The notes under the pieces: model-generated
Database searches by the model: none
The model's input: only the letters and a program-made list of their open reading frames with translations
What the model was told of the DNA's origin: nothing
Source of the DNA: Hoeflea marina
GTDB taxonomy: Bacteria > Pseudomonadota > Alphaproteobacteria > Rhizobiales > Rhizobiaceae
Direction: 5' to 3'
DNA: 64,000 nt
NCBI RefSeq assembly: GCF_003182275.1
Contig: NZ_QGTR01000006.1
Span: 62,001 to 126,000, forward strand
Translations under genes and position numbers: made by a program
Part shown: one piece after another, positions 1 through 64,000 of the stretch
Layout of the letters: every line of letters starts with the position of its first letter
How positions within the stretch are numbered: the first letter of the stretch is position 1

Positions 1-2235
1 TTGTCGCTCGATGTCATCGACAGGGTCTTTGCCGACCCGTCGCTCGATGGCTGGGACGGGTTCGGCCTGGCCATCCAGGCCTACCAGAAGCGGGCACCGC
101 AGGTGATCGAGCACATCGCCGCCCTCTGCAGGGCGCTCAAGCGGCGGATGATGGTGCGGCTGGTGAAGGGTGCCTATTGGGACACAGAGATCAAGCGGGC
201 GCAGGAGCGAGGTCTCGACGGCTACGGCGTGTTCACGCGCAAGGCCGCCACAGACATGAGCTACCTCGCCTGCGCGCGGCAGATGCTGGATCTGCGCGAC
301 GTGCTGTTTCCGCAGTTCGCCACCCACAACGCTCTGACGGTCGCCACCATCATGGAGATGTCGGGCGACCGCGACGGCTTCGAATTCCAGCGCCTCCACG
401 GCATGGGCGAGGTGCTCTATGAAAGCCTGATGAAGGGCAACGACCCCGTCGCCTGCCGCATCTACGCGCCGGTCGGAGGCTATCGCGACCTGCTTGCCTA
501 TCTGGTGCGGCGGCTTTTGGAAAACGGCGCCAATTCGTCGTTCGTCGCCGTCGCCGGCGACCGCAGCATTCCGATTGCCAGCCTGCTCGAGCGTCCGGCC
601 GAGAAGCTCGGCCTCGACCAGGGCCACTCCGCCCGCAACAGCCGGATTCCTGCGCCGGGGGCACTCTACCCGGACCGGGCCAATTCCTCCGGCGTCGAAT
701 TCGGCGACCGGCGGGCGCTCGCCGCTCTGGTCGCGGGCATGGGCAAGGCGGTTGCGCAGGTCGACGCGGTGCCGCTGGCCCCGGGGGTGACGGCGTCGTC
801 GCCGTCGCGCGACGTGGTCTCGCCGCACGATCCCAGCCAGATCGTCGGCACCGTGCGGGTGGCGACCTCCGCCGATGTCGACACCGCGGTGGCCACCGCG
901 CGCAAGGGATTTGCCGCCTGGTCGCGGACCCCGGCGATGGCTCGCGGCGCCATGCTGGAGAAGGCCGCCGACCTGCTGGAGGCCGACCGAGATCGTTTCC
1001 TGTCTCTGCTCTCGCGCGAGGCGGGCAAGACCATCGATGACGGCCTGTCCGAGATCCGCGAAGCGGTGGATTTCCTGCGCTACTACGCGGCGCGGGGCCG
1101 CGAGATGTTCTCGGAGATGGTGCCGATGCCCGGCCCTACGGGCGAGGACAACCGCCTCGGCTGGCGTGGCCGCGGCGTGTTTGCCTGCATCTCGCCGTGG
1201 AATTTCCCGCTGGCGATCTTCCTGGGTCAGGTCTCGGCGGCGCTGGCGGCCGGCAACGCAGTCATCGCCAAGCCGGCCGAGCAGACGCCGCTGGTGGCGC
1301 ACGAGGCGATCCGGCTGCTTCACGCCGCCGGCGTGCCTGCCGATGTGCTCATCTGCCTGCCGGGCGAGGGCGATGTCGGCGCGGCGCTGACCCGCCACCC
1401 GCGCATCGCCGGCGTCGCCTTTACCGGCTCGACCGAGACCGCCCGCGCCATCAACCGGACGCTGGCGGCCAAGGACGGCCCGATCGTGCCGCTGATCGCC
1501 GAGACCGGCGGCCTCAATGCGATGATCGTCGATGCCACGGCGCTGTCCGAACAGGTGGCCGACGACGTGGTGATGTCGGCCTTCCGCTCGGCCGGCCAGC
1601 GCTGCTCGGCGCTCCGCCTGCTGTTCCTGCAGGACGAGGTGGCCGACCAGATGCTCAAGATGATCGAGGGCGCGGCGCGGGAGCTTGTTCTCGGCGATCC
1701 TGCCCTGGTTTCGACCGATATCGGCCCGGTGATCGACCAAGCGCAGCGCACGATGCTGGCCGAGCATGTCGAGGCGATGCGGGCGACCCAGACCGTCCGC
1801 TATCAGGGCGAGGCGCCGTCCGCCGGCCTGTTCTTTGCGCCGACCATCGTCGAGCTCAAGGATGCCGCATCGCTGCAGAAGGAGATCTTCGGGCCGGTGC
1901 TGCATGTGGTGCGCTGGAAGGCGAAGGAGCTCGACAAGGTGCTCGAAGCGATCGACGCCACCGGCTTCGGCCTGACGCTCGGCGTGCACACCCGCATCGA
2001 GGCGCATGTGCGCAAGGTGGTCGACCGGCTCGACGCCGGCAATGTCTATGTCAACCGCAACATCATCGGCGCCGTCGTCGGCACCCAGCCCTTCGGCGGA
2101 TCGGGGTTGTCGGGTACCGGCTTCAAGGCCGGCGGGCCGCACTATCTGATGCGCTTTGCCCAGGAGCAGGTGGTCTCGGTCAACACCGCGGCCGCCGGCG
2201 GCAATGCCAGCCTGATTGCGATGGGGGACGGCTGA
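1..2235 (+). CDS. putA: Bifunctional proline dehydrogenase / L-glutamate gamma-semialdehyde dehydrogenase (PutA), 5'-truncated
   Basis: Oxidises proline to P5C with FAD, then glutamate semialdehyde to glutamate with NAD+, at the inner face of the membrane. The visible 744 residues hold the end of the proline dehydrogenase barrel (about 1-200, with VRLVKGAYWD and FQRLHGMGE) followed by a full aldehyde dehydrogenase domain: SPWNFPLAIF near 400, FTGST near 473, general-base Glu501 in AETGG and catalytic Cys535 in GQRCS. PutA proteins are usually 1000-1250 residues, so the N-terminal arm and early barrel lie left of the window. The TTG at base 1 is only the window edge, not a start. Whether a DNA-binding N-terminus exists cannot be judged. 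Confidence 0.96.
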   Translation: MSLDVIDRVFADPSLDGWDGFGLAIQAYQKRAPQVIEHIAALCRALKRRMMVRLVKGAYWDTEIKRAQERGLDGYGVFTRKAATDMSYLACARQMLDLRDVLFPQFATHNALTVATIMEMSGDRDGFEFQRLHGMGEVLYESLMKGNDPVACRIYAPVGGYRDLLAYLVRRLLENGANSSFVAVAGDRSIPIASLLERPAEKLGLDQGHSARNSRIPAPGALYPDRANSSGVEFGDRRALAALVAGMGKAVAQVDAVPLAPGVTASSPSRDVVSPHDPSQIVGTVRVATSADVDTAVATARKGFAAWSRTPAMARGAMLEKAADLLEADRDRFLSLLSREAGKTIDDGLSEIREAVDFLRYYAARGREMFSEMVPMPGPTGEDNRLGWRGRGVFACISPWNFPLAIFLGQVSAALAAGNAVIAKPAEQTPLVAHEAIRLLHAAGVPADVLICLPGEGDVGAALTRHPRIAGVAFTGSTETARAINRTLAAKDGPIVPLIAETGGLNAMIVDATALSEQVADDVVMSAFRSAGQRCSALRLLFLQDEVADQMLKMIEGAARELVLGDPALVSTDIGPVIDQAQRTMLAEHVEAMRATQTVRYQGEAPSAGLFFAPTIVELKDAASLQKEIFGPVLHVVRWKAKELDKVLEAIDATGFGLTLGVHTRIEAHVRKVVDRLDAGNVYVNRNIIGAVVGTQPFGGSGLSGTGFKAGGPHYLMRFAQEQVVSVNTAAAGGNASLIAMGDG

Positions 2236-2264
2236 GGATTCTCTCTTGCGTGATCGGCATGCGG

Positions 2265-3155
2265 TCAGGCGGTCAGTTCGGCCTGCTGGCGTGTCGTGTG
2301 GGCGTCGCGGGCGGGGGGACTGCCGAACATCCGGCCGTATTCGCGGTTGAACTGCGACACGCTTTCGTAGCCGACTGCAAAGGCGGCGCTGCTGGCCGTC
2401 ATGCCTTGCGATATCATCAGCCGCCGCGCCTCGATCAGGCGCATCTGCTTTTGGAACTGCAGCGGCGATAGCGAGGTGACGGCGCGAAAATGCTGGTGGA
2501 AGGATGAAGGGCTCATGCCGGCCTGCGCTGCCAGCTGCTCGACGCGCAGCGGCCGTGCATAATCGGCCCGCAGCAGCGCCACCGTGCGCGCCACCTTCTG
2601 GCTGTGGCCGTCGGGCCAGCCGAGACGGCGGATATCGGCGCCGTGGCGGCCGGCCAGCAGCCAGTAGTGGAATTCGCGGATATGCTGGGCCTGCAGCACC
2701 GGCAGCGATGCCGGGCGATCGAGCAACTGCATCAGCCGCAGGGCGGCATCGGCGACATCGGCCTCGGTCGGATCGACGCGCACCGGCGGGGCGGACACCG
2801 GCGATGGCCGCATCTGCAGCGACAATTCGGCGATCACTGCAGCATCGAGCTCCAGCACGAAGGAGACATAGGGTTCCGCCACGCTGGCGCGGGTGATCTG
2901 GCTGACCGTCGGCACGTCGGCGGTGATCAGCAGGCTGTCGCCGGCGCCGAAGGCGAAGGTTTGCGTGCCCATGGTCACCTGCTTGCCGCCCTGCAGCACC
3001 AGGCATACGAGCGGCCGCGAGACGGCGCAGTCGAGACCGCTCGGCGTGGTCGAATGCACGATGGTCAGACCGGGCAGCGGCGTCTCGATCGTTCCGTCGG
3101 GGCTGGAATGGGTCTCGGCGTGGTGGAGGGCGGCGGCAATCAGGGTTTTGGTCAT
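2265..3155 (-). CDS. AraC-family transcriptional regulator
   Basis: 296 residues. The N-terminal part (about 20-170) looks like the AraC_N cupin-type sensor of the AraC/YqhC group. The C-terminal third carries two helix-turn-helix units (RVEQLAAQAGMSPSSFHQHFR near 210 and ASSAAFAVGYESVSQFNREYGRMFG near 255), the classic XylS/AraC signature. It is divergent from an SDR oxidoreductase, with 133 bp between the start codons, the usual arrangement for a regulator and its target in this subfamily. The inducer is unknown. It converges on putA with a 29-bp gap. Confidence 0.9.
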   Translation of the reverse strand: MTKTLIAAALHHAETHSSPDGTIETPLPGLTIVHSTTPSGLDCAVSRPLVCLVLQGGKQVTMGTQTFAFGAGDSLLITADVPTVSQITRASVAEPYVSFVLELDAAVIAELSLQMRPSPVSAPPVRVDPTEADVADAALRLMQLLDRPASLPVLQAQHIREFHYWLLAGRHGADIRRLGWPDGHSQKVARTVALLRADYARPLRVEQLAAQAGMSPSSFHQHFRAVTSLSPLQFQKQMRLIEARRLMISQGMTASSAAFAVGYESVSQFNREYGRMFGSPPARDAHTTRQQAELTA

Positions 3156-3288
3156 GCCGCGATGCTAGCCGATATGCTGTCCTGACGGAACGGGTCTGGA
3201 GGAATAGGCAAAAATCGCCACGGTTTCGGCAACGACGGTTCTGGTCGGCGGGCGCTATCACTCGGCCTGCACACAACAGGAGTTTCCA

Positions 3289-4044
3289 ATGACCAAGATC
3301 GCCCTCGTGACCGGTGGCAGCCGTGGCCTCGGCCGCAACACCGCCCTCAATATCGCCCGCCATGGCGGAGACGTCGTCCTCACCTATCACAGCCGCGCCG
3401 ATGCCGCCGATGCCGTCGTCGCCGAAATCGCGGCCCTCGGTCGCAAGGCCGTGGCCCTGCGGCTCGACACCGGCGCCACCGACCAATTTCCCGGCTTCTG
3501 CACAGAGCTGCGGGCTGTGCTCAAGGACACCTGGCAGCGCGAGAGCTTCGACCACCTTGTCAACAATGCCGGCCATGGCGACACTGCGCTGATTGCCGAG
3601 ACCACCGAGGCGCAGTTCGACGCGCTGGTCAATGTCCACTTCAAGGGCGTGTTCTTCCTCACCCAGGCGCTGCTGCCGCTGATCGCCGATGGTGGCCGCA
3701 TCGTCAACCTCTCATCGGGTCTGGTGAGGGTCTCGGCTCCGGGTTGGGCGGCCTATGCGGCGGTCAAGGGCGCAGTCGAAGTGCTGACCCTCTACATGGC
3801 CAAGGAACTGGGCGCGCGCGGCATTGCCGTCAACACGGTGGCGCCCGGCGCGATCGAGACCGACTTCTTCGGCGGTGCCGTGCGCGATACGCCGGCCTTC
3901 AACGCCTTCTTCGCGGAGATGACCGCACTTGGGCGCGTCGGCCTGCCGGATGATATCGGCCCGATGATCGCCAGCCTGCTGTCGGACGACAATCGCTGGG
4001 TCAACGCCCAACGGATCGAGGTGTCCGGCGGACAGGGCATCTAG
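3289..4044 (+). CDS. SDR-family NAD(P)-dependent oxidoreductase
   Basis: 251 residues, classical short-chain dehydrogenase length. TGGSRGLG at 8-15 is the Rossmann cofactor loop, NNAG lies near 92, and a Ser plus YAAVK motif near 145-165 forms the catalytic Ser-Tyr-Lys set. The C-terminal GGQGI ending is typical. An AGGAG ribosome site stands upstream of the ATG. Substrate is not deducible; 3-oxoacyl reductase-like enzymes and YqhC-regulated aldehyde/ketone reductases are both possible. The divergent AraC gene is its likely regulator. Confidence 0.88.
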
Positions 4045-4274
4045 CATCGGCGACGGTCGGGCGGCGCGCACCCTTCTCCGGGGGGCTGTGTCGCCGGCGC
4101 GGCCGGCGGCGGCAACGCCGGTCCGATCGCGGTGGAGCGGCTGAGCGCGGCGCGGCCCCGCATCGCATTTCGTCCGGTCCGTGTCATCTTGGATATGGCA
4201 TTGCGCCGCATTTCGGGTTCTATTCGCTGTCACTAATCCGCCGGGAGGGCGAAAGCAGGGAAGGGAACGACGAC

Positions 4275-5954
4275 ATGGCCGACTTCACATCCGATATCGC
4301 GATTGCGCGAGCCGCCAGCAAGAAGCCGATCATGGAGATCGGGGCGAGGCTCGGCATTCCGTCCGAGCATCTGCTGCCCTATGGCCATGACAAGGCCAAG
4401 GTCTCCGCCGAGTTCATTGCCGCCAGCAAGGGCGGCAGGGACGGCAAGCTGATCCTGGTCACGGCGATCAATCCGACACCGGCGGGCGAGGGCAAGACCA
4501 CCACCACGGTCGGCCTCGGCGACGGGCTCAACCGCATCGGCAAGAAGGCGATGATCTGCATCCGCGAAGCCTCGCTGGGGCCGAATTTCGGCATCAAGGG
4601 CGGGGCCGCCGGCGGCGGCTTTTCGCAAGTGGTGCCGATGGAGGACATGAACCTGCATTTCACCGGCGACTTCCACGCCATCACCACGGCGCACAATCTG
4701 CTTGCGGCGCTGATCGACAACCACATCTACTGGGGCAACGAGCTCAATATCGACATCCGCCGCATCGCCTGGCGCCGGGTGATGGACATGAACGACCGGG
4801 CGCTGCGCGCCATCACCTGCTCGCTCGGCGGTGTTGCCAACGGATTTCCGCGCGAGACCGGTTTTGACATCACGGTCGCCTCGGAAGTGATGGCAATCCT
4901 TTGTCTTGCGACCGATCTGAAGGATCTCGAAAAGCGGCTCGGCAACATCATCGTCGGCTATCGCCGCGACAGGAGCCCGGTGTTTGCCCGCGACCTCAAG
5001 GCCGACGGCGCCATGACGGTGCTGCTCAGGGACGCCATGCAGCCGAACCTGGTGCAGACGCTGGAAAACAATCCGGCCTTCGTGCATGGCGGCCCGTTTG
5101 CCAACATCGCGCACGGCTGCAATTCGGTGGTGGCGACGACGACGGCGCTCAAGCTTGCCGATTACGTGGTGACAGAGGCCGGCTTCGGCGCCGACCTGGG
5201 GGCGGAGAAATTCTTCGACATCAAATGCCGCAAGGCGGGGTTGAAGCCCGACGCCGCGGTGATCGTCGCCACGGTGCGGGCGATGAAAATGAATGGCGGC
5301 GTCAAGAAGGACGACCTTGCAGCCGAGAACATCGACGCCGTGCGCAAGGGCTGCGCCAATCTCGGCCGCCACGTCCAGAACGTGAAGAAGTTCGGCGTGC
5401 CGGTGGTGGTGGCGATCAACCATTTCGTCTCCGACACCGAGGCCGAGATCCAGGCGGTGAAGGACTATGTCGCCACGCTCGGCGCCGAGGCGATCCTGTG
5501 CAGGCACTGGGCGCAGGGCTCGGCGGGCATCGAGGATCTGGCGCGCAAGGTGGTGGAACTGGCCGAATCCGGCCAGGCGCAGTTCGCGCCGCTCTATCCC
5601 GACGACATGAAGCTGATCGAAAAGATCGAGACGATCGCCACCGAGATCTACCATGCCGGCGAGGTGATCGCCGACAAGTCGGTGCGCGACCAGCTCCGGC
5701 AGTGGGAGGAACAGGGCTACGGCCATCTCCCGATCTGCATGGCCAAGACGCAGTATTCGTTCTCGACCGATCCGCATCTGCGCGGCGCGCCCACCGGCCA
5801 CACCGTGCCCGTGCGCGAGGTGCGGCTGTCGGCGGGCGCCGGCTTCATCGTCGTCATCACCGGCGAGATCATGACCATGCCGGGCCTGCCGCGGACCCCG
5901 TCCTCGGAAAAGATCTTCATCAACGACCAGGGGCAGATCGAAGGCCTGTTCTAG
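4275..5954 (+). CDS. fhs: Formate--tetrahydrofolate ligase
   Basis: Makes 10-formyl-THF from formate, THF and ATP for one-carbon metabolism in the cytosol. 559 residues is the expected family length. The P-loop-like TPAGEGKTT lies near 71-79, followed by [19 protein letters not shown] near 98-116 and ANIAHGCNS near 276, all hallmarks of the family. The C-terminus [17 protein letters not shown] is also conserved. It stands alone, with 230 bp upstream and 340 bp downstream free of genes. Confidence 0.97.
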
Positions 5955-6159
5955 CAACAGCCCGCGGGCGGGATCGAAACCGCCGGAGCGGCAGCTGGTC
6001 GTCTTGCCAGGCGGTCGGCGCGGAAAGCCGTTGGCGACAAGGACGGCAGCCCCGCCGTCCGGCTGCAACAGCCGCGGCGACCGGCCGGGCTTTCCGTGTC
6101 CGGGCCGACACAGGCGAGACCGCGCTGGTTCAGAACCGTGGCAATCGCCCGATTATATC

Positions 6160-6186
6160 TTGACTTGATTTATCATGTTTTATATG
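6160..6186 (+). promoter_or_regulatory. Iron-responsive operator (TGA-N9-TCA) overlapping the shmR promoter
   Basis: TGACTTGATTTATCA at 6161-6175 is an exact TGA-N9-TCA palindrome, the iron-responsive operator linked to RirA-type repression in rhizobia. The same bases supply a TTGACT -35 (6160-6165), and TATATG at 6181-6186 can serve as -10, so a bound repressor would cover the promoter. It lies 122 bp upstream of the receptor start. Binding by RirA is inferred from the motif and the target gene. Confidence 0.75.
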
Positions 6187-6296
6187 TGGCAGAAACAAGG
6201 CGTCCCAAGCGCCCGATGTACCTCGTAAAACCAGCCAGCCATTCGGGAAGTCGTTTCCCCGCAGCCAGCCAGAGACCCTTTGAAAGGATCCCGAAC

Positions 6297-8510
6297 ATGG
6301 TTGCCGGACGATTCCGCGACGTCTTGCTGGCTGGCAGTGCGCTTGCCGTTTTCACATTGGTATCACCAGCCCAGGCGCAGCAGAGCGACGGCGCGGCTTC
6401 GACCACGGAACTGGAGCGGCTTGTCGTGTCGGGCGGCGGCGAAACCAAGGGAGTGGCCGACACGCCGCTGGCGACGGAGACGACCGCAGAGCAGATCGAG
6501 GATGCCCAGATCACCAGCATCGAGGAACTGGGCCGGGCGCTCGAGCCGGGCGTCAACTTCAACAGCGCCAATGGCAGCGTCAACATCCGCGGCCTCGACG
6601 GTCCCAGGGTGCTCACCACCATTGACGGCATTCCCATTCCCTATCTCGAAGATGGCGCCCGCGGCGCGGATGGCGGCATCAACAGCTTCGACTTCAATTC
6701 GCTCGACGCCATCAACATCGTGCGCGGCGGCGATTCGAGCCGTGGCGGCTCTGGTGCGCTCGGCGGCGCGATGGTGCTGGGGACCCTCGAGCCGGAAGAC
6801 CTGATCGAGGAGGGCCGCAACTCGGGCGGCTACGTGAAATCCATTTTCGACAGCAAGGACATGAGCATCGGCGGATTTGCCGGCGTCGCGGCGCGCATGG
6901 GCGACACCTCCGTGCTGTTTCAGGGCGGCTACCGGGTCGGCGGCGAGACCGAGAGCAACGGCGAAACCGGCGGCTACGGACCGACGCGGACGGAGGCCAA
7001 TCCGGCCGACTACGATGAGAACAATCTGCTGTTCAAGATCCGCCAGGCTACGGCGGCCGGCCACACATTCGGCCTCACTGGCGAGCGTTACGACATCCAG
7101 AAGGATACGGACCTGATGTCCGAGCAGACGCCAGCGGGCAACTATCGGCCCGGAAACTGGTCGGGCTTCGAGGGCACGAGGCGGGAACGGCTGTCGTTCG
7201 ACTACGATTACAATGCGGTCGATGACACGTCCGTCTTCGACACGGCCAGCGCCGTGCTCTACTGGCAGCGGCTCGGCCGGTCGAGCGGCAATGACGGCCA
7301 TCGCTACACGTCCGTCGTCGGCGACTATTCGCGCCTGAGCGAAGTCACCAATGACTCGTATGGGCTGTCGGGTTTCGGGGAGAAGACGCTGGAACTCGGC
7401 GCACTGAGCCACAGGTTCACGATTGGCGGCAATTTTGCCACCGGGACGACGTCGCAGTATACGTCCGGCGAGGATTCCTGCGATGAGGCGCCAAGCTTCT
7501 CGTGCAATTTCCTGCACACCAACCAGTCCGACATGCCGGATGTCGATTCCACCCAGGCCGGCATCTTCATCGATGACGAGATCAGCATCGGCGGCAGCGG
7601 GTTCTCGCTGACCCCGGGCCTGCGCTACGACTGGTACGAGCACTCGCCCAAAGACACTCCGGCCTACCAGGTGAATCCGAACTATGCCGGCCTGCCGGAT
7701 GGCCAGAGCGAGGGTCAGCTGTCGCCCAAGCTGCTCGGCAAGTACGAGGTCACGCCGGAATTCGATGTCTTCGCCCAGTGGGCGATGGCCTTCCGCGCGC
7801 CGACGCCTTCGGAACTCTATCTCGATTACGGCGCCCCCGGAACCTATCTGAGCATCGGCAATCCGGACCTGAAGCCCGAATCCAGCAACGGCTTCGAGAT
7901 CGGCGCCAGCTACGACAACGGTACTTTGAGGGGGCGGGCCACTGGCTTCTACAACCGCTACCAGGACTTCATCGACACGCGCAGCCTCTCGGCGGACGAG
8001 CAGGCCGACCTCGGCATCACACCCGGCACCTATCCCTTCGGCGTGACCCAGAGCATCAACCGCGCCAATGTCGAGATCTATGGCGCCGAGTTCAGCCTGG
8101 AGAAGACCTTCGACAGCGGCTTCATCCTGCACGGCGGGCTGGCCTATGCACGCGGCATCGACACCGACACCCGCGAGGTGCTGGGGTCCGTGGCGCCGCT
8201 CAAGGCGGTCCTCGGCGCCGGCTACGCCACCGAGACCTGGGGCGCCAATGTCAACTGGATCGGGGTTGCCGGAGTTTCCGAAAACTCGACAGCCAACTAC
8301 AAGGCATCGAGCTACAGCATCGTCGACACCACCGCCTGGTGGAGGCCGGCCCAGCTCAAGGGCTTGAGCGTCCAGGCGGGGATCTACAACATCTTCGACG
8401 AGACCTACTACGACGCCGTCAGCCTGCGCGACGTGTCGATGACCCAGCCGGAGGCTTTCTATTCCGAGCCGGGCCGGACCTTCAAGCTGTCCATCACCCA
8501 GCGGTTCTGA
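6297..8510 (+). CDS. shmR: TonB-dependent haem receptor, ShmR/HmuR type
   Basis: 737-residue outer-membrane receptor importing haem-type iron sources with TonB energy. The start at 6297 is chosen because AAAGGA lies 8 bases upstream and the protein then begins with a clear signal peptide ending AQAQQ near residue 30; the open frame extends further upstream but without a ribosome site. The plug domain spans about 50-165 (VNIRGLDGPRVLTTIDGIP) and the rest is the 22-strand barrel ending in Phe. FRAP (499-502) and NPDL (522-525) boxes mark the haem/haemoglobin receptor family. No His lies between these boxes, unlike classical HemR. Its place directly before trpE matches shmR in Sinorhizobium. Confidence 0.85.
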   Translation: MVAGRFRDVLLAGSALAVFTLVSPAQAQQSDGAASTTELERLVVSGGGETKGVADTPLATETTAEQIEDAQITSIEELGRALEPGVNFNSANGSVNIRGLDGPRVLTTIDGIPIPYLEDGARGADGGINSFDFNSLDAINIVRGGDSSRGGSGALGGAMVLGTLEPEDLIEEGRNSGGYVKSIFDSKDMSIGGFAGVAARMGDTSVLFQGGYRVGGETESNGETGGYGPTRTEANPADYDENNLLFKIRQATAAGHTFGLTGERYDIQKDTDLMSEQTPAGNYRPGNWSGFEGTRRERLSFDYDYNAVDDTSVFDTASAVLYWQRLGRSSGNDGHRYTSVVGDYSRLSEVTNDSYGLSGFGEKTLELGALSHRFTIGGNFATGTTSQYTSGEDSCDEAPSFSCNFLHTNQSDMPDVDSTQAGIFIDDEISIGGSGFSLTPGLRYDWYEHSPKDTPAYQVNPNYAGLPDGQSEGQLSPKLLGKYEVTPEFDVFAQWAMAFRAPTPSELYLDYGAPGTYLSIGNPDLKPESSNGFEIGASYDNGTLRGRATGFYNRYQDFIDTRSLSADEQADLGITPGTYPFGVTQSINRANVEIYGAEFSLEKTFDSGFILHGGLAYARGIDTDTREVLGSVAPLKAVLGAGYATETWGANVNWIGVAGVSENSTANYKASSYSIVDTTAWWRPAQLKGLSVQAGIYNIFDETYYDAVSLRDVSMTQPEAFYSEPGRTFKLSITQRF

Positions 8511-8608
8511 CCGATGGTTTCCCGCGCCAGTCGCAGTGGCCGGCGCGGGCCTCTCGCCAACTCCGCAAGACCCACCTGGCGTTTGCGCTGGGGCACGTGA
8601 CAAGAGGC

Positions 8609-8637
8609 TTGCCGAAAAGCGCGTTCGCCGCTATGGA
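8609..8637 (+). promoter_or_regulatory. Candidate trpL/trpE promoter
   Basis: TTGCCG (8609-8614), a 17-bp spacer and TATGGA (8632-8637) form a plausible sigma-70 promoter. Six bases follow before the trpL ATG at 8644, so the predicted +1 is the A of the start codon. This would make trpL leaderless, as known for Sinorhizobium meliloti trpL. A GGAG inside the -10 region could act as a ribosome site only if transcription began further upstream. Confidence 0.6.
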
Positions 8638-8643
8638 GATTTC

Positions 8644-8700
8644 ATGAGCACACTCGCAGCAAGCATGAACTGGTGGTGGACCCGCATCCCGCGGCACTGA
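8644..8700 (+). CDS. trpL: trp operon leader peptide
   Basis: An 18-residue [21 protein letters not shown], with three tandem Trp codons at 8671-8679, followed by a terminator hairpin and trpEG. This is the rhizobial trp attenuator: when charged tRNA-Trp is scarce the ribosome stalls on the Trp codons and the antiterminator forms. In Sinorhizobium meliloti both the attenuated RNA (rnTrpL) and the leader peptide also act in trans; whether that holds here is inference. Confidence 0.9.
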
Positions 8701-8758
8701 CCACGCATGTGCGTTGCAGATCAACAAGCCGCCCGGGAAGTCTCCAGGCGGCTTTTTT
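8688..8758 (+). terminator. trp attenuator (antiterminator and intrinsic terminator)
   Basis: AAGCCGCC (8726-8733) pairs with GGCGGCTT (8747-8754) and runs into six Ts (8753-8758), an intrinsic terminator ahead of trpEG. The left arm GCCGC (8728-8732) can instead pair with GCGGC (8691-8695) just after the Trp codons, giving a mutually exclusive antiterminator. The terminated RNA would be about 115 nt. Confidence 0.85.
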
Positions 8759-8806
8759 GTTTCGGCCGCTGGATCTTCGAGCCCGGCGGCGGAACAGGGG
8801 ACCAAG

Positions 8807-10996
8807 ATGGTAACGATCGAGACTGCCGACGGCGCCGAGCGCTATGTGACCAGGGGTGGCGTCGAAGTGACGCGGCAGCGGCGTGAAACCCCCTATGCGG
8901 ATGCGATTTCCGGCTATATCGACGCGCTCGACAGCCGGCGCGGCGCGGTGTTTTCCTCCAACTACGAGTATCCCGGCCGCTACACCCGCTGGGATACGGC
9001 GATCGTCGATCCGCCGCTGGGCATCTCGTCGCATGGCCGCGGGCTGAAGATCGAGGCCTTCAACGGGCGCGGCGAGGCGCTCGTCGGCATCGTCGCCACC
9101 CGGCTTGCGGGACATGCCGAGTTCCGCGTGACGGAGCAGACGGCAAGGCTGGTGGTGATCAGCATCAGCGAAGCCGGGAAGGCCGTCAGCGAGGAAGACC
9201 GCTCGCGGGCGCCGACGGTGTTCTCGGTGCTGCGCGTCATCACCGACCTGTTCCATTCCGCCGAGGACGGCAATATCGGCCTCTACGGCGCCTTCGGCTA
9301 CGATCTCGCCTTCCAGTTCGATTCCGTGCCGCTGAAGATCGAGCGGCCCGCCAACCAGCGCGACATGGTGCTGTTCATGCCCGACGAGATCCTCGTCGTG
9401 GACCATTACTCCGCCAAGGCCTGGATCGACCGCTACGACTTCAAGCTGGGCGACCTCGATACCCATGGCCTCGACGGCGCCATCGTGGCCGATGCCTTCA
9501 AGGCCTCCAGCCGGATCCCGCCCAAGGGCGACCACCATCCGGGCGAGTATGCCGAACTGGTCAAGCGCGCCAAGGAGAGCTTCCAACGCGGCGACCTGTT
9601 CGAGGTGGTGCCGGGCCAGACCTTCTTCGAACGCTGCGAAAGCCAGCCGTCGGACATCGCCCGCCGGCTGAAGGCGATCAACCCGTCGCCCTATTCCTTC
9701 TTCATCAATCTGGGAGACCAGGAATACCTCATCGGCGCCTCGCCGGAGATGTTCGTGCGGGTCAACGGCCGCCGCATCGAGACCTGCCCGATTTCGGGCA
9801 CCATCAAGCGCGGCGACGACGCGATCTCGGATTCCGAGCAGATCCTCAAGCTGCTCAATTCCAAGAAGGACGAGTCCGAGCTCACCATGTGCTCGGATGT
9901 CGACCGCAACGACAAGAGCCGGGTCTGCGAGCCGGGCTCGGTCAAGGTCATAGGCCGCCGCCAGATCGAGATGTATTCGCGCCTCATCCACACGGTCGAC
10001 CACATCGAGGGCCGGCTGCGCGACGGCATGGACGCCTTCGACGGCTTTCTGAGCCACGCCTGGGCCGTGACGGTGACCGGGGCGCCGAAGCTCTGGGCGA
10101 TGCGGTTCCTCGAGAACAACGAGAAGAGCCCGCGCGCCTGGTACGGCGGCGCCGTCGGCATGGTCAATTTCAACGGCGACATGAACACCGGCCTGACGCT
10201 GCGCACCATCCGCATCAAGGAGGGCATCGCCGAGGTGCGGGCGGGCGCGACGCTGCTGTTTGATTCGGTGCCCGACGAGGAAGAGGCGGAAACCGAACTC
10301 AAGGCCTCGGCCATGCTGTCGGCGATCCGCGAGGCCAAACTCGGCAATGCCGGGGTGGCCGGCCGCGACGCGGCGCGGGTGGGCGAGGGGGTGGCGATCC
10401 TGCTCGTCGACCACGAGGATTCCTTCGTCCACACGCTCGCCAACTATTTCCGCCAGACAGGCGCCACGGTGACCACGGTGCGCTCGCCCGTCGCCGCCGA
10501 GGTGTTCGACCGACTCGATCCCGATCTGGTGGTGCTGTCGCCCGGACCGGGAAGTCCGAAGGACTTCAATTGTGCCGCCACCATCAAGCTGGCGCGGGCC
10601 CGCGACCTGCCGATCTTCGGCGTCTGTCTCGGGCTGCAGGCGCTGGCCGAAAGCTTCGGCGGCGAACTCAGGCAACTGGCGGTGCCGGTGCACGGCAAGC
10701 CCTCGCGGATCCGGGTGTCGGGCAAGGGGGTGATCTTCTCGGGCCTGCCGAACGAAGTCACCGTCGGCCGTTACCATTCCATCTTCGCCGACTACAACGC
10801 ATTGCCGACCGAGTTCCGGGTTACGGCGGAGACCGACGACGGGGTCATCATGGCCTTCGAGCACGAAAAGCTGCCGATCGCGGCGGTGCAGTTCCATCCC
10901 GAATCGATCATGACGCTGGGGCAGGATGCCGGCATGCGGATGATCGAGAACGTGGTCGCGCATCTGGCGCGGCGCAGAAAGGTGAAGGCGGCATGA
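8807..10996 (+). CDS. trpE: Anthranilate synthase, fused TrpE-TrpG
   Basis: Converts chorismate and glutamine to anthranilate, first step of tryptophan synthesis. 729 residues from the ATG at 8807, the same length as the fused rhizobial enzyme as I recall it; CAGGGG lies 6 bases upstream. Residues 1-500 are the chorismate-binding TrpE part ([57 protein letters not shown]). From about 530 follows a class I glutamine amidotransferase with [23 protein letters not shown], nucleophile Cys607 in GVCLG, and QFHPES. Expression is controlled by the trpL attenuator upstream. Its stop overlaps the next gene as ATGA. Confidence 0.97.
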
Positions 10997-11325
10997 AAGC
11001 TTTGAAATTGCTATCGTTATCGTCAGTCATGCTTGTGGCGCCGGGCCTGGCGCAGGCGCAGACCGATCCGGACGTCGGCGTTGGACAGGTTCTGGTCGAG
11101 CTCAACTGTTCGCGCTGCCACGCCACCGGCCTGACCGGCGCCAGCCCGCACAGCATGGCGCCGCCGTTCAGGACACTGGGCGAGCGCTATCCGATGGATG
11201 CGCTGGAGGAGGCCTTCGCCTCCGGCCACATCACCTCGGCGCATCCCGACATGCCGGACTTCACCGCGACGCCCGACCAGATCGGCGCCATCATCGCCTA
11301 TATCGCCTCGATCCAGGCGCAATAG
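10993..11325 (+). CDS. Small c-type cytochrome
   Basis: 110 residues with a signal peptide ending AQAQ near 23 and one haem motif CSRCH near 39-43; a Met near 81 (HPDMPDF) is the likely axial ligand. It is a periplasmic class I cytochrome c of unknown electron partner. The ATG overlaps the trpE stop (ATGA, 10993-10996), so translation is probably coupled, and AAGGTGAAGG upstream gives a ribosome site inside trpE. The pairing with tryptophan synthesis has no obvious functional reason. Confidence 0.85.
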
Positions 11326-11326
11326 G

Positions 11327-12226
11327 GTGCCGCAGTCCGCAAAGACGGTCCGGCGCCTGGCGTTCTGGTCGATTCCGCTCGCCTTCGGGGTGATGGCGCT
11401 GAAGTTCGCGGCCTGGCACGTCACCGGTTCGGTGGCGCTGTTTTCCGATGCGCTCGAATCCACCGTCAATGTCACGGCGGCCTTCGTCGCCTTCGTGGCC
11501 ATCGGCTATTCCCACAAGCCGGCCGACGAGGGCCATCCGTTCGGCCACCACAAGGCCGAGTATTTCTCCGCCGTCATCGAAGGTGTGCTGATCGCGCTGG
11601 CGGCGCTCATGATCCTGCGCGAGTCGGTGATGGGGCTGATGAACCCCGAGATGCTCGATGCGCCCATCCTGGGTCTCGCCATCAACGGCGCCGCCGGCGG
11701 CATCAATGCTGCCTGGGCAGTGCTGCTGCTGCGGGTGGGGAAGCGGCATCGTTCACCGGCGCTGCAGGCCGACGGCCATCACATCCTCTCCGACGTCGTC
11801 ACCTCGGTCGGCGTCATCCTTGGCCTGGTGCTCGCCATCCTGTTCAACGAGCCGCGGCTCGATCCGCTGCTGGCACTGATCGTCGCCTTCAACGTTCTCT
11901 GGCAGGGCTGGAAGGTGATCGCGTCGTCCTTCGACGGGCTGATGGACAAGGCGATCGAGCCGGTGGAGGCGGCGCGCATCCACGACCTGATCAAGGACCA
12001 CGCCAACGGGGCCATCGAGGCGCACGACATCCGCACCCGCATGGCCGGCCGCGTCTCCTTCGTGGAGTTTCACCTGGTCGTCGACGGCGACATGACGGTG
12101 GAAGCATCGCACCGGATCTGCGACCGGCTGGAAGCAGTGCTGAAGAAGGAGATCGACGGCGTGCAGGTGATCATCCATGTCGAACCGGCCTACAAGGCCA
12201 AGGATGAAGGCGTGCGGCTGGCATAG
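11327..12226 (+). CDS. Cation diffusion facilitator (CDF) family metal exporter
   Basis: 299 residues from the GTG at 11327, one base after the cytochrome stop; longer in-frame starts upstream would lie inside the cytochrome gene. Six hydrophobic segments precede a cytosolic ferredoxin-like tail (from about 205). SDALEST in TM2 and HHILSD in TM5 are the metal-site positions of Zn/Fe exporters, with HPFGHHKAEYF in the first loop being the family signature. It probably exports Zn2+, Fe2+ or a similar divalent ion. It is likely in one transcript with trpEG and the cytochrome. Confidence 0.88.
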   Translation: MPQSAKTVRRLAFWSIPLAFGVMALKFAAWHVTGSVALFSDALESTVNVTAAFVAFVAIGYSHKPADEGHPFGHHKAEYFSAVIEGVLIALAALMILRESVMGLMNPEMLDAPILGLAINGAAGGINAAWAVLLLRVGKRHRSPALQADGHHILSDVVTSVGVILGLVLAILFNEPRLDPLLALIVAFNVLWQGWKVIASSFDGLMDKAIEPVEAARIHDLIKDHANGAIEAHDIRTRMAGRVSFVEFHLVVDGDMTVEASHRICDRLEAVLKKEIDGVQVIIHVEPAYKAKDEGVRLA

Positions 12227-12612
12227 GGCGCCGTCCTCCGGCTTCGCTCGCGTTCCAGGCCGGGGCACTGCCGGAGAACGGCCGAACCGACGACGGGAAA
12301 GGCCGGACGCGGCTCCGCTACCAGCGGCGGGAGCGGGGACAGTGATCGGCCTGACCATCGCGGGGCATGGACGCCGCCAGTCCCGCATCGATCCGCAGGT
12401 GATCGCTTCGGCGCATCATGATCAGCTGCAACTGCCGCAGTTCGGCTCTGCGCCGCCGCCACACCCGCCATCGGGCGGAAGCACGGGTGATGAATCGCGC
12501 AACGGTCTGCATGACTTCGTCTCCAGCCTCGGGAGCCCATCAGGGCTGCTGGCTGGACATTTCACAAACGAATAGTCATGATGGCAGACATCAGAAAAAT
12601 CGATGGCTGGCA
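12227..12612. other. Intergenic region without recognised gene
   Basis: 386 bp between the CDF exporter and the LysR gene. The open frames on both strands are composition-driven and lack family features. The last about 70 bp before the LysR start become more AT-rich and presumably hold its promoter; no clear -35/-10 pair or dyad was found. Confidence 0.4.
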
Positions 12613-13488
12613 ATGCTTCCTTCTCTCGACAGCGAACTCCTCAGAACCTTTCTGGTCGTCGCCGACGCCCGCAATGTCACCCGTGCCGCCGAGACGCTCG
12701 GTCGGACGCAGTCGGCCGTCAGCATGCAGGTCCGGCGCCTGGAAGACGCTGCCGGCTCGCAACTCTTCCTCCGCGGACCGCGCGGCGTGGAACTGACGGC
12801 GCAGGCCGTGCGTCTGCTTCCCTATGCGCGCCGGGTCGTCGGCCTGCTCGAAGAGACGCAGGCGGCGATCCGCACCGAGCCGATCGACGGGCCCGTGCGC
12901 ATCGGCATACCGGAGGAGTATTCGAGCACGATTCTGCCCCAGGCGCTGGCGGCCTTCGCCGAACGGCATCCGGCCACCGAGGTGACGGTGATGTGCGGCT
13001 ACTCCGCCCAGCAGCTTGCCGCATTGGACAGCGACGAACTGGATCTCGCCGTGGTGTTCGACTGGAACAACGCCACGGCGGGGGAAGTGCTGGCGGTCGA
13101 CCCCACGGTCTGGGTGACGTCGCGGCTGCATGACCGGCACGAGAAGCGGCCGGTGCCCATTGCCATCTACTGGAATTCGGGCTGGTGCCGCGACTTCGCC
13201 ATCCGCTCGCTGACGCAGCATTCCATCGCCTATCGCGTGGCCTACAGCTGCGACACCGGCGGCGGCCTGCGCACCGCCGCATCGGCCGGCTTGGCCATCG
13301 CGCCGCTGGCGCGCAGCAACATTCCGCCGGACTGCCGGGAACTGACGCTCGATGACGGGTTTCCGCCGGTGGATTCATCGCGCGTCGTGCTCAAGCTCAA
13401 TCCGCGCCGTTCGAGCGCGGCCATCGACGGGCTGGCCGGGATGATCCGCGAGGCATTCTCCCCGTTCACCGGCCGGCCCATCGGCTGA
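12613..13488 (+). CDS. LysR-family transcriptional regulator
   Basis: 291 residues. Residues 1-60 form the winged helix-turn-helix (LLRTFLVVADARNVTRAAETLGRTQSAVSMQVRRLED), followed by a periplasmic-binding-protein-like effector domain from about 90 (GPVRIGIPEEYS). The ATG at 12613 gives the normal LysR N-terminus; in-frame codons upstream would add unrelated residues. It converges on a threonine-dehydratase-like gene with a 30-bp gap, so no divergent target is evident. Confidence 0.9.
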   Translation: MLPSLDSELLRTFLVVADARNVTRAAETLGRTQSAVSMQVRRLEDAAGSQLFLRGPRGVELTAQAVRLLPYARRVVGLLEETQAAIRTEPIDGPVRIGIPEEYSSTILPQALAAFAERHPATEVTVMCGYSAQQLAALDSDELDLAVVFDWNNATAGEVLAVDPTVWVTSRLHDRHEKRPVPIAIYWNSGWCRDFAIRSLTQHSIAYRVAYSCDTGGGLRTAASAGLAIAPLARSNIPPDCRELTLDDGFPPVDSSRVVLKLNPRRSSAAIDGLAGMIREAFSPFTGRPIG

Positions 13489-13518
13489 CGGCATTCCGGC
13501 GCAGGGCGGCATCCCTGA

Positions 13519-14493
13519 TCATCCGCCAAAGCGTTCGAGGGCGGTGCGGAACACGGTCGCGTCCACATTGCCTCCCGAGATGGTGACGATGACATCGTCT
13601 CCCTCGATCTCGTCGCCATGAAACAGCGCCGCGGCCAGCGCGACGGCGCCGCCGGGCTCGGCCACGAGCTTGAGCCCGGAAAAGGCAAGCGCCATGGCGT
13701 GCAGCGCCTGATCCTCGGTGACGACCATCCCGGGACCGGCAAGCCGGGACAGGATCGGAAAGGTCATGGCTCCGGGCTGCGGCGTGATGATCGCGTCGCA
13801 CAGCGAACCGGAGAGCCGTTCGTTGCGCTCGATGACGCCCGACCGGAGGCTGCGCGCCATGTCGTCGAATTCCTCCGGCTCCACCGGGCGCACCCTGAGC
13901 CCCGGGGCCTCGGCCTCCAGCGCCAGGGCGACGCCGGAGGAAAACCCGCCGCCGCCGCAGCAGACCAGCACGTCGGCCCTTGTGATGCCTTCGTCTCGCG
14001 CCTGCTCGGCGATTTCCAGTCCGCAGGTCGCCTGTCCGGCAATCACCCAGGCGTCGTCGAAGGGCCGGATCAGCGTCAGGTCGCGATCGGCGGAGATCCG
14101 GGCGCAGATCGCGTCGCGGTCGTCCCGGGCGCGATCATAGAGGACGACCTCGGCGCCGAGCGCCCGCGTGGCGTCGATCTTCGCCCGCGGCGCGTCGTCC
14201 GGCATGATGATGACCGCGGGTGCGCCGTGTCGGGCGGCGGCAAGGGCCACGCCCTGGGCGTGGTTGCCGCTGGAAAAGGCGATGACCCCGCGCGCCCGAA
14301 GCGCCGGCTCCATCGCCGAGATCGCCGACCAGCCACCGCGCAGCTTGAAGCTGCCGGTGTGCTGCAGGCACTCCGCCTTCACCCAGACCCGCCGGCCGGC
14401 CACCGCATCGAGAGACGGGGAGTTGAGCAGGGGGGTGCGCCGCACATGGCCGTCAAGCCGCGCCCTGGCCGCGCGGATCATTTCGATGTTCAT
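13519..14493 (-). CDS. Threonine/serine dehydratase-like PLP enzyme
   Basis: 324 residues, fold-type II PLP enzyme. SFKLRG near 48-53 holds the Schiff-base lysine, SSGNHAQG near 74-81 is the substrate loop, and CCGGGG near 178 binds the PLP phosphate. The length lacks the C-terminal ACT-type regulatory domain of biosynthetic IlvA, so it resembles catabolic TdcB or serine/threo-hydroxyaspartate dehydratases. Expected reaction: L-threonine (or serine) to 2-oxobutyrate (or pyruvate) plus ammonia. It stands alone on the minus strand. Confidence 0.85.
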   Translation of the reverse strand: MNIEMIRAARARLDGHVRRTPLLNSPSLDAVAGRRVWVKAECLQHTGSFKLRGGWSAISAMEPALRARGVIAFSSGNHAQGVALAAARHGAPAVIIMPDDAPRAKIDATRALGAEVVLYDRARDDRDAICARISADRDLTLIRPFDDAWVIAGQATCGLEIAEQARDEGITRADVLVCCGGGGFSSGVALALEAEAPGLRVRPVEPEEFDDMARSLRSGVIERNERLSGSLCDAIITPQPGAMTFPILSRLAGPGMVVTEDQALHAMALAFSGLKLVAEPGGAVALAAALFHGDEIEGDDVIVTISGGNVDATVFRTALERFGG

Positions 14494-14705
14494 CAGATTG
14501 CCCCGGTTTGAACTGTCAGCGGCAGGTTACCGCCGAAGACAGCAATGCGCCACGGTTTTCAGCAGTCTGGAATGTTGCGATGAAGCCCGCCGGCGGCGCG
14601 GGCGGCCGCAGCCATCGCGGCATCGTCTGCGGCCGCCGGGCTTGGCGCATGGGATCGCCCGGACCGCTCGTTTGCTGCGGTGCAGCGAAATCGTATCCGT
14701 ACGAC

Positions 14706-14735
14706 TTGACTTTGCCGCAATTGTCTGGCTTAAGA
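14706..14735 (+). promoter_or_regulatory. Candidate promoter of the DEAD-box helicase gene
   Basis: TTGACT (14706-14711), an 18-bp spacer and TTAAGA (14730-14735) in the 482-bp gap before the helicase. If used, the 5' untranslated region would be about 235 nt, a feature shared with many cold-induced helicase mRNAs. Confidence 0.45.
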
Positions 14736-14872
14736 GCGGCAACTGGATAGGGGCCAACTCGGCCGCTGCACGCTCATGTATTCTCATGTATGTTGCGTGT
14801 TCTGACTTCCCCTTACGTCCACCCCGAAATTTTCGCGTCTCCAGCGGCGATGCGCCCAACCCGAACACCCTT

Positions 14873-14903
14873 GGCTCCATACCGGAGCCGGAGGGAATTT
14901 TTT
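14873..14903 (+). other. Hairpin plus T-run in the helicase 5' leader
   Basis: GGCTCC (14873-14878) and GGAGCC (14884-14889) can form a 6-bp stem with a 5-nt loop, followed after 8 bases by six Ts (14898-14903). It is 70 bp before the helicase start. It could be a weak attenuator or just part of the leader; the distance from stem to T-run argues against an efficient terminator. Confidence 0.35.
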
Positions 14904-14975
14904 GTCGGGCAAGGCCGAGGCCGCAGCGCATGACCGCGCGCGCCCGCTCCTTCCCAAACACCGGAAAGATTTTTC

Positions 14976-16412
14976 ATGTCCTTTGAATCCCTTGGCCTTT
15001 CGCGTCCGCTTCTCGAGGCGCTCGCGCAGCTCAACATGACCGCCCCGACCCCGATCCAGGTGCAGGCGATTCCGCCCGTGCTCGCCGGGCGCGATGTCAT
15101 CGGCCTGGCCCAGACCGGCACAGGCAAGACCGCCGCCTTCTCCCTGCCGATCCTGCACCTGCTCTCGCCGCTCAAGCCGGCGGCGCCGAAGAAGGTGCAG
15201 TGCCTGATCCTGTCGCCGACCCGCGAACTGGCTTCCCAGATCGCGCGTTCGGTCAAGGATCTCGGCCGCAAGATGCATCTGCGCTCCGCCGTTGTCGTCG
15301 GCGGCGTCTCCATCAAGCCGCAGATCAAGGCCTTGCTCGGCGGCGTCGACATCCTGATCGCCACCCCGGGCCGGCTGATGGACCTCATCGAGCAGCGCGC
15401 CGTGTCGCTCAACGAAACCGAAATCGTCGTTCTCGACGAAGCCGACCAGATGCTCGACATCGGCTTCATGCCGGCGATCAAGCGCATCCTGGCGATGACT
15501 CCCGCCAAGCGCCAGACGCTGCTGTTCTCTGCCACCATGCCGAAGGAAATCCGCGAGCTGTCTGCCAAGCACCTGAGCAATCCGGTGGAAGTCTCGGTGA
15601 TCCCTGTCACCAAGACCGCCGACCGGATCGAACAGTCGGTCATGCACCTGCAGACCCCGGCCAAGATGAGCGCGCTGGCAGGCCTGATCCGCACCCGCAA
15701 GGGCGAGCGCGTCATCGTCTTCACCCGCACCAAGCGCGGCGCCGACAAGGCCACCAAGCGCCTTGAGGCCGAAGGCATCAACGCAGCCGCCATCCACGGC
15801 AACAAGTCGCAGGGCCAGCGCGAGCGCGCGCTCGCCGGCTTCCGCGCCGGCACCGTGCCCGTCCTGATCGCCACCGACATCGCCGCCCGCGGCATCGACG
15901 TGCCGGGCGTGACGCTGGTGGTCAACTACGAACTGCCCAACGTGCCGGAAGTCTACATCCACCGCATCGGCCGTACGGCTCGCGCGGGTGCAGCCGGCCA
16001 TGCCGTCACTTTCTGCGCGCCCGACGAACGCTCGCTGCTGCGCGACATCGAGAAGCTTCTCAAGGTCGCCATTCCGGTGACCAACGCGCCGGAAGGCACG
16101 TTCGCCGACGCGCTCGAAGAAGACACCGATTTCAAGCCGATCCGTCCGGCTCCCCGCCAGGGTCAGCGTCCGGGTCAGGGCCAGCGGCCCGGCCAGGGTG
16201 CGGGCAAGCCCGGCGGCGGTCGCAACGGCAATCCGGGATCCGGCCAGGGCCGCAAGCCCGGCGGCCGTCCCGCCTTCGCGCAGGGCGCGGCTCCGGCCGC
16301 AACCAATGCCACCGGTGAAGCAGCCGGCAAGCCCGGCAATCGCCGCCGTCGCGGCGCCGACCGCCGCCCGCGGCCGGAACAGGCCGGCGACAAGGCCGTC
16401 GCCCGCGGCTGA
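14976..16412 (+). CDS. rhlE: DEAD-box ATP-dependent RNA helicase (RhlE-like)
   Basis: 478 residues. The RecA1 domain has the Q-motif region (TPIQVQAIPP), motif I AQTGTGKT near 47, motif II DEAD near 156 and motif III SAT near 187. RecA2 has ATDIAARGIDVPGV and HRIGRTARAG motifs. From about 385 to the end is a disordered Gly/Gln/Arg/Pro-rich tail with repeated GQRPGQ units and a basic end, a likely RNA-binding extension. It remodels structured RNA, probably in ribosome assembly or mRNA decay at low temperature. RhlE assignment rests on overall resemblance. Confidence 0.92.
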   Translation: MSFESLGLSRPLLEALAQLNMTAPTPIQVQAIPPVLAGRDVIGLAQTGTGKTAAFSLPILHLLSPLKPAAPKKVQCLILSPTRELASQIARSVKDLGRKMHLRSAVVVGGVSIKPQIKALLGGVDILIATPGRLMDLIEQRAVSLNETEIVVLDEADQMLDIGFMPAIKRILAMTPAKRQTLLFSATMPKEIRELSAKHLSNPVEVSVIPVTKTADRIEQSVMHLQTPAKMSALAGLIRTRKGERVIVFTRTKRGADKATKRLEAEGINAAAIHGNKSQGQRERALAGFRAGTVPVLIATDIAARGIDVPGVTLVVNYELPNVPEVYIHRIGRTARAGAAGHAVTFCAPDERSLLRDIEKLLKVAIPVTNAPEGTFADALEEDTDFKPIRPAPRQGQRPGQGQRPGQGAGKPGGGRNGNPGSGQGRKPGGRPAFAQGAAPAATNATGEAAGKPGNRRRRGADRRPRPEQAGDKAVARG

Positions 16413-16456
16413 GCCCGCAGGATCGTCAGCCGTTGACAGTCTTTGAATGAGATCGG

Positions 16457-16488
16457 AAACGCCGCGCCCAAAGCGCGGCGTTTCGCAT
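16457..16488 (+). terminator. Intrinsic terminator after the helicase gene
   Basis: AAACGCCGCGC (16457-16467) and GCGCGGCGTTT (16473-16483) form a perfect 11-bp stem with a 5-nt loop, symmetrical enough to work on either strand. It separates the helicase from the ClpP-like gene. Confidence 0.85.
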
Positions 16489-16584
16489 TGCCGGGCAACA
16501 CGGCAGCAGCGATTGCCGCGCTGCCATTGTTATTGCCGGCGGTTCGTATTATCTGCGGACACAGATACAATCGGAGCCATGCCC

Positions 16585-17175
16585 ATGTTCATGAATGACG
16601 AAGACGACGACAACAAGAAGACCGAAGCGCCGCTGGGCAAGGACGCCGAAGCCAACCTGTTCAAATCCCGCACCATCTTTATCTATGGCGGCATCACCCA
16701 GGAACTGGCGCAGAAGGTCTGCGCCCAGCTGGTGGCGCTGTCGGCGGCGAGCGACGAGGACATCCGGGTTTTCGTCAACTCGCCGGGCGGCCACGTCGAA
16801 TCGGGTGACGCCATCCACGACATGATCAAGTTCATCAAGCCCAAGGTCACGATGATCGGTACCGGCTGGGTCGCCTCCGCCGGCGCGCTGATCTATGTCT
16901 CGGTGCCGAAGGAACGGCGCATCTGCCTGCCCAACACCCGCTTCCTGCTGCACCAGCCCTCCGGCGGCGCCCGCGGCATGGCTTCCGACATCGAGATCCA
17001 GGCCAACGAGATCATCAAGATGAACAAGCGGCTGATCAGGATCTTCGCCAAGGCCACCGGCCAGACCGAGGAAAAGATCGCCAAGGACATCGACCGCGAC
17101 TACTGGATCTCCGCCGAGGACGCCATCACTTACGGCCTGGTGTCGAAGATCGTCACCAGCCAGACCGAGATCTGA
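16585..17175 (+). CDS. clpP: ATP-dependent Clp protease proteolytic subunit paralogue
   Basis: 196 residues. Catalytic triad visible as Ser98 (in GWVASAG), His123 (in LLHQP) and Asp172 (in DRDYW), matching the ClpP Ser-His-Asp spacing. It belongs to the rhizobial ClpP paralogue group with an acidic N-terminus and no long propeptide; no clpX or clpA follows, so it is not the main clpPX locus. ATG 16585 is preferred because GGAG at 16573-16576 lies 8 bases upstream; ATG 16579 is only 2 bases after it. Flanked by strong terminators on both sides, hence monocistronic. Confidence 0.92.
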
Positions 17176-17200
17176 CCCAGCCTTCGGCACCGCATGCAGG

Positions 17201-17230
17201 GCCCCGCCGGTCTGCACCGGCGGGGCTTTT
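17201..17230 (+). terminator. Intrinsic terminator after clpP-like gene
   Basis: GCCCCGCCGG (17201-17210) and CCGGCGGGGC (17217-17226) form a perfect 10-bp stem with a 6-nt loop, followed by TTTT. Confidence 0.9.
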
Positions 17231-17327
17231 CGTTGCCCGGCCGTCGCCCGGAACCGCGCAGGCCCGTGCGCATCCTTCACCCGTGACCGGCGGCCCGGCT
17301 GCCGACGGCCGTCCGACGAAAGAGCCC

Positions 17328-17828
17328 ATGACCGAGATTCCGACACTTGAGACCGAACGGCTGCTGCTTCGGGCGCAGACCATGGACGACTGGCCGGCCT
17401 ATGCGCGGCTGATGATGTCGGATCGAGCCGTCCATCTGGATGGGCCGCATTCGCTGGGCGACGCCTGGGGCCTGTTCTGCCACAATCTGGCGCAATGGCC
17501 GCTGATGGGACAGGGGACGCTGATGATCGAAAGCCGCGCCACAGGCGAATGCCTGGGCCAGGTCGGCATCCATCACGGCCCGCTGTTTCCTGAACACGAA
17601 CTCGGCTGGCAACTCTATCCCGGCGCCGAGGGCAACGGCTACGCCTTCGAGGCGGCGCAGGCGCTGCGCGACTGGGCATTCTCCGTGCGCGGGCTGGAAA
17701 CCCTGGTCAGCCACATCGATCCCGACAACCACGGCTCGCGCCGACTGGCCGAGCGGCTGGACGCGGAGCTGGAACTGGATCCGGAGCGGCCGGGCCCCGA
17801 GGTGCTCGTCTACCGGCACAGGGCGTAG
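17328..17828 (+). CDS. GNAT-family N-acetyltransferase (RimJ/RimL-like)
   Basis: 166 residues. It opens with LETERLLLRAQTMDDW, the usual start of RimJ/RimL/PA-type acetyltransferases, and has GWQLYPGAEGNGYAFEAAQA around 100-118 as the acetyl-CoA loop region, then the typical SHIDPDNHGSRRLAERL segment. It acetylates an amino group from acetyl-CoA; substrate unknown. It is isolated between the clpP terminator and a repeat element. Confidence 0.8.
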   Translation: MTEIPTLETERLLLRAQTMDDWPAYARLMMSDRAVHLDGPHSLGDAWGLFCHNLAQWPLMGQGTLMIESRATGECLGQVGIHHGPLFPEHELGWQLYPGAEGNGYAFEAAQALRDWAFSVRGLETLVSHIDPDNHGSRRLAERLDAELELDPERPGPEVLVYRHRA

Positions 17829-17865
17829 GGCCGTCCGCCGCCTGGGGCAGATCCGCTGGCATGTC

Positions 17866-17966
17866 GTCATGCCCGGCCCTGTGCCGAGCATCTGCGGTGG
17901 CTTTCCCGGCGTCGACCTCGCCGTCCGCCGCCAACGGCAGATCCTCGTGACAGGCCCGAGGATGAC
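17866..17966. repeat. MITE-like palindromic intergenic element
   Basis: A 101-bp element with 28-bp imperfect terminal inverted repeats at 17866-17893 and 17939-17966 (22 of 28 positions match). The ends begin GTCAT and carry the CCGGCCC-like core also seen at 29655-29797. Such elements are common between genes in rhizobial relatives. It has no coding capacity. Confidence 0.7.
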
Positions 17967-18011
17967 GGCGATGGAGGCGGTGCCATGGCGGTGAGGGCGG
18001 CGGTGGCAGAG

Positions 18012-18041
18012 AAAAACCCCGCCGAACTGCTCCGGCGGGGT
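18012..18041 (-). terminator. Intrinsic terminator of the spermidine operon
   Basis: Read on the minus strand, ACCCCGCCG (18033-18041) pairs with CGGCGGGGT (18016-18024) and is followed by a T-run, about 40 bp after the carboxyspermidine dehydrogenase stop. Confidence 0.85.
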
Positions 18042-18079
18042 CCCTGATATCTCAATTCTCTCGCGGCTGTCCGCTGGGC

Positions 18080-19318
18080 TCAGAACTCCAGGGCGCGGTC
18101 GCCGTTCTCGTCCCGGATGCGGGTCGGCAGGCCGTTGTGGTTGAGGATGTTGAGGAAGGGTTTCGGATCGAGTTCCTCGACATTGGCCATTCTGCCCACA
18201 TCCCACTCGCCGGTGGCGACCAGCATGGCGGCGGCGACCGGCGGCACGCCGGCGGTGTAGGAGATCCCTTGCGAGCCGACCTCATTGTAGGCGTCCTTGT
18301 GGTCGGCGACGTTGTAGATGAAGACCTCGCGCTCGACGCCGTCCTTGAGACCCTTGACGAAATCGCCGATGCAGGTCTTGCCGGTGTAGCCCGGCGCCAG
18401 CGACGCCGGATCGGGCAGGCAGGCCTTGACCACCTTGAGCGGCACCACTTCGGAACCATCGGCGAGCCTGACCGGCTGTTCCGACAGCAGCCCGATCGAT
18501 TTCAGCACGGTGAAAACGTTGATGTAGTGATCGCCAAAACCCATCCAGAAGCGCACATCGGCGCCGTCCATGTTCTTTGCCAGCGAGTGCACCTCGTCAT
18601 GGCCGCAGAGATAGGCCTTCGAGGGGCCGACCACCGGCAGGTCGTAGGTCTTGCCGATCTCGAACATCTTGTTGGTCTGCCACTGGCCGTCCTGCCAGGA
18701 ATAGACCACGCCGGTGAACTCGCGAAAATTGATTTCCGGATCGAAATTGGTGGCGAAGTACTTGCCGTGGCTGCCGGCATTGATGTCGACGATGTCGACG
18801 TCGGTGACGGTGTCGAAATAGTCGTCCTTGGCGAGTTTCGCATAGGCGTTGACGACGCCCGGATCGAAGCCGGCGCCCAGAATGACGGTCACGCCCTTCT
18901 CGGCGCATTCCTCGGCGCGCTGCCACTCGTAATTGCCGTACCAGGGCGGGGTTTCGCAGATCTTGCCCGGCTCCTCGTGGATGGCGGTGTCGATATAGGC
19001 GGTGCCGGTGTCGATGCAGGCGCGCATCACCGACATGTTGAGAAACGACGTGCCGACATTGATGACGATCTCGGCGCCGGTCTTCTCGATCAGCGCCTTG
19101 GTGGCCTCAATGTCGAAGGCGTCAAGCGCGTGGGCCTTAAGCACGCCGGGCTGCTTCATCGCCTGCTTGTCGTGGATCGAGGCGATGATGGCGTTGCATT
19201 TGGCACGGGTGCGCGAGGCGATGTGGATGTCACCGAGCACGTCGTTGTTCCGGGCGCATTTGTGGGCAACGACCTGGGCGACACCACCGGCGCCGATGAT
19301 GAGTACGTTTTTTTTCAT
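18080..19318 (-). CDS. Carboxynorspermidine/carboxyspermidine dehydrogenase (saccharopine dehydrogenase family)
   Basis: 412 residues. The N-terminal Rossmann fold starts KKNVLIIGAGGVAQVVAH, and the saccharopine-dehydrogenase-like C-domain contains GAGFDPGVVNAYA near 157-169. The enzyme condenses aspartate semialdehyde with putrescine (or diaminopropane) and reduces the imine with NADPH, giving carboxyspermidine for the following decarboxylase. The start is at 19318; the 14 extra in-frame residues upstream have no family match. It follows nspC in the same direction with 38 bp between, and ends at a strong terminator, so the pair is one operon. Confidence 0.92.
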   Translation of the reverse strand: MKKNVLIIGAGGVAQVVAHKCARNNDVLGDIHIASRTRAKCNAIIASIHDKQAMKQPGVLKAHALDAFDIEATKALIEKTGAEIVINVGTSFLNMSVMRACIDTGTAYIDTAIHEEPGKICETPPWYGNYEWQRAEECAEKGVTVILGAGFDPGVVNAYAKLAKDDYFDTVTDVDIVDINAGSHGKYFATNFDPEINFREFTGVVYSWQDGQWQTNKMFEIGKTYDLPVVGPSKAYLCGHDEVHSLAKNMDGADVRFWMGFGDHYINVFTVLKSIGLLSEQPVRLADGSEVVPLKVVKACLPDPASLAPGYTGKTCIGDFVKGLKDGVEREVFIYNVADHKDAYNEVGSQGISYTAGVPPVAAAMLVATGEWDVGRMANVEELDPKPFLNILNHNGLPTRIRDENGDRALEF

Positions 19319-19356
19319 GATGTGGGACCAACTCCTGTGTCCAATCGTCAGAAGCC

Positions 19357-20454
19357 TCAAGAGAGGCTTTGTTCGAAATCCGTGTAGTCGAACTCACGGA
19401 CCGTCCTGATGCTGCCATCCAGTTCTCGAATGGCGATTGACGGCATTCTCACGCCGTTAAACCAGTTTTTCTTGACCATCGTGTAGCCGGCGGCGTCCTG
19501 GATCGAAATCCGGTCGCCGACCTGCAGCGGGGCCTCGAAATTGAATTCGCCGAAGATGTCTCCGGCGAGGCAAGACTTGCCGCAGACCATGATGCGGTGG
19601 TCGCCTGTGCTGGGTGCGAGCTTGGCGTTCTCGCGGTAGATCAGCAGATCGAGCATGTGGGCCTCGATGGAGCTGTCGACAATGGCGAGGTGCTTGCCGT
19701 TGAACAGCGTGTCGAGCACGGTGACCTCCAGCGTCGTCGAGCGGGTGATCGAGGCTTCGCCGGGCTCGAGATAGACCTGCACGCCGTAGTCGCCGGCAAA
19801 GCGCTTGAGCCGCTCGGCGAAGCGCTCCAGCGGATAATCGTCGCCGGTGAAGTGGATGCCGCCGCCGAGACTGACCCATTCCGCCCTCTTGAGCAGCGGG
19901 CCGAACTTCTGCTCGATCTCGCCGAGCATGCGGTCGAAGAGGGCGAAATCGCCGTTCTCGCAGTTGTTGTGGATCATGAAGCCGGAGATCAGCTCCATCA
20001 CCGGTTCGACCCTGCCGATATCCCATTCGCCGAGCCGCGAGAACGGACGCGCCGGATCGGCCAGATCGAAGCTCGAGGAGGAGACGCCGGGATTGAGCCT
20101 GAGCCCGCGGGTGATGCTATCGGCCTTGCCGGCAAAGCGATCGAGCTGGCTGATGGAGTTGAAGATGATCTTGTCGGCGTGGGAGACCACCTCGTCGATC
20201 TCGTGGTCGGCATAGGCGACCGAATAGGCATGGGTCTCCTTGCCGAAGCGCTCGCGGCCGAGCCGCACCTCGTTCAGCGACGACGAGGTGGTGCCGTCCA
20301 TGTAGTCGGCCATGAAGTCGAACACGCCCCAGGTGGCGAAGCATTTGAGTGCCAGCAGGGCCTTGGCGCCGGAGAGGTCGCGAAGCCGGGCGATCCTCTC
20401 CATGTTGACGCGCAGCTTCGATTTGTCGATCAGGTAATAGGGGGTCTGGATCAC
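19357..20454 (-). CDS. nspC: Carboxynorspermidine/carboxyspermidine decarboxylase
   Basis: 365 residues, alanine-racemase-fold PLP decarboxylase. LALKCFATW near 33-41 holds the PLP lysine, EWVSLGGGIHFTGDDYP near 203-219 the phosphate loop, and CGKSCLAGD near 297 the active-site cysteine region. It decarboxylates carboxyspermidine to spermidine, the alternative to S-adenosylmethionine-based synthesis. The GTG at 20454 is chosen because it yields the conserved IQTPYYLIDKSKL start; the upstream open frame to 20538 looks noncoding. It is first gene of the two-gene spermidine operon. Confidence 0.93.
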   Translation of the reverse strand: MIQTPYYLIDKSKLRVNMERIARLRDLSGAKALLALKCFATWGVFDFMADYMDGTTSSSLNEVRLGRERFGKETHAYSVAYADHEIDEVVSHADKIIFNSISQLDRFAGKADSITRGLRLNPGVSSSSFDLADPARPFSRLGEWDIGRVEPVMELISGFMIHNNCENGDFALFDRMLGEIEQKFGPLLKRAEWVSLGGGIHFTGDDYPLERFAERLKRFAGDYGVQVYLEPGEASITRSTTLEVTVLDTLFNGKHLAIVDSSIEAHMLDLLIYRENAKLAPSTGDHRIMVCGKSCLAGDIFGEFNFEAPLQVGDRISIQDAAGYTMVKKNWFNGVRMPSIAIRELDGSIRTVREFDYTDFEQSLS

Positions 20455-21314
20455 TCTCTCGTCCGTCCTGGCTATCACGGGGAAGGGGCATTTTGCACGC
20501 GGGTGTGCGGGCCCGGCTCTGCCGGGCGTCAGGGGCAATTAGGAAAATCCCATGTCACAAGCAAGGCCGAAACGGGATTCTGGTGAAAAAGGCGGCGTTC
20601 GCGGTTGTTCCGGGGCGCGATGCCCCCTACTGGCACGCCGAAACCCCGCGCACGCCCTTGTCGACGACGGGTTGGGGCTGTTCCAGTGTTTCCGACAGGA
20701 GCCGGAATGCGGGGCGCACGCCTTAGCGTGCCCGAATGAAATGCTAGGGTGTGGCTTTTGGCTCGCTCGCGCGCCCCGCCGGCTCAAGGGCCTGCCGCCT
20801 TCCGGGCGGCGAGCTGATCCCGGATCGAGGGCCGTTCACGCATCCCCGGACGGGTCGTTTCGTACGGCGTGACCGCTGCCGAACCCGTCCTTGAGCCGGG
20901 CGCCCCTGGCCAAAGGCCGAGGCCGGAACGCCGGTGCGGGCCGGCGCTGTCTTCCGTTCCGGCGCGAAGGCCGGGGTGTCCGTCTCCTCGTTCCGTCCGG
21001 CGGCGCGGTTCGGCCCGGCGCCGCCCGGACTTCACCGCCTCCCGCCGGACCGGGATCCGTCATCCCGGCCCATCCGTGCTGGCGGAAGGCGATGTCAGTG
21101 CTGCACGGGTGGGAAAGGTGGTGAAGAAATGGGGGTGGATTTTGGCTAAAGGGTTGGCTTTGTTGGGGATGGGGTGGGGGAATGTGCACAGCCCCGAACG
21201 ATCTCGAAAGTTGCGGACAGCATCCAGGTATTGCGCAAAAAACTGAGCATCGGCAAAACGGGTTCAGCGCGGATCGGCAAAACTCGGCCAAACTGGCTTG
21301 TTCTGCGGTTTGAA
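20455..21314. other. Long intergenic spacer, nspC to AT-rich insert
   Basis: About 860 bp. The first 650 bp are very GC-rich with many overlapping spurious open frames and no recognisable gene. A perfect 7-bp hairpin CCGGGAT/ATCCCGG sits at 21050-21068 beside a CGTCATCCCGGCCC stretch (21058-21071) like the palindromic repeats elsewhere in the window. Near the right end, ATCGGCAAAAC occurs twice (21249-21259 and 21273-21283). GC falls sharply after about 21310. The nspC promoter must lie at the left end. Confidence 0.4.
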
Positions 21315-22166
21315 TCACCCCCTCTTGTTGGAAGAACAGGCAAAAATACACGGGTACCTGCCAAATTCTGCTCTGACTGCAATCTGGCTCAGATCTGTTC
21401 CCAATAAATCGTCTAAAACAGGGTCTCTCTCAATTTCAAAGCTTCGCCCCAACGCGTCAATTAGCAATCCCCTCCAATTATCACATACTAATGATCTTGA
21501 TGTAAGGAGATTTAAAGCATTGGAAAGGTTAGAACTTTCTATAATTGTGCGATTTGTTCCTCTTCTTCCTTTTAAAGACGTACTTTTTATGTATAGGTCT
21601 CGCTCAAAATTGTCATCAAGCCAACAAAATCGTAGAAATGCTAAATTATTATTCAATTCTGTAATTCTTATTCCCGCCTGCATCCATGGAACCCGACACT
21701 CGCGTGATAACAAATCGCAGAATTCCAACCAATCGTTCGTATTCTTGGGATAATTTTTCGACAAGCATGTAGAGATATAGTCATCAGATATTAATAGATT
21801 TCTTGCAAATCGGTCGCAAAGCTCCTCGATTTTCCAGTGATTAAAGTGTTTTAGATTCTCTGGAAATTGGGCTTCCTCAATCGCCACGTGAGCAAGTTCG
21901 TGGGCAATACAAAACCGCTCATATGAACGAATCGGCACCATCGGAAGCGAAATACTGTATCTGAATTTTCCTTCTCGCGGGCGAGAGAGCTTGGCAGCTA
22001 GTCTCGGAATTTCCGGGCCCTTTTTGATGGATATTCGGTTGGTTGCGCAATATTCACTCAAAAAAAACAACGGAGAGTCGTCATTGCTTCTAAGCTTAGT
22101 CGCCATCGCGACTATTTTCGCCTCGAAATGTTGAAATTCAAGTGCTGCTTGCACACTGAGCCTCAC
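21315..22166 (-). CDS. ImmA/IrrE-family metallo-endopeptidase
   Basis: 283 residues. HELAH at 89-93 is the zinc-protease HExxH motif, and EELCDRFARNLLI at 114-126 matches the ImmA/IrrE helix carrying the third zinc ligand (Glu114 or Glu115). Family members cleave repressors or, in IrrE, act in stress responses. The last about 150 residues are not recognised. A GTG at 22166 lies 2 bases after the stop of the upstream HD gene; an ATG at 22106 (residue 21) would still keep the motif. The gene is AT-rich with A/T-ending codons, unlike its surroundings, indicating transfer together with the HD gene. Confidence 0.88.
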   Translation of the reverse strand: MRLSVQAALEFQHFEAKIVAMATKLRSNDDSPLFFLSEYCATNRISIKKGPEIPRLAAKLSRPREGKFRYSISLPMVPIRSYERFCIAHELAHVAIEEAQFPENLKHFNHWKIEELCDRFARNLLISDDYISTCLSKNYPKNTNDWLEFCDLLSRECRVPWMQAGIRITELNNNLAFLRFCWLDDNFERDLYIKSTSLKGRRGTNRTIIESSNLSNALNLLTSRSLVCDNWRGLLIDALGRSFEIERDPVLDDLLGTDLSQIAVRAEFGRYPCIFACSSNKRG

Positions 22167-22168
22167 AG

Positions 22169-24073
22169 TTATTTTTCGCCGTCGCGGCGGAAGAAATTTC
22201 TTAAACAGAGAACTCCATTGGGATAACGGGGCTCTGGTCCGACATCGGCGATCAGACGGGCGGCTAGTTCCTCATCATCAGCGTTGTCAACGAATTTTAT
22301 ATTGTTGTCTCCCAGCTTGGCCTTGGCATCCACAAAATCGCGAGCTAAGGAACGGCAGCGCTCAGACACATGCGCGGGCGGGCTTCCAACGGAGGTGACA
22401 ACCTCTTTAATAAATCTATCTATTCTTCGCAAATCTTTAGGATCCATGTTCTCCTTGACATCAAGGTCAATAAAGAATTGAATTTTCCAAAGTCCTGAAA
22501 ACCGTTTTATCTGCGCGGACAAATGCCCCCCTGTTAGCGAATCTTTAGTGCTCATTTTATTCTTGCCAGATTCATATTCGCTAAATCTTGCGACCTCCCC
22601 ATCTACTTCAATGTTTACGTCCGCTATCTTTGGCTTAACTTCCGTGCAATATATTGAAATGCTTCCAGCAGGCAATTCAAAATCCAACTCAATATCGCGC
22701 GCTACCGTGTAGCGGTTAATTGAAGATTTTTTTGATCCATGCACACCGAACCGTTCTGCCAATCCGGCTTTTTTCGCATCGAGCAGTTTTCGGGATTCGT
22801 AGCTCACAAATTCTTTCTGAAGGCGTCTATTCTTTAATTTATGCAAAATAGATTTTGCTGTGATTTTTGAACGTGTTTCGTAATACTCATCTATATTATT
22901 TTGCGTTGGCGAACATTCATCCAAAGCGTAATCTAACAGCTGATCATCGCTTAAGTCGATGACGCGCTCTAGTAGTTTCTCGCTGGAGTCGGTGCCCCAG
23001 AGCTCAAAAAATGCCCTACCCAGCATGGATGCAGCTGCTGCTTTAGTTCGATGAAAAAGAACTGTTTCAGCTAGCTCGTACCTCCATTCAAGTAAACCAA
23101 GTATAGCTGTTACTCCGTCTGTTCGCGTTCTTCCCGTACTTGAAGTCAGACGGATAACAAACTCATCATAGCAGCTTGGGTTGCTATCGCCCAATGCATG
23201 GCTGGAATCGGGGCCGCGGGCGATTTCCATGTATTGATACAGTCGGTCTTCGACTGTTCGTACACGCCCAATATGGTACCAGTCTCGATAAATATAATCT
23301 AGAAGATCTGCGCATATTGTATTTCCAACAATATTTTGGCAGACACGAAACCTTATATGATCTGATGATGCCAGTGCCTCATAATTTTTTTCATACTTAT
23401 CTTTATCTTTGGGATGTTTTCGTATTATAAGTGTAATGAGAAGCGAGGGGGTCATGCCCTTTTTCTTGAGCGGTGGTGGCAGAAAATTCGAATACATGTC
23501 GTCAATTAATTTTCGTAGCGAAATTGATTCGCCGCCAGGCCAATCTGTTCGATCCAAGATGAAATCGATGCGAGGGTGACCATCGTGTATGTCTAATAGA
23601 TTTAATTCATCTTCCAATGTATGTCCGGCTGCCACATGCCCAATATCGTGTAATAAGGCGCTTAGGCGAATAAATCTGATTTCCTGTAAACTTAAAGCTG
23701 GTGGATGGTTTCTCCCAGGATGTCTTACGGCTCTTCTAATCATATTTTCTTTGACTGAGCGGCAAATTTTGTCCGCCACCGCAGTTGATCCCAGCACATG
23801 CTCAATTCTTTTGTGAGTTGCGCCGCGGTATACGAGATGGGCTTGGCCAAGTTGATTTATTTTGCTTAACCGTTGGAACGCGGGATGATTTATGATTGCG
23901 AGTTCTTCGGGGTAGAACTGGAAAAAACCGGTAACCGGCAAGTAGAACTCTTGCAATTCGCCTTCACCACGAACCTCGTCGTTCGGCGAGGTGGTACTGC
24001 CTTCAAGCAGCGCTAATTCAGTAGCTGCCTGTTCGCTTTTCTGTCCATTCTCAAAAAAAGGGAGCTCTGCCAT
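22169..24073 (-). CDS. SAMHD1/dGTPase-like HD-domain phosphohydrolase
   Basis: 634 residues. AFQRLSKINQLGQAHLVYRG followed by ATHKRIEH (85-92), LHDIGH (141-146) and ADLLDYIYRDWYHIG (255-269) give His87, His142, Asp143 and Asp256, the four metal ligands of SAMHD1/dGTPase enzymes; His146 and His151 match the catalytic histidines, Tyr260 and Asp264 the nucleotide contacts. It may hydrolyse dNTPs or another nucleotide. The C-terminal about 300 residues are not recognised. Start 24073 is fixed by AAGGAGGAGG 7 bases upstream; a longer frame to 24121 has no such site. AT-rich; cotranscribed with the ImmA-like gene. A broader HD hydrolase role is possible. Confidence 0.86.
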   Translation of the reverse strand: MAELPFFENGQKSEQAATELALLEGSTTSPNDEVRGEGELQEFYLPVTGFFQFYPEELAIINHPAFQRLSKINQLGQAHLVYRGATHKRIEHVLGSTAVADKICRSVKENMIRRAVRHPGRNHPPALSLQEIRFIRLSALLHDIGHVAAGHTLEDELNLLDIHDGHPRIDFILDRTDWPGGESISLRKLIDDMYSNFLPPPLKKKGMTPSLLITLIIRKHPKDKDKYEKNYEALASSDHIRFRVCQNIVGNTICADLLDYIYRDWYHIGRVRTVEDRLYQYMEIARGPDSSHALGDSNPSCYDEFVIRLTSSTGRTRTDGVTAILGLLEWRYELAETVLFHRTKAAAASMLGRAFFELWGTDSSEKLLERVIDLSDDQLLDYALDECSPTQNNIDEYYETRSKITAKSILHKLKNRRLQKEFVSYESRKLLDAKKAGLAERFGVHGSKKSSINRYTVARDIELDFELPAGSISIYCTEVKPKIADVNIEVDGEVARFSEYESGKNKMSTKDSLTGGHLSAQIKRFSGLWKIQFFIDLDVKENMDPKDLRRIDRFIKEVVTSVGSPPAHVSERCRSLARDFVDAKAKLGDNNIKFVDNADDEELAARLIADVGPEPRYPNGVLCLRNFFRRDGEK

Positions 24074-24091
24074 TAAAGTACCTCCTCCTTC

Positions 24092-24121
24092 ATTATATCC
24101 GATTGAAGAGCTCTCGTCCAA
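24092..24121 (-). promoter_or_regulatory. Candidate promoter of the HD + ImmA operon
   Basis: On the minus strand TTGGAC (24116-24121), an 18-bp spacer and a perfect TATAAT (24092-24097). The Shine-Dalgarno AAGGAGGAGG (24081-24090) follows at once, so transcripts would have a very short leader beginning near the ribosome site. Confidence 0.5.
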
Positions 24122-24260
24122 TAAGTTTCAAGGGGCGTGTCTTATCGTGGAAACCAAATGGCAGAAAGACATCGGTTCCCGTCTCAACGATGTAACTGTA
24201 TTTACGTCGCTTACCGTCGTTGATCTGTGTTTTCGTGTTCACCGCCCACGCCCCACCCCC

Positions 24261-24289
24261 TTGCCATATTTCCCCGTCCGCTGTATCCA
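24261..24289 (+). promoter_or_regulatory. Candidate leuL/leuA promoter
   Basis: TTGCCA (24261-24266), a 17-bp spacer and TATCCA (24284-24289), then 6 bases to the leader ATG at 24296. The predicted transcription start is the A of that ATG. The spacing copies that of the trpL promoter at 8609-8637. No Shine-Dalgarno precedes the leader ORF, which fits a leaderless mRNA. Confidence 0.5.
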
Positions 24290-24295
24290 GCTGCC

Positions 24296-24418
24296 ATGAC
24301 CAAGACCTCGCGCCCCTCCGAGACCTCATTCGCCCGCTTTTCGGCGGCGGTGGTTTCGCATGCGCGTCTTGGCGGCCTGCTGCTTCTTTCGCTTAGTGGC
24401 GATCGCCGGGCTCGTTGA
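24296..24418 (+). CDS. leuL: Leucine leader peptide (leuL-like)
   Basis: A 40-residue ORF ending 139 bp before leuA. It contains LGGLLLLSLSG: four tandem Leu codons at 24377-24388 and two more nearby. Such runs upstream of an amino-acid biosynthetic gene mark ribosome-mediated attenuation, here by charged tRNA-Leu. No SD is present; the likely promoter puts +1 at the ATG. Assignment rests on position, Leu run and flanking alternative hairpins, not on homology. Confidence 0.7.
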   Translation: MTKTSRPSETSFARFSAAVVSHARLGGLLLLSLSGDRRAR

Positions 24419-24456
24419 GGAGCGTCCGGCGGTCGACGCGCCGGCGGTGCAGCTCC
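24400..24456 (+). promoter_or_regulatory. Candidate leu attenuator with alternative hairpins
   Basis: CGATCGCCGG (24400-24409) can pair with CCGGCGGTCG (24426-24435), one G-U pair. This excludes a second hairpin in which GGAGC (24419-24423) pairs with GCTCC (24452-24456) and CCGGCG (24426-24431) with CGCCGG (24439-24444). A ribosome stalled on the Leu codons would favour the first. No T-run follows the second, so termination might need Rho or a different mechanism. Confidence 0.4.
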
Positions 24457-24557
24457 TTGCGAACTTCCACAATTTCTTCCATTGAGAAATGACGGCCCGG
24501 ACCGGGACTGCGCCTGACGCGCGTCCGCCGGGGAGGGCCCCAGAGCGAGAGACGATC

Positions 24558-26270
24558 ATGACAGCACATTCCGCAAGCGGCCAGAAGGGCATGCCCGGCG
24601 CCGCCTCGAAGTACCAGCCTTACCCGGCCATCAACATTCCCGACCGAACCTGGCCCTCCAAGCAGATCGACAAGGCACCGATCTGGTGCTCGGTCGACCT
24701 GCGCGACGGCAACCAGTCGCTGATCAACCCGATGGGCCATGACCGCAAGGCGCGGATGTTCCAGCTGCTGCTCGACATGGGCTTCAAGGAAATCGAGATC
24801 GGCTTCCCGTCGGCCTCGCAGACCGATTTCGACTTTGCCCGCTGGTGCATCGAGGAGGGCAATGTGCCAGCCGACGTGTCGCTGCAGGTGCTGGTGCAGT
24901 GCCGGCCTGAGCTGATCACCCGCACCTTCGAGGCGCTTGAAGGCGCCAACCGGCCGATCGTGCATTTCTACAATTCGACATCCGAATTGCAGCGCCGCGT
25001 GGTGTTCGACAAGGATGTGGCCGGCATCAAGCAGATCGCCATCGATGCGGCGAAGATGATCAAGGACATGGCCGAGAAGGCCGGCGGCGATTTCCGCTTC
25101 GAGTATTCGCCGGAGAGTTTCACCGGCACAGAGCTGGAAGTGGCGCTGGAAATCTCCAATGCCGTCATCGAGATCATTCAACCGACGCCGGACAACAAGC
25201 TGATCCTCAATCTGCCCTCGACGGTGGAAATGGCGACGCCCAACATCTATGCCGACCAGATCGAATGGATGTGCCGAAATATCGACAACCGCGAGAACGT
25301 CATCGTCTCGCTGCACCCGCACAACGACCGCGGCACCGGCATCGCCGCCACCGAACTGGGCCTGATGGCCGGCGCCGACCGGGTCGAGGGCACCCTGTTC
25401 GGCAATGGCGAGCGCACCGGCAATGTCGACGTTGTTGCGCTGGCGCTCAACATGTTCACGCAAGGCGTCGATCCGAAGCTCGATTGTTCGGATATCGAGC
25501 GCATCAAGGCAGTGTTCGAGTATTCCAACGAGATGACCATCCCCGAGCGCCACCCCTATGTCGGCGAACTGGTCTACACCGCGTTTTCGGGATCACACCA
25601 GGACGCCATCAACAAGGGCATGAAGGCGATCCGCCAGGCCAACAAGAGCCTGTGGGAAGTGCCCTATCTGCCGATCGACCCGCAGGACGTCGGCCGCAGC
25701 TACGAGGCGATCATCCGCATCAATTCGCAGTCGGGCAAGGGCGGCATCGCCTACATCATGCAGGAGGATTACGGCCTCACCCTGCCGCGCGCGCTGCAGG
25801 TGGAGTTCCGCGGCGACATCCAGCGCATCACCGACGAAGGCGGCAAGGAACTGCCGTCGAAGGCGATCCACGACCGCTTCATGCAGCTCTATGTCGAGCA
25901 GCCCGGCGCGAGGCTGAAATTCGTCGACCATCACACCCACACCGATCCGGCCAACAAGGCGATCCGCATCGTTTCGGCCGAGATCACCGACGGTGGCGAG
26001 ACCAGGCGCATCGAAGGCCGCGGCACGGGCCCGATCGACGGCTTCGTCAATGCGCTGTCTACCTATCTCGGCATCGAGCTGACGGTGGCCAACTATTCCG
26101 AGCACTCGATGCAGCACGGCTCCAACGCGGCCGCGATCAGCTACATGGAAATGGAGACGCCGGCCGGCAAGCTTTTCGGCGCCGGCATAGACACCAACAT
26201 CGTCGCCGCCTCGCTGGCTGCGGTGGTTTCCGCCGCCAACCGTGCGCTCGACGCGCAAGGCGCGGCCTGA
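24558..26270 (+). CDS. leuA: 2-isopropylmalate synthase (long LeuA type)
   Basis: First committed step of leucine synthesis: acetyl-CoA plus 2-oxoisovalerate to 2-isopropylmalate. 570 residues, the long form found in actinobacteria and rhizobia. APIWCSVDLRDGNQSL near 44-59 is the family signature with the metal Asp, SLHPHNDRGTG near 252-262 holds the HxH metal ligands, and GNGERTGNVD near 292 completes the TIM barrel. The regulatory LeuA dimer domain follows from about 440, implying leucine feedback inhibition. ATG 24558 has GAGAGA upstream; the extra frame to 24489 is not conserved-looking. A leucine leader peptide stands upstream. Confidence 0.96.
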   Translation: MTAHSASGQKGMPGAASKYQPYPAINIPDRTWPSKQIDKAPIWCSVDLRDGNQSLINPMGHDRKARMFQLLLDMGFKEIEIGFPSASQTDFDFARWCIEEGNVPADVSLQVLVQCRPELITRTFEALEGANRPIVHFYNSTSELQRRVVFDKDVAGIKQIAIDAAKMIKDMAEKAGGDFRFEYSPESFTGTELEVALEISNAVIEIIQPTPDNKLILNLPSTVEMATPNIYADQIEWMCRNIDNRENVIVSLHPHNDRGTGIAATELGLMAGADRVEGTLFGNGERTGNVDVVALALNMFTQGVDPKLDCSDIERIKAVFEYSNEMTIPERHPYVGELVYTAFSGSHQDAINKGMKAIRQANKSLWEVPYLPIDPQDVGRSYEAIIRINSQSGKGGIAYIMQEDYGLTLPRALQVEFRGDIQRITDEGGKELPSKAIHDRFMQLYVEQPGARLKFVDHHTHTDPANKAIRIVSAEITDGGETRRIEGRGTGPIDGFVNALSTYLGIELTVANYSEHSMQHGSNAAAISYMEMETPAGKLFGAGIDTNIVAASLAAVVSAANRALDAQGAA

Positions 26271-26318
26271 CACCGGACGCCGCCGCCCGCGCGGTGGCGT
26301 CCCCATCCGGGAGTGACC

Positions 26319-27089
26319 ATGTCAGAGCTCAACTTCACCGCCTCCGGTCCCGCCTCGGGCGTTCCGATCGTCTTCCTGCACGGGTTCGGCGGACTCGGCT
26401 CGAGCTGGGACGCCGTAATCGCCGCGCTCGGCGATCGGCAGCCGGCGGTGACGGTGGATCTGCCAGGGCATGGCGGCTCGCTCCATGCCGAGGGCCGCGG
26501 CGGCGCCGGACGCATGGCCAAGGCGATTGCCGCCGGGCTCGAGGGGCGCGGCCTTGCCCGCTTCCATCTCTGCGGCCATTCGATGGGCGGCGCAGTCGCC
26601 GCGCTGATCGCACTCAGGGCGCCCGAGCGGGTGGCCTCGCTGACGCTGATCGCCCCCGGCGGCATGGCGCCCGAGATCAATGCCGAGTTGCTCGGCCGAT
26701 ACGCGCAGGCCGAAAACGAGGCGGAGATCCGCGCGCTTTGGACCGAGATGGCAGCGCCCGGCTTTGACTGGCCCGCGGACCAAATCGCCGCACAGGCCGC
26801 CGCCCGCCGAGCGCCCGGGGCGATGGCGGCGCTCGGCGAGACCTATGCCTCGATGTTCCCGGCCGGCCCCGACCAGGGCCAGGGCGTCATCCCGCAGGCG
26901 CAGCTTGCAGCGCTCGACATGCCGGTGGCGGTGATCTGGGGCGGCGACGATCATGTCGTGCCCTGTCCCGGCCCGGCGGGACTGCCGGCCAGTTTTGCGC
27001 TCAGCCTGTTGCCTGGGCATGGCCACATGCTGCCCGAGGAGGCCGCCGGCGCGATCGTGCGGGTGCTCCGCCACCAGACGGGCGGCTGA
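26319..27089 (+). CDS. Alpha/beta hydrolase
   Basis: 256 residues. HGFGG near 24-28 is the oxyanion loop, GHSMGG near 84-89 the nucleophile elbow with Ser86, an Asp near 212 (WGGDDHV) and His near 235 (PGHGHMLPEE) complete the triad. It resembles the acetoin dehydrogenase E2-like/haloperoxidase hydrolases; substrate unknown. GGGAG lies 6 bases before the ATG at 26319, which is preferred over the GTG two codons earlier. It follows leuA in the same direction with a 48-bp gap. Confidence 0.85.
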   Translation: MSELNFTASGPASGVPIVFLHGFGGLGSSWDAVIAALGDRQPAVTVDLPGHGGSLHAEGRGGAGRMAKAIAAGLEGRGLARFHLCGHSMGGAVAALIALRAPERVASLTLIAPGGMAPEINAELLGRYAQAENEAEIRALWTEMAAPGFDWPADQIAAQAAARRAPGAMAALGETYASMFPAGPDQGQGVIPQAQLAALDMPVAVIWGGDDHVVPCPGPAGLPASFALSLLPGHGHMLPEEAAGAIVRVLRHQTGG

Positions 27090-27258
27090 TTCCGGGGCAT
27101 TCGCCCTGCCGGTCGGAGCGAACAAAAGCCGAACCGGGCTTCTCGCCATGCCCGTCAAGCTGTGCTAAGGAAAAATTAACCCTGGGGCACGGGCTGGCGA
27201 TTGCGCCCGGTCCGGCTCCGGCTTTGATGAAACCGTGCGCCAACCGGCGGAGGCTCAA

Positions 27259-27957
27259 ATGAGCGAACCTTCCAAGCCACAGACAGCCGAGCGCCGTCTT
27301 GCCGACATCGTGCGCGAGGTGAAGATCGCCTCGGCCGACCGCGGCGACGTGGTGGTCGATATGCGCGACGCCGATCTGGCGCGGCTGGAATTGCTCGCCG
27401 ACGAACTCAGGCCGGTGTTCGCCGACATCGATCCGGCCGACGACCGCTTCGATTTCGGCGTCTCCTCGGGCCAGCAGCCGCGGCTGTGGATCGACGCCGT
27501 GGCGCATGTGCATATGGGCCGCGACCGCCGCGTCTTCCGCTTCGTCCGCGACACGCGGCTCGGCAGGGTGGTGATGAGCGAGACCAGCGATCTCGGCCAG
27601 ACCGCCGATCTCGTCGGCCGTTACGTGGCCGAACGCGTCATCGAGCGCGAGCGGATTCTGGCGGGCGATTTCGAGGCCTACAGGGACCGGCTCCCCGACG
27701 CGGCCGCGGCGGGCGCCCGACCGGACGCCGCATCCGATGAAGCCCCCGCCGCTGCTGCGGAGGAGCCCGTCGGCGGTGCCGAGGCGGCCGACGGCGCCGC
27801 GGACAGCATGCCGCAGGCGATCCTGCCGCCGGAGCGCAGGCAGGGCCGCAGCGCCGGGCTGGTCATCGGCCTGTCCTGGTTCATCCTCGGCTGTGTCGCG
27901 GGCGTGGCGGCGCTGGTCGGCGCCTTCTGGGACCGCATCGCCGGCGTGCTGGGCTAG
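27259..27957 (+). CDS. Hypothetical membrane-anchored protein
   Basis: 232 residues, not recognised as a named family. An N-terminal soluble part (1-145) of mixed alpha/beta appearance is followed by an Ala/Glu-rich linker (about 145-190) and one transmembrane helix near the end (SAGLVIGLSWFILGCVAGVA). The topology suggests a cytosolic domain tethered by a C-terminal tail anchor. GGAGG stands 7 bases before the ATG at 27259. It is separated from the hydrolase by 169 bp and converges on a phosphoesterase gene. Confidence 0.7.
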   Translation: MSEPSKPQTAERRLADIVREVKIASADRGDVVVDMRDADLARLELLADELRPVFADIDPADDRFDFGVSSGQQPRLWIDAVAHVHMGRDRRVFRFVRDTRLGRVVMSETSDLGQTADLVGRYVAERVIERERILAGDFEAYRDRLPDAAAAGARPDAASDEAPAAAAEEPVGGAEAADGAADSMPQAILPPERRQGRSAGLVIGLSWFILGCVAGVAALVGAFWDRIAGVLG

Positions 27958-28101
27958 AACGCGTCCCTTTGGGTCGATACCGGCGCTCCAGACTGTGAGC
28001 CGGCGCATGGCCCCCGGCGAAGCGAAATCTGTGCCGTCCGGACAGACGCAGCGCCGACCGCGCCAGCTCTGCCGCGGCCCTGTCGGTCCGGGTGCCCCGT
28101 G

Positions 28102-29034
28102 TCAGCCCTCGAGCTTGCCGGAAAGCGGTCCGCCGATGACGGCCAGCGGGTTTTCGACCATGGTCTGCCCGTCGTCGCCGAGGTGAAAGCGCTTGTGCCC
28201 GAGCTGCCAGGCGCCGCGTTCGCCCGCAATCTCGAACAGGTTGAAGCCCGCGGGCGGCTTGTGGCCGCCCAGTCCCTGGCTCGCCGAGGCGATACCGACC
28301 ACGGGCACCATGCCGTCGCGGCCTTCAAGCTCGTAGAGCGTGTCGAGATGGGTGTGGCCGTGCAGGACCAGTTCGGCGCCATGCTCCGAGATCATGTCGG
28401 CGAAGCGGCCGATGCCCTTGAGCCGCTTGTGCCAGGCGGCGGCGCCGCGGATCGGCGGATGGTGGATGAGCACCACCCTGAACAGGCCCTCGCGGCCGGC
28501 CTCGTCGAGCAGGCCGCCCGCCGCCCGGATCTGCTTCCGGCTCAGGTCGCCGCTGGCCATGAACGGCATGGTGGCGTTGGCCGTCGAAATGCCGATCAGC
28601 GCCACCGGACCGCGCCGCGCCATGGTCGGAAACGGGCTGCTCGCGCCGTCGCCCCCGGTGTGCTGCGCCCCCGAGAGCATCCAGGGCCGCCAACTCCGGA
28701 CCACGCGCTCGAGCGCATTGGGCACATAGGCGTCATGATTGCCCGGAACCAGCGTGGTGCGGGCCGGCTCGAATTCGGTTTCCAGCCAGGTTCGCGCGGT
28801 ATCGATTTCGGTGCGCGTGGCCAGGTTGACGATGTCGCCGGTGATGGCGACATGATCGACGCCGAGTGCCTCAATGGAATCGGTGACCGTATCCAGCGTG
28901 GTGCCGAAAAGATGCTTGCCGCGGTTGCGATGCCAGTTCACATAACCGGTGATGCGCTTGGACGCGAGTTCGGACAGCGACACCTTAGGCAGGGGACCAA
29001 GATGAATATCGGAGATGTGGGCCAATCGAAACAT
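28102..29034 (-). CDS. Calcineurin-like metallophosphoesterase
   Basis: 310 residues with every metal-ligand block in order: DIHLG near 9, GDIVN near 66, GNHDAY near 98, HHPP near 191 and GHTH near 225. These are the dinuclear-metal motifs of the family acting on phosphomonoesters or diesters such as cAMP; the CpdA-like length fits but the substrate cannot be set. Its 5' end overlaps or closely faces the NUDIX gene on the other strand. Confidence 0.9.
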   Translation of the reverse strand: MFRLAHISDIHLGPLPKVSLSELASKRITGYVNWHRNRGKHLFGTTLDTVTDSIEALGVDHVAITGDIVNLATRTEIDTARTWLETEFEPARTTLVPGNHDAYVPNALERVVRSWRPWMLSGAQHTGGDGASSPFPTMARRGPVALIGISTANATMPFMASGDLSRKQIRAAGGLLDEAGREGLFRVVLIHHPPIRGAAAWHKRLKGIGRFADMISEHGAELVLHGHTHLDTLYELEGRDGMVPVVGIASASQGLGGHKPPAGFNLFEIAGERGAWQLGHKRFHLGDDGQTMVENPLAVIGGPLSGKLEG

Positions 29035-29580
29035 GGCTCAAGCAATAGCGAGCCGGTGGCCGACCCGCAACCCGGCGCCGACGGTGATGACGGTTTTGGC
29101 GGGCGTCCGCCGGAGATGCGCTCGGTGCGCGCGCGCCTGGTGACCCGAGCCATTCATGTCTGGTTCGCGCTGACCCGGGCGATGACGCTGGGCGTGCGCG
29201 CGGCCTGCTACGACGCGGAGGGCCGGATCTTTCTGGTCAAGCACTCCTATGTGCCCGGCTGGCACATGCCGGGCGGCGGCGTCGAGCGCGGCGAGACCGT
29301 GCTTGCCGCGCTGGCGAAGGAACTTTCCGAGGAGGGCAATCTGGTGCTGGACGCCGAACCCCGGCTGTTCGCGGTCTATTTCAACCATCTGACCAGTCCG
29401 CGCGACCATGTGGTCTTCTACCGCTGCCAGGTGAGCCAGACGGCCCCCAAGCTCCGCGACGCGGAAATCATCGACACCGGGTTCTTCGATACCTCCAACC
29501 TGCCGGAAGGCACCACCGGGGCGACGCGGCGGCGGCTGGCCGAACTGTCGGGCTCGGCGACGCCAAGCCAGGTCTGGTAG
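29002..29580 (+). CDS. NUDIX hydrolase
   Basis: 192 residues if started at 29002, where AGGGGA lies 5 bases upstream. The NUDIX box GGGVERGETVLAALAKELSEEGNL sits in the middle of the protein (29272-29343). This start overlaps the divergent phosphoesterase gene by 33 bp and adds a Gly/Asp-rich N-terminus; ATG 29116 would give a 154-residue protein closer to typical length and leave 81 bp for divergent promoters, but its only SD-like sequence abuts the ATG. It hydrolyses an unknown nucleoside diphosphate derivative. Confidence 0.82.
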   Translation: MNIGDVGQSKHGSSNSEPVADPQPGADGDDGFGGRPPEMRSVRARLVTRAIHVWFALTRAMTLGVRAACYDAEGRIFLVKHSYVPGWHMPGGGVERGETVLAALAKELSEEGNLVLDAEPRLFAVYFNHLTSPRDHVVFYRCQVSQTAPKLRDAEIIDTGFFDTSNLPEGTTGATRRRLAELSGSATPSQVW

Positions 29581-29654
29581 GGCAGGCCGGGTGACTCCTG
29601 TCATCAGACCAGGGTGACCATCCGGCGACTGGGTCTCGCCGCACCCTCCGCCCG

Positions 29655-29797
29655 CGTCACCCCGGCCCCCGAGCCGGGGGCCAGTGCCCCCCGCGTCCGC
29701 GCGGTGAGAGACATTCCTTGTTGACGATGCTCCGGAAAGAGTCTTCCGGCTCGCCGACGCGGGCCTGCCGGATGCCGGCTCGGGGGCCGGCATGACG
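29655..29797. repeat. MITE-like element with 27-bp inverted repeats
   Basis: CGTCACCCCGGCCCCCGAGC... at 29655-29682 recurs inverted at 29771-29797 with few mismatches, bounding 143 bp. An internal hairpin CCGGAA/TTCCGG lies near 29732-29749. The ends share the CGTCA-CCGGCCC core with the element at 17866-17966. It lies in the 491-bp gap before the ABC transporter; the rest of that gap shows no gene. Confidence 0.7.
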
Positions 29798-30071
29798 GAG
29801 GAGAGGGGGGCCGGACTCCGGGCTTTGCCTCAGGCTGCACGTCCAAGCCCGAAAGACATCCCGGTTTCGACGGGTTTCCCCGGCGCTTTTGGGTGCTGCG
29901 CTGTCGCCAGGCGACCCGAAAATGTCAGCAGCGGGGCTGTCCTCCTCCTCCCCGCCCTTGAATGTGGCGGAAACCGGCTTACCTCTGCCAAACTGCGATT
30001 TCCGATTTCCGGCGAGAGCCGCCTGCTGTTGCGGCAGTGGCCCCGCTCCGACACCCATTGAAAAGATCACC

Positions 30072-30998
30072 ATGGCTCCAATTCTTTCCATCAGCAATCT
30101 GTCCAAGCAGTATGCCAGCGGCTTCCAGGCGCTGAAGAGCGTCAATCTCGACATCGAGGAGGGCGAGATCCTGGCGCTTCTCGGTCCCAACGGCGCCGGC
30201 AAGACGACGTTGATCTCGATCATCTGCGGGCTGGTCAAGGCCAGCTCCGGCAGCGCGTCGGTCGGCGGCTTCGATGTGGTCAGGGATTACCGTCAGGCCC
30301 GCTCGCTGATCGGGCTGGTGCCGCAGGAGATCTCGCTCGAGCCGTTCCAGACGGTGATGGATGCGCTGCGCTTCACCCGCGGCCTGTTCGGCAAGCGCAA
30401 CGACCCGGCGCTGCTCAGGCGCATTCTCGAGCAGCTGTCGCTGTGGGACAAGCGCGACGCCAAGACCATGGAGCTGTCCGGTGGCATGAAGCGCCGCGTG
30501 CTGATCGCCAAGGCGCTCTGCCACGAGCCGCGCGTGCTGTTTCTCGACGAGCCGACCGCCGGCGTCGACGTGGAACTGCGCAAGGAGATGTGGGAGGTGG
30601 TGCGCCAGCTCAAGGCCGACGGCGTGACCATCATCCTGACCACCCACTACATCGACGAGGCGGAAGCCATCGCCGACCGGGTGGGCGTCATCCGCGGCGG
30701 CGAACTGCTCCTGGTGGAGCGGAAGGAAACCCTGATGCAGCGCATGGGCAAGCGGCAGATGCGGGTCGAGCTGATGCAGCCGCTGCCAGCGATTCCGGCC
30801 TCGCTGGCACGCTACAATCTCGACTATTCCGCCGAGGACCGCTCGCTGGTCTATTCCTACGAGGCCAATGGAGAGCGCACCGGCATCGCCTCGCTGTTCG
30901 CCGATCTGAGTGCCGCCGGCATCCTGCTGCGCGACGTCGAAACCAAGCAAAGCTCGCTCGAAGACATCTTCGTCGGCCTCGTCGAGGACAAGTCATGA
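30072..30998 (+). CDS. ABC-2 type transporter, ATP-binding protein
   Basis: 308 residues. Walker [10 protein letters not shown] near 40-48, Q-loop VPQE near 86, signature LSGGMKRR near 137 and Walker [11 protein letters not shown] near 156 are all intact. The C-terminal about 80 residues resemble the DrrA/NodI-type extension. It powers export by the permease that overlaps its stop (ATGA at 30995-30998). The cargo is unknown; this pair is the YadG/YadH type. Confidence 0.93.
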
Positions 30999-31756
30999 AC
31001 TTCCATGCCGTCAAATCCATCTATTCGTTCGAAATGGCGCGCTTCTTCCGCACGCTGTCACAGAGCCTGATCTCGCCGGTGCTGTCGACATCGCTCTATT
31101 TCATCGTCTTCGGCGCCGCCATCGGCTCCCGGATCGAGGAGATAGACGGCGTGAGCTACGGGGCCTTCATCGTGCCCGGCCTGATCATGCTCTCTGTGCT
31201 CACGCAGAGCATTTCCAATGCCTCCTTCGGCATCTATTTCCCGAAATTTCTCGGCTCGATCTACGAATTGCACACCGCTCCGGTGTCCTTCGTCGAGATC
31301 GTGCTCGGCTATGTCGGCGCGGCGGCGACCAAGTCGGCGCTGATCGGGCTGGTGATCCTGGCGACGGCGGAGTTCTTCGTCGATTTCCAAATTCTCCACA
31401 TGGGCGCGATGCTGGCGTTCCTGCTGCTGACCTGCATCTCGTTCAGCCTGTTCGGCTTCATCATCGGCGTCTGGTCGAAGAATTTCGAGCAGCTGCAGAT
31501 GGTGCCGCTGCTGGTGATCACGCCGCTGGTGTTCCTGGGCGGCAGCTTCTACTCAATCTCGATGCTGCCGCCGTTCTGGCAGACGGTGACGCTGTTCAAT
31601 CCCGTGGTCTATCTGATCTCCGGCTTCCGCTGGGCCTTCTTCGGCACCGCCGACATCAATCTCGGGCTCAGCCTCGGCATGATTGCCCTGTTCATGTTCG
31701 TCTGCCTCGGCATCATCGGCTGGACCTTCAAGACCGGCTACAAGATCAAGACCTGA
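30995..31756 (+). CDS. ABC-2 type transporter, permease
   Basis: 253 residues with six hydrophobic segments, including [20 protein letters not shown] and [14 protein letters not shown], typical of the ABC-2 (YadH/NodJ-like) permease family. It lies in the inner membrane with the ATPase encoded just upstream, whose stop it overlaps by four bases, so the two are translationally coupled. It ends at a bidirectional terminator. Confidence 0.92.
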
Positions 31757-31779
31757 GGCGGATCGCCGGCACCAATAAG

Positions 31780-31806
31780 AAAGGCGCCCATGTCCGGGCG
31801 CCTTTT
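31780..31806. terminator. Bidirectional intrinsic terminator
   Basis: AAAGGCGCCC (31780-31789) and GGGCGCCTTT (31796-31805) form a 10-bp stem with a 6-nt loop, with A-run and T-run on the two sides. It serves the ABC operon on the plus strand and the convergent reductase gene on the minus strand. Confidence 0.85.
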
Positions 31807-31829
31807 CGTGTCCGGTCGCAAGCCTGCCG

Positions 31830-32825
31830 TCAGGCCGCGGCCGGCCTGCCGATGCGGCCGCGGCCGTGCGGCGAGAGGAAGTCCAGCACCGGGCCGGTGG
31901 GCACGATGCCCGTCGGGTTGATGGTGTCGTGGCTGCCGTAATAATGGTGCTTGATGTGGAAGATGTTGACCGTCTCGGCCACGCCCGGCACCTGGTAGAG
32001 CTCGCGCAGATAGCCCGACAGATTGGCATAGTCGGCGATGCGGCGGATGTTGCATTTGAAGTGGCCGACATAGACCGCGTCGAAACGCACAAGCGTGGTG
32101 AACAGCCGCCAGTCGGCTTCCGTCAGCGTGTCGCCGACCAGGTAGCGCCGGGTGGCAAGCCGCGCGTCGAGCTTGTCCAGCGTCTCGAACAGGGCGACGA
32201 CGTTTTTTTCATAGGCGTCCTGTGTGGTGGCGAAGCCTGCCTTGTAGACGCCGTTGTTGACGGTTGAATAGACCAGCTTGTTGATCTCGTCGATCTCGCC
32301 GCGAAGGGCTTCCGGATAGAAGTCAGGCCCGGATTTGGCTATGGCTTCGAAGGCCGAATTGAACATGCGGATGATTTCCGAGGATTCGTTGGAGACGACC
32401 GTGCCGGTCTGTTTGTCCCACAAGACCGGCACGGTCACGCGACCGGAGTAATCCGGTTTTGCCGCGGTGTAGACCTGCCAGAGATAATCCTTGCCATTGA
32501 CATGATCCTTGGTGCCGCCATCGCGCTCCCGGAATTCCCAGCCGTTTTCGCCCATGTGATAATCGACGATGGAGAGGGAAATGGCATCTTCCAGTCCCTT
32601 GAGCTTGCGGAAGATCAGCGTCCGGTGCGCCCAGGGACAGGCAAGAGAGACATAAAGATGATAGCGGCCGGCTTCGGCCTTGAAGCCGCCGATGCCGGAC
32701 GGCCCGGGGGCGCCATCGCGCGTCACCCAGTTCCGGAACGCGGACTCAGAGCGCTTGAACTGACCGTTGTTGGCCTTCGTGTCATACCAAACGTCGTTCC
32801 AGACGCCATCCACCAGCATACCCAT
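31830..32825 (-). CDS. Glutathionyl-hydroquinone reductase (GST Xi class)
   Basis: 331 residues. CPWAHR at 63-68 holds the catalytic cysteine (Cys63) of the YqjG/PcpF/ECM4 group, which reduces S-glutathionyl-hydroquinones using glutathione. The N-terminal thioredoxin-like domain is followed by an all-alpha GST domain (GDTLTEADWRLFTTLVRFD near 234-252), and the C-terminus has the conserved INPTGIVPTGP stretch. ATG 32825 has AAAGGAGA 7 bases upstream. Confidence 0.92.
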   Translation of the reverse strand: MGMLVDGVWNDVWYDTKANNGQFKRSESAFRNWVTRDGAPGPSGIGGFKAEAGRYHLYVSLACPWAHRTLIFRKLKGLEDAISLSIVDYHMGENGWEFRERDGGTKDHVNGKDYLWQVYTAAKPDYSGRVTVPVLWDKQTGTVVSNESSEIIRMFNSAFEAIAKSGPDFYPEALRGEIDEINKLVYSTVNNGVYKAGFATTQDAYEKNVVALFETLDKLDARLATRRYLVGDTLTEADWRLFTTLVRFDAVYVGHFKCNIRRIADYANLSGYLRELYQVPGVAETVNIFHIKHHYYGSHDTINPTGIVPTGPVLDFLSPHGRGRIGRPAAA

Positions 32826-33074
32826 GAAACAGTCTCCTTTGGCTGAGATATAGGCACTGCACCGGCCAAGTCGACAGGCGCAGGTGTGAACGGTGCGTTT
32901 TGGATTGGACGCCGCGGGTCGCATCTGCTATCTGCGGTCACGGTCGCGCAGCTTTGCGCGACGTGCACCAGGAGCAACCGGATGCTGTCTTGCAGGGACC
33001 TTCGACGAAGCTGAGCCCGTCCGCGCGTGCCACGCGCGCCCGTGAATGCTTGTCCCTATCCTCCGGAATTTCCC

Positions 33075-33602
33075 ATGTCTCACTCGGACTTTGTCTATCT
33101 CACCGAGGACGCATCGCATGATGCGGCCATCCTGCTGATCAACGAGGAAGCTTTCGGGCCGGGCCGCTTCACCCGCGCCGCCGAGCGCATCCGCGAGCAG
33201 GGCCCGCATGACCGGCGGCTGTCGTTCATCTGCGCCGACCGCGGCGAGGTGATCGCCTCCGTGCGGATGACGCCGGTGCTCGCCGGCATGACGGACGCGC
33301 ATCTGCTCGGCCCGCTCGCCGTGCGGCCTTCGCACAAGAATCGCGGCGTCGGCCGGGAACTGGTGCGCATCGCCGTGGACGCGGCCAGGCGCGCCGGCAG
33401 CCATGCCGTCATCCTGATCGGCGATCCGCCCTATTACAGGCCGCTGGGTTTCGAACCGACACGGCCGGGAGCGCTTGTCCTGCCGGGTCCTGTCGATCCG
33501 CACCGGGTGCTGGCCGCCTGCATCGACGGGGTCGCGGCGACGGATCTGGCCGGCGTGCTGCGCCATCGCTCGCTCCGGCACGGCATCCCGCGGGGCGTGT
33601 AG
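33075..33602 (+). CDS. GNAT-family N-acetyltransferase (YhbS-like)
   Basis: 175 residues. LLGPLAVRPSHKNRGVGRELV near 77-97 is the acetyl-CoA binding segment and DPPYYRPLGFEP near 118-129 is characteristic of the YhbS group. It acetylates an unknown amine. The ATG at 33075 has a GGAA site upstream; the 16 extra in-frame residues upstream are not family-like. It stands alone between two minus-strand units. Confidence 0.85.
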   Translation: MSHSDFVYLTEDASHDAAILLINEEAFGPGRFTRAAERIREQGPHDRRLSFICADRGEVIASVRMTPVLAGMTDAHLLGPLAVRPSHKNRGVGRELVRIAVDAARRAGSHAVILIGDPPYYRPLGFEPTRPGALVLPGPVDPHRVLAACIDGVAATDLAGVLRHRSLRHGIPRGV

Positions 33603-33703
33603 AGCGCCTCTCGCTGTGCCGGATCGCGGAATCGATCGGGTTGCCGCAAGTTCTGTGCTGAGGTGCGATTGACTTCGTCTGGAAATGCTCCAGGCGGGCG
33701 GGG

Positions 33704-35764
33704 TCAGCGGCCCTCGCGGAACCAGGTGGCGCCCATGGCCAGGATCATCAGCACAAGCCCGAGGACGCCGGCAAACAGCGGCACGCTGCGCACGCCGACG
33801 AGAATGCTCTCGCCGCTGCTGCGCAAGGCCATGCGCTCTCCGGACTGGCGCGGAACCGTGCGGACCGGCAGGACCTGCGGCAGGTCGGACACCTCGGCGT
33901 TGACGCGGGCCACCAGGCCGCCGCTTTCGTCGGCCACCGGCTGCAGCGGCCGGGTGGTCGAGACGGTGGCGCGGAACTCCGGCGCATCGACCGCGCCGAC
34001 ATGGGCGAGCGCGGTCAGATCGCCGTTGCTCACCTCGACCAGCCCGGGCTGATCGAGGGCGACCTCGGCGCGGAAGATGCCTGCCTCCGCCGCCTGCAGA
34101 GGGATCTCTCGGGTCTCGCCGGAGGGGAGGCGGATGCGGGCCGGCGGCACCGTGTCGGCCATGGTCTGGCGCTCGATGATCAGCCTGCGGCCGGTGGCGG
34201 TGGCTCTGAGCGCTTCCTCTTCGAGCGACGGCTCCTTCATCAGCCAGTGGGCGATCCGGCGATACAGCGCCACCGACGGCCCGCCGCCCTCGAAGCCGCG
34301 GGCCCAGAGCCAACCCTGATCCGACAGAAGCATGGCGACCCGGCCCTCGCCGTAGCGGTTGAGCACCAGCAGAGGGGACTTGTCGTCCGTCTCCATCACC
34401 TGGTCGCCGACGACGGCACCCACAGGCACCGAGCGGAACCAGCGGCCCCAGCCGGGCGGCTCGGTGCCGGCGCCGGGCAGGCCGCGGGTCACCGGGTGGC
34501 GGAGTCCTGCATCGGACAGGCGCGGATAGAATCCGCCCGTTCTGACGTCGCCGCGCGGCACGGCGGGCAGGGCAGGCGCAAGCGGCGTCTCGGCGATCGA
34601 TTCCCGGCCGGAGAATTCCGGTCCGGCGGCGACGAGCAGCGCTCCGCCATCCTCGACATAGCGGGCGATGTAATCGTAGTAGAGCACCGGCAGCACGCCG
34701 CGGTTCTGATAGCGGTCGAAGATGATGAGGTCGAACTCGTCGATCTTCTCGACAAAGAGTTCGCGTGTCGGAAAGGCGATCAGCGACAGTTCGCCGATCG
34801 GGGTGCCGTCCTGCTTCTCCGGCGGCCGCAGAATGGTGAAATGCACCAGATCGACGGAGGCGTCGGATTTGAGCAGGTTGCGCCATGCGCGCTCCCCGGC
34901 ATGGGGCTCGCCCGAGACCAGCAGCACGCGGAGGTTTTCGCGGATGCCCTCGACCTCGGCGACGGCAAGATTGTTGCTCTGCGAAATCTCGCCCGGCAGA
35001 TCGGCGACGGACAATTCGACGATGTTGGCGCCACCGCGCGGCACCTTGAAGACGAACTGGCTTTCCTCGCCGGGCACCGCCATCTCGGTCGAAATGTCCT
35101 CGCCGTTGACGCGGGTGGTGACGGCCACCGGACCGCGGTCGCCGGGGCCGTCGACGGAGACGCGGTAGACGATGTCCTGGTTCTCGCCGACAATGCCGAA
35201 GCGCGGCCCGCGCACGATCTCGATGCGGCGGTCGACCTCGTTGTCGTCGCCGGTGATCAGCGCGTGCAGCGGCGCGTCGAGCCCCAGCGCAGCGGCGGTG
35301 CCGGGAACGTCGTGGACCTGGCCGTCGGTGATCATCACCGCGCCGGCGAGCCGCGACGTGGGGATGTCTCGGATGCCGTTCGACAGCGCCTCGAAAAGCC
35401 TCGTATCGGGCGAATTGCTGTCGGGATCGGTCACCGCCTCGATGATGCGGGTCTCGAAGGCGGGATAGCGGTCGAGACGCTCGATGAGCGCTTTCAGCGC
35501 CGCGTCGGTGCGCTCGGTGCGGCCGGCGATCGCCTGGCTCGGGCTGCGGTCGACGACGATGGAGACAATGCTCTTGACCGGCAGGCGATCCTCGAAATTG
35601 GCCACGGGATTGGCGAGCGCCAGAACCAGGGCCGCAAGAGCGAGCGCGCGCAGGAAAGCGCCGCGCAGCCTGGCATAGAGCGCCCAGCCGGCGAGGACGG
35701 CCGCCAGCACGGCGAGGGCCGCCAGAAGCCAGATCGGCACGAAGGGCGAGAAAGCCAGGCTCAT
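33704..35764 (-). CDS. Large membrane protein of the MoxR/DUF58 cluster
   Basis: 686 residues. Two N-terminal transmembrane helices (about 8-55) precede a vWA-like region (VSIVVDRSPSQ near 67-77) and a glutamine-amidotransferase-like segment (LIIFDRYQNRGVLPVLYYDYIARYVEDGG region near 345-375). One C-terminal transmembrane helix ends the protein. Most of the mass should be periplasmic. It is last in a four-gene operon MoxR-DUF58-DUF4159-this gene, separated by one base from the DUF4159 stop. Function unknown; the cluster resembles Bat-type envelope stress systems. Confidence 0.82.
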   Translation of the reverse strand: MSLAFSPFVPIWLLAALAVLAAVLAGWALYARLRGAFLRALALAALVLALANPVANFEDRLPVKSIVSIVVDRSPSQAIAGRTERTDAALKALIERLDRYPAFETRIIEAVTDPDSNSPDTRLFEALSNGIRDIPTSRLAGAVMITDGQVHDVPGTAAALGLDAPLHALITGDDNEVDRRIEIVRGPRFGIVGENQDIVYRVSVDGPGDRGPVAVTTRVNGEDISTEMAVPGEESQFVFKVPRGGANIVELSVADLPGEISQSNNLAVAEVEGIRENLRVLLVSGEPHAGERAWRNLLKSDASVDLVHFTILRPPEKQDGTPIGELSLIAFPTRELFVEKIDEFDLIIFDRYQNRGVLPVLYYDYIARYVEDGGALLVAAGPEFSGRESIAETPLAPALPAVPRGDVRTGGFYPRLSDAGLRHPVTRGLPGAGTEPPGWGRWFRSVPVGAVVGDQVMETDDKSPLLVLNRYGEGRVAMLLSDQGWLWARGFEGGGPSVALYRRIAHWLMKEPSLEEEALRATATGRRLIIERQTMADTVPPARIRLPSGETREIPLQAAEAGIFRAEVALDQPGLVEVSNGDLTALAHVGAVDAPEFRATVSTTRPLQPVADESGGLVARVNAEVSDLPQVLPVRTVPRQSGERMALRSSGESILVGVRSVPLFAGVLGLVLMILAMGATWFREGR

Positions 35765-35765
35765 G

Positions 35766-38573
35766 TCACTGCCCCAGCCTTTCGAGCAGGGCTGGAATGT
35801 GCACCTGGTCGGATTTGTAGTTGCCGGTCAGCATGTACATGACGATGTTGACGCCGGCGCGATAGGCATATTCACGCTGCCACGGATCGGGCGGCACGGT
35901 GGAATAGAGCGGCGTGCCGGTGTCGTCCACGGCCCATGCGCCGGCCAGGTCGTTGCCGGTGATCAGGATCGAGGAGACGCCGTCGCCGGCCCGTGCCGGC
36001 CGGGCCCCGTCGTCGGTCTGTTCCGGCAGCGCCTCGATCCAGAGCGGGCCATCGGCATAGCGGCCGGGGAAACTGTCGAGAAGAAAGAAGGACTTGGTGA
36101 GCACATGGTCCGCCGGAACCGGCTCCAGCGGGGGAATGTCGAGATCGGCGAGAATCGTCTGCAGCCGCAGCGTTTCGGGGCTGCCGCCGCCGGTGCCGAT
36201 GTCGGCGATGCGGTCCCGGGTGTCGAAGAGAACGCTGCCGCCGCCCTTCATGTAGGCGTCGATGCGGCTTATCGCCGAGGCCGAGGGCATGGGGGAGTTG
36301 TCGCTCATCGGCCAGTAGATCAGCGGGTAGAAGGCCAGCTGGTCGGTCTCGATGTCGACGCCGACGGCGTCGCCCGGCTCGAGCGCGGTGCGGCCCGTCA
36401 GATAGCTCGACAGGCCGTCGAGACCGAGACGGCTGGTACGGTCGACATCGTCGTCGCCGGTGATCACATAGGCGAGATGCGTCCGGTCAAGCCGGTCGAG
36501 AATGTCGGCGTCCCCGGGCTGACTGTCCCCGGCGGCCTGAGCCCTGGCCGGATGGGGCATGGCAGCCAGCCCCGCGCCCAGCAGGAGAACCGCCGCCGCC
36601 GCCGCGCCGCGCGCCCTGAAGCGGCGGGCGGCTCCGCCCATCACCAGGACGATGAGCGTGTCGACGAGAAGCCCGAGCAGTGCTGCACCGAACAGCCACG
36701 GCTTGAAATCGAAGGCGGTGTCGCCGGCGATCGGCGCCCGGGTGACGGTCACATCGGTGTCCGGGACGGCCAGAGGTTCGAGCAGGTCTCCGGTTCCGAA
36801 CAGATTGAGCGCGACGAAGCCGTCCTCGGTGCCATAGAGTCCCGGCGGATTGTCCGCGCCGGCGTGCGCCGGGATGCCGGTCGTGAGATCAAGCGGCCTG
36901 GCGTCGCCCGAGGCGGGCACCAGCCCGCCGCTCGCGTCCAGCAGCCGCCAGGGCGGCAGGATCCCGGACGCAGTTCCACCGGCCCCCGCCACCGCATGGG
37001 AGAGCTGCACGACGCGGCGCAGCATATCGACGAAATGGCCCGAGATCGGCAGGTTGGACCAGCCGGCCGCCGCCGTGACATGGAACAGCACGATGCGGCC
37101 GCCGCCGCGCTCGGCGGCGGTGACCAGCGGCGTGCCGTCGGCAAGGCTCGCCCAGGTGCGCGCTGCAAGATCCGCGGAGGGTTCGGCCAGCACCTGGCGG
37201 CTGACGGTGACATCCTGCGGCGACGGCAGTCCGGCGAATGGCCCCGTGACCGGATAGTCGGCCAGCGGCTGCGGCTCGACCCAGGACAGCGCGCCGCCGA
37301 GCTCGCGCTCGCCCTTGCGCAGTTGCACCGGTACCAGCGGATCGTCGGCGGGAGCAGCCGCCAGTCGAGGTCCGGCAAAGCGAACCAGCGTGCCGCCGCG
37401 ATTGACCCACTCCTCCAGCTGCCTGCCCGGTTCATCGGGCAGGATGCCGATGTCGGCCATGATGATGACGGCGGGATTCTGCGCGATCAGCGACGGAATG
37501 GCCTGACTCAAATCGGCGCTTTCGGCCCTGACCAGGTCGGCATAGGGCGCGAGAGCCCTGTTGATGTAGTAGAGCGGCGAGAGCAGCGGCTGGGCGATGT
37601 CGGCGGCCTCGCCGGAGATCAGCGCAACGCGACGACGGCGGAAGCTGTCGTCAAGCAGACGGACACCGCCGGCGGTGGGCTCGGCGCCCACGGAGATGCG
37701 GGCGATGTCGTTGCGCAGCTCGAAGGGGGCCTCGATGGTGCCGCCGGCGGCACCCTCTCCGGCCTCGAAGCTCAGCCGGCCGGCGGCGATGTCGTGGCCC
37801 CGGATGTCCCGCGCGGTCAGGGTCTCGGTCCCCGTTGCGGCTTCCGGCAGGCGGCTGGCGGTGACTTCCAGCGACTCGGCGCCGTTGGAAGCGGAGGTCA
37901 GGGCGGGCGGCCTGCCCGCGCCCGATTCGATCAGCCGGAATTCGGCCGGCCCGAGATCGAGCAGGCGCTTCAGGGCGTCGGCGCTGTCCGGCGTGGCTAT
38001 GCCGTCGCTGAGGAAGGCAACGGTGCCGGGCCGGACGCCGTCGAGGCCGGCGATGATGGCGCCGACGGTGGCATCGCGTTCGGGCCTTGCGGGGCGGGGG
38101 GCGGCGGCGAGCAGCTGCTCGCGGGCATGGTCGGCGGTACCGGGGGAGGCGTCGTTGCGGCGATCCGCCGTCAGCGCGATGATCACCGGCAGCTCGCTGG
38201 TCTCCGCGTCGCCGATCAGCATTTCCGCCGCACTGACGCGCGCATCCCAGTCGGGCGCCGCAGCCCAGCTGTTGTCGATCATGATCACCAGCGGCCCGTC
38301 GGAGGCCAGCGAATTGTCGCGCGGATTGAGCACCGGCTCGGAGAGGGCGAGGATCACCAGGGCCGCCACCAGCAGCCTGAGCGCCGTGAGCCACCAGGGG
38401 CTGTGCGCCGGCGTTTCCTCGGTCTTGAGCACGCGGGCAAGAATGGACAGCGGCGCAAAGGGCTCGGCCTGCGGCCGCGGCGGCGTCAGCCTCAGCAACC
38501 ACCAGATCACCGGCAGTGCCAGCAAGCCGAACAGCAGCGCCGGGGCGCCGAAGGCGATCGGGAGCCCGCCCAT
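35766..38573 (-). CDS. BatA-like / DUF4159 domain protein
   Basis: 935 residues. The N-terminus (PALLFGLLALPVIWWLLRLTPP and a second helix near 60-80) is the BatA aerotolerance-type anchor, followed by a vWA-like region (LVIMIDNSWAA near 95). Two further helices lie near 625-665, and the last about 210 residues form the DUF4159 domain (THLAYVITGDDDVDRTSRLGL ... YWPMSDNSPMPS). Its ATG overlaps the DUF58 stop as ATGA. Probably part of a membrane complex assembled by the MoxR ATPase. Confidence 0.88.
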   Translation of the reverse strand: MGGLPIAFGAPALLFGLLALPVIWWLLRLTPPRPQAEPFAPLSILARVLKTEETPAHSPWWLTALRLLVAALVILALSEPVLNPRDNSLASDGPLVIMIDNSWAAAPDWDARVSAAEMLIGDAETSELPVIIALTADRRNDASPGTADHAREQLLAAAPRPARPERDATVGAIIAGLDGVRPGTVAFLSDGIATPDSADALKRLLDLGPAEFRLIESGAGRPPALTSASNGAESLEVTASRLPEAATGTETLTARDIRGHDIAAGRLSFEAGEGAAGGTIEAPFELRNDIARISVGAEPTAGGVRLLDDSFRRRRVALISGEAADIAQPLLSPLYYINRALAPYADLVRAESADLSQAIPSLIAQNPAVIIMADIGILPDEPGRQLEEWVNRGGTLVRFAGPRLAAAPADDPLVPVQLRKGERELGGALSWVEPQPLADYPVTGPFAGLPSPQDVTVSRQVLAEPSADLAARTWASLADGTPLVTAAERGGGRIVLFHVTAAAGWSNLPISGHFVDMLRRVVQLSHAVAGAGGTASGILPPWRLLDASGGLVPASGDARPLDLTTGIPAHAGADNPPGLYGTEDGFVALNLFGTGDLLEPLAVPDTDVTVTRAPIAGDTAFDFKPWLFGAALLGLLVDTLIVLVMGGAARRFRARGAAAAAVLLLGAGLAAMPHPARAQAAGDSQPGDADILDRLDRTHLAYVITGDDDVDRTSRLGLDGLSSYLTGRTALEPGDAVGVDIETDQLAFYPLIYWPMSDNSPMPSASAISRIDAYMKGGGSVLFDTRDRIADIGTGGGSPETLRLQTILADLDIPPLEPVPADHVLTKSFFLLDSFPGRYADGPLWIEALPEQTDDGARPARAGDGVSSILITGNDLAGAWAVDDTGTPLYSTVPPDPWQREYAYRAGVNIVMYMLTGNYKSDQVHIPALLERLGQ

Positions 38574-39493
38574 CAGCGCGCCTCCGTCTTCATCACGCCC
38601 GGCACGCCCGACAGTCGTCCGTGCAGCGCGGCGAGCGCCTCGGAGGCGGGGCGGTCGGTGCGGTGGGGCAGAAAGCTCCAGCCCAGGCGCCGGACTTCGG
38701 CCCCCATGGCCTCGCGCCGCGCCAGCCAGACGCGTCGATAGTCGGCGGCCACGGTTTCGGCGCGGCCGGCCACCAGCTTGGCGCCGGTTTCCGGATCGCG
38801 GAATTCGGTGCGGCCGGAATAGGGGAAGGTCTCCTCGGCTGGATCATAGACCTCGATGGCGTGGCCGCGGATGCCGCGCCGCGCCGCGGGGGCGATGCAG
38901 CCCTCCAGCGTGTCGGCCTCGTCGAGGAAGTCACCGATCAGCACCACTTCGCTGCTGCGGCTGATCCGGCCCAGATCGGGCATGCCGGCGGGCCCGGACC
39001 TGGCCAGCGACAATGCCATGGCCAGCCGCTCGGCGGCGTTGCGCGAGGCCACCGGCTCAAGCACGCCGGGAAAGGCGATGCGCTCGCCGGACCGAGAGAG
39101 CAGTTCGGCTGCGGCCAGCAGCAGCACCAGCGCGCGGCTCTCCTTGGAGACCAGGCCGAGATCGGACTTGAAATGCATCGACGGCGACAGGTCGGCCCAG
39201 AGCCAGATGGTGTGGGCGGCCTCCCATTCGCGGTCGCGGACATAGAGACTGTCGTCGCGGGCCGAGCGGCGCCAGTCGATGCGCGACAGCGATTCGCCGT
39301 CGACATAGGGGCGGAACTGCCAGAAGGTCTCGCCGATGCCACGCTTGCGGCGGCCATGCCAGCCGGCGATCACCGTGTTGGCGACGCGACGCGCTTCGGC
39401 CAGGCAATCGGGCAGCAGGGCGGCGCGTTGGCGGGCGCGGGCGAGTGCGTCAAGCCGGGTCGTCGATTGCGTGAGCTGGCCGCGAGCCGCCAT
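38573..39493 (-). CDS. DUF58 domain-containing protein
   Basis: 306 residues. The DUF58 core is [20 protein letters not shown] near 68-87, within a vWA-like fold ([11 protein letters not shown] with the MIDAS-type DxSxS near 109-119). The start at 39493 lies 4 bases after the MoxR stop and matches the family N-terminus; an in-frame ATG at 39535 would overlap MoxR by 38 bp. Such proteins are usual partners of MoxR AAA+ ATPases. Confidence 0.9.
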
Positions 39494-39497
39494 CCGG

Positions 39498-40511
<1,014 letters not shown>

Positions 40512-40657
40512 GGGGTTCTCCGCTTGCTTGCCGGTGTGGGCCCGGGGGCTCACATTGCACCATCGTGGCTCGGAAGACAGCTTATTCGCCCGTCAAAGGC
40601 TGACAAGTGCCGCTGAGTTCACTATCTCATTACCTGACCGAATAGCTGGACAGGACA

Positions 40658-41290
40658 ATGGCAAAAACAAGGACGACCGAACAAACAGATGCATCGGGGC
40701 TAGCCGCGATGATCAGCCGGGCCGCGGGAGACCGCAATGCCGGCAAGGACGGTCTGCCGCCGATCGAACGCTGGAACCCTGACTATTGCGGCGATATCGA
40801 CATGGAAATCCGCGCCGACGGCACCTGGTTCTACATGGGCACGCCGATCGGCAGGGCGCCGCTGGTGCGGCTGTTTTCCACGGTCCTCAGGCGCGACGAT
40901 GACGGCAAGACCTATCTGATCACGCCTGTGGAAAAGATCGGCATCCGGGTGGTCGATGCGCCGTTCCTGGCCGTCGAGATGACGCGCACGGTCGAGGACG
41001 ACGGACCGGTGCTGACCTTCCGCACCAATGTCGGCGACGTGGTCCGCGCCGGCCCCGACAATCCAATCCGGTTCGTGGTCGAGGGTGACGACAGGCAGCT
41101 CAAGCCCTATCTGCTGGTCCGCGGCAGGCTGGAAGCGCTCGTCAGCCGGGCGGTCACCTATGATCTCCTGGCGCTGGGCGAGGAGGCCGAGATCGACGGC
41201 ACGGCGATGTTCGTGCTGCGCTCGACCGGCGCCGTCTTCCCGGTGATGCCGATGGCCGAGACCGGCGCCGACGTCGGTGCCGCGGAGTGA
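40658..41290 (+). CDS. DUF1285 domain-containing protein
   Basis: 210 residues. It matches DUF1285: GDIDMEIRADGTWFYMGTPIGRAPLVRLFSTVLRR-type core near 45-80 and EKIGIRVVDAPFLAVEM near 92-108. Function unknown. It heads a three-gene operon with a NUDIX CoA pyrophosphatase and a tRNA nucleotidyltransferase, joined by 4-base overlaps. ACAGGACA stands before the ATG. Confidence 0.92.
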   Translation: MAKTRTTEQTDASGLAAMISRAAGDRNAGKDGLPPIERWNPDYCGDIDMEIRADGTWFYMGTPIGRAPLVRLFSTVLRRDDDGKTYLITPVEKIGIRVVDAPFLAVEMTRTVEDDGPVLTFRTNVGDVVRAGPDNPIRFVVEGDDRQLKPYLLVRGRLEALVSRAVTYDLLALGEEAEIDGTAMFVLRSTGAVFPVMPMAETGADVGAAE

Positions 41291-41967
41291 CTGACCACGC
41301 CGAAGAGCGATTCGACGCCCGGGACTTCCGGCGCCGCGCGATCGCGCATGTGCCCGAGCGGGTGCTGGGACTGGAGGACGCGGACGAGAATGCCGACGCC
41401 GCCGGCCCGTCCTTCCTGGCGCATGGCGATCATGTGCTCAACCCGGATATGGTGTCGCGTCTGGTCGGCACGCAGTTGCGCGAGGCGGCCGTGCTTGTGC
41501 CGGTGATCGATGACGGCGCCGAGCCGCGCGTCATCCTCACCCGACGGTCCGCGGCCATGCGCCGGCATTCGGGTCAGGTCGCCTTTCCCGGCGGCTCGGT
41601 GGATGCAGGCGACGGGACGGTGGAAGTGGCCGCGATGCGCGAGGCGGAAGAGGAGATCGGCCTCGACCGCAGCTTTGTCGAACCGGTGGGCCAATTGCCG
41701 GTGTATCTGACCACGACGGGCTTCCGGATCACGCCGGTGCTGGCGCTGGTCCGGCCCGGCTACCGTCTCGTGGCCAATCCGGACGAGGTCGACGCCGTCT
41801 TCGAGGTGCCGCTGGCCTTTCTGATGGACCCGGCCAACCACCGCCGCGAAAGCCGCATCTGGGAGGGCATCGAACGCCATTACTACGTCATGCCCTATGG
41901 CGAGCATCACATTTGGGGCGTGACGGCGGGCATCATCCGCACGCTGTACGAAAGGCTTTATGCATGA
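41287..41967 (+). CDS. CoA pyrophosphatase, NUDIX family (NudL-like)
   Basis: 226 residues from the GTG that overlaps the DUF1285 stop (GTGA). AVLVPV followed by LTRRSAAMRRHSGQVAFPGG near 84-103 is the UPF0035/CoA-specific signature, running into the NUDIX box with REAEEEIGL. It cleaves CoA or its derivatives to phosphopantetheine and 3',5'-ADP. The four-base overlap with cca follows. Confidence 0.92.
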   Translation: MTDHAEERFDARDFRRRAIAHVPERVLGLEDADENADAAGPSFLAHGDHVLNPDMVSRLVGTQLREAAVLVPVIDDGAEPRVILTRRSAAMRRHSGQVAFPGGSVDAGDGTVEVAAMREAEEEIGLDRSFVEPVGQLPVYLTTTGFRITPVLALVRPGYRLVANPDEVDAVFEVPLAFLMDPANHRRESRIWEGIERHYYVMPYGEHHIWGVTAGIIRTLYERLYA

Positions 41968-43232
41968 GCATCGCTCCTCCCAATCTCTCCGGCGAGGGCT
42001 GGTTCGCCGATCCGGCCTTGCAGCGCATCTTCGCGCTGCTCAATGCCGATGGCGGCGAGGTGCGGGTGGTGGGCGGTGCGGTGCGCAACGCGCTGATGGG
42101 GGTCAAGGTCGGCGACATCGATCTCGCCACCACCTGGCGGCCCGAGGAGGTGGTCAAACGGGCCGCCGCGGCCGGCATCAAGGCAGTCCCGACCGGTATC
42201 GACCATGGCACCGTGACGCTGTTGATCGGGGGGCACGGCTTCGAGGTGACGACGCTCCGGCACGACGTCGAGACCGACGGCCGGCGGGCGACGGTGGCAT
42301 TCGGGGCCGACTGGTCGGCGGATGCGCGCCGTCGCGACCTGACCATCAACGCCCTCTATGTCGATCAGTCCGGCACGGTGTTCGACTGGGTCGGCGGGCT
42401 GGCCGACATCGACAGCCGCACGATCCGCTTCATCGGCGAGGCGCCGGAGCGGATTGCCGAGGATCATCTCAGGATCCTGCGCTATTTCCGCTTCTTCGCC
42501 CATTATGGCGGCGGGCGTCCGGATGCCGACGCCCTGCGGGCTTCGGCGCGCGCCAAGGACAAGCTCGCCACGCTCTCGGCGGAACGGGTGTGGAAGGAAC
42601 TCAAGGCGCTTCTCGGAGCGGCGGATCCGGGCCGGGCGCTGCTGTGGATGCGGCAGGCGGGGGTGCTCGCGGCGGTGCTGCCGGAAACCGAAAAATGGGG
42701 CATCGACTCGATGCCGGGCCTGATCGCCAGCGAGCAGGCCCGGGGCTGGGAGCCCGACGCGCTCATGCGGCTGATGGCGATCGTTCCCCCCGACCCGCTG
42801 CGGGTGGCGGCGATGGCGGGACGGCTGAAGCTGTCGCGCGCAGAGGCAGAGCGGCTCAACGCCTGGGCCGGCACGCCGCAGCCGGCCGCGGGGCTGGCGG
42901 AAACAGCGCTCGACCGCATGCTGTACAAGCACGGCCCGCAGCCGGTCACCGACCGCCTGCGGCTGGCGCTGGTGGTGGCGCGCGGCCGGCCCGATCCGAC
43001 CGAGGATTCGGCTCCGAGCCCGGAACTTGCCGGACTGACGCGGCTTCTCGCGCGCGCCGGCAGATGGGTGCGGCCGGACTTTCCGCTTACGGGAAAGGAT
43101 CTCATTGCCGCGGGCATCAAGCCGGGACCGGATCTGGGCACGAAACTCGCCGCGGCCGAGGAACGCTGGATTCACTCCAACTTCGTCCTCGACCGGGCGC
43201 AACTGCTGGCGTTTCTCAACCTGACGGGCTGA
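41964..43232 (+). CDS. cca: CCA tRNA nucleotidyltransferase
   Basis: 422 residues. VRVVGGAVRNALMG near 32-45 and DIDLATTW near 50-57 form the class II nucleotidyltransferase site (GxxVRD-like G and DxD), RRRDLTINALY near 120-130 is the RRD motif, and EDHLRILRYFRFFAHYG near 163-179 begins the helical RNA-binding half. It adds or repairs the CCA end of tRNAs (or only part of it in some bacteria). The ATG overlaps the NudL stop. A perfect palindrome GGAGCCGGCCGGCTCC follows at 43236-43251. Confidence 0.94.
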   Translation: MSIAPPNLSGEGWFADPALQRIFALLNADGGEVRVVGGAVRNALMGVKVGDIDLATTWRPEEVVKRAAAAGIKAVPTGIDHGTVTLLIGGHGFEVTTLRHDVETDGRRATVAFGADWSADARRRDLTINALYVDQSGTVFDWVGGLADIDSRTIRFIGEAPERIAEDHLRILRYFRFFAHYGGGRPDADALRASARAKDKLATLSAERVWKELKALLGAADPGRALLWMRQAGVLAAVLPETEKWGIDSMPGLIASEQARGWEPDALMRLMAIVPPDPLRVAAMAGRLKLSRAEAERLNAWAGTPQPAAGLAETALDRMLYKHGPQPVTDRLRLALVVARGRPDPTEDSAPSPELAGLTRLLARAGRWVRPDFPLTGKDLIAAGIKPGPDLGTKLAAAEERWIHSNFVLDRAQLLAFLNLTG

Positions 43233-43281
43233 CCGGAGCCGGCCGGCTCCATCCGGCAGCGTGCGCCGGTCGTCGCCCGCC

Positions 43282-43467
43282 TCAGGCGGCGTCCTGTTCG
43301 TCCTGGATGCGCGCCTTGATCTGCTCGATCATCGATTCGCGGATGATCGTCTCGCCGTGGGTCTGGCGGAGATGATCGACCGAGCGGGAGACGATTTCCG
43401 CCTCGCTGTCGCTACGCGTGTGCCAGTCGCAACCCGGCACAAGTGTTCCGCAATGGAAGGTCTTCAT
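43282..43467 (-). CDS. DUF1059 small protein
   Basis: 61 residues. The beginning MKTFHCGTLVPGCDWHTRSD with a Cys-His pattern and a short helical tail (HLRQTHG... IKARIQ) fits the DUF1059 family. It lies 107 bp downstream of hemF on the same strand. GGAGGACACCCC before the ATG serves as ribosome site. Function unknown. Confidence 0.8.
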   Translation of the reverse strand: MKTFHCGTLVPGCDWHTRSDSEAEIVSRSVDHLRQTHGETIIRESMIEQIKARIQDEQDAA

Positions 43468-43574
43468 GGGGTGTCCTCCTTTTCGAGACCGAAAATGAAA
43501 CAACGCCATGACCGGCTGGTGCCGGCCGACGGACCGCGAGTCTATCGCAAAACCGGCCGGATTGCACCCTCGGC

Positions 43575-44483
43575 TCAGGGATACATCACCACCGGCGGCA
43601 GGGAGGACAGGATCGAGGGCACGTTGCCGCCGGTCTTCAGGCCGAAGATCGTGCCGCGGTCGTAGAGCAGGTTGAACTCGACATAGCGGCCGCGGCGAAT
43701 GAGCTGCTCGGTGCGCTCGTCTTGCGTCCAGGGCTGGTTGAAATTGGCGCGCACGATCTTGGGGTAGACGACGTTGAAGGCGCGGCCGACATCCTGGGTG
43801 AAGGCCAGGTCGGCATTCCAGCCGCCGTCGGCGTCGTCGGAATGCTGCCAGTCGTAGAAGATGCCGCCGATGCCGCGCTGCTCGTTGCGATGCGGCAGGA
43901 AGAAATACTCGTCGCACCACTCCTTGAACTTCGGGTGATCGGCGACCGCATGGCGGTTGCAGGCGATCTGCATGGCCCGGTGGAACAGCAGCGCATCGGG
44001 ATCCGTCGCCGTGCGGCGCGCGTCGAGAACCGGGGTCAGGTCGGCGCCGCCGCCGAACCAGTGGCTGGTGGTCACCACCATGCGGGTGTTCATGTGCACG
44101 GTGGGCACGTGCGGATTGAGCGGATGGGCAATGAGCGAGATCCCTGAGGCCCAAAAGCGCGGGTCCTCCTCGGCGCCGGGTATCTGCTTGCGGAACTCAG
44201 GCGAGAACTCGCCGAACACGGTCGAGGTGTGAATGCCGGCCTTCTCGAACACCCGGCCCTTCAGCATCGACATGACGCCGCCGCCCGAGTCGCCCTCCCG
44301 GGTCCATGGCGTTCGCACGAAGCGGCCGGGCTCGCCCTCGCCCTGGGGGTTGTCGACGGCGTCCTCGAGGCTCTCGAAACTGGCGCAGAGCGTGTCGCGG
44401 AGCTGCTCGAACCAGCTGCGTGCGAGCGTCTTCTTGGCTTCGATGTCGGCGGGCAGACCGACGGGCAGTGCGGGGCGTTGCAT
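43575..44483 (-). CDS. hemF: Oxygen-dependent coproporphyrinogen III oxidase
   Basis: 302 residues, usual HemF length. Converts coproporphyrinogen III to protoporphyrinogen IX with O2 in haem synthesis. Conserved blocks include [16 protein letters not shown] near 58-73, [22 protein letters not shown] near 129-150, and [15 protein letters not shown] near 227. No clear FNR-type box was found upstream. Confidence 0.97.
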
Positions 44484-44620
44484 GAAAAATCCTTGATGTT
44501 TGATGGATGCATAGCAGCAACATCGATTCCGGGAAACTCTCTGCGGTCACCGGCGTTGTTTTGCCGGACTCGCGGAATTGCGCGTTTGCCGCTATTGTGA
44601 TGCCGGAACAAGGATCAGCG

Positions 44621-44893
44621 ATGAGCCGACTGCCTCCCCGCCCGCCGCTTGACGGACTGCGCCGCCAGCTGGCGCGCGCCCGTTCGCAGCCCGCATCCGA
44701 AGCCTCGGGGCGGACGCCCGGTGCGTTCGTGCGCGAGACCTACCTGATGAGCCGAGAAGAGGCGCGCTCCAAGGCGAGGGAGTGGTTCTCCACCTGGCCG
44801 AAGGCCGCCTACTGGACCGAAGTCGAAAGCTGGCGGCCGCTGCCGGACGACCGGATCGAATTCACCATGCGAAGGCTGCCGACGGCGGACTGA
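44621..44893 (+). CDS. Small hypothetical protein
   Basis: 90 residues, basic and Pro/Arg-rich at the N-terminus, then a helical segment (MSREEARSKAREWFSTWPKAAYWTEVESW). Not recognised as a named family. ATG 44621 has AAGGA 6-7 bases upstream; ATG 44600 is an alternative. It is divergent from hemF, with 137 bp between the start codons. Confidence 0.65.
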   Translation: MSRLPPRPPLDGLRRQLARARSQPASEASGRTPGAFVRETYLMSREEARSKAREWFSTWPKAAYWTEVESWRPLPDDRIEFTMRRLPTAD

Positions 44894-44952
44894 GCCGGTG
44901 GACGCATCGCTCGTCCAAAGATGCCTTCAGTTTTCCAGCGTTGCCGGCGCGA

Positions 44953-45438
44953 TCAGGCGATGGCCGGACGGAATCGTCTGACCGCCAGATATCCAGCTGC
45001 GAGCGCGCCGATCAGCACTATGGCCTGAACGATGGCGAAGGGCGGCTCCGATCCGTTCGGCGCCAGCGCATGCAAGAACGGCACCTTCAGGAATGACTGA
45101 ACCACGAGCACGAAGCAGTTGAAATAGAGTGCCGCAACGGACGTGGCGATAAAGATCGTCCGCCACCCGCCCGACAGATGGAACCGGTAGAGCGCCACCA
45201 GTGCGACAGCCAGGATGATGGTCGAGATGAGGCCGACCCCTATCGCCGGCGTGAATCCCTTGAACGGGAACAGGAACCCTGTCAGCGTCGTGGCGATGGT
45301 GGTCCAGAGAAAGAAGCCGGTCCAGCGCGACATGGTGTTCGCTCGCAACCAGTGGGCCAGCACCGCGAGGCCACTGACGATTGCGACCAGACTGAGAAGA
45401 ACGTGAAACAGCGTGAAAGCAGTCAAACCGAAGCTCAT
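44953..45438 (-). CDS. Four-helix inner-membrane protein
   Basis: 161 residues with four hydrophobic segments (FHVLLSLVAIVSGLAVLAHW, FFLWTTIATTLTGFLFPF, LISTIILAVALVALYRF, TSVAALYFNCFVLVVQSFL) and a fifth near the end. Not assigned. The ATG at 45438 is chosen because AGGGGA lies 7 bases upstream; ATGs at 45444 and 45459 are in frame but badly spaced. It lies on the same strand as soxR, 147 bp away. Confidence 0.75.
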   Translation of the reverse strand: MSFGLTAFTLFHVLLSLVAIVSGLAVLAHWLRANTMSRWTGFFLWTTIATTLTGFLFPFKGFTPAIGVGLISTIILAVALVALYRFHLSGGWRTIFIATSVAALYFNCFVLVVQSFLKVPFLHALAPNGSEPPFAIVQAIVLIGALAAGYLAVRRFRPAIA

Positions 45439-45585
45439 GGCCATATCCCCTGATTCCAAAGAGATTGCTGCATTTGCCTACAGGGCTAATATTCTACTTG
45501 AAATTGCTTTTGTCGAATTGATTCTTCTGCGGCATACCGACTTTCTGCCGGCGTTCGCGATTTCCGGTTAGCGCATGTCCTCAGA

Positions 45586-46086
45586 TCAACAATCGTGATC
45601 GATACCCACTGTTTCAGGCCGCGGCACGCCGTCGCGGACACTGTCCTGAAGAACCAGGCGCGGTCCCTTGCCGTGGCGGGCGGCGCGGTCTTCGGGGTTG
45701 TAGAGCCGGCAGGTGTCGAGCGACAGGCAGCCGCAGCCGATACAGCCGTCGAGCCGGTTGCGCAGGCGTTCGAGCTGCCCGATCTTCTCATCGAGGTGCG
45801 ACCGGAAGCCGAGGCTGATCTTCTCCCAGTCCGCCTTCGTCGGGGTTCGTTCCAGCGGCAGCGTCCGCAGCTGGCGGCGGATCTCGTCGAGCGAAAAGCC
45901 CAGTTGCTGGGCGATGAGGACGAAGGACAGGCGGCGGATGTCGGAGCGCAGGAACTGGCGTCGTCCGCCCGGCGTTCGCCGCGCGCTGACCAGGCCCTCA
46001 TCCTCATAGTAGCGGATGGCGGAGACGGCGAGCCCGGTGCGGCGGGCGACGTCGCCGATGGAGATCAGGCCGGGGGCTGTGGTCAT
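45586..46086 (-). CDS. soxR: Redox-sensing MerR-family activator SoxR
   Basis: 166 residues. MerR winged helix at 8-75 (ISIGDVARRTGLAVSAIRYYEDEGL), dimerisation helix, then Cys115, Cys118, Cys120 and Cys126 in the CX2CXCX5C order that binds the [2Fe-2S] cluster. Oxidation of the cluster by redox-cycling compounds switches on target promoters. An exact sox box lies 17 bp upstream, between soxR and the divergent VOC gene, making that gene the likely target and soxR itself possibly autoregulated. Confidence 0.97.
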   Translation of the reverse strand: MTTAPGLISIGDVARRTGLAVSAIRYYEDEGLVSARRTPGGRRQFLRSDIRRLSFVLIAQQLGFSLDEIRRQLRTLPLERTPTKADWEKISLGFRSHLDEKIGQLERLRNRLDGCIGCGCLSLDTCRLYNPEDRAARHGKGPRLVLQDSVRDGVPRPETVGIDHDC

Positions 46087-46099
46087 GATGAAAAACTCC

Positions 46100-46130
46100 T
46101 TGACCTCAAGTTAACTTGAGGAAGTAGCGT
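46100..46130 (+). promoter_or_regulatory. SoxR box in an overlong promoter
   Basis: CCTCAAGTTAACTTGAGG at 46104-46121 is a perfect 18-bp palindrome identical to the enterobacterial SoxR consensus as I recall it. TTGACC at 46100-46105 and TAGCGT at 46125-46130 are 19 bp apart, the overlong spacing that MerR-type activators correct by twisting DNA. The promoter points to the VOC gene. Confidence 0.9.
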
Positions 46131-46163
46131 GTCAACCACTGCATCAGCCCTCAGGAGATCATC

Positions 46164-46547
46164 ATGTCTGAAACGGCCCTCGAACATGTCAATTTCACAG
46201 TCACCGACGCGCGCGCCACCGCGGAGCGGATGACGAAGCTTTTCGGCTGGAAGATCCGCTGGCAGGGGCCGTCGATCGACAAGGGGTTCTCGGTCCATGT
46301 CGGCGACGATTCGTCCTATCTGGCGCTTTATACCCCACCCACCACGAAAGCCCGTCAGGGCAATGCACGACGCGAAGTTGGCAATCTCAACCATGTCGGC
46401 GTGGTCGTCGAAAACCTCGACGCGGTGGAGGCGAAGATCAGGGCCATGGGGTATGCAACCCATTCGCATGCCGACTACGAGCCTGGTCGCCGCTTCTATT
46501 TCGACGATGGCGACGGCATCGAATTCGAGGTGGTGAGCTACGCCTGA
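46164..46547 (+). CDS. VOC-family (glyoxalase/bleomycin-resistance-like) protein
   Basis: 127 residues with two beta-alpha-beta-beta-beta halves: LEHVNFTVTDARATAERM at the start and NLNHVGVVVENLDAVEAKI near 73-91. Metal-site candidates are His8, His76 and a Glu near 122 (GIEFEVV). CAGGAG precedes the ATG. As the gene facing the sox box, it may detoxify or sequester a redox-active compound, but whether it is an enzyme or binder is unknown. Confidence 0.85.
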   Translation: MSETALEHVNFTVTDARATAERMTKLFGWKIRWQGPSIDKGFSVHVGDDSSYLALYTPPTTKARQGNARREVGNLNHVGVVVENLDAVEAKIRAMGYATHSHADYEPGRRFYFDDGDGIEFEVVSYA

Positions 46548-46559
46548 CGGCCTTGGCGG

Positions 46560-47018
46560 TCAGGTGCGGGTCTGGCGCAACGCCTCGCTGGCGAGGATGG
46601 CCGCCGAAAGCGCCAGATTGAGCGAGCGGGCGCCGGGCTGCATCGGGATGACGACACGGGCGTCGGCGAGCGCGTGGACCGATTCGGGCACGCCGGCGCT
46701 TTCGCGGCCGAAGAGCAGGATGTCGTCTGTCCTGTAGGCAAAGTCGAGATAGGGCAGGGCCGCCTTGGTGGTCGACAGCACCAGCCGGCGTCCGGTCTTC
46801 TTCCTCCAGCCTTCGAAAGTGTCGAAGGAGACGTGGTTGGTCAGCGCCGCCAGTTCGAGATAGTCCATGCCGGCGCGCTTGAGGTTGCGGTCGGACATGT
46901 CGAAGCCGGCGGGCCCGATGACATGCACCTCGATGCCGAGGCAGGCGCCGAGCCGCAGGATCGAGCCGGTGTTGCCGGGAATGTCGGGCTGGTAGAGGGC
47001 GATGGCGGGTTTGGTCAT
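46560..47018 (-). CDS. trmL: tRNA (cytidine(34)-2'-O)-methyltransferase
   Basis: 152 residues, SPOUT fold. LYQPDIPGNTGSILRLGACLG near 8-28, LFGRESAGVPE near 100-110 and IPMQPGARSLNLALSAAI near 122-139 are the three knot motifs of TrmL. It methylates the wobble ribose of tRNA-Leu isoacceptors. ATG 47018 has AAGGAAG upstream; an open frame to 47162 has no family match. Confidence 0.95.
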   Translation of the reverse strand: MTKPAIALYQPDIPGNTGSILRLGACLGIEVHVIGPAGFDMSDRNLKRAGMDYLELAALTNHVSFDTFEGWRKKTGRRLVLSTTKAALPYLDFAYRTDDILLFGRESAGVPESVHALADARVVIPMQPGARSLNLALSAAILASEALRQTRT

Positions 47019-47273
47019 GTCGCTTCCTTGCCACAGCGCCGGCCCGACGCAAAGCGCCTTGATCGCGCCCATCTTTTCGTCTTGGGTTTGACGGTGTAAG
47101 GCATTCGCTTCGCGGGTTGCGGCGCCGATGCGCCGAGGCCGGGTTGAACGCCGCCCGCTCAAGCCTGTCAGGACAGGCGGCAGCCATCACAGGATCGCTT
47201 GCGCCCATGGCCACCGGCCGGGGTCGGCAGGCGCCTTCTCTTTTCGCGGCCAGAGCCGCACAGGATCCGGATC

Positions 47274-49136
<1,863 letters not shown>

Positions 49137-49233
49137 GGCCGCTCCCGGAACCGGCCACGCCGTGCGGGATCAGGTGCCGGCCGCTGCCCATCGCCCCCGT
49201 TGCCAAACCCGAACCGAGTCCTATTCTCACGCC

Positions 49234-51102
<1,869 letters not shown>

Positions 51103-51284
51103 GCACCTCGCGTTTTCCCGCGACAATGTGACCATCTGCTTCCGTGCGGTCTGGACTTCTCCGCGTAACCCGCTTAGAAACCGCGCGATTGACAGGATTC
51201 CGCCACAATGTCGGCATGCGGGTTCTTGCCGGCGGGGCAGGGCGGAATACTGATCCGGACGCAGCTTGAAGAGGATGTTGAGCC

Positions 51285-51863
51285 GTGAGTGAACACATGA
51301 CTGCGAATGATGCCTCGGGCGAGCCGACCCGCCGGGATTTTCTCTACATCGCCACCGGCATGGCCGGTGTCGTCGGCGCCGCCACGGCGGTCTGGCCGTT
51401 CATCGACCAGATGGCGCCCGATGCGTCGACCCTGGCCGCCTCCTCCATCGAGGTCAATGTCGCCAGCCTTGAGCCGGGCATGTCGCTGACCGTCAAATGG
51501 CGTGGCAAGCCGGTGTTCATTCGCAACCGCACGGACAAGGAAATCGAGGAAGCCAAGGCTGTGGCTCTCGACGACCTCAAGGATCCGCTGGCGCGCAATG
51601 CAAACCTGCAGGCGGGCGCCGAAGCGACCGACATCGACCGCTCCGCCGGCGAAGGCAACGAGAACTGGCTGGTCATGATCGGCGTCTGCACCCATCTGGG
51701 CTGCATTCCGCTTGGCCAGGCCGGCGATTTCGGCGGCTGGTTCTGCCCCTGCCACGGCTCGCACTACGATACGGCGGGCCGCATTCGCAAAGGTCCGGCG
51801 CCGGAAAACATGGCTGTGCCGCTGTTTTCCTTCACGTCCGACACTGTCATCAAGATCGGCTAA
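51285..51863 (+). CDS. petA: Ubiquinol-cytochrome c reductase, Rieske iron-sulfur subunit
   Basis: 192 residues. A twin-arginine-type start ([21 protein letters not shown]) provides export and membrane anchor. CTHLGC and CPCHGSHYD near 131-165 bind the [2Fe-2S] cluster. The GTG at 51285 gives the usual MSEH-type N-terminus; ATG 51297 is an alternative. First gene of petABC, the cytochrome bc1 complex that passes electrons from ubiquinol to cytochrome c. TTGACA at 51189-51194 may be its -35 element. Confidence 0.96.
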
Positions 51864-51877
51864 GGGGGCTATTGACC

Positions 51878-53182
51878 ATGAGTGGCGATCATTCGACTTA
51901 CAATCCGACGACCGGCTTCGGCAAATGGATGGATTCCCGTCTGCCGTTGATGCGGCTGACCCATGACAGTTTCGTCTCCTACCCGGTCCCGCGCAATCTG
52001 AACTATGCCTACACTTTCGGCGCCATCCTCTCCATGATGCTGGTCGTGCAGCTGCTGACCGGCATCGTGCTGGCCATGCACTACGCCGCCTCCACCGGCA
52101 TTGCGTTCAATTCCGTCGAGCACATCATGCGCGACGTCAATTTCGGCTGGCTGCTGCGCTACATGCACGCCAACGGCGCATCGTTCTTCTTCGTGGCGGT
52201 CTACCTCCACATCGCGCGCGGCATGTATTACGGCTCCTACAAGGCTCCGCGCGAAGTGCTGTGGATCCTGGGCGTTGTCATCCTGCTGCTGATGATGGCG
52301 ACTGCCTTCATGGGCTACGTGCTGCCCTGGGGCCAGATGTCCTTCTGGGGCGCGACCGTGATCACCGGCTTCTTCACCGCCTTCCCCGGCATCGGCGAGA
52401 CAATCCAGCAGTTCCTGCTCGGCGGCTTCGCGGTGGACAACGCCACGCTCAACCGGTTCTACTCGCTGCACTATCTGCTGCCTTTCATGATCGCCGGCGT
52501 CGTGGTGCTCCACGTCTGGGCGCTGCATGTGACCGGCCAGACCAACCCGACCGGCATCGAGATCAAGTCGAAGACCGACACGGTGCAGTTCACGCCCTAT
52601 GCCACCATCAAGGACGGACTGGCCACCAGCGTGTTCCTGCTGGTGTTCTGCTGGTTCGTCTTCTACATGCCAAATTTCCTTGGTCATGCCGACAACTACA
52701 TCCAGGCCAACTCGCTCAAGACGCCCGCGCATATCGTGCCGGAATGGTACTTCCTGCCGTTCTACGCCATCCTGCGCGCCATCACCTTCAGCATCGGTCC
52801 GATCGACTCCAAGCTCGGCGGCGTTCTGGCCATGTTCGGTTCGATCGCGGTGCTGTTCCTGCTGCCGTGGCTCGATACCTCGAAGGTCCGCTCCGCGGTC
52901 TACCGTCCGTGGTACAAGCTGTTCTTCTGGCTCTTCGTCGCCAATGCCATCTTCCTGGGCTGGCTCGGCGCCAAGCCTGCGGAAGGCACCTACACCACGC
53001 TGGCGCAGATCTCGACACTGTTCTATTTCGCCTTCTTCCTGGTGATCCTGCCGGTGCTGGGACTGATCGAGACACCGCGGCGTCTGCCCAACTCCATCAC
53101 CGAGGCCGTGCTGGCAAAGCGCAGCGGTTCGGGTGGCTCGAAGCCCGCTGCGGCTGCGGCCTCACCTGAAACCCGCGGCTAA
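51878..53182 (+). CDS. petB: Cytochrome b of the bc1 complex
   Basis: 434 residues, eight transmembrane helices. Haem-ligand histidines lie in the second and fourth helices ([62 protein letters not shown]), and the Qo-site PEWY motif is present near 289. It starts 14 bp after petA. Confidence 0.97.
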
Positions 53183-53210
53183 CCGAGAGCGACGGAAAGG
53201 AATCGACGAC

Positions 53211-54065
53211 ATGAAAACGCTTCTTGCAAGCATCGTTCCGTTCGCGCTGGCTGCCATGATCGGCGCCACGCCTGCCCTGGCAGCGGAGGAGGCAGCCGGC
53301 GGTACGCCGCACTACCCGATCCACCATCCCAAGGAAGTCGAGTGGTCCTTTGCCGGACCCTTCGGCACCTTCGAGAAGGCTCAACTGCAGCGCGGGCTGA
53401 AAGTCTACAGCGAAGTCTGCGCGGCCTGCCATTCCATGCATCTGGTGCCGTTCCGCACCCTGAGCGCGCTCGGCTACTCGGAAGATCAGGTCAAGTCCTT
53501 CGCGGCAACGCACGAGACCGAGGATGGTCCGAACGTCGACGGCGAAATGTTCACTCGCGCCTCGGTGCCGTCGGACTACTTCCCGTCGCCGTTCCCGAAC
53601 GTGGAAGCCGCCGCGGCCGCTAACAATGGCGCGGCCCCGCCCGACTTCTCGCTGCTGGCCAAGGCCCGCTATGTCGAGCGCGGATTCCCGCAGTTCATCT
53701 TCGACATGTTCACCACCTATCAGGAGGCCGGGCCGAACTACATCTACTCGCTGCTGACCGGATATGAAGAAGCTCCCGCCGGCGTCGTCGTGCCGGAAGG
53801 CGCGCACTACAATCCCTACTTCATCGCCGGCCCGGCGCTGGCGATGGCGCAGCCGATCAGCGACGGACAGGTCACCTATGACGACGGCGCGCCTGAAACG
53901 CTCGACCAGTACGCCAAGGATGTGGCCGCGTTCATGATGTGGGCCGCCGAGCCTCACCTGGAGGCGCGCAAGCACCTCGGCTTCAAGGTGATGATCTTCC
54001 TGCTGATCTTCTCGGCGCTGCTGTATCTGACCAAGAAGGCGATCTATTCGCGGATGGACCATTGA
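53211..54065 (+). CDS. petC: Cytochrome c1 of the bc1 complex
   Basis: 284 residues. Signal peptide ending ALAAEE near 24, haem motif CAACH near 75-79, Met ligand in the PALAMAQPISDG stretch near 206, and a C-terminal anchor (FKVMIFLLIFSALLYLTKKAIY). GGAAAGGA precedes the ATG; it is 28 bp after petB. Here cytochrome c1 is encoded separately, not as a fused cytochrome b/c1. Confidence 0.97.
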   Translation: MKTLLASIVPFALAAMIGATPALAAEEAAGGTPHYPIHHPKEVEWSFAGPFGTFEKAQLQRGLKVYSEVCAACHSMHLVPFRTLSALGYSEDQVKSFAATHETEDGPNVDGEMFTRASVPSDYFPSPFPNVEAAAAANNGAAPPDFSLLAKARYVERGFPQFIFDMFTTYQEAGPNYIYSLLTGYEEAPAGVVVPEGAHYNPYFIAGPALAMAQPISDGQVTYDDGAPETLDQYAKDVAAFMMWAAEPHLEARKHLGFKVMIFLLIFSALLYLTKKAIYSRMDH

Positions 54066-54095
54066 TGGCCGGCTGCCGCGCCTGACGTCATTCTC

Positions 54096-54119
54096 AACGC
54101 CGCCTTCGGGCGGCGTTTT
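54096..54119 (+). terminator. Intrinsic terminator of petABC
   Basis: AACGCCGCC (54096-54104), TTCG loop, GGCGGCGTT (54109-54117) then TTTT. The UUCG tetraloop makes it especially stable. Confidence 0.92.
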
Positions 54120-54199
54120 GATGTGATGGAAGCCGCGGCGGCGAGCTTGTTCGGGGACCCTGAATCCGCCAGAGTGACTCACACACGAGGGACATGCCC

Positions 54200-54742
54200 A
54201 TGTCTGACCTTCAATCCGAACTGATGGCGTCGATCCGCACCATCCCGGACTATCCCAAGCCCGGCATCCTGTTCCGCGACATCACCACGCTGCTCGGGGC
54301 ACCGCGCGCCTTCCGTCGCGCGGTGGACGAACTGGTCCATCCCTATGCGGGTCTGCGCGTGGCCAAGGTCGCCGGCATCGAGGCACGCGGTTTCATACTC
54401 GGCGGCGCCATGGCGCACCAACTGTCGGCAGGCTTCGTTCCGATCCGCAAGAAGGGAAAGCTGCCGCACGAGACCGTCAGCGTGGCCTATAGCCTGGAAT
54501 ACGGCGTCGACGAGATGGAGATGCACAAGGACGCCTTCCTGCCCGGCGAGAGCGTGATCCTGGTCGATGACCTGATCGCCACCGGCGGCACAGCGGAGGG
54601 CGCGGTCAAGCTGCTCAGGAAGATGGGCGCCGACATCGTCGCCGCCTGCTTCGTCATCGATCTGCCGGATCTCGGCGGCAGGAAGAAGCTCGAGGACCTC
54701 GGCGTCAGCGTGCGGACGCTGATCTCCTACGCGGGTCACTGA
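54200..54742 (+). CDS. apt: Adenine phosphoribosyltransferase
   Basis: 180 residues. Salvages adenine to AMP with [15 protein letters not shown] near 61-71 and the PRPP loop [17 protein letters not shown] near 120-136 define the enzyme. The ATG at 54200 sits 7 bases after GAGGGA; ATG 54194 is too close to it. Confidence 0.95.
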
Positions 54743-54756
54743 GCGCCCCGGGACAG

Positions 54757-55242
54757 CTATTCCGGGTCGTCATCCGCCAACCGCAGCAGAACCGCGCTGC
54801 TGAAGCTCATCACCGCTTCGTCGCCTTCGTTCCATGCATCCGCAGTGGTTTCGAGCAGCGACCAGCCCGGCCTTGACGGCAGGGGCCGTATGCCGCTGAC
54901 CGTGCGTGAGTAGGTGATGGTGGAGCCCGCGAACACCGGTCTGATCCAGCGCAGGTTGCGAATGCCGGGGGAGGGGCCGTATTCGGGCACCGGCTGGTTT
55001 TCGCGGGCGGCATTGGCATGGCTGCGCGCGATGGCCGCGACGTTGAGTTTCATCCACACCGCCACCGTGTGCCAGCCGCTGGCGCAGAGGCCGCCGAACA
55101 TGCTTCGGGCTGCCGCCTCGGCGTCGAGATGGAAGGGCTGCGGATCGAACTTTCGGGCGAAGGCGATGATGTCCTCGGCGGTAAAACGGTGGCTGCCGAG
55201 CACGATGCGTTCACCGATGGCGAGAAGCGGATCGTGGTTCAA
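54757..55242 (-). CDS. MaoC-family hydratase, second copy (TTG start)
   Basis: 161 residues. FARKFDPQPFHLD near 27-39 is the hydratase-2 motif with Asp/His catalytic pair, and GGLCASGWHT near 50-59 follows. It starts at a TTG that overlaps the stop of the upstream MaoC gene (TTGA, 55239-55242); GGAGG at 55250-55254 is 7 bases upstream, which fixes the start. No ATG or GTG lies close enough. It probably hydrates or dehydrates an acyl-CoA, perhaps with its neighbour as a heterodimer. Confidence 0.85.
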   Translation of the reverse strand: MNHDPLLAIGERIVLGSHRFTAEDIIAFARKFDPQPFHLDAEAAARSMFGGLCASGWHTVAVWMKLNVAAIARSHANAARENQPVPEYGPSPGIRNLRWIRPVFAGSTITYSRTVSGIRPLPSRPGWSLLETTADAWNEGDEAVMSFSSAVLLRLADDDPE

Positions 55243-55712
55243 AGCTCTGCCTCCGGATTGCGCAGCCGCACCATTACCGGATGTTCGACCTCCATCACCA
55301 CTTCGCCGCGCTGGTTGGTGATCTCGTGGCGGAGGGCGACGATGCCGATGGCGGGCTTGGACTTCGAGCGCCGCCGCTGGACGACGCGGCTGATGCCGGA
55401 GAGGACATCGCCCACCAGCACCGGCCGGCGCCATTTGACGAAATCGATCTGCGGCGCGCCCTCGGAAGCGGTGTCGAGCACATAGGAATCGCACATCATC
55501 CGCATCATCATGGCGCAGCTGTGCCATCCCGAGGCCGCTAGTCCGCCCAGGATGGACGCCGTTGCGGCCGTCTCGTCGAGATGCATCGGCTGCGGGTCGA
55601 ATTCCCGGGCGAAGGCAACGACTTCGTCCCGGTCGACCGGCATCGGTCCGAGCGGGAAGGTCACTCCGGGTTCCATGTCTTCGTAGTGGATGATGTCTTG
55701 CGGCGCTGCCAT
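55239..55712 (-). CDS. MaoC-family hydratase, first copy
   Basis: 157 residues. FAREFDPQPMHLDETAA near 34-50 and GGLAASGWHSCA near 56-67 match the (R)-specific hydratase hot-dog fold. The following gene is a paralogue with the same motifs, joined by a four-base overlap. Substrate unknown. Confidence 0.87.
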   Translation of the reverse strand: MAAPQDIIHYEDMEPGVTFPLGPMPVDRDEVVAFAREFDPQPMHLDETAATASILGGLAASGWHSCAMMMRMMCDSYVLDTASEGAPQIDFVKWRRPVLVGDVLSGISRVVQRRRSKSKPAIGIVALRHEITNQRGEVVMEVEHPVMVRLRNPEAEL

Positions 55713-55929
55713 CGGTTCATGCTTTTCGGATCGTGGAAAGCCGCGAGCCTACCCTACCCGACCGATTGTGCAACCGTGCTGCACTGCAATGCACCGATCC
55801 CCGTGCCGAAGCAAAGGCGGGCGACTGCGGGGGAGGCAGCGGTTGATCGGAATCAATGCCGCCTGGCAGTGCATCGCTAATCTCGACCATGTTGCCGGTC
55901 GAGCGCCGGCCGAACAAAGGGAGATTGTG

Positions 55930-56136
55930 ATGTTGAAGACCAATGTCGGAGCCGTAGACCGGGCCGTGCGCATCGTTGCCGGACTGATCCTGCTTGCCCT
56001 GTTCTGGCTCTATCCGGCCGCGCCGTGGCGGATGTTCGCCCTCGTCGGCATCATCCCGCTGGTCACGGGACTGATCGGCAGCTGCCCGCTCTATTCGATG
56101 CTCGGGCTGTCGACCTGCCCGGCGAAGCGGCGCTGA
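55930..56136 (+). CDS. DUF2892 (YgaP-like) small membrane protein
   Basis: 68 residues with two transmembrane helices (RIVAGLILLALFWLY and FALVGIIPLVTGLIG) and a CPLYSMLGLSTCP end, typical of DUF2892. AAGGGAG lies about 9 bases upstream. Function unknown; in YgaP a related domain anchors a rhodanese. Confidence 0.85.
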   Translation: MLKTNVGAVDRAVRIVAGLILLALFWLYPAAPWRMFALVGIIPLVTGLIGSCPLYSMLGLSTCPAKRR

Positions 56137-56220
56137 GGCCACGCTCGGGCGGGATTGAGGGAGACGGGAAGGGCCGGCGGTGCTGGTGGCGAATCCGCCG
56201 GCCGGTTCCGGGGACCCGTC

Positions 56221-57834
56221 TCAGGCCGCGCGGCTGGCGGGCTGTCGCGGGGCCACGGCGGTTGCCCCGTGGCTGCCGCTGAGCGAGAAGACGGACAGGT
56301 GGGCGACCAGCGTCTCGGCATCGTCGGCGAGGCTGGCGACCGATCGGGTGGTGTCTCCGGCCATGGCGGCATTCTGCTGCGTCATGCGGTCGATTTCGTT
56401 GACCGACGAGTTGATCTCGGACACCGCGCTGGCCTGGTCGCGTGTCGTCTCGACGATGGCGCTGATATGCGCGTTGATGGTGTTGATCTGCTCGCCGATG
56501 GTTCGCAGGGCGTCGCCGGTCTGATTGACCAGCGCGACGCCGTTGCTTACCTGGCTCGATGACTTGGCAATGAGGCCATTGATCTCCTTGGCGGCGTTGG
56601 CGGAGCGCTGGGCAAGTTCGCGGACCTCCTGGGCGACGACGGCGAAGCCTCGTCCCGCTTCGCCGGCCCGCGCCGCCTCGACACCCGCATTGAGCGCCAG
56701 CAGATTGGTCTGGAAGGCAATGCCGTCAATGACCGAGATGATCTGGCTGATCTGGTGCGAGGACCCCTCGATGTCCGTCATGGCGCTGACCGCATTGGAC
56801 ACGATTCCGGCGGATATGCCGGCATCCCTGTTGGCATTGGCCACCAGCCGGCCGGCCTCCCTGGCACGCTCGGCCGAGGACTGAACGGTTTCGGTGATGC
56901 GGCCAATGGCGGCAGCGGTTTCCTCCAGCGATGCAGCCTGCTGCTCGGTGCGCTGCGAAAGCCGGTCCGCGCCGAGGCGCAGGCCCTCGGTGCCATTGCG
57001 CATGTTGACCGAGGAGGCACCGACGCCGGAAATGACGCCTTCGAGAGTTCCCATCGAGCTGTTGAAATCGGTACGCAGCTTGTCGAGCGATCCGGTAAAC
57101 GCGGCGTCGAGCCGGTAGCGCAGATCGCCGCGGGCAAGACTCTCGAGCCCCGCACCGAGCGAATCGATGGCAAACTGCAGCTGTTCGTTGTCAAGGCGGC
57201 GTTCGGCATCCCGGCGCGCGTCTTCTGCGGCGCTTTCGGCACTGGCGGCTTCGGCACGCTGCGACATCTCAAGGGCGTGAATATTGGCTCTCCTGGCCTC
57301 CGCGATGGCCGTATCGTTCTGGCTGAAGGCCCTGGCCAGCAGATGGCCGAGCGCAACCAGAATGCCCGCTTCAAGGATCAGGATGACGGCGTGCAGGACG
57401 ACGCGGCCGAAATCGGACGTGCCCGGGAACGCTGCGTGCGGCAGAACGACGTAAAGCAGCAGGTGGTGCACCGCGGTGAGAGCAGCGAAGGCCACGATCG
57501 GCCGCCAGTCCACCCAGATGGCGCAGATGGCCAGGCTCGCGAAGAAATACATGTGCATGTCGATCTGCAGCGGCGAACCGGTAAACGCGTAGACCAGAAG
57601 CGCCACCGTGGCGGCCAGGGCCAGGCCGGTGGAAATGCGCGTTCCCGTTCCCGTCGGGCTGCGCCACCAGGTGAGCGTGGCGGTCAGCGCGACGGCGGCG
57701 CCGCCGCCGATCACGACCACCGTATCCGCGTCCATGCCCCACCAGGCGCGGGCCACGAGCAATGCCACGTTGAGCCACAGCAGGGAAATGATCGATTGCC
57801 CGGCGCGAATGCGCAGCGATTCCATGAAGGTCAT
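56221..57834 (-). CDS. Methyl-accepting chemotaxis protein
   Basis: 537 residues. The first about 170 residues are a multi-helix membrane sensor with hardly any periplasmic loop, unlike the two-helix type. A coiled coil and HAMP-like segment (about 175-260) lead to the signalling domain with the conserved hairpin tip [24 protein letters not shown]...[15 protein letters not shown]. No C-terminal CheR pentapeptide is present. The ATG overlaps the stop of the small upstream gene (57831-57834). Confidence 0.93.
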
Positions 57835-58160
57835 GTTGGGTCCTTGCTCCAGCAGGCGGAGATGAGGCTTCCGTCAAGCACAAGAAACGCTCCGGAGCGA
57901 AACAGCCTGAGGGCGAAGCCGGGTTCGGGGGAATGGGCGATGGCGGCAAAGCCGCTTGACGAGGTCGAGACAAACGTACCGCCGGCTCCGGCGACGACCC
58001 GGGCCATGGAGTCCGGTGTCGACCATGGCGGAATGAACACCAGGGCCTTGCCGCTGCGCGGGACCATGGCGGCGGCAAGCAGCACCAGGACGATCACCCC
58101 CAGATTGGCGGCAACGGCGGTGATTGGCGATCTGTCCTGTCGGGGCTCAGTTGCAGGCAT
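57831..58160 (-). CDS. Hypothetical protein coupled to the chemoreceptor
   Basis: 109 residues with one N-terminal transmembrane helix ([19 protein letters not shown]) and a short cytosolic or periplasmic domain. Not recognised. The stop overlaps the chemoreceptor ATG (ATGA), so the pair is translationally coupled and a functional link is likely. ATG 58160 is preferred; the upstream open frame to 58226 is basic and not protein-like. Confidence 0.65.
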
Positions 58161-58401
58161 CGGGATGCAGCGTGCTCGGTTCCGGTCACATGCCCGAGGG
58201 GCTGGCATCCGAGACCGGCGCATCATGCGGTCAGGTCAATGTTCTCGGAGAGCGCAATGATTGCAAGCAAAGGAGAATATTCGGTTAAGTGCCGCTGCCC
58301 AATTCTTGTCGCGGCACATACAGGGTGCAAACAGAGAGGATGCACTTCCTTGGCCGCCGCGGTCCGAATTCACTGCAGGTCAGGGTCTTCGAGCATGGCC
58401 G

Positions 58402-58785
58402 TCACTGCCAGGTGATGGCGCGCCCGGTGACTTCGACCGTGTCGATGGCATCCGTGTAGAGAAACGGGATCGGCGGTGTATAGCGGCAGGCGATCACCAC
58501 TTCGCTGGTTCGCAAGCCATCGACCCTGTAGCGACGCAGCGTCGGCGACAGGTCTTGCGTGCGAGGACCGATCGCGGCCATGGCGGTTTCGAGGACAGCG
58601 TCATCGTCGTCTCCGTCCGACAGCAAGGTGCTCAATGCCAATGTGTCTGCAAGCGCCTGCAGCTTGCCACGGGCTGCGTGAGCAGAGATCCAGTTCAGGG
58701 TCAGCGGGGTGAGCAAGGCCAGCGCACAGACAGCCACAGCCACGCCCACAACCAACCCTCTTGCCTTGTCCCTCGACATGCGCAT
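58402..58785 (-). CDS. TadE/TadG-like membrane-anchored protein
   Basis: 127 residues. A single N-terminal helix (GLVVGVAVAVCALALLTPLTL) followed by ALADTLALSTLLSDGDDDDA resembles the start of Flp-pilus pseudopilin-like TadG proteins, but the family glutamate and C-terminal domain are not evident. Possibly a truncated or divergent member. ATGs at 58785 and 58779 are both possible. Confidence 0.55.
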   Translation of the reverse strand: MRMSRDKARGLVVGVAVAVCALALLTPLTLNWISAHAARGKLQALADTLALSTLLSDGDDDDAVLETAMAAIGPRTQDLSPTLRRYRVDGLRTSEVVIACRYTPPIPFLYTDAIDTVEVTGRAITWQ

Positions 58786-58936
58786 TGCCCCGACCCCTGT
58801 TCCAGGCGATCTCCGTCACCTTGAGATCTTAGGATAGCGCAGATACCTCAATCATCCCCCAAACGGGGGACACGCATTTTAGGGGTCGGTGAAAGAAGCC
58901 GTTAAGGGGTTGCCGAGGGCAGGCGTCGGCTGCGGA

Positions 58937-59278
58937 TCAATGCAGTGTGGCGTTTGAAAACACGTTGACAATGAACACACCGGCGATGATGAAGCCCAGC
59001 CCTATGATTGCGGGCAGGTCGAGCTTCTGGCCGAGAACCAACCAGGCGACGAGCGCAATCAGCACGATGCCCGCACCCGACCAGATGGCATAGACGATGC
59101 CGGCGGGCATGACCCTGAGGGTGAACGACAGCAGCCAGAAGGCCACGACATAACCGGTAACGGCAACGAGGCTCGGCACAAGCCGGGTGAAGCTCTCCGT
59201 GCGCGCCAATGCAGTCGTGGCGATGACCTCCGCGACGATGGCCGCGGCGAGAATGCTGTAGGCCATCAAACGGGTCAT
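58937..59278 (-). CDS. Small multidrug resistance (SMR/EmrE) family transporter
   Basis: 113 residues, four transmembrane helices. Glu17 in IVAEVIATTAL is the essential drug/proton-binding glutamate, and YAIWSGAGIVLIALVAW is the family signature in the third helix. It exports cationic compounds as an antiparallel dimer. The longer open frame to 59506 is an artefact of GC-rich sequence. Confidence 0.92.
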   Translation of the reverse strand: MTRLMAYSILAAAIVAEVIATTALARTESFTRLVPSLVAVTGYVVAFWLLSFTLRVMPAGIVYAIWSGAGIVLIALVAWLVLGQKLDLPAIIGLGFIIAGVFIVNVFSNATLH

Positions 59279-59402
59279 GGCAGGTCCTTGGCGCCGGTTC
59301 GGCGCGACTTCGGGAAGGTCCCGGGCCGGCCATCGGGCCGGCCGGCCGTCGTGCATGTGTGCGGTCTGGCCGCGGGCCCGGCCGGTTACTCGCGCCGTGG
59401 CC

Positions 59403-60506
59403 TCAGGTGTTGAAGCGGAAGTGGATGACGTCGCCGTCCTGCACCACGTATTCCTTGCCCTCGTCGCGCGCCTTGCCGGCTTCCTTGGCCGGGACTTCGC
59501 CGCCAAGCATTACGTAGTCGTCATAGGCGATGGTGAAGGCGCGGATGAAGCCGCGCTCGAAATCGGTGTGGATGACGCCGGCGGCCGCAGGCGCCTTGGT
59601 GCCGCGGACGATGGTCCAGGCCCGCGTCTCCTTGGGGCCGACGGTGAAATAGGTGATGAGATCGAGCAGGTGGTAGCCGGCGCGGATCAGCCGGTCGAGA
59701 CCGGCTTCCTCGAGACCGAGCGCGGAGAGAAACTCCTTCGACTCCTCGTCGGGCAACTGCGCCACCTCGGATTCGATGGCCGCGGAGATGACGATGCTTT
59801 CCGCGCCCTGTTCGGCCGCCATCCTGGCGACAGCGGCGGTGTGGGTGTTGCCGTCGACCGCATCGGCTTCCGAGACGTTGCAGACATAGAGCACGGGGTG
59901 CGAGGTCAGCAGATTGAGGCCCTTGAGGATCTCGATCTCGTCGGCGGCCAGCGTCTTCAAGAGCGTGCGTACCGGCTTGCCGTCCTGCAGCAGCTTGAGC
60001 GAAGCCTCCATCACCGGCAGCTGCGCCATCGACTCCTTGTCCTTGGACGCGGCGCGCTTGCGGGTCTGCTCGGTGCGGCGCTCGAGGCTCTCGAGATCGG
60101 CGATCATCAGCTCGGTCTCGATCGTGTCGGCGTCGCCGACCGGATCGATGCGCCCCTCGACATGGGTGATGTCGTCATCCTCGAAGCAGCGCAGCACGTG
60201 GACGATGGCATCGACCTCGCGGATGTTGGCGAGAAACTTGTTGCCGAGGCCTTCTCCCTTGGACGCGCCGCGCACGAGGCCGGCGATGTCGACGAAGGAG
60301 ATGCGGGTCGGGATGATTTCCTTGGAGCCGGCAACGGATGCTAGCTTCTGCATGCGCGGATCGGGCACGGCGACTTCACCGGTGTTGGGCTCGATGGTGC
60401 AGAACGGGTAGTTCGCGGCCTGCGCGGCAGCGGTCCGCGTCAGCGCGTTGAACAGGGTGGACTTGCCGACATTGGGCAGTCCGACGATGCCGCATTTGAA
60501 ACCCAT
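59403..60506 (-). CDS. ychF: Redox-regulated ATPase YchF (Obg family)
   Basis: 367 residues. G1 GLPNVGKST near 9-17, G3 DIAG near 72-75, and the G4 site reads NVSE instead of NKxD, which makes YchF ATP-specific. The C-terminal TGS domain ends with the HFRFNT stretch. It binds ribosomes and is involved in stress responses. rplY and pth, its common neighbours, lie about 1 kb upstream on the same strand. Confidence 0.97.
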
Positions 60507-60793
60507 GGAAACGTCACTCTCTGAAAGCTCGGGGATTGCCGCAGGCTATGCGGGAAAGGGCGGTTCGGGTCAAGGGGAATGGCGGCGGGCCGGCCCCGGC
60601 AGGGCAGTTGCGGCGCCCCGGAGCGGGCCCGGCGGAGGCGGCGCATCCGGCACCTCGAGGGTTGACCGCCTGACGTCGTCCGTCCCGGCGAAGCCACCCG
60701 GCACGGTCTGCCGCCGGCTGATCCTTGAAAGCGGCCGGGTGTGATGCAATATGGGGACAAGACCACGCTCCATTCCCTCCCGTGAGGATTTCC

Positions 60794-61105
60794 ATGAGCG
60801 ACAAAGACACCACTCTCGCGCCGAAGCTGAAGACCAGACCGGAGCTGGACAAGCCGAAGCTCTACAAGGTGATCCTGTTCAATGACGATTACACGCCGCG
60901 CGAGTTCGTCATCCTGGTTCTCAAGGCGGTCTTCCGATTGAGCGAGGAGACCGGCTACCGGCTGATGCTGACGGCGCACCGCTTCGGCAGCTGCGTGATC
61001 GTGGTCTGTGCCAAGGACATCGCCGAGACCAAGGCGAAGGAAGCCATGGACCTCTCCAAGCAGGCCGGGTTTCCGCTGATGTTTGCCACAGAGCCCGAGG
61101 AATGA
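60794..61105 (+). CDS. clpS: ATP-dependent Clp protease adaptor ClpS
   Basis: 103 residues. LYKVILFNDDYTPREFVILVLKAVF near 25-49 contains the N-end-rule binding pocket (NDD and following Thr/Pro), and ETGYRLMLTAHRFGSCVI follows with the conserved His. It recognises N-terminal degrons for ClpAP. It is an orphan copy without adjacent clpA, which suits the ClpS2 type found in rhizobia beside a clpA-linked ClpS1. Confidence 0.93.
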   Translation: MSDKDTTLAPKLKTRPELDKPKLYKVILFNDDYTPREFVILVLKAVFRLSEETGYRLMLTAHRFGSCVIVVCAKDIAETKAKEAMDLSKQAGFPLMFATEPEE

Positions 61106-61126
61106 GACCGGATCGGACGGGTTTCG

Positions 61127-61588
61127 TCAGGCCGCCGCGGGACGTCGGATCTGGAAGCCCGTCTTGTCCTGGATGAAGCCGCAATGGCGGTAGAAATCGA
61201 GCGTCTCCGGATCTTTGGAGCCGCTGAGCAGCATCACCTTGTAGCAGCCATCGTCCCAGGCCGTGCGAAAAGCCTGCCGGATCAGCGCGCCGGCGTGGCC
61301 GCGCTTGCGGTGAGCGGAATCGGTGACGACATTCTCGATCAATGCGTAGGGCGCGCCACCACGGGTCAGATTCGGGATGACGACAAGCGTGATGGTCGCC
61401 ACCGCCTCGCCGCGGGACAGACTGACGAGGACCGTCATGCCGGGATGGGCGAGTATCGTCTCGAAACGTTGCCGCGCCAGGCCCGGCGCCAGCACTGCGT
61501 CTTCGGGCTGCAGATGCCGGTAGAGGCGAAGCAGATCGGGCAGGTCGGCGGCCATCGCCGCCCGGATCACGAACCCGCCGCTCTTCAT
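61127..61588 (-). CDS. GNAT-family N-acetyltransferase
   Basis: 153 residues. ENVVTDSAHRKRGHAGALI near 84-102 is the acetyl-CoA loop (R-x-x-G-x-A), and DFYRHCGFIQDKTGF near 131-145 is typical of the end of the fold. The ATG at 61588 lies 4 bp after the pth stop, so it is in one operon with pth. Substrate unknown. Confidence 0.85.
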   Translation of the reverse strand: MKSGGFVIRAAMAADLPDLLRLYRHLQPEDAVLAPGLARQRFETILAHPGMTVLVSLSRGEAVATITLVVIPNLTRGGAPYALIENVVTDSAHRKRGHAGALIRQAFRTAWDDGCYKVMLLSGSKDPETLDFYRHCGFIQDKTGFQIRRPAAA

Positions 61589-61592
61589 GCTG

Positions 61593-62345
61593 CTACCCGT
61601 CCTTCTTGCCGAACATCCGCTTGAGCATGTCGGCCATCGGGCCGGAGGTGGGCAGGATCTTCGGCTGCGCGTTGTTGCGGGCCTGACGGATATGGGATTT
61701 TCCGGCCGCGGCCGGCTTGTCCCCGCCCGCGCCCGCATCGGCCTTCGGCGGCTTGCCCGGTTTTGGTGCGACGCTGCCGGTGGCCAGAGCGATGCGGTTC
61801 ATGAAGGTGGAATCGGCGCCGGCGTCGCCGGCGAGCAGGTCCGCATGATCGGCGATGGCGGACAGCAGCGGGTCGAGCCATTCGGCGTCGGCCTTGGCGA
61901 AATCGCCCAGCACATGGTTGTGGACGCGCGCCTTGTCGCCCGGATGGCCGATGCCGATGCGCATGCGTCGATAGTCCTTGCCGATATGGGCGTCGATGGA
62001 GCGCAGGCCGTTGTGGCCGCCATGGCCGCCGCCGGCCTTGAGCCGGATCTTGCCGGCCGCCAGGTCGAGCTCGTCATGGATGACGACGATGTCGTTGGGG
62101 CCGAGCTTGTAGAAGCGCATCGCCTCGCCGACGCTTTCGCCGGACAGATTCATGAAGGTCGAGGGCTTGATCAGCAGCACCTTCTCGCCGCCGATGGTTC
62201 CTTCCGCGATCTCGCCCCTGAACTTGCGGCTCCAGGGCGAAAACGAATGGCGGCGGGCAATTGCGTCCGCCGCCATGTAGCCGACATTGTGCCGGTTCTT
62301 CGCGTACTGGGCGCCGGGATTTCCAAGACCTGCAATGAGCAACAT
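61593..62345 (-). CDS. pth: Peptidyl-tRNA hydrolase
   Basis: 250 residues. GLGNPG at 6-11, catalytic His19 in NRHNVGY, and HDELDL near 90-95 mark Pth. The enzyme releases peptides from stalled peptidyl-tRNA. The core ends near 190; a 60-residue Ala/Lys/Gly-rich tail follows, longer than in Escherichia coli. It follows rplY by 36 bp. Confidence 0.96.
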
Positions 62346-62381
62346 GGATTCCGGCTCCCTGAATTCGGTCGAAGCCGAGGA

Positions 62382-62999
62382 CTATTCCTCTTCGGCTTCT
62401 TCCGTCGCTGCGTTGTCTTCGCTCTTCAGACCGGCAGGCGCCGCAACCGTCGCGATGGTGAAGTCGCGGTCGGTGATCGTCGGCGTCACGCCCTTGGGCA
62501 GGGTCACATGCGAGATGTGAATGCCGTCGCCGATTTCGAGGCCGGTCAGATCGATGGTGAAGGAGTCCGGGATGGCGTTGGCCGAGCAGTGCACCTCAAC
62601 TTCGTGACGCACGATGTTGAGCACGCCGCCGCGCTTGATGCCGGGGGACTTTTCTTCGTTGATGAAGTGCACGGGCACTTCGACGGTGACCTGGGTGTTC
62701 TTCGACACGCGCAGGAAATCGACATGCATCAGGAAGTCGCGGACCGGATCCAGCTGATAGTCCTTCGGCAGCACGTTGTACTTCTTGCCGTCGACGTCGA
62801 TCGTGACCAGCGTGGTCATGAAGCCGCCTGCATGGACCTTCTTGGTGACTTCATTGCGCGAGAGCGCGATGGACACCGGGGACTGTTTGTCGCCATAAAT
62901 GACTGACGGAATCTGGCCGTTGCGGCGAAGTTCACGGGCGGACCCCTTACCAACCCGTTCGCGCGCCTCGGCCTTGAGCTCATAAGTTTCGTTGCTCAT
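62382..62999 (-). CDS. rplY: 50S ribosomal protein L25/Ctc
   Basis: 205 residues, the long Ctc form with L25 domain (1-95) and C-terminal TL5-like domain. [29 protein letters not shown] near 8-36 is the 5S rRNA-binding start. The acidic end (TEEAEEE) is usual. AAGGTAA precedes the ATG at 62999. First gene of rplY-pth-GNAT. Confidence 0.95.
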
Positions 63000-63072
63000 G
63001 GCATTACCTTTCGAGGTTCTAATCTGGGGCTGCTCTCCGGAGAGGCCTTGCGGACCCGCCAAAAAACATCAA

Positions 63073-63088
63073 GCGCCGTTGCCGGCGC
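63073..63088 (-). terminator. Weak candidate terminator upstream of rplY
   Basis: GCGCCG-TTGC-CGGCGC forms a 6-bp stem. On the minus strand it is followed after 6 bases by TTTTTT. It could end transcripts from the DUF1127-like gene before rplY. Confidence 0.4.
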
Positions 63089-63183
63089 CTCATCCGCGTT
63101 GCCTCCAAGGGTGTCTGCACGGACGGGCGTGCTATAACGGAGAGGTCCCGACAATGCAAGGGCGGCCGGGCTTTGCGAGGCTT

Positions 63184-63441
63184 TCAGCTGCGGTCAGCGT
63201 GGGCCGGGGCGCGCGCGTGACGGAGCCGGTCAGGGAAATGCAGGAGGCGGACCGGTGCTCCCGCTGCGCCGATGCCGGGAATGACGGCCGGGTCGAATGG
63301 CAGATCGGCGATCTCGCGCTCGGTCATCCGGCTGAGATCGGGATGCGACAGCGGATCGGCTTCCCAATGCGGTCTGCGATCCGGAACATCGAAGGAATGC
63401 GGCAGCAGGCGGAGTGCCCTGAGAGCGAGATCGTATAGCAT
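63184..63441 (-). CDS. DUF1127-like small protein
   Basis: 85 residues. LSRMTEREIADLPFD in the middle resembles the DUF1127 core (RMSDRELADIG type). The C-terminal 35 residues are unlike that family and may mark a divergent member. It is divergent from a LysR gene with 70 bp between starts, which supports a real gene. No strong ribosome site was seen. Confidence 0.5.
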   Translation of the reverse strand: MLYDLALRALRLLPHSFDVPDRRPHWEADPLSHPDLSRMTEREIADLPFDPAVIPGIGAAGAPVRLLHFPDRLRHARAPAHADRS

Positions 63442-63444
63442 TGG

Positions 63445-63501
63445 TATAGGTTATCGACCCTGAATGCCATTTTCGATCGACATGTTCTCGATCTGCCTAT
63501 A
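63445..63501. promoter_or_regulatory. Imperfect dyad in the DUF1127-like/LysR divergent promoter
   Basis: TATAGGTTATCGA (63445-63457) faces TCGATCTGCCTATA (63488-63501) as an inverted repeat, matching in TATAGG and TCGA with one inserted base. LysR-type regulators often bind dyads here and control both directions. Confidence 0.4.
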
Positions 63502-63511
63502 GAAAAACTAT

Positions 63512-64000
63512 ATGAAGAATCTCAACCAGGTGCCGCTCAACGGGTTGCGCGCCGTCGAGGCGGTCGGGCGGCTCGGCAATTTGCGGACGGCGGCGGACGA
63601 ACTCGGCGTCACCCCGGGCGCCGTCAGCCAACAGATCCAGAAGGTGGAACAGCAACTCGGCTGCGAACTGTTCATCCGCCATCCGAAGGGCCTGTCCGCC
63701 AATGCGGCGGGACATCTGGTGCTGCCGCATCTCACCGCGGGCATGGCGGAACTGTCGATGGCGCTGACCCGGGCCTCCGAATCGCAGGGTGGCACGCTGG
63801 TGGTCTCGGTGGCGCCGGTGTTCGCGGCGAAGTGGCTGGTGTGGCGATTGAAGAGATTCTACGACGCCAATCCGTCGATCCGCATTCGCGTCGATGCCAC
63901 CACGGCGCTGGTCGACCCCAATGCGTCCGACGTTGATGTCTGCATCCGGGTCGGCAACGGGCCCTGGCCCGGACTGCGCGTTTCCAAGCTGCTTGATCAG
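63512..64000 (+). CDS. LysR-family regulator (GcvA-like), 3'-truncated
   Basis: The first 163 residues are visible and open to the right edge. PLNGLRAVEAVGRLGNLRTA begins the winged helix-turn-helix, continuing with ADELGVTPGAVSQQIQKVEQQLG; the effector domain starts near 90 (GGTLVVSVAPVFAAKWLVWRL), a GcvA-type feature. About 130 residues are expected beyond the window. It is divergent from the DUF1127-like gene. Confidence 0.9.
   Translation, partial: MKNLNQVPLNGLRAVEAVGRLGNLRTAADELGVTPGAVSQQIQKVEQQLGCELFIRHPKGLSANAAGHLVLPHLTAGMAELSMALTRASESQGGTLVVSVAPVFAAKWLVWRLKRFYDANPSIRIRVDATTALVDPNASDVDVCIRVGNGPWPGLRVSKLLDQ

What the first reader, a model, noticed from the sequence alone, without database searches (positions are those of the whole stretch)
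21315..24073. AT-rich two-gene HD phosphohydrolase + ImmA/IrrE protease module: candidate undescribed defence or nucleotide-control system
The sequence shows an abrupt AT-rich block in GC-rich core DNA, with two minus-strand genes 2 bp apart. The first encodes a SAMHD1/dGTPase-like HD enzyme, the second an ImmA/IrrE-type metalloprotease. Established: dNTP-hydrolysing HD enzymes can restrict phage, and ImmA/IrrE proteases cleave regulators on stress signals. Inference: the pair may be a defence module in which one partner senses or licenses the other. I know of no named system with this exact pair, but could not search.
Basis: partly seen in the sequence, partly recalled or inferred. Interest (0 to 1): 0.85.

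Follow-up and report, generated by a model that had tools for sequence, protein, structure and literature searches.

The report
Nucleotide-cutting enzyme paired with protease
A rare two-gene cassette pairs a relative of the human antiviral enzyme SAMHD1 with a stress-type protease, and it sits where several sister species keep other anti-virus genes, so it may be an undescribed bacterial immune system, though nothing has been tested in the laboratory.

Summary
An AT-rich block (GC 0.44 against 0.66) holds two intact minus-strand genes 2 bp apart: a SAMHD1/EF1143-like HD phosphohydrolase (634 aa) and an IrrE/CapP-like metalloprotease (283 aa).

The pair recurs. I found it in a Hyphomicrobiales MAG (HD 39% identical, protease 22-28%, genes overlapping 4 bp) and, more diverged, on a phage contig. 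The three paired HD proteins form one clade (support 100/99). None of 20 other HD loci examined has such a protease in the flank held. All three share GNTICADLLDY, with Leu where SAMHD1 and 18 of 18 scored unpaired relatives have Lys or Arg.

The insertion site, between nspC and leuA, is variable. Of 9 sister loci read, 5 carry defence-type cargo: PD-Lambda-5_A-like, AbiU/AIPR, AAA_21, DUF4238 or Phd/PIN. This makes defence the best reading.

Best mechanism, inferred and untested: the protease senses ssDNA or replication stress and switches the HD enzyme by cleavage; the HD enzyme then depletes deoxynucleotides. Closest precedents are Clover (effector logic) and PprI-DdrO or CapP-CapH (protease). 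I found no named system with this pair, but the literature search was limited. I rate it a new variant of a known kind.

The parts
22169..24073 (-). HD phosphohydrolase of the SAMHD1/EF1143 kind, 634 aa; R89, H92, H142-D143, H146, H151-x-x-E154, D256, Y260, D264 and R331 present; Leu257 at the place of Lys312 of SAMHD1
   Evidence: ORF; PDB sequence matches; fold matches to SAMHD1 and 3irh from a modest model; residue table
21315..22166 (-). ImmA/IrrE-type (Peptidase_M78) metalloprotease, 283 aa, GTG start, HELAH motif and E114; no HTH family match
   Evidence: ORF; Pfam M78 over cut-off; capP best in PADLOC; profile matches to PprI/IrrE and CapP structures; residue table
22670..23041 (-). stretch coding HD residues 345-468, between the HD core and the conserved C-terminal part; 123, 190 and 134 aa in the three copies; proposed (inferred) cleavage region
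   Evidence: alignment A3 and lengths; no cleavage evidence
20603..24253 (.). variable interval between the nspC side and the leuA side, replaced by other cargo in sister species
   Evidence: blastn against 9 sister loci

Best explanation
A compact, horizontally moving anti-phage module. The HD protein is a SAMHD1-type nucleotide hydrolase kept low or off in healthy cells. The IrrE/CapP-like protease senses infection, most likely single-stranded DNA or another product of phage replication, and cleaves its operon partner in the variable region between the HD core and the C-terminal part. That switches the hydrolase on; deoxynucleotides fall and phage DNA synthesis stops. Shown here: the two intact active-site signatures, the tight gene coupling, the recurrence and the variable, often defence-type insertion site. 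Inferred: phage defence, the ssDNA trigger, cleavage of the partner, the direction of control, and dNTP as substrate.
For: Pair found in three contexts (window; MAG OFTM97; phage contig). Paired HD proteins form one clade, 100/99, in a tree of 15 rows; 0 of 20 other HD loci examined have a hit to the protease profile in the flank held. M78 matches are few: 3 in this genome and 1 in the MAG's genome, that one being the partner. Active-site residues kept in 3 of 3 for both proteins. The same site holds other defence-type genes in 5 of 9 sister loci read. Precedents: Clover dGTPase CloA with a regulating partner (abstract and section 5); PprI activated by ssDNA, CapP likewise as told in that paper (passages).
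Against: No experiment. The pair is very rare: this genome plus 1 of 396 other genomes of the order, 0 of 60 relatives. The protease's last third could not be modelled (pLDDT mostly under 40), so a GAF-like sensor is not shown. The IrrE, ImmA and CapP proteases described in the passages read cut HTH repressors, not enzymes. Lys312 to Leu in all three HD proteins could mean that dNTPs are not the substrate. 4 of 9 sister loci carry no defence-type gene that I could name (2 insertion sequences, RsgA, 1 nothing of note).
Confidence: 0.42

Rival explanations
1. Toxin-antitoxin logic: the HD enzyme is a toxic nucleotide hydrolase and the protease holds it in check by degrading it; loss or phage inhibition of the protease frees the toxin.
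For: Two abutting or overlapping genes, also on a phage; COG2856 proteases are linked to toxin-antitoxin operons (passages of PMC2701414); a Phd/PIN pair sits at the same site in one relative; weak matches of the proteases to an spr1629-type antitoxin model.
Against: In those operons the protease is fused to or beside an HTH protein; none is seen here. No toxicity data.
Confidence: 0.2
2. The protease is the effector and the HD enzyme its nucleotide-sensing brake or trigger: infection changes a nucleotide, the HD protein releases the protease, and the protease cuts an essential host or phage protein (Lit-like suicide).
For: No HTH substrate is encoded; a weak match to the phage exclusion protease Lit (E 0.002, far under its cut-off); phosphate-site change Lys/Arg to Leu in the HD clade.
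Against: The Lit match is weak and local to the HExxH region; the HD catalytic residues are all kept, which suggests catalysis matters.
Confidence: 0.15
3. Not defence: a nucleotide-metabolism or stress-repair gene pair moved by phages and insertion sequences.
For: dNTPases also serve the host (recalled; a Caulobacter title in the listing); the MAG copy lies among metabolic genes; 4 of 9 sister loci at the site carry no defence-type gene.
Against: Patchy distribution, foreign base composition, phage carriage and defence-type cargo at the same site in 5 of 9 sister loci.
Confidence: 0.16
4. Two unrelated genes that happen to be neighbours.
For: M78 and HD genes are each common families (recalled).
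Against: Pair in 3 of 3 members of the HD clade in three contexts; 3 and 1 M78 matches in the two genomes.
Confidence: 0.02

Closest known systems
Clover (CloA dGTPase + CloB nucleotidyltransferase)
   Same: HD-family deoxynucleotide hydrolase encoded with one regulating partner; effector lowers the dNTP pool (PMC12265719, abstract and section 5)
   Different: The partner here is a metalloprotease, not a nucleotidyltransferase; the HD protein scores far under the dGTPase model (TIGR01353, 22.3 bits against a cut-off of 152) and finds SAMHD1-type structures first
PprI/IrrE-DdrO and CapP-CapH (M78 protease circuits)
   Same: Protease related by profile to PprI and CapP structures, HExxH kept; capP is the best PADLOC hit of all three copies
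   Different: Their substrate is an HTH repressor; here the partner is an HD enzyme and no HTH gene is present
SAMHD1 and bacterial EF1143-type HD dNTPases
   Same: Fold and metal-site residues
   Different: Leu at the Lys312 place in the three paired proteins; a longer, variable region before the C-terminal part; a protease partner
PD-Lambda-2 (HigB, HigA fused to an ImmA/IrrE-type peptidase, third gene)
   Same: A defence operon that contains this kind of peptidase (PMC9519451, passages)
   Different: Three genes, an HTH fused to the peptidase, no HD enzyme

Membership tests
SAMHD1-type HD phosphohydrolases | HD metal site (H..HD..D) and catalytic His | tested here: met
   H92, H142, D143, D256, H151 in 3 of 3; SAMHD1 numbering assigned by alignment and recall
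SAMHD1-type HD phosphohydrolases | phosphate-binding set R164, H215, H233, K312, Y315, R366 | tested here: inconclusive
   Places of R164, H215, Y315, R366 kept in 3 of 3; H233 place kept in 2 of 3; K312 place is Leu in 3 of 3 (list of contacts from passages)
SAMHD1-type HD phosphohydrolases | dNTP triphosphohydrolase activity | not testable with these tools
   needs enzyme assay
M78 (ImmA/IrrE) metalloproteases | HExxH plus downstream Glu, Pfam M78 over cut-off | tested here: met
   3 of 3
CapP-CapH / IrrE-DdrO / ImmA-ImmR circuits | HTH repressor substrate beside or fused | tested here: not met
   No third gene seen in the block and only an M78 match for the protease; likewise by ORF list in MAG and phage copies
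PprI/CapP architecture | C-terminal GAF-like domain | tested here: inconclusive
   Right length, but residues 174-283 modelled at pLDDT under 50
Clover | CloB-type nucleotidyltransferase partner | tested here: not met
   Partner is an M78 protease
Anti-phage defence systems | Location with other defence genes | tested here: met
   Shared insertion site: 5 of 9 sister loci read, 3 of them with strong PADLOC hits; the rest of this genome not surveyed
Anti-phage defence systems | Reduces phage plating | not testable with these tools
   needs phage challenge
Named defence systems of PADLOC 2023 | Strong match of both proteins to one system | tested here: not met
   Only partial matches: capP 1.3e-7 and dGTPase 1.5e-5 for the window pair;

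The most novel reading that the evidence does not exclude
A new immune logic in which a protease, licensed by phage-made ssDNA or by a nucleotide, and an HD hydrolase with a rebuilt phosphate site (Leu for Lys/Arg, a mark of this clade) control each other; the hydrolase acts on a nucleotide other than the four dNTPs, perhaps a signal that holds the protease off. It would join IrrE-type proteolysis to SAMHD1-type nucleotide control in one immune system, a combination I have not met in print.
Probability: 0.2. Interest if true: 0.85.

Novelty: new variant of a known kind. Interest (0 to 1): 0.62.

Why it matters
dNTP-depleting immunity is shared by animals (SAMHD1) and bacteria (dGTPase, Clover), and how such dangerous enzymes are kept off until infection is an open question. 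A proteolytic switch would be a new answer, and a two-gene cassette is easy to test. The site between nspC and leuA is also a place to look for further undescribed systems in this genus.

Tried and rejected
Searches that gave nothing: window and MAG HD proteins in viral contigs as single sequences; protease profile in viral contigs; phage HD and phage protease in viral contigs, each only itself; window protease in plasmids and in 297 genomes of the order, own only (the MAG's protease is too diverged to show); Rfam at 20000-25000. The one genome-contig scan used patterns from two sequences and returned only the MAG, so relatives as distant as the phage copy would have been missed; rarity is an upper estimate.

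Rejected: a transposon with terminal repeats; the repeats found in 20500-24600 are short or imperfect. Rejected: a hidden HTH partner; no credible third ORF. Promoter-like sites are at chance (4 found, 4.1 expected) and terminator-like ones near it (6 found, 4.4 expected). The protease model is not usable beyond residue 173, and its Foldseek search gave no match at E 0.001 or better (best 3dti, 0.007).

Rows dropped from counts: Lys/Arg count is 18 of 18 scored out of 20 unpaired HD loci; L007 did not match the motif pattern and L041 was not scored. The tree used 12 of the 20 unpaired rows: L004, L005, L006, L007, L011 and L012 failed the selecting pattern, L041 was not entered, L044 was removed. 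Several of the 20 are near copies (L003/L044, L032-L034, L040/L041, L011/L012). Loci L009-L012 and L030-L035 are only 2.3-3.7 kb, so absence of a protease there covers about 0.3-1.5 kb. Further distant HD hits (for example most of the 43 records) were not examined for neighbours. For PADLOC and Pfam I chose 8 and 10 proteins from the sister-locus ORF lists, not every ORF.

Literature limits: the search cannot take a slash, so 'ImmA/IrrE' may be missed (searches gave no hit for 'ImmA IrrE'); 'irre' also matches other words; of the papers listed I read only the parts named in the report; Nicastro et al. 2023, cited in the Clover paper, is not held.

Full report
What is there. The block 21315-24073 is AT-rich (GC 0.439) in DNA of GC 0.66; none of 220 overlapping windows of that size outside falls below 0.618. 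It holds two minus-strand genes 2 bp apart. Left of it lie nspC (TIGR01047, 394.5 bits, just under its cut-off of 409) and a gene that best matches carboxynorspermidine synthase (well under cut-off); right of it lies a 2-isopropylmalate synthase gene, here called leuA.

The HD protein. phmmer and a three-sequence profile find SAMHD1, 9mr6, 2o6i (with 3irh, 4lrl) and 2hek in the PDB. An AlphaFold2 model from six sequences is of modest quality (mean pLDDT 52, pTM 0.54). Of the 50 Foldseek rows shown, rank 1 is a 'model of Cullin4' with rmsd 16, which I disregard; the others are SAMHD1 chains plus 3irh (Enterococcus HD protein) and 2q14, with TM-scores of about 0.4 by query length. Metal-site and catalytic residues are kept in 3 of 3 paired proteins. 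SAMHD1 numbers are assigned by alignment and recall; the HMMER alignment shows DKWDY of SAMHD1 against DLLDY directly. In SAMHD1 the substrate phosphates touch R164, H215, H233, K312, Y315 and R366 (PMC11074143, passages). The K312 place is Leu in 3 of 3 paired proteins and Lys or Arg in 18 of 18 scored unpaired relatives; the H233 place is missing in the phage copy's alignment. This is the clearest oddity of the clade and a reason to doubt plain dNTPase activity.

The protease. Pfam M78 is over cut-off. The best PADLOC hit of all three copies is capP (1.3e-7, 3.5e-11, 8.8e-24). By profile the nearest solved structures are PprI/IrrE (8slm 1e-5, 3dte 1.4e-5) and CapP (7t5t 0.008). HExxH and E114 are kept in 3 of 3. 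PprI has a peptidase domain, a helix-turn-helix part and a GAF-like domain and is activated by ssDNA (PMC10904395, passages). The window protein has a similar length and helices where the first two would lie; the last third could not be modelled.

Does the pair recur? In the MAG OFTM97 (JAJFHE010000053.1, Hyphomicrobiales; L008, L013) the HD gene (684 aa) overlaps a 320-aa M78 gene by 4 bp, in metabolic surroundings by eye and again AT-rich (0.451 against about 0.61). HD identity to the window copy is 39% overall; the proteases are 22-28% identical depending on the alignment, and BLAST aligns them significantly only around HExxH. On viral contig IMGVR_UViG_3300037184_000560 (L037) a 711-aa HD gene and an M78 gene follow each other on one strand, against terminase and primase genes on the other; its terminase is 40-42% identical to those of the 8 best-listed phages, Roseobacter phages among them (749 records in all). 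The window and phage HD proteins align at 30% over 419 columns, the proteases at 25% over 139.

Is it more than chance? Paired HD proteins form one clade, 100/99 (15 rows, 451 columns; L037 has a long branch). With a profile of the three proteases, 0 of 20 other HD loci examined gave a hit in the flank held; some of the 20 are near copies and ten have short flanks. This genome has 3 M78 matches and the MAG genome 1, its partner. With about 5,000 genes per genome (my assumption), chance adjacency in both comes to about 5 in 10 million.

How rare is it? At the clade's level of similarity there is no other hit in 60 relatives or in 384 other genomes of the class (four weak hits elsewhere), and 1 hit, the MAG, in 396 other genomes of the order. 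In the phylum sample of 398 genomes, 6 others gave only distant HD hits. Distant HD hits on plasmids and phages whose neighbours I examined lack the protease.

The insertion site. Of 12 other genomes of the genus searched, 11 have the leuA stretch; I read 9 of these 11. In 5 of 9 (L046, L047, L048, L049, L052) both flanks are kept at 83-88% identity, with 2.9-4.4 kb of unrelated DNA between. Their cargo: a PD-Lambda-5_A-like gene (9.6e-78) with a second gene; an AbiU/AIPR gene (7.4e-30); a DUF4238 gene with an IS66 transposase; an integrase-core (IS481-like) transposase; an IS110-type transposase. In the other 4 the left flank differs: an AAA_21 ATPase (L053), a Phd/PIN pair (L054), RsgA (L050), nothing of note (L051). 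Strong PADLOC hits: 3 of 9; with DUF4238 and Phd/PIN, 5 of 9. The cargo is AT-rich (GC 0.41-0.49) in 4 of 9 (L046, L047, L049, L053); the Phd/PIN pair and the transposases are not. There is no clean empty site.

Mechanism. dNTP-depleting HD enzymes with a partner are established defence (Clover, PMC12265719, abstract and section 5). ssDNA-activated M78 proteases are established regulators. Together they give the best explanation: infection-licensed cleavage of the hydrolase, perhaps in its variable region of 123-190 aa. That step is inference. The M78 proteases in the passages read cut HTH proteins, and none is encoded here, so the substrate should be new: the HD protein, a host protein or a phage protein. 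The rivals are toxin-antitoxin logic, a protease effector, and a non-defence role.

Novelty. PADLOC 2023 gives only partial matches. Nine paper searches (listings only) showed no title or abstract start that describes such a pair; several of them aimed at the neighbours Clover and CapP, and the slash limits them. Nicastro 2023 is not held, so prior mention cannot be excluded. The parts are known and the combination looks new: new variant of a known kind.

Noticed in passing
window 20603-24253; L046, L047, L049, L053, L054: Variable site between nspC and leuA in this genus, with defence-type cargo in 5 of 9 sister loci read and insertion sequences in others; a place to mine for new systems.
   Followed up: partly
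L004 5514-8385, L005 5442-8331, L006 5421-7161, L007 5441-8340: On four plasmids of different genera a SAMHD1-like HD gene directly follows (2-25 bp) a 134-141 aa gene with no Pfam match: perhaps a second, distinct two-gene HD module.
   Followed up: no
L039 5956-7841, L040 5397-7416: Viral-contig HD genes beside a 170-190 aa gene that by eye recalls the DUF4065/Panacea antitoxin fold; Pfam gave no hit at 0.1.
   Followed up: no
L049 5468-6175: DUF4238 gene of GC 0.43 beside an IS66 transposase at the same site; no PADLOC 2023 hit, a candidate for testing.
   Followed up: no
L037 5947-9127: Phage contig carries the pair between terminase and primase genes on the opposite strand: phage-borne cargo that may exclude rival phages.
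   Followed up: partly
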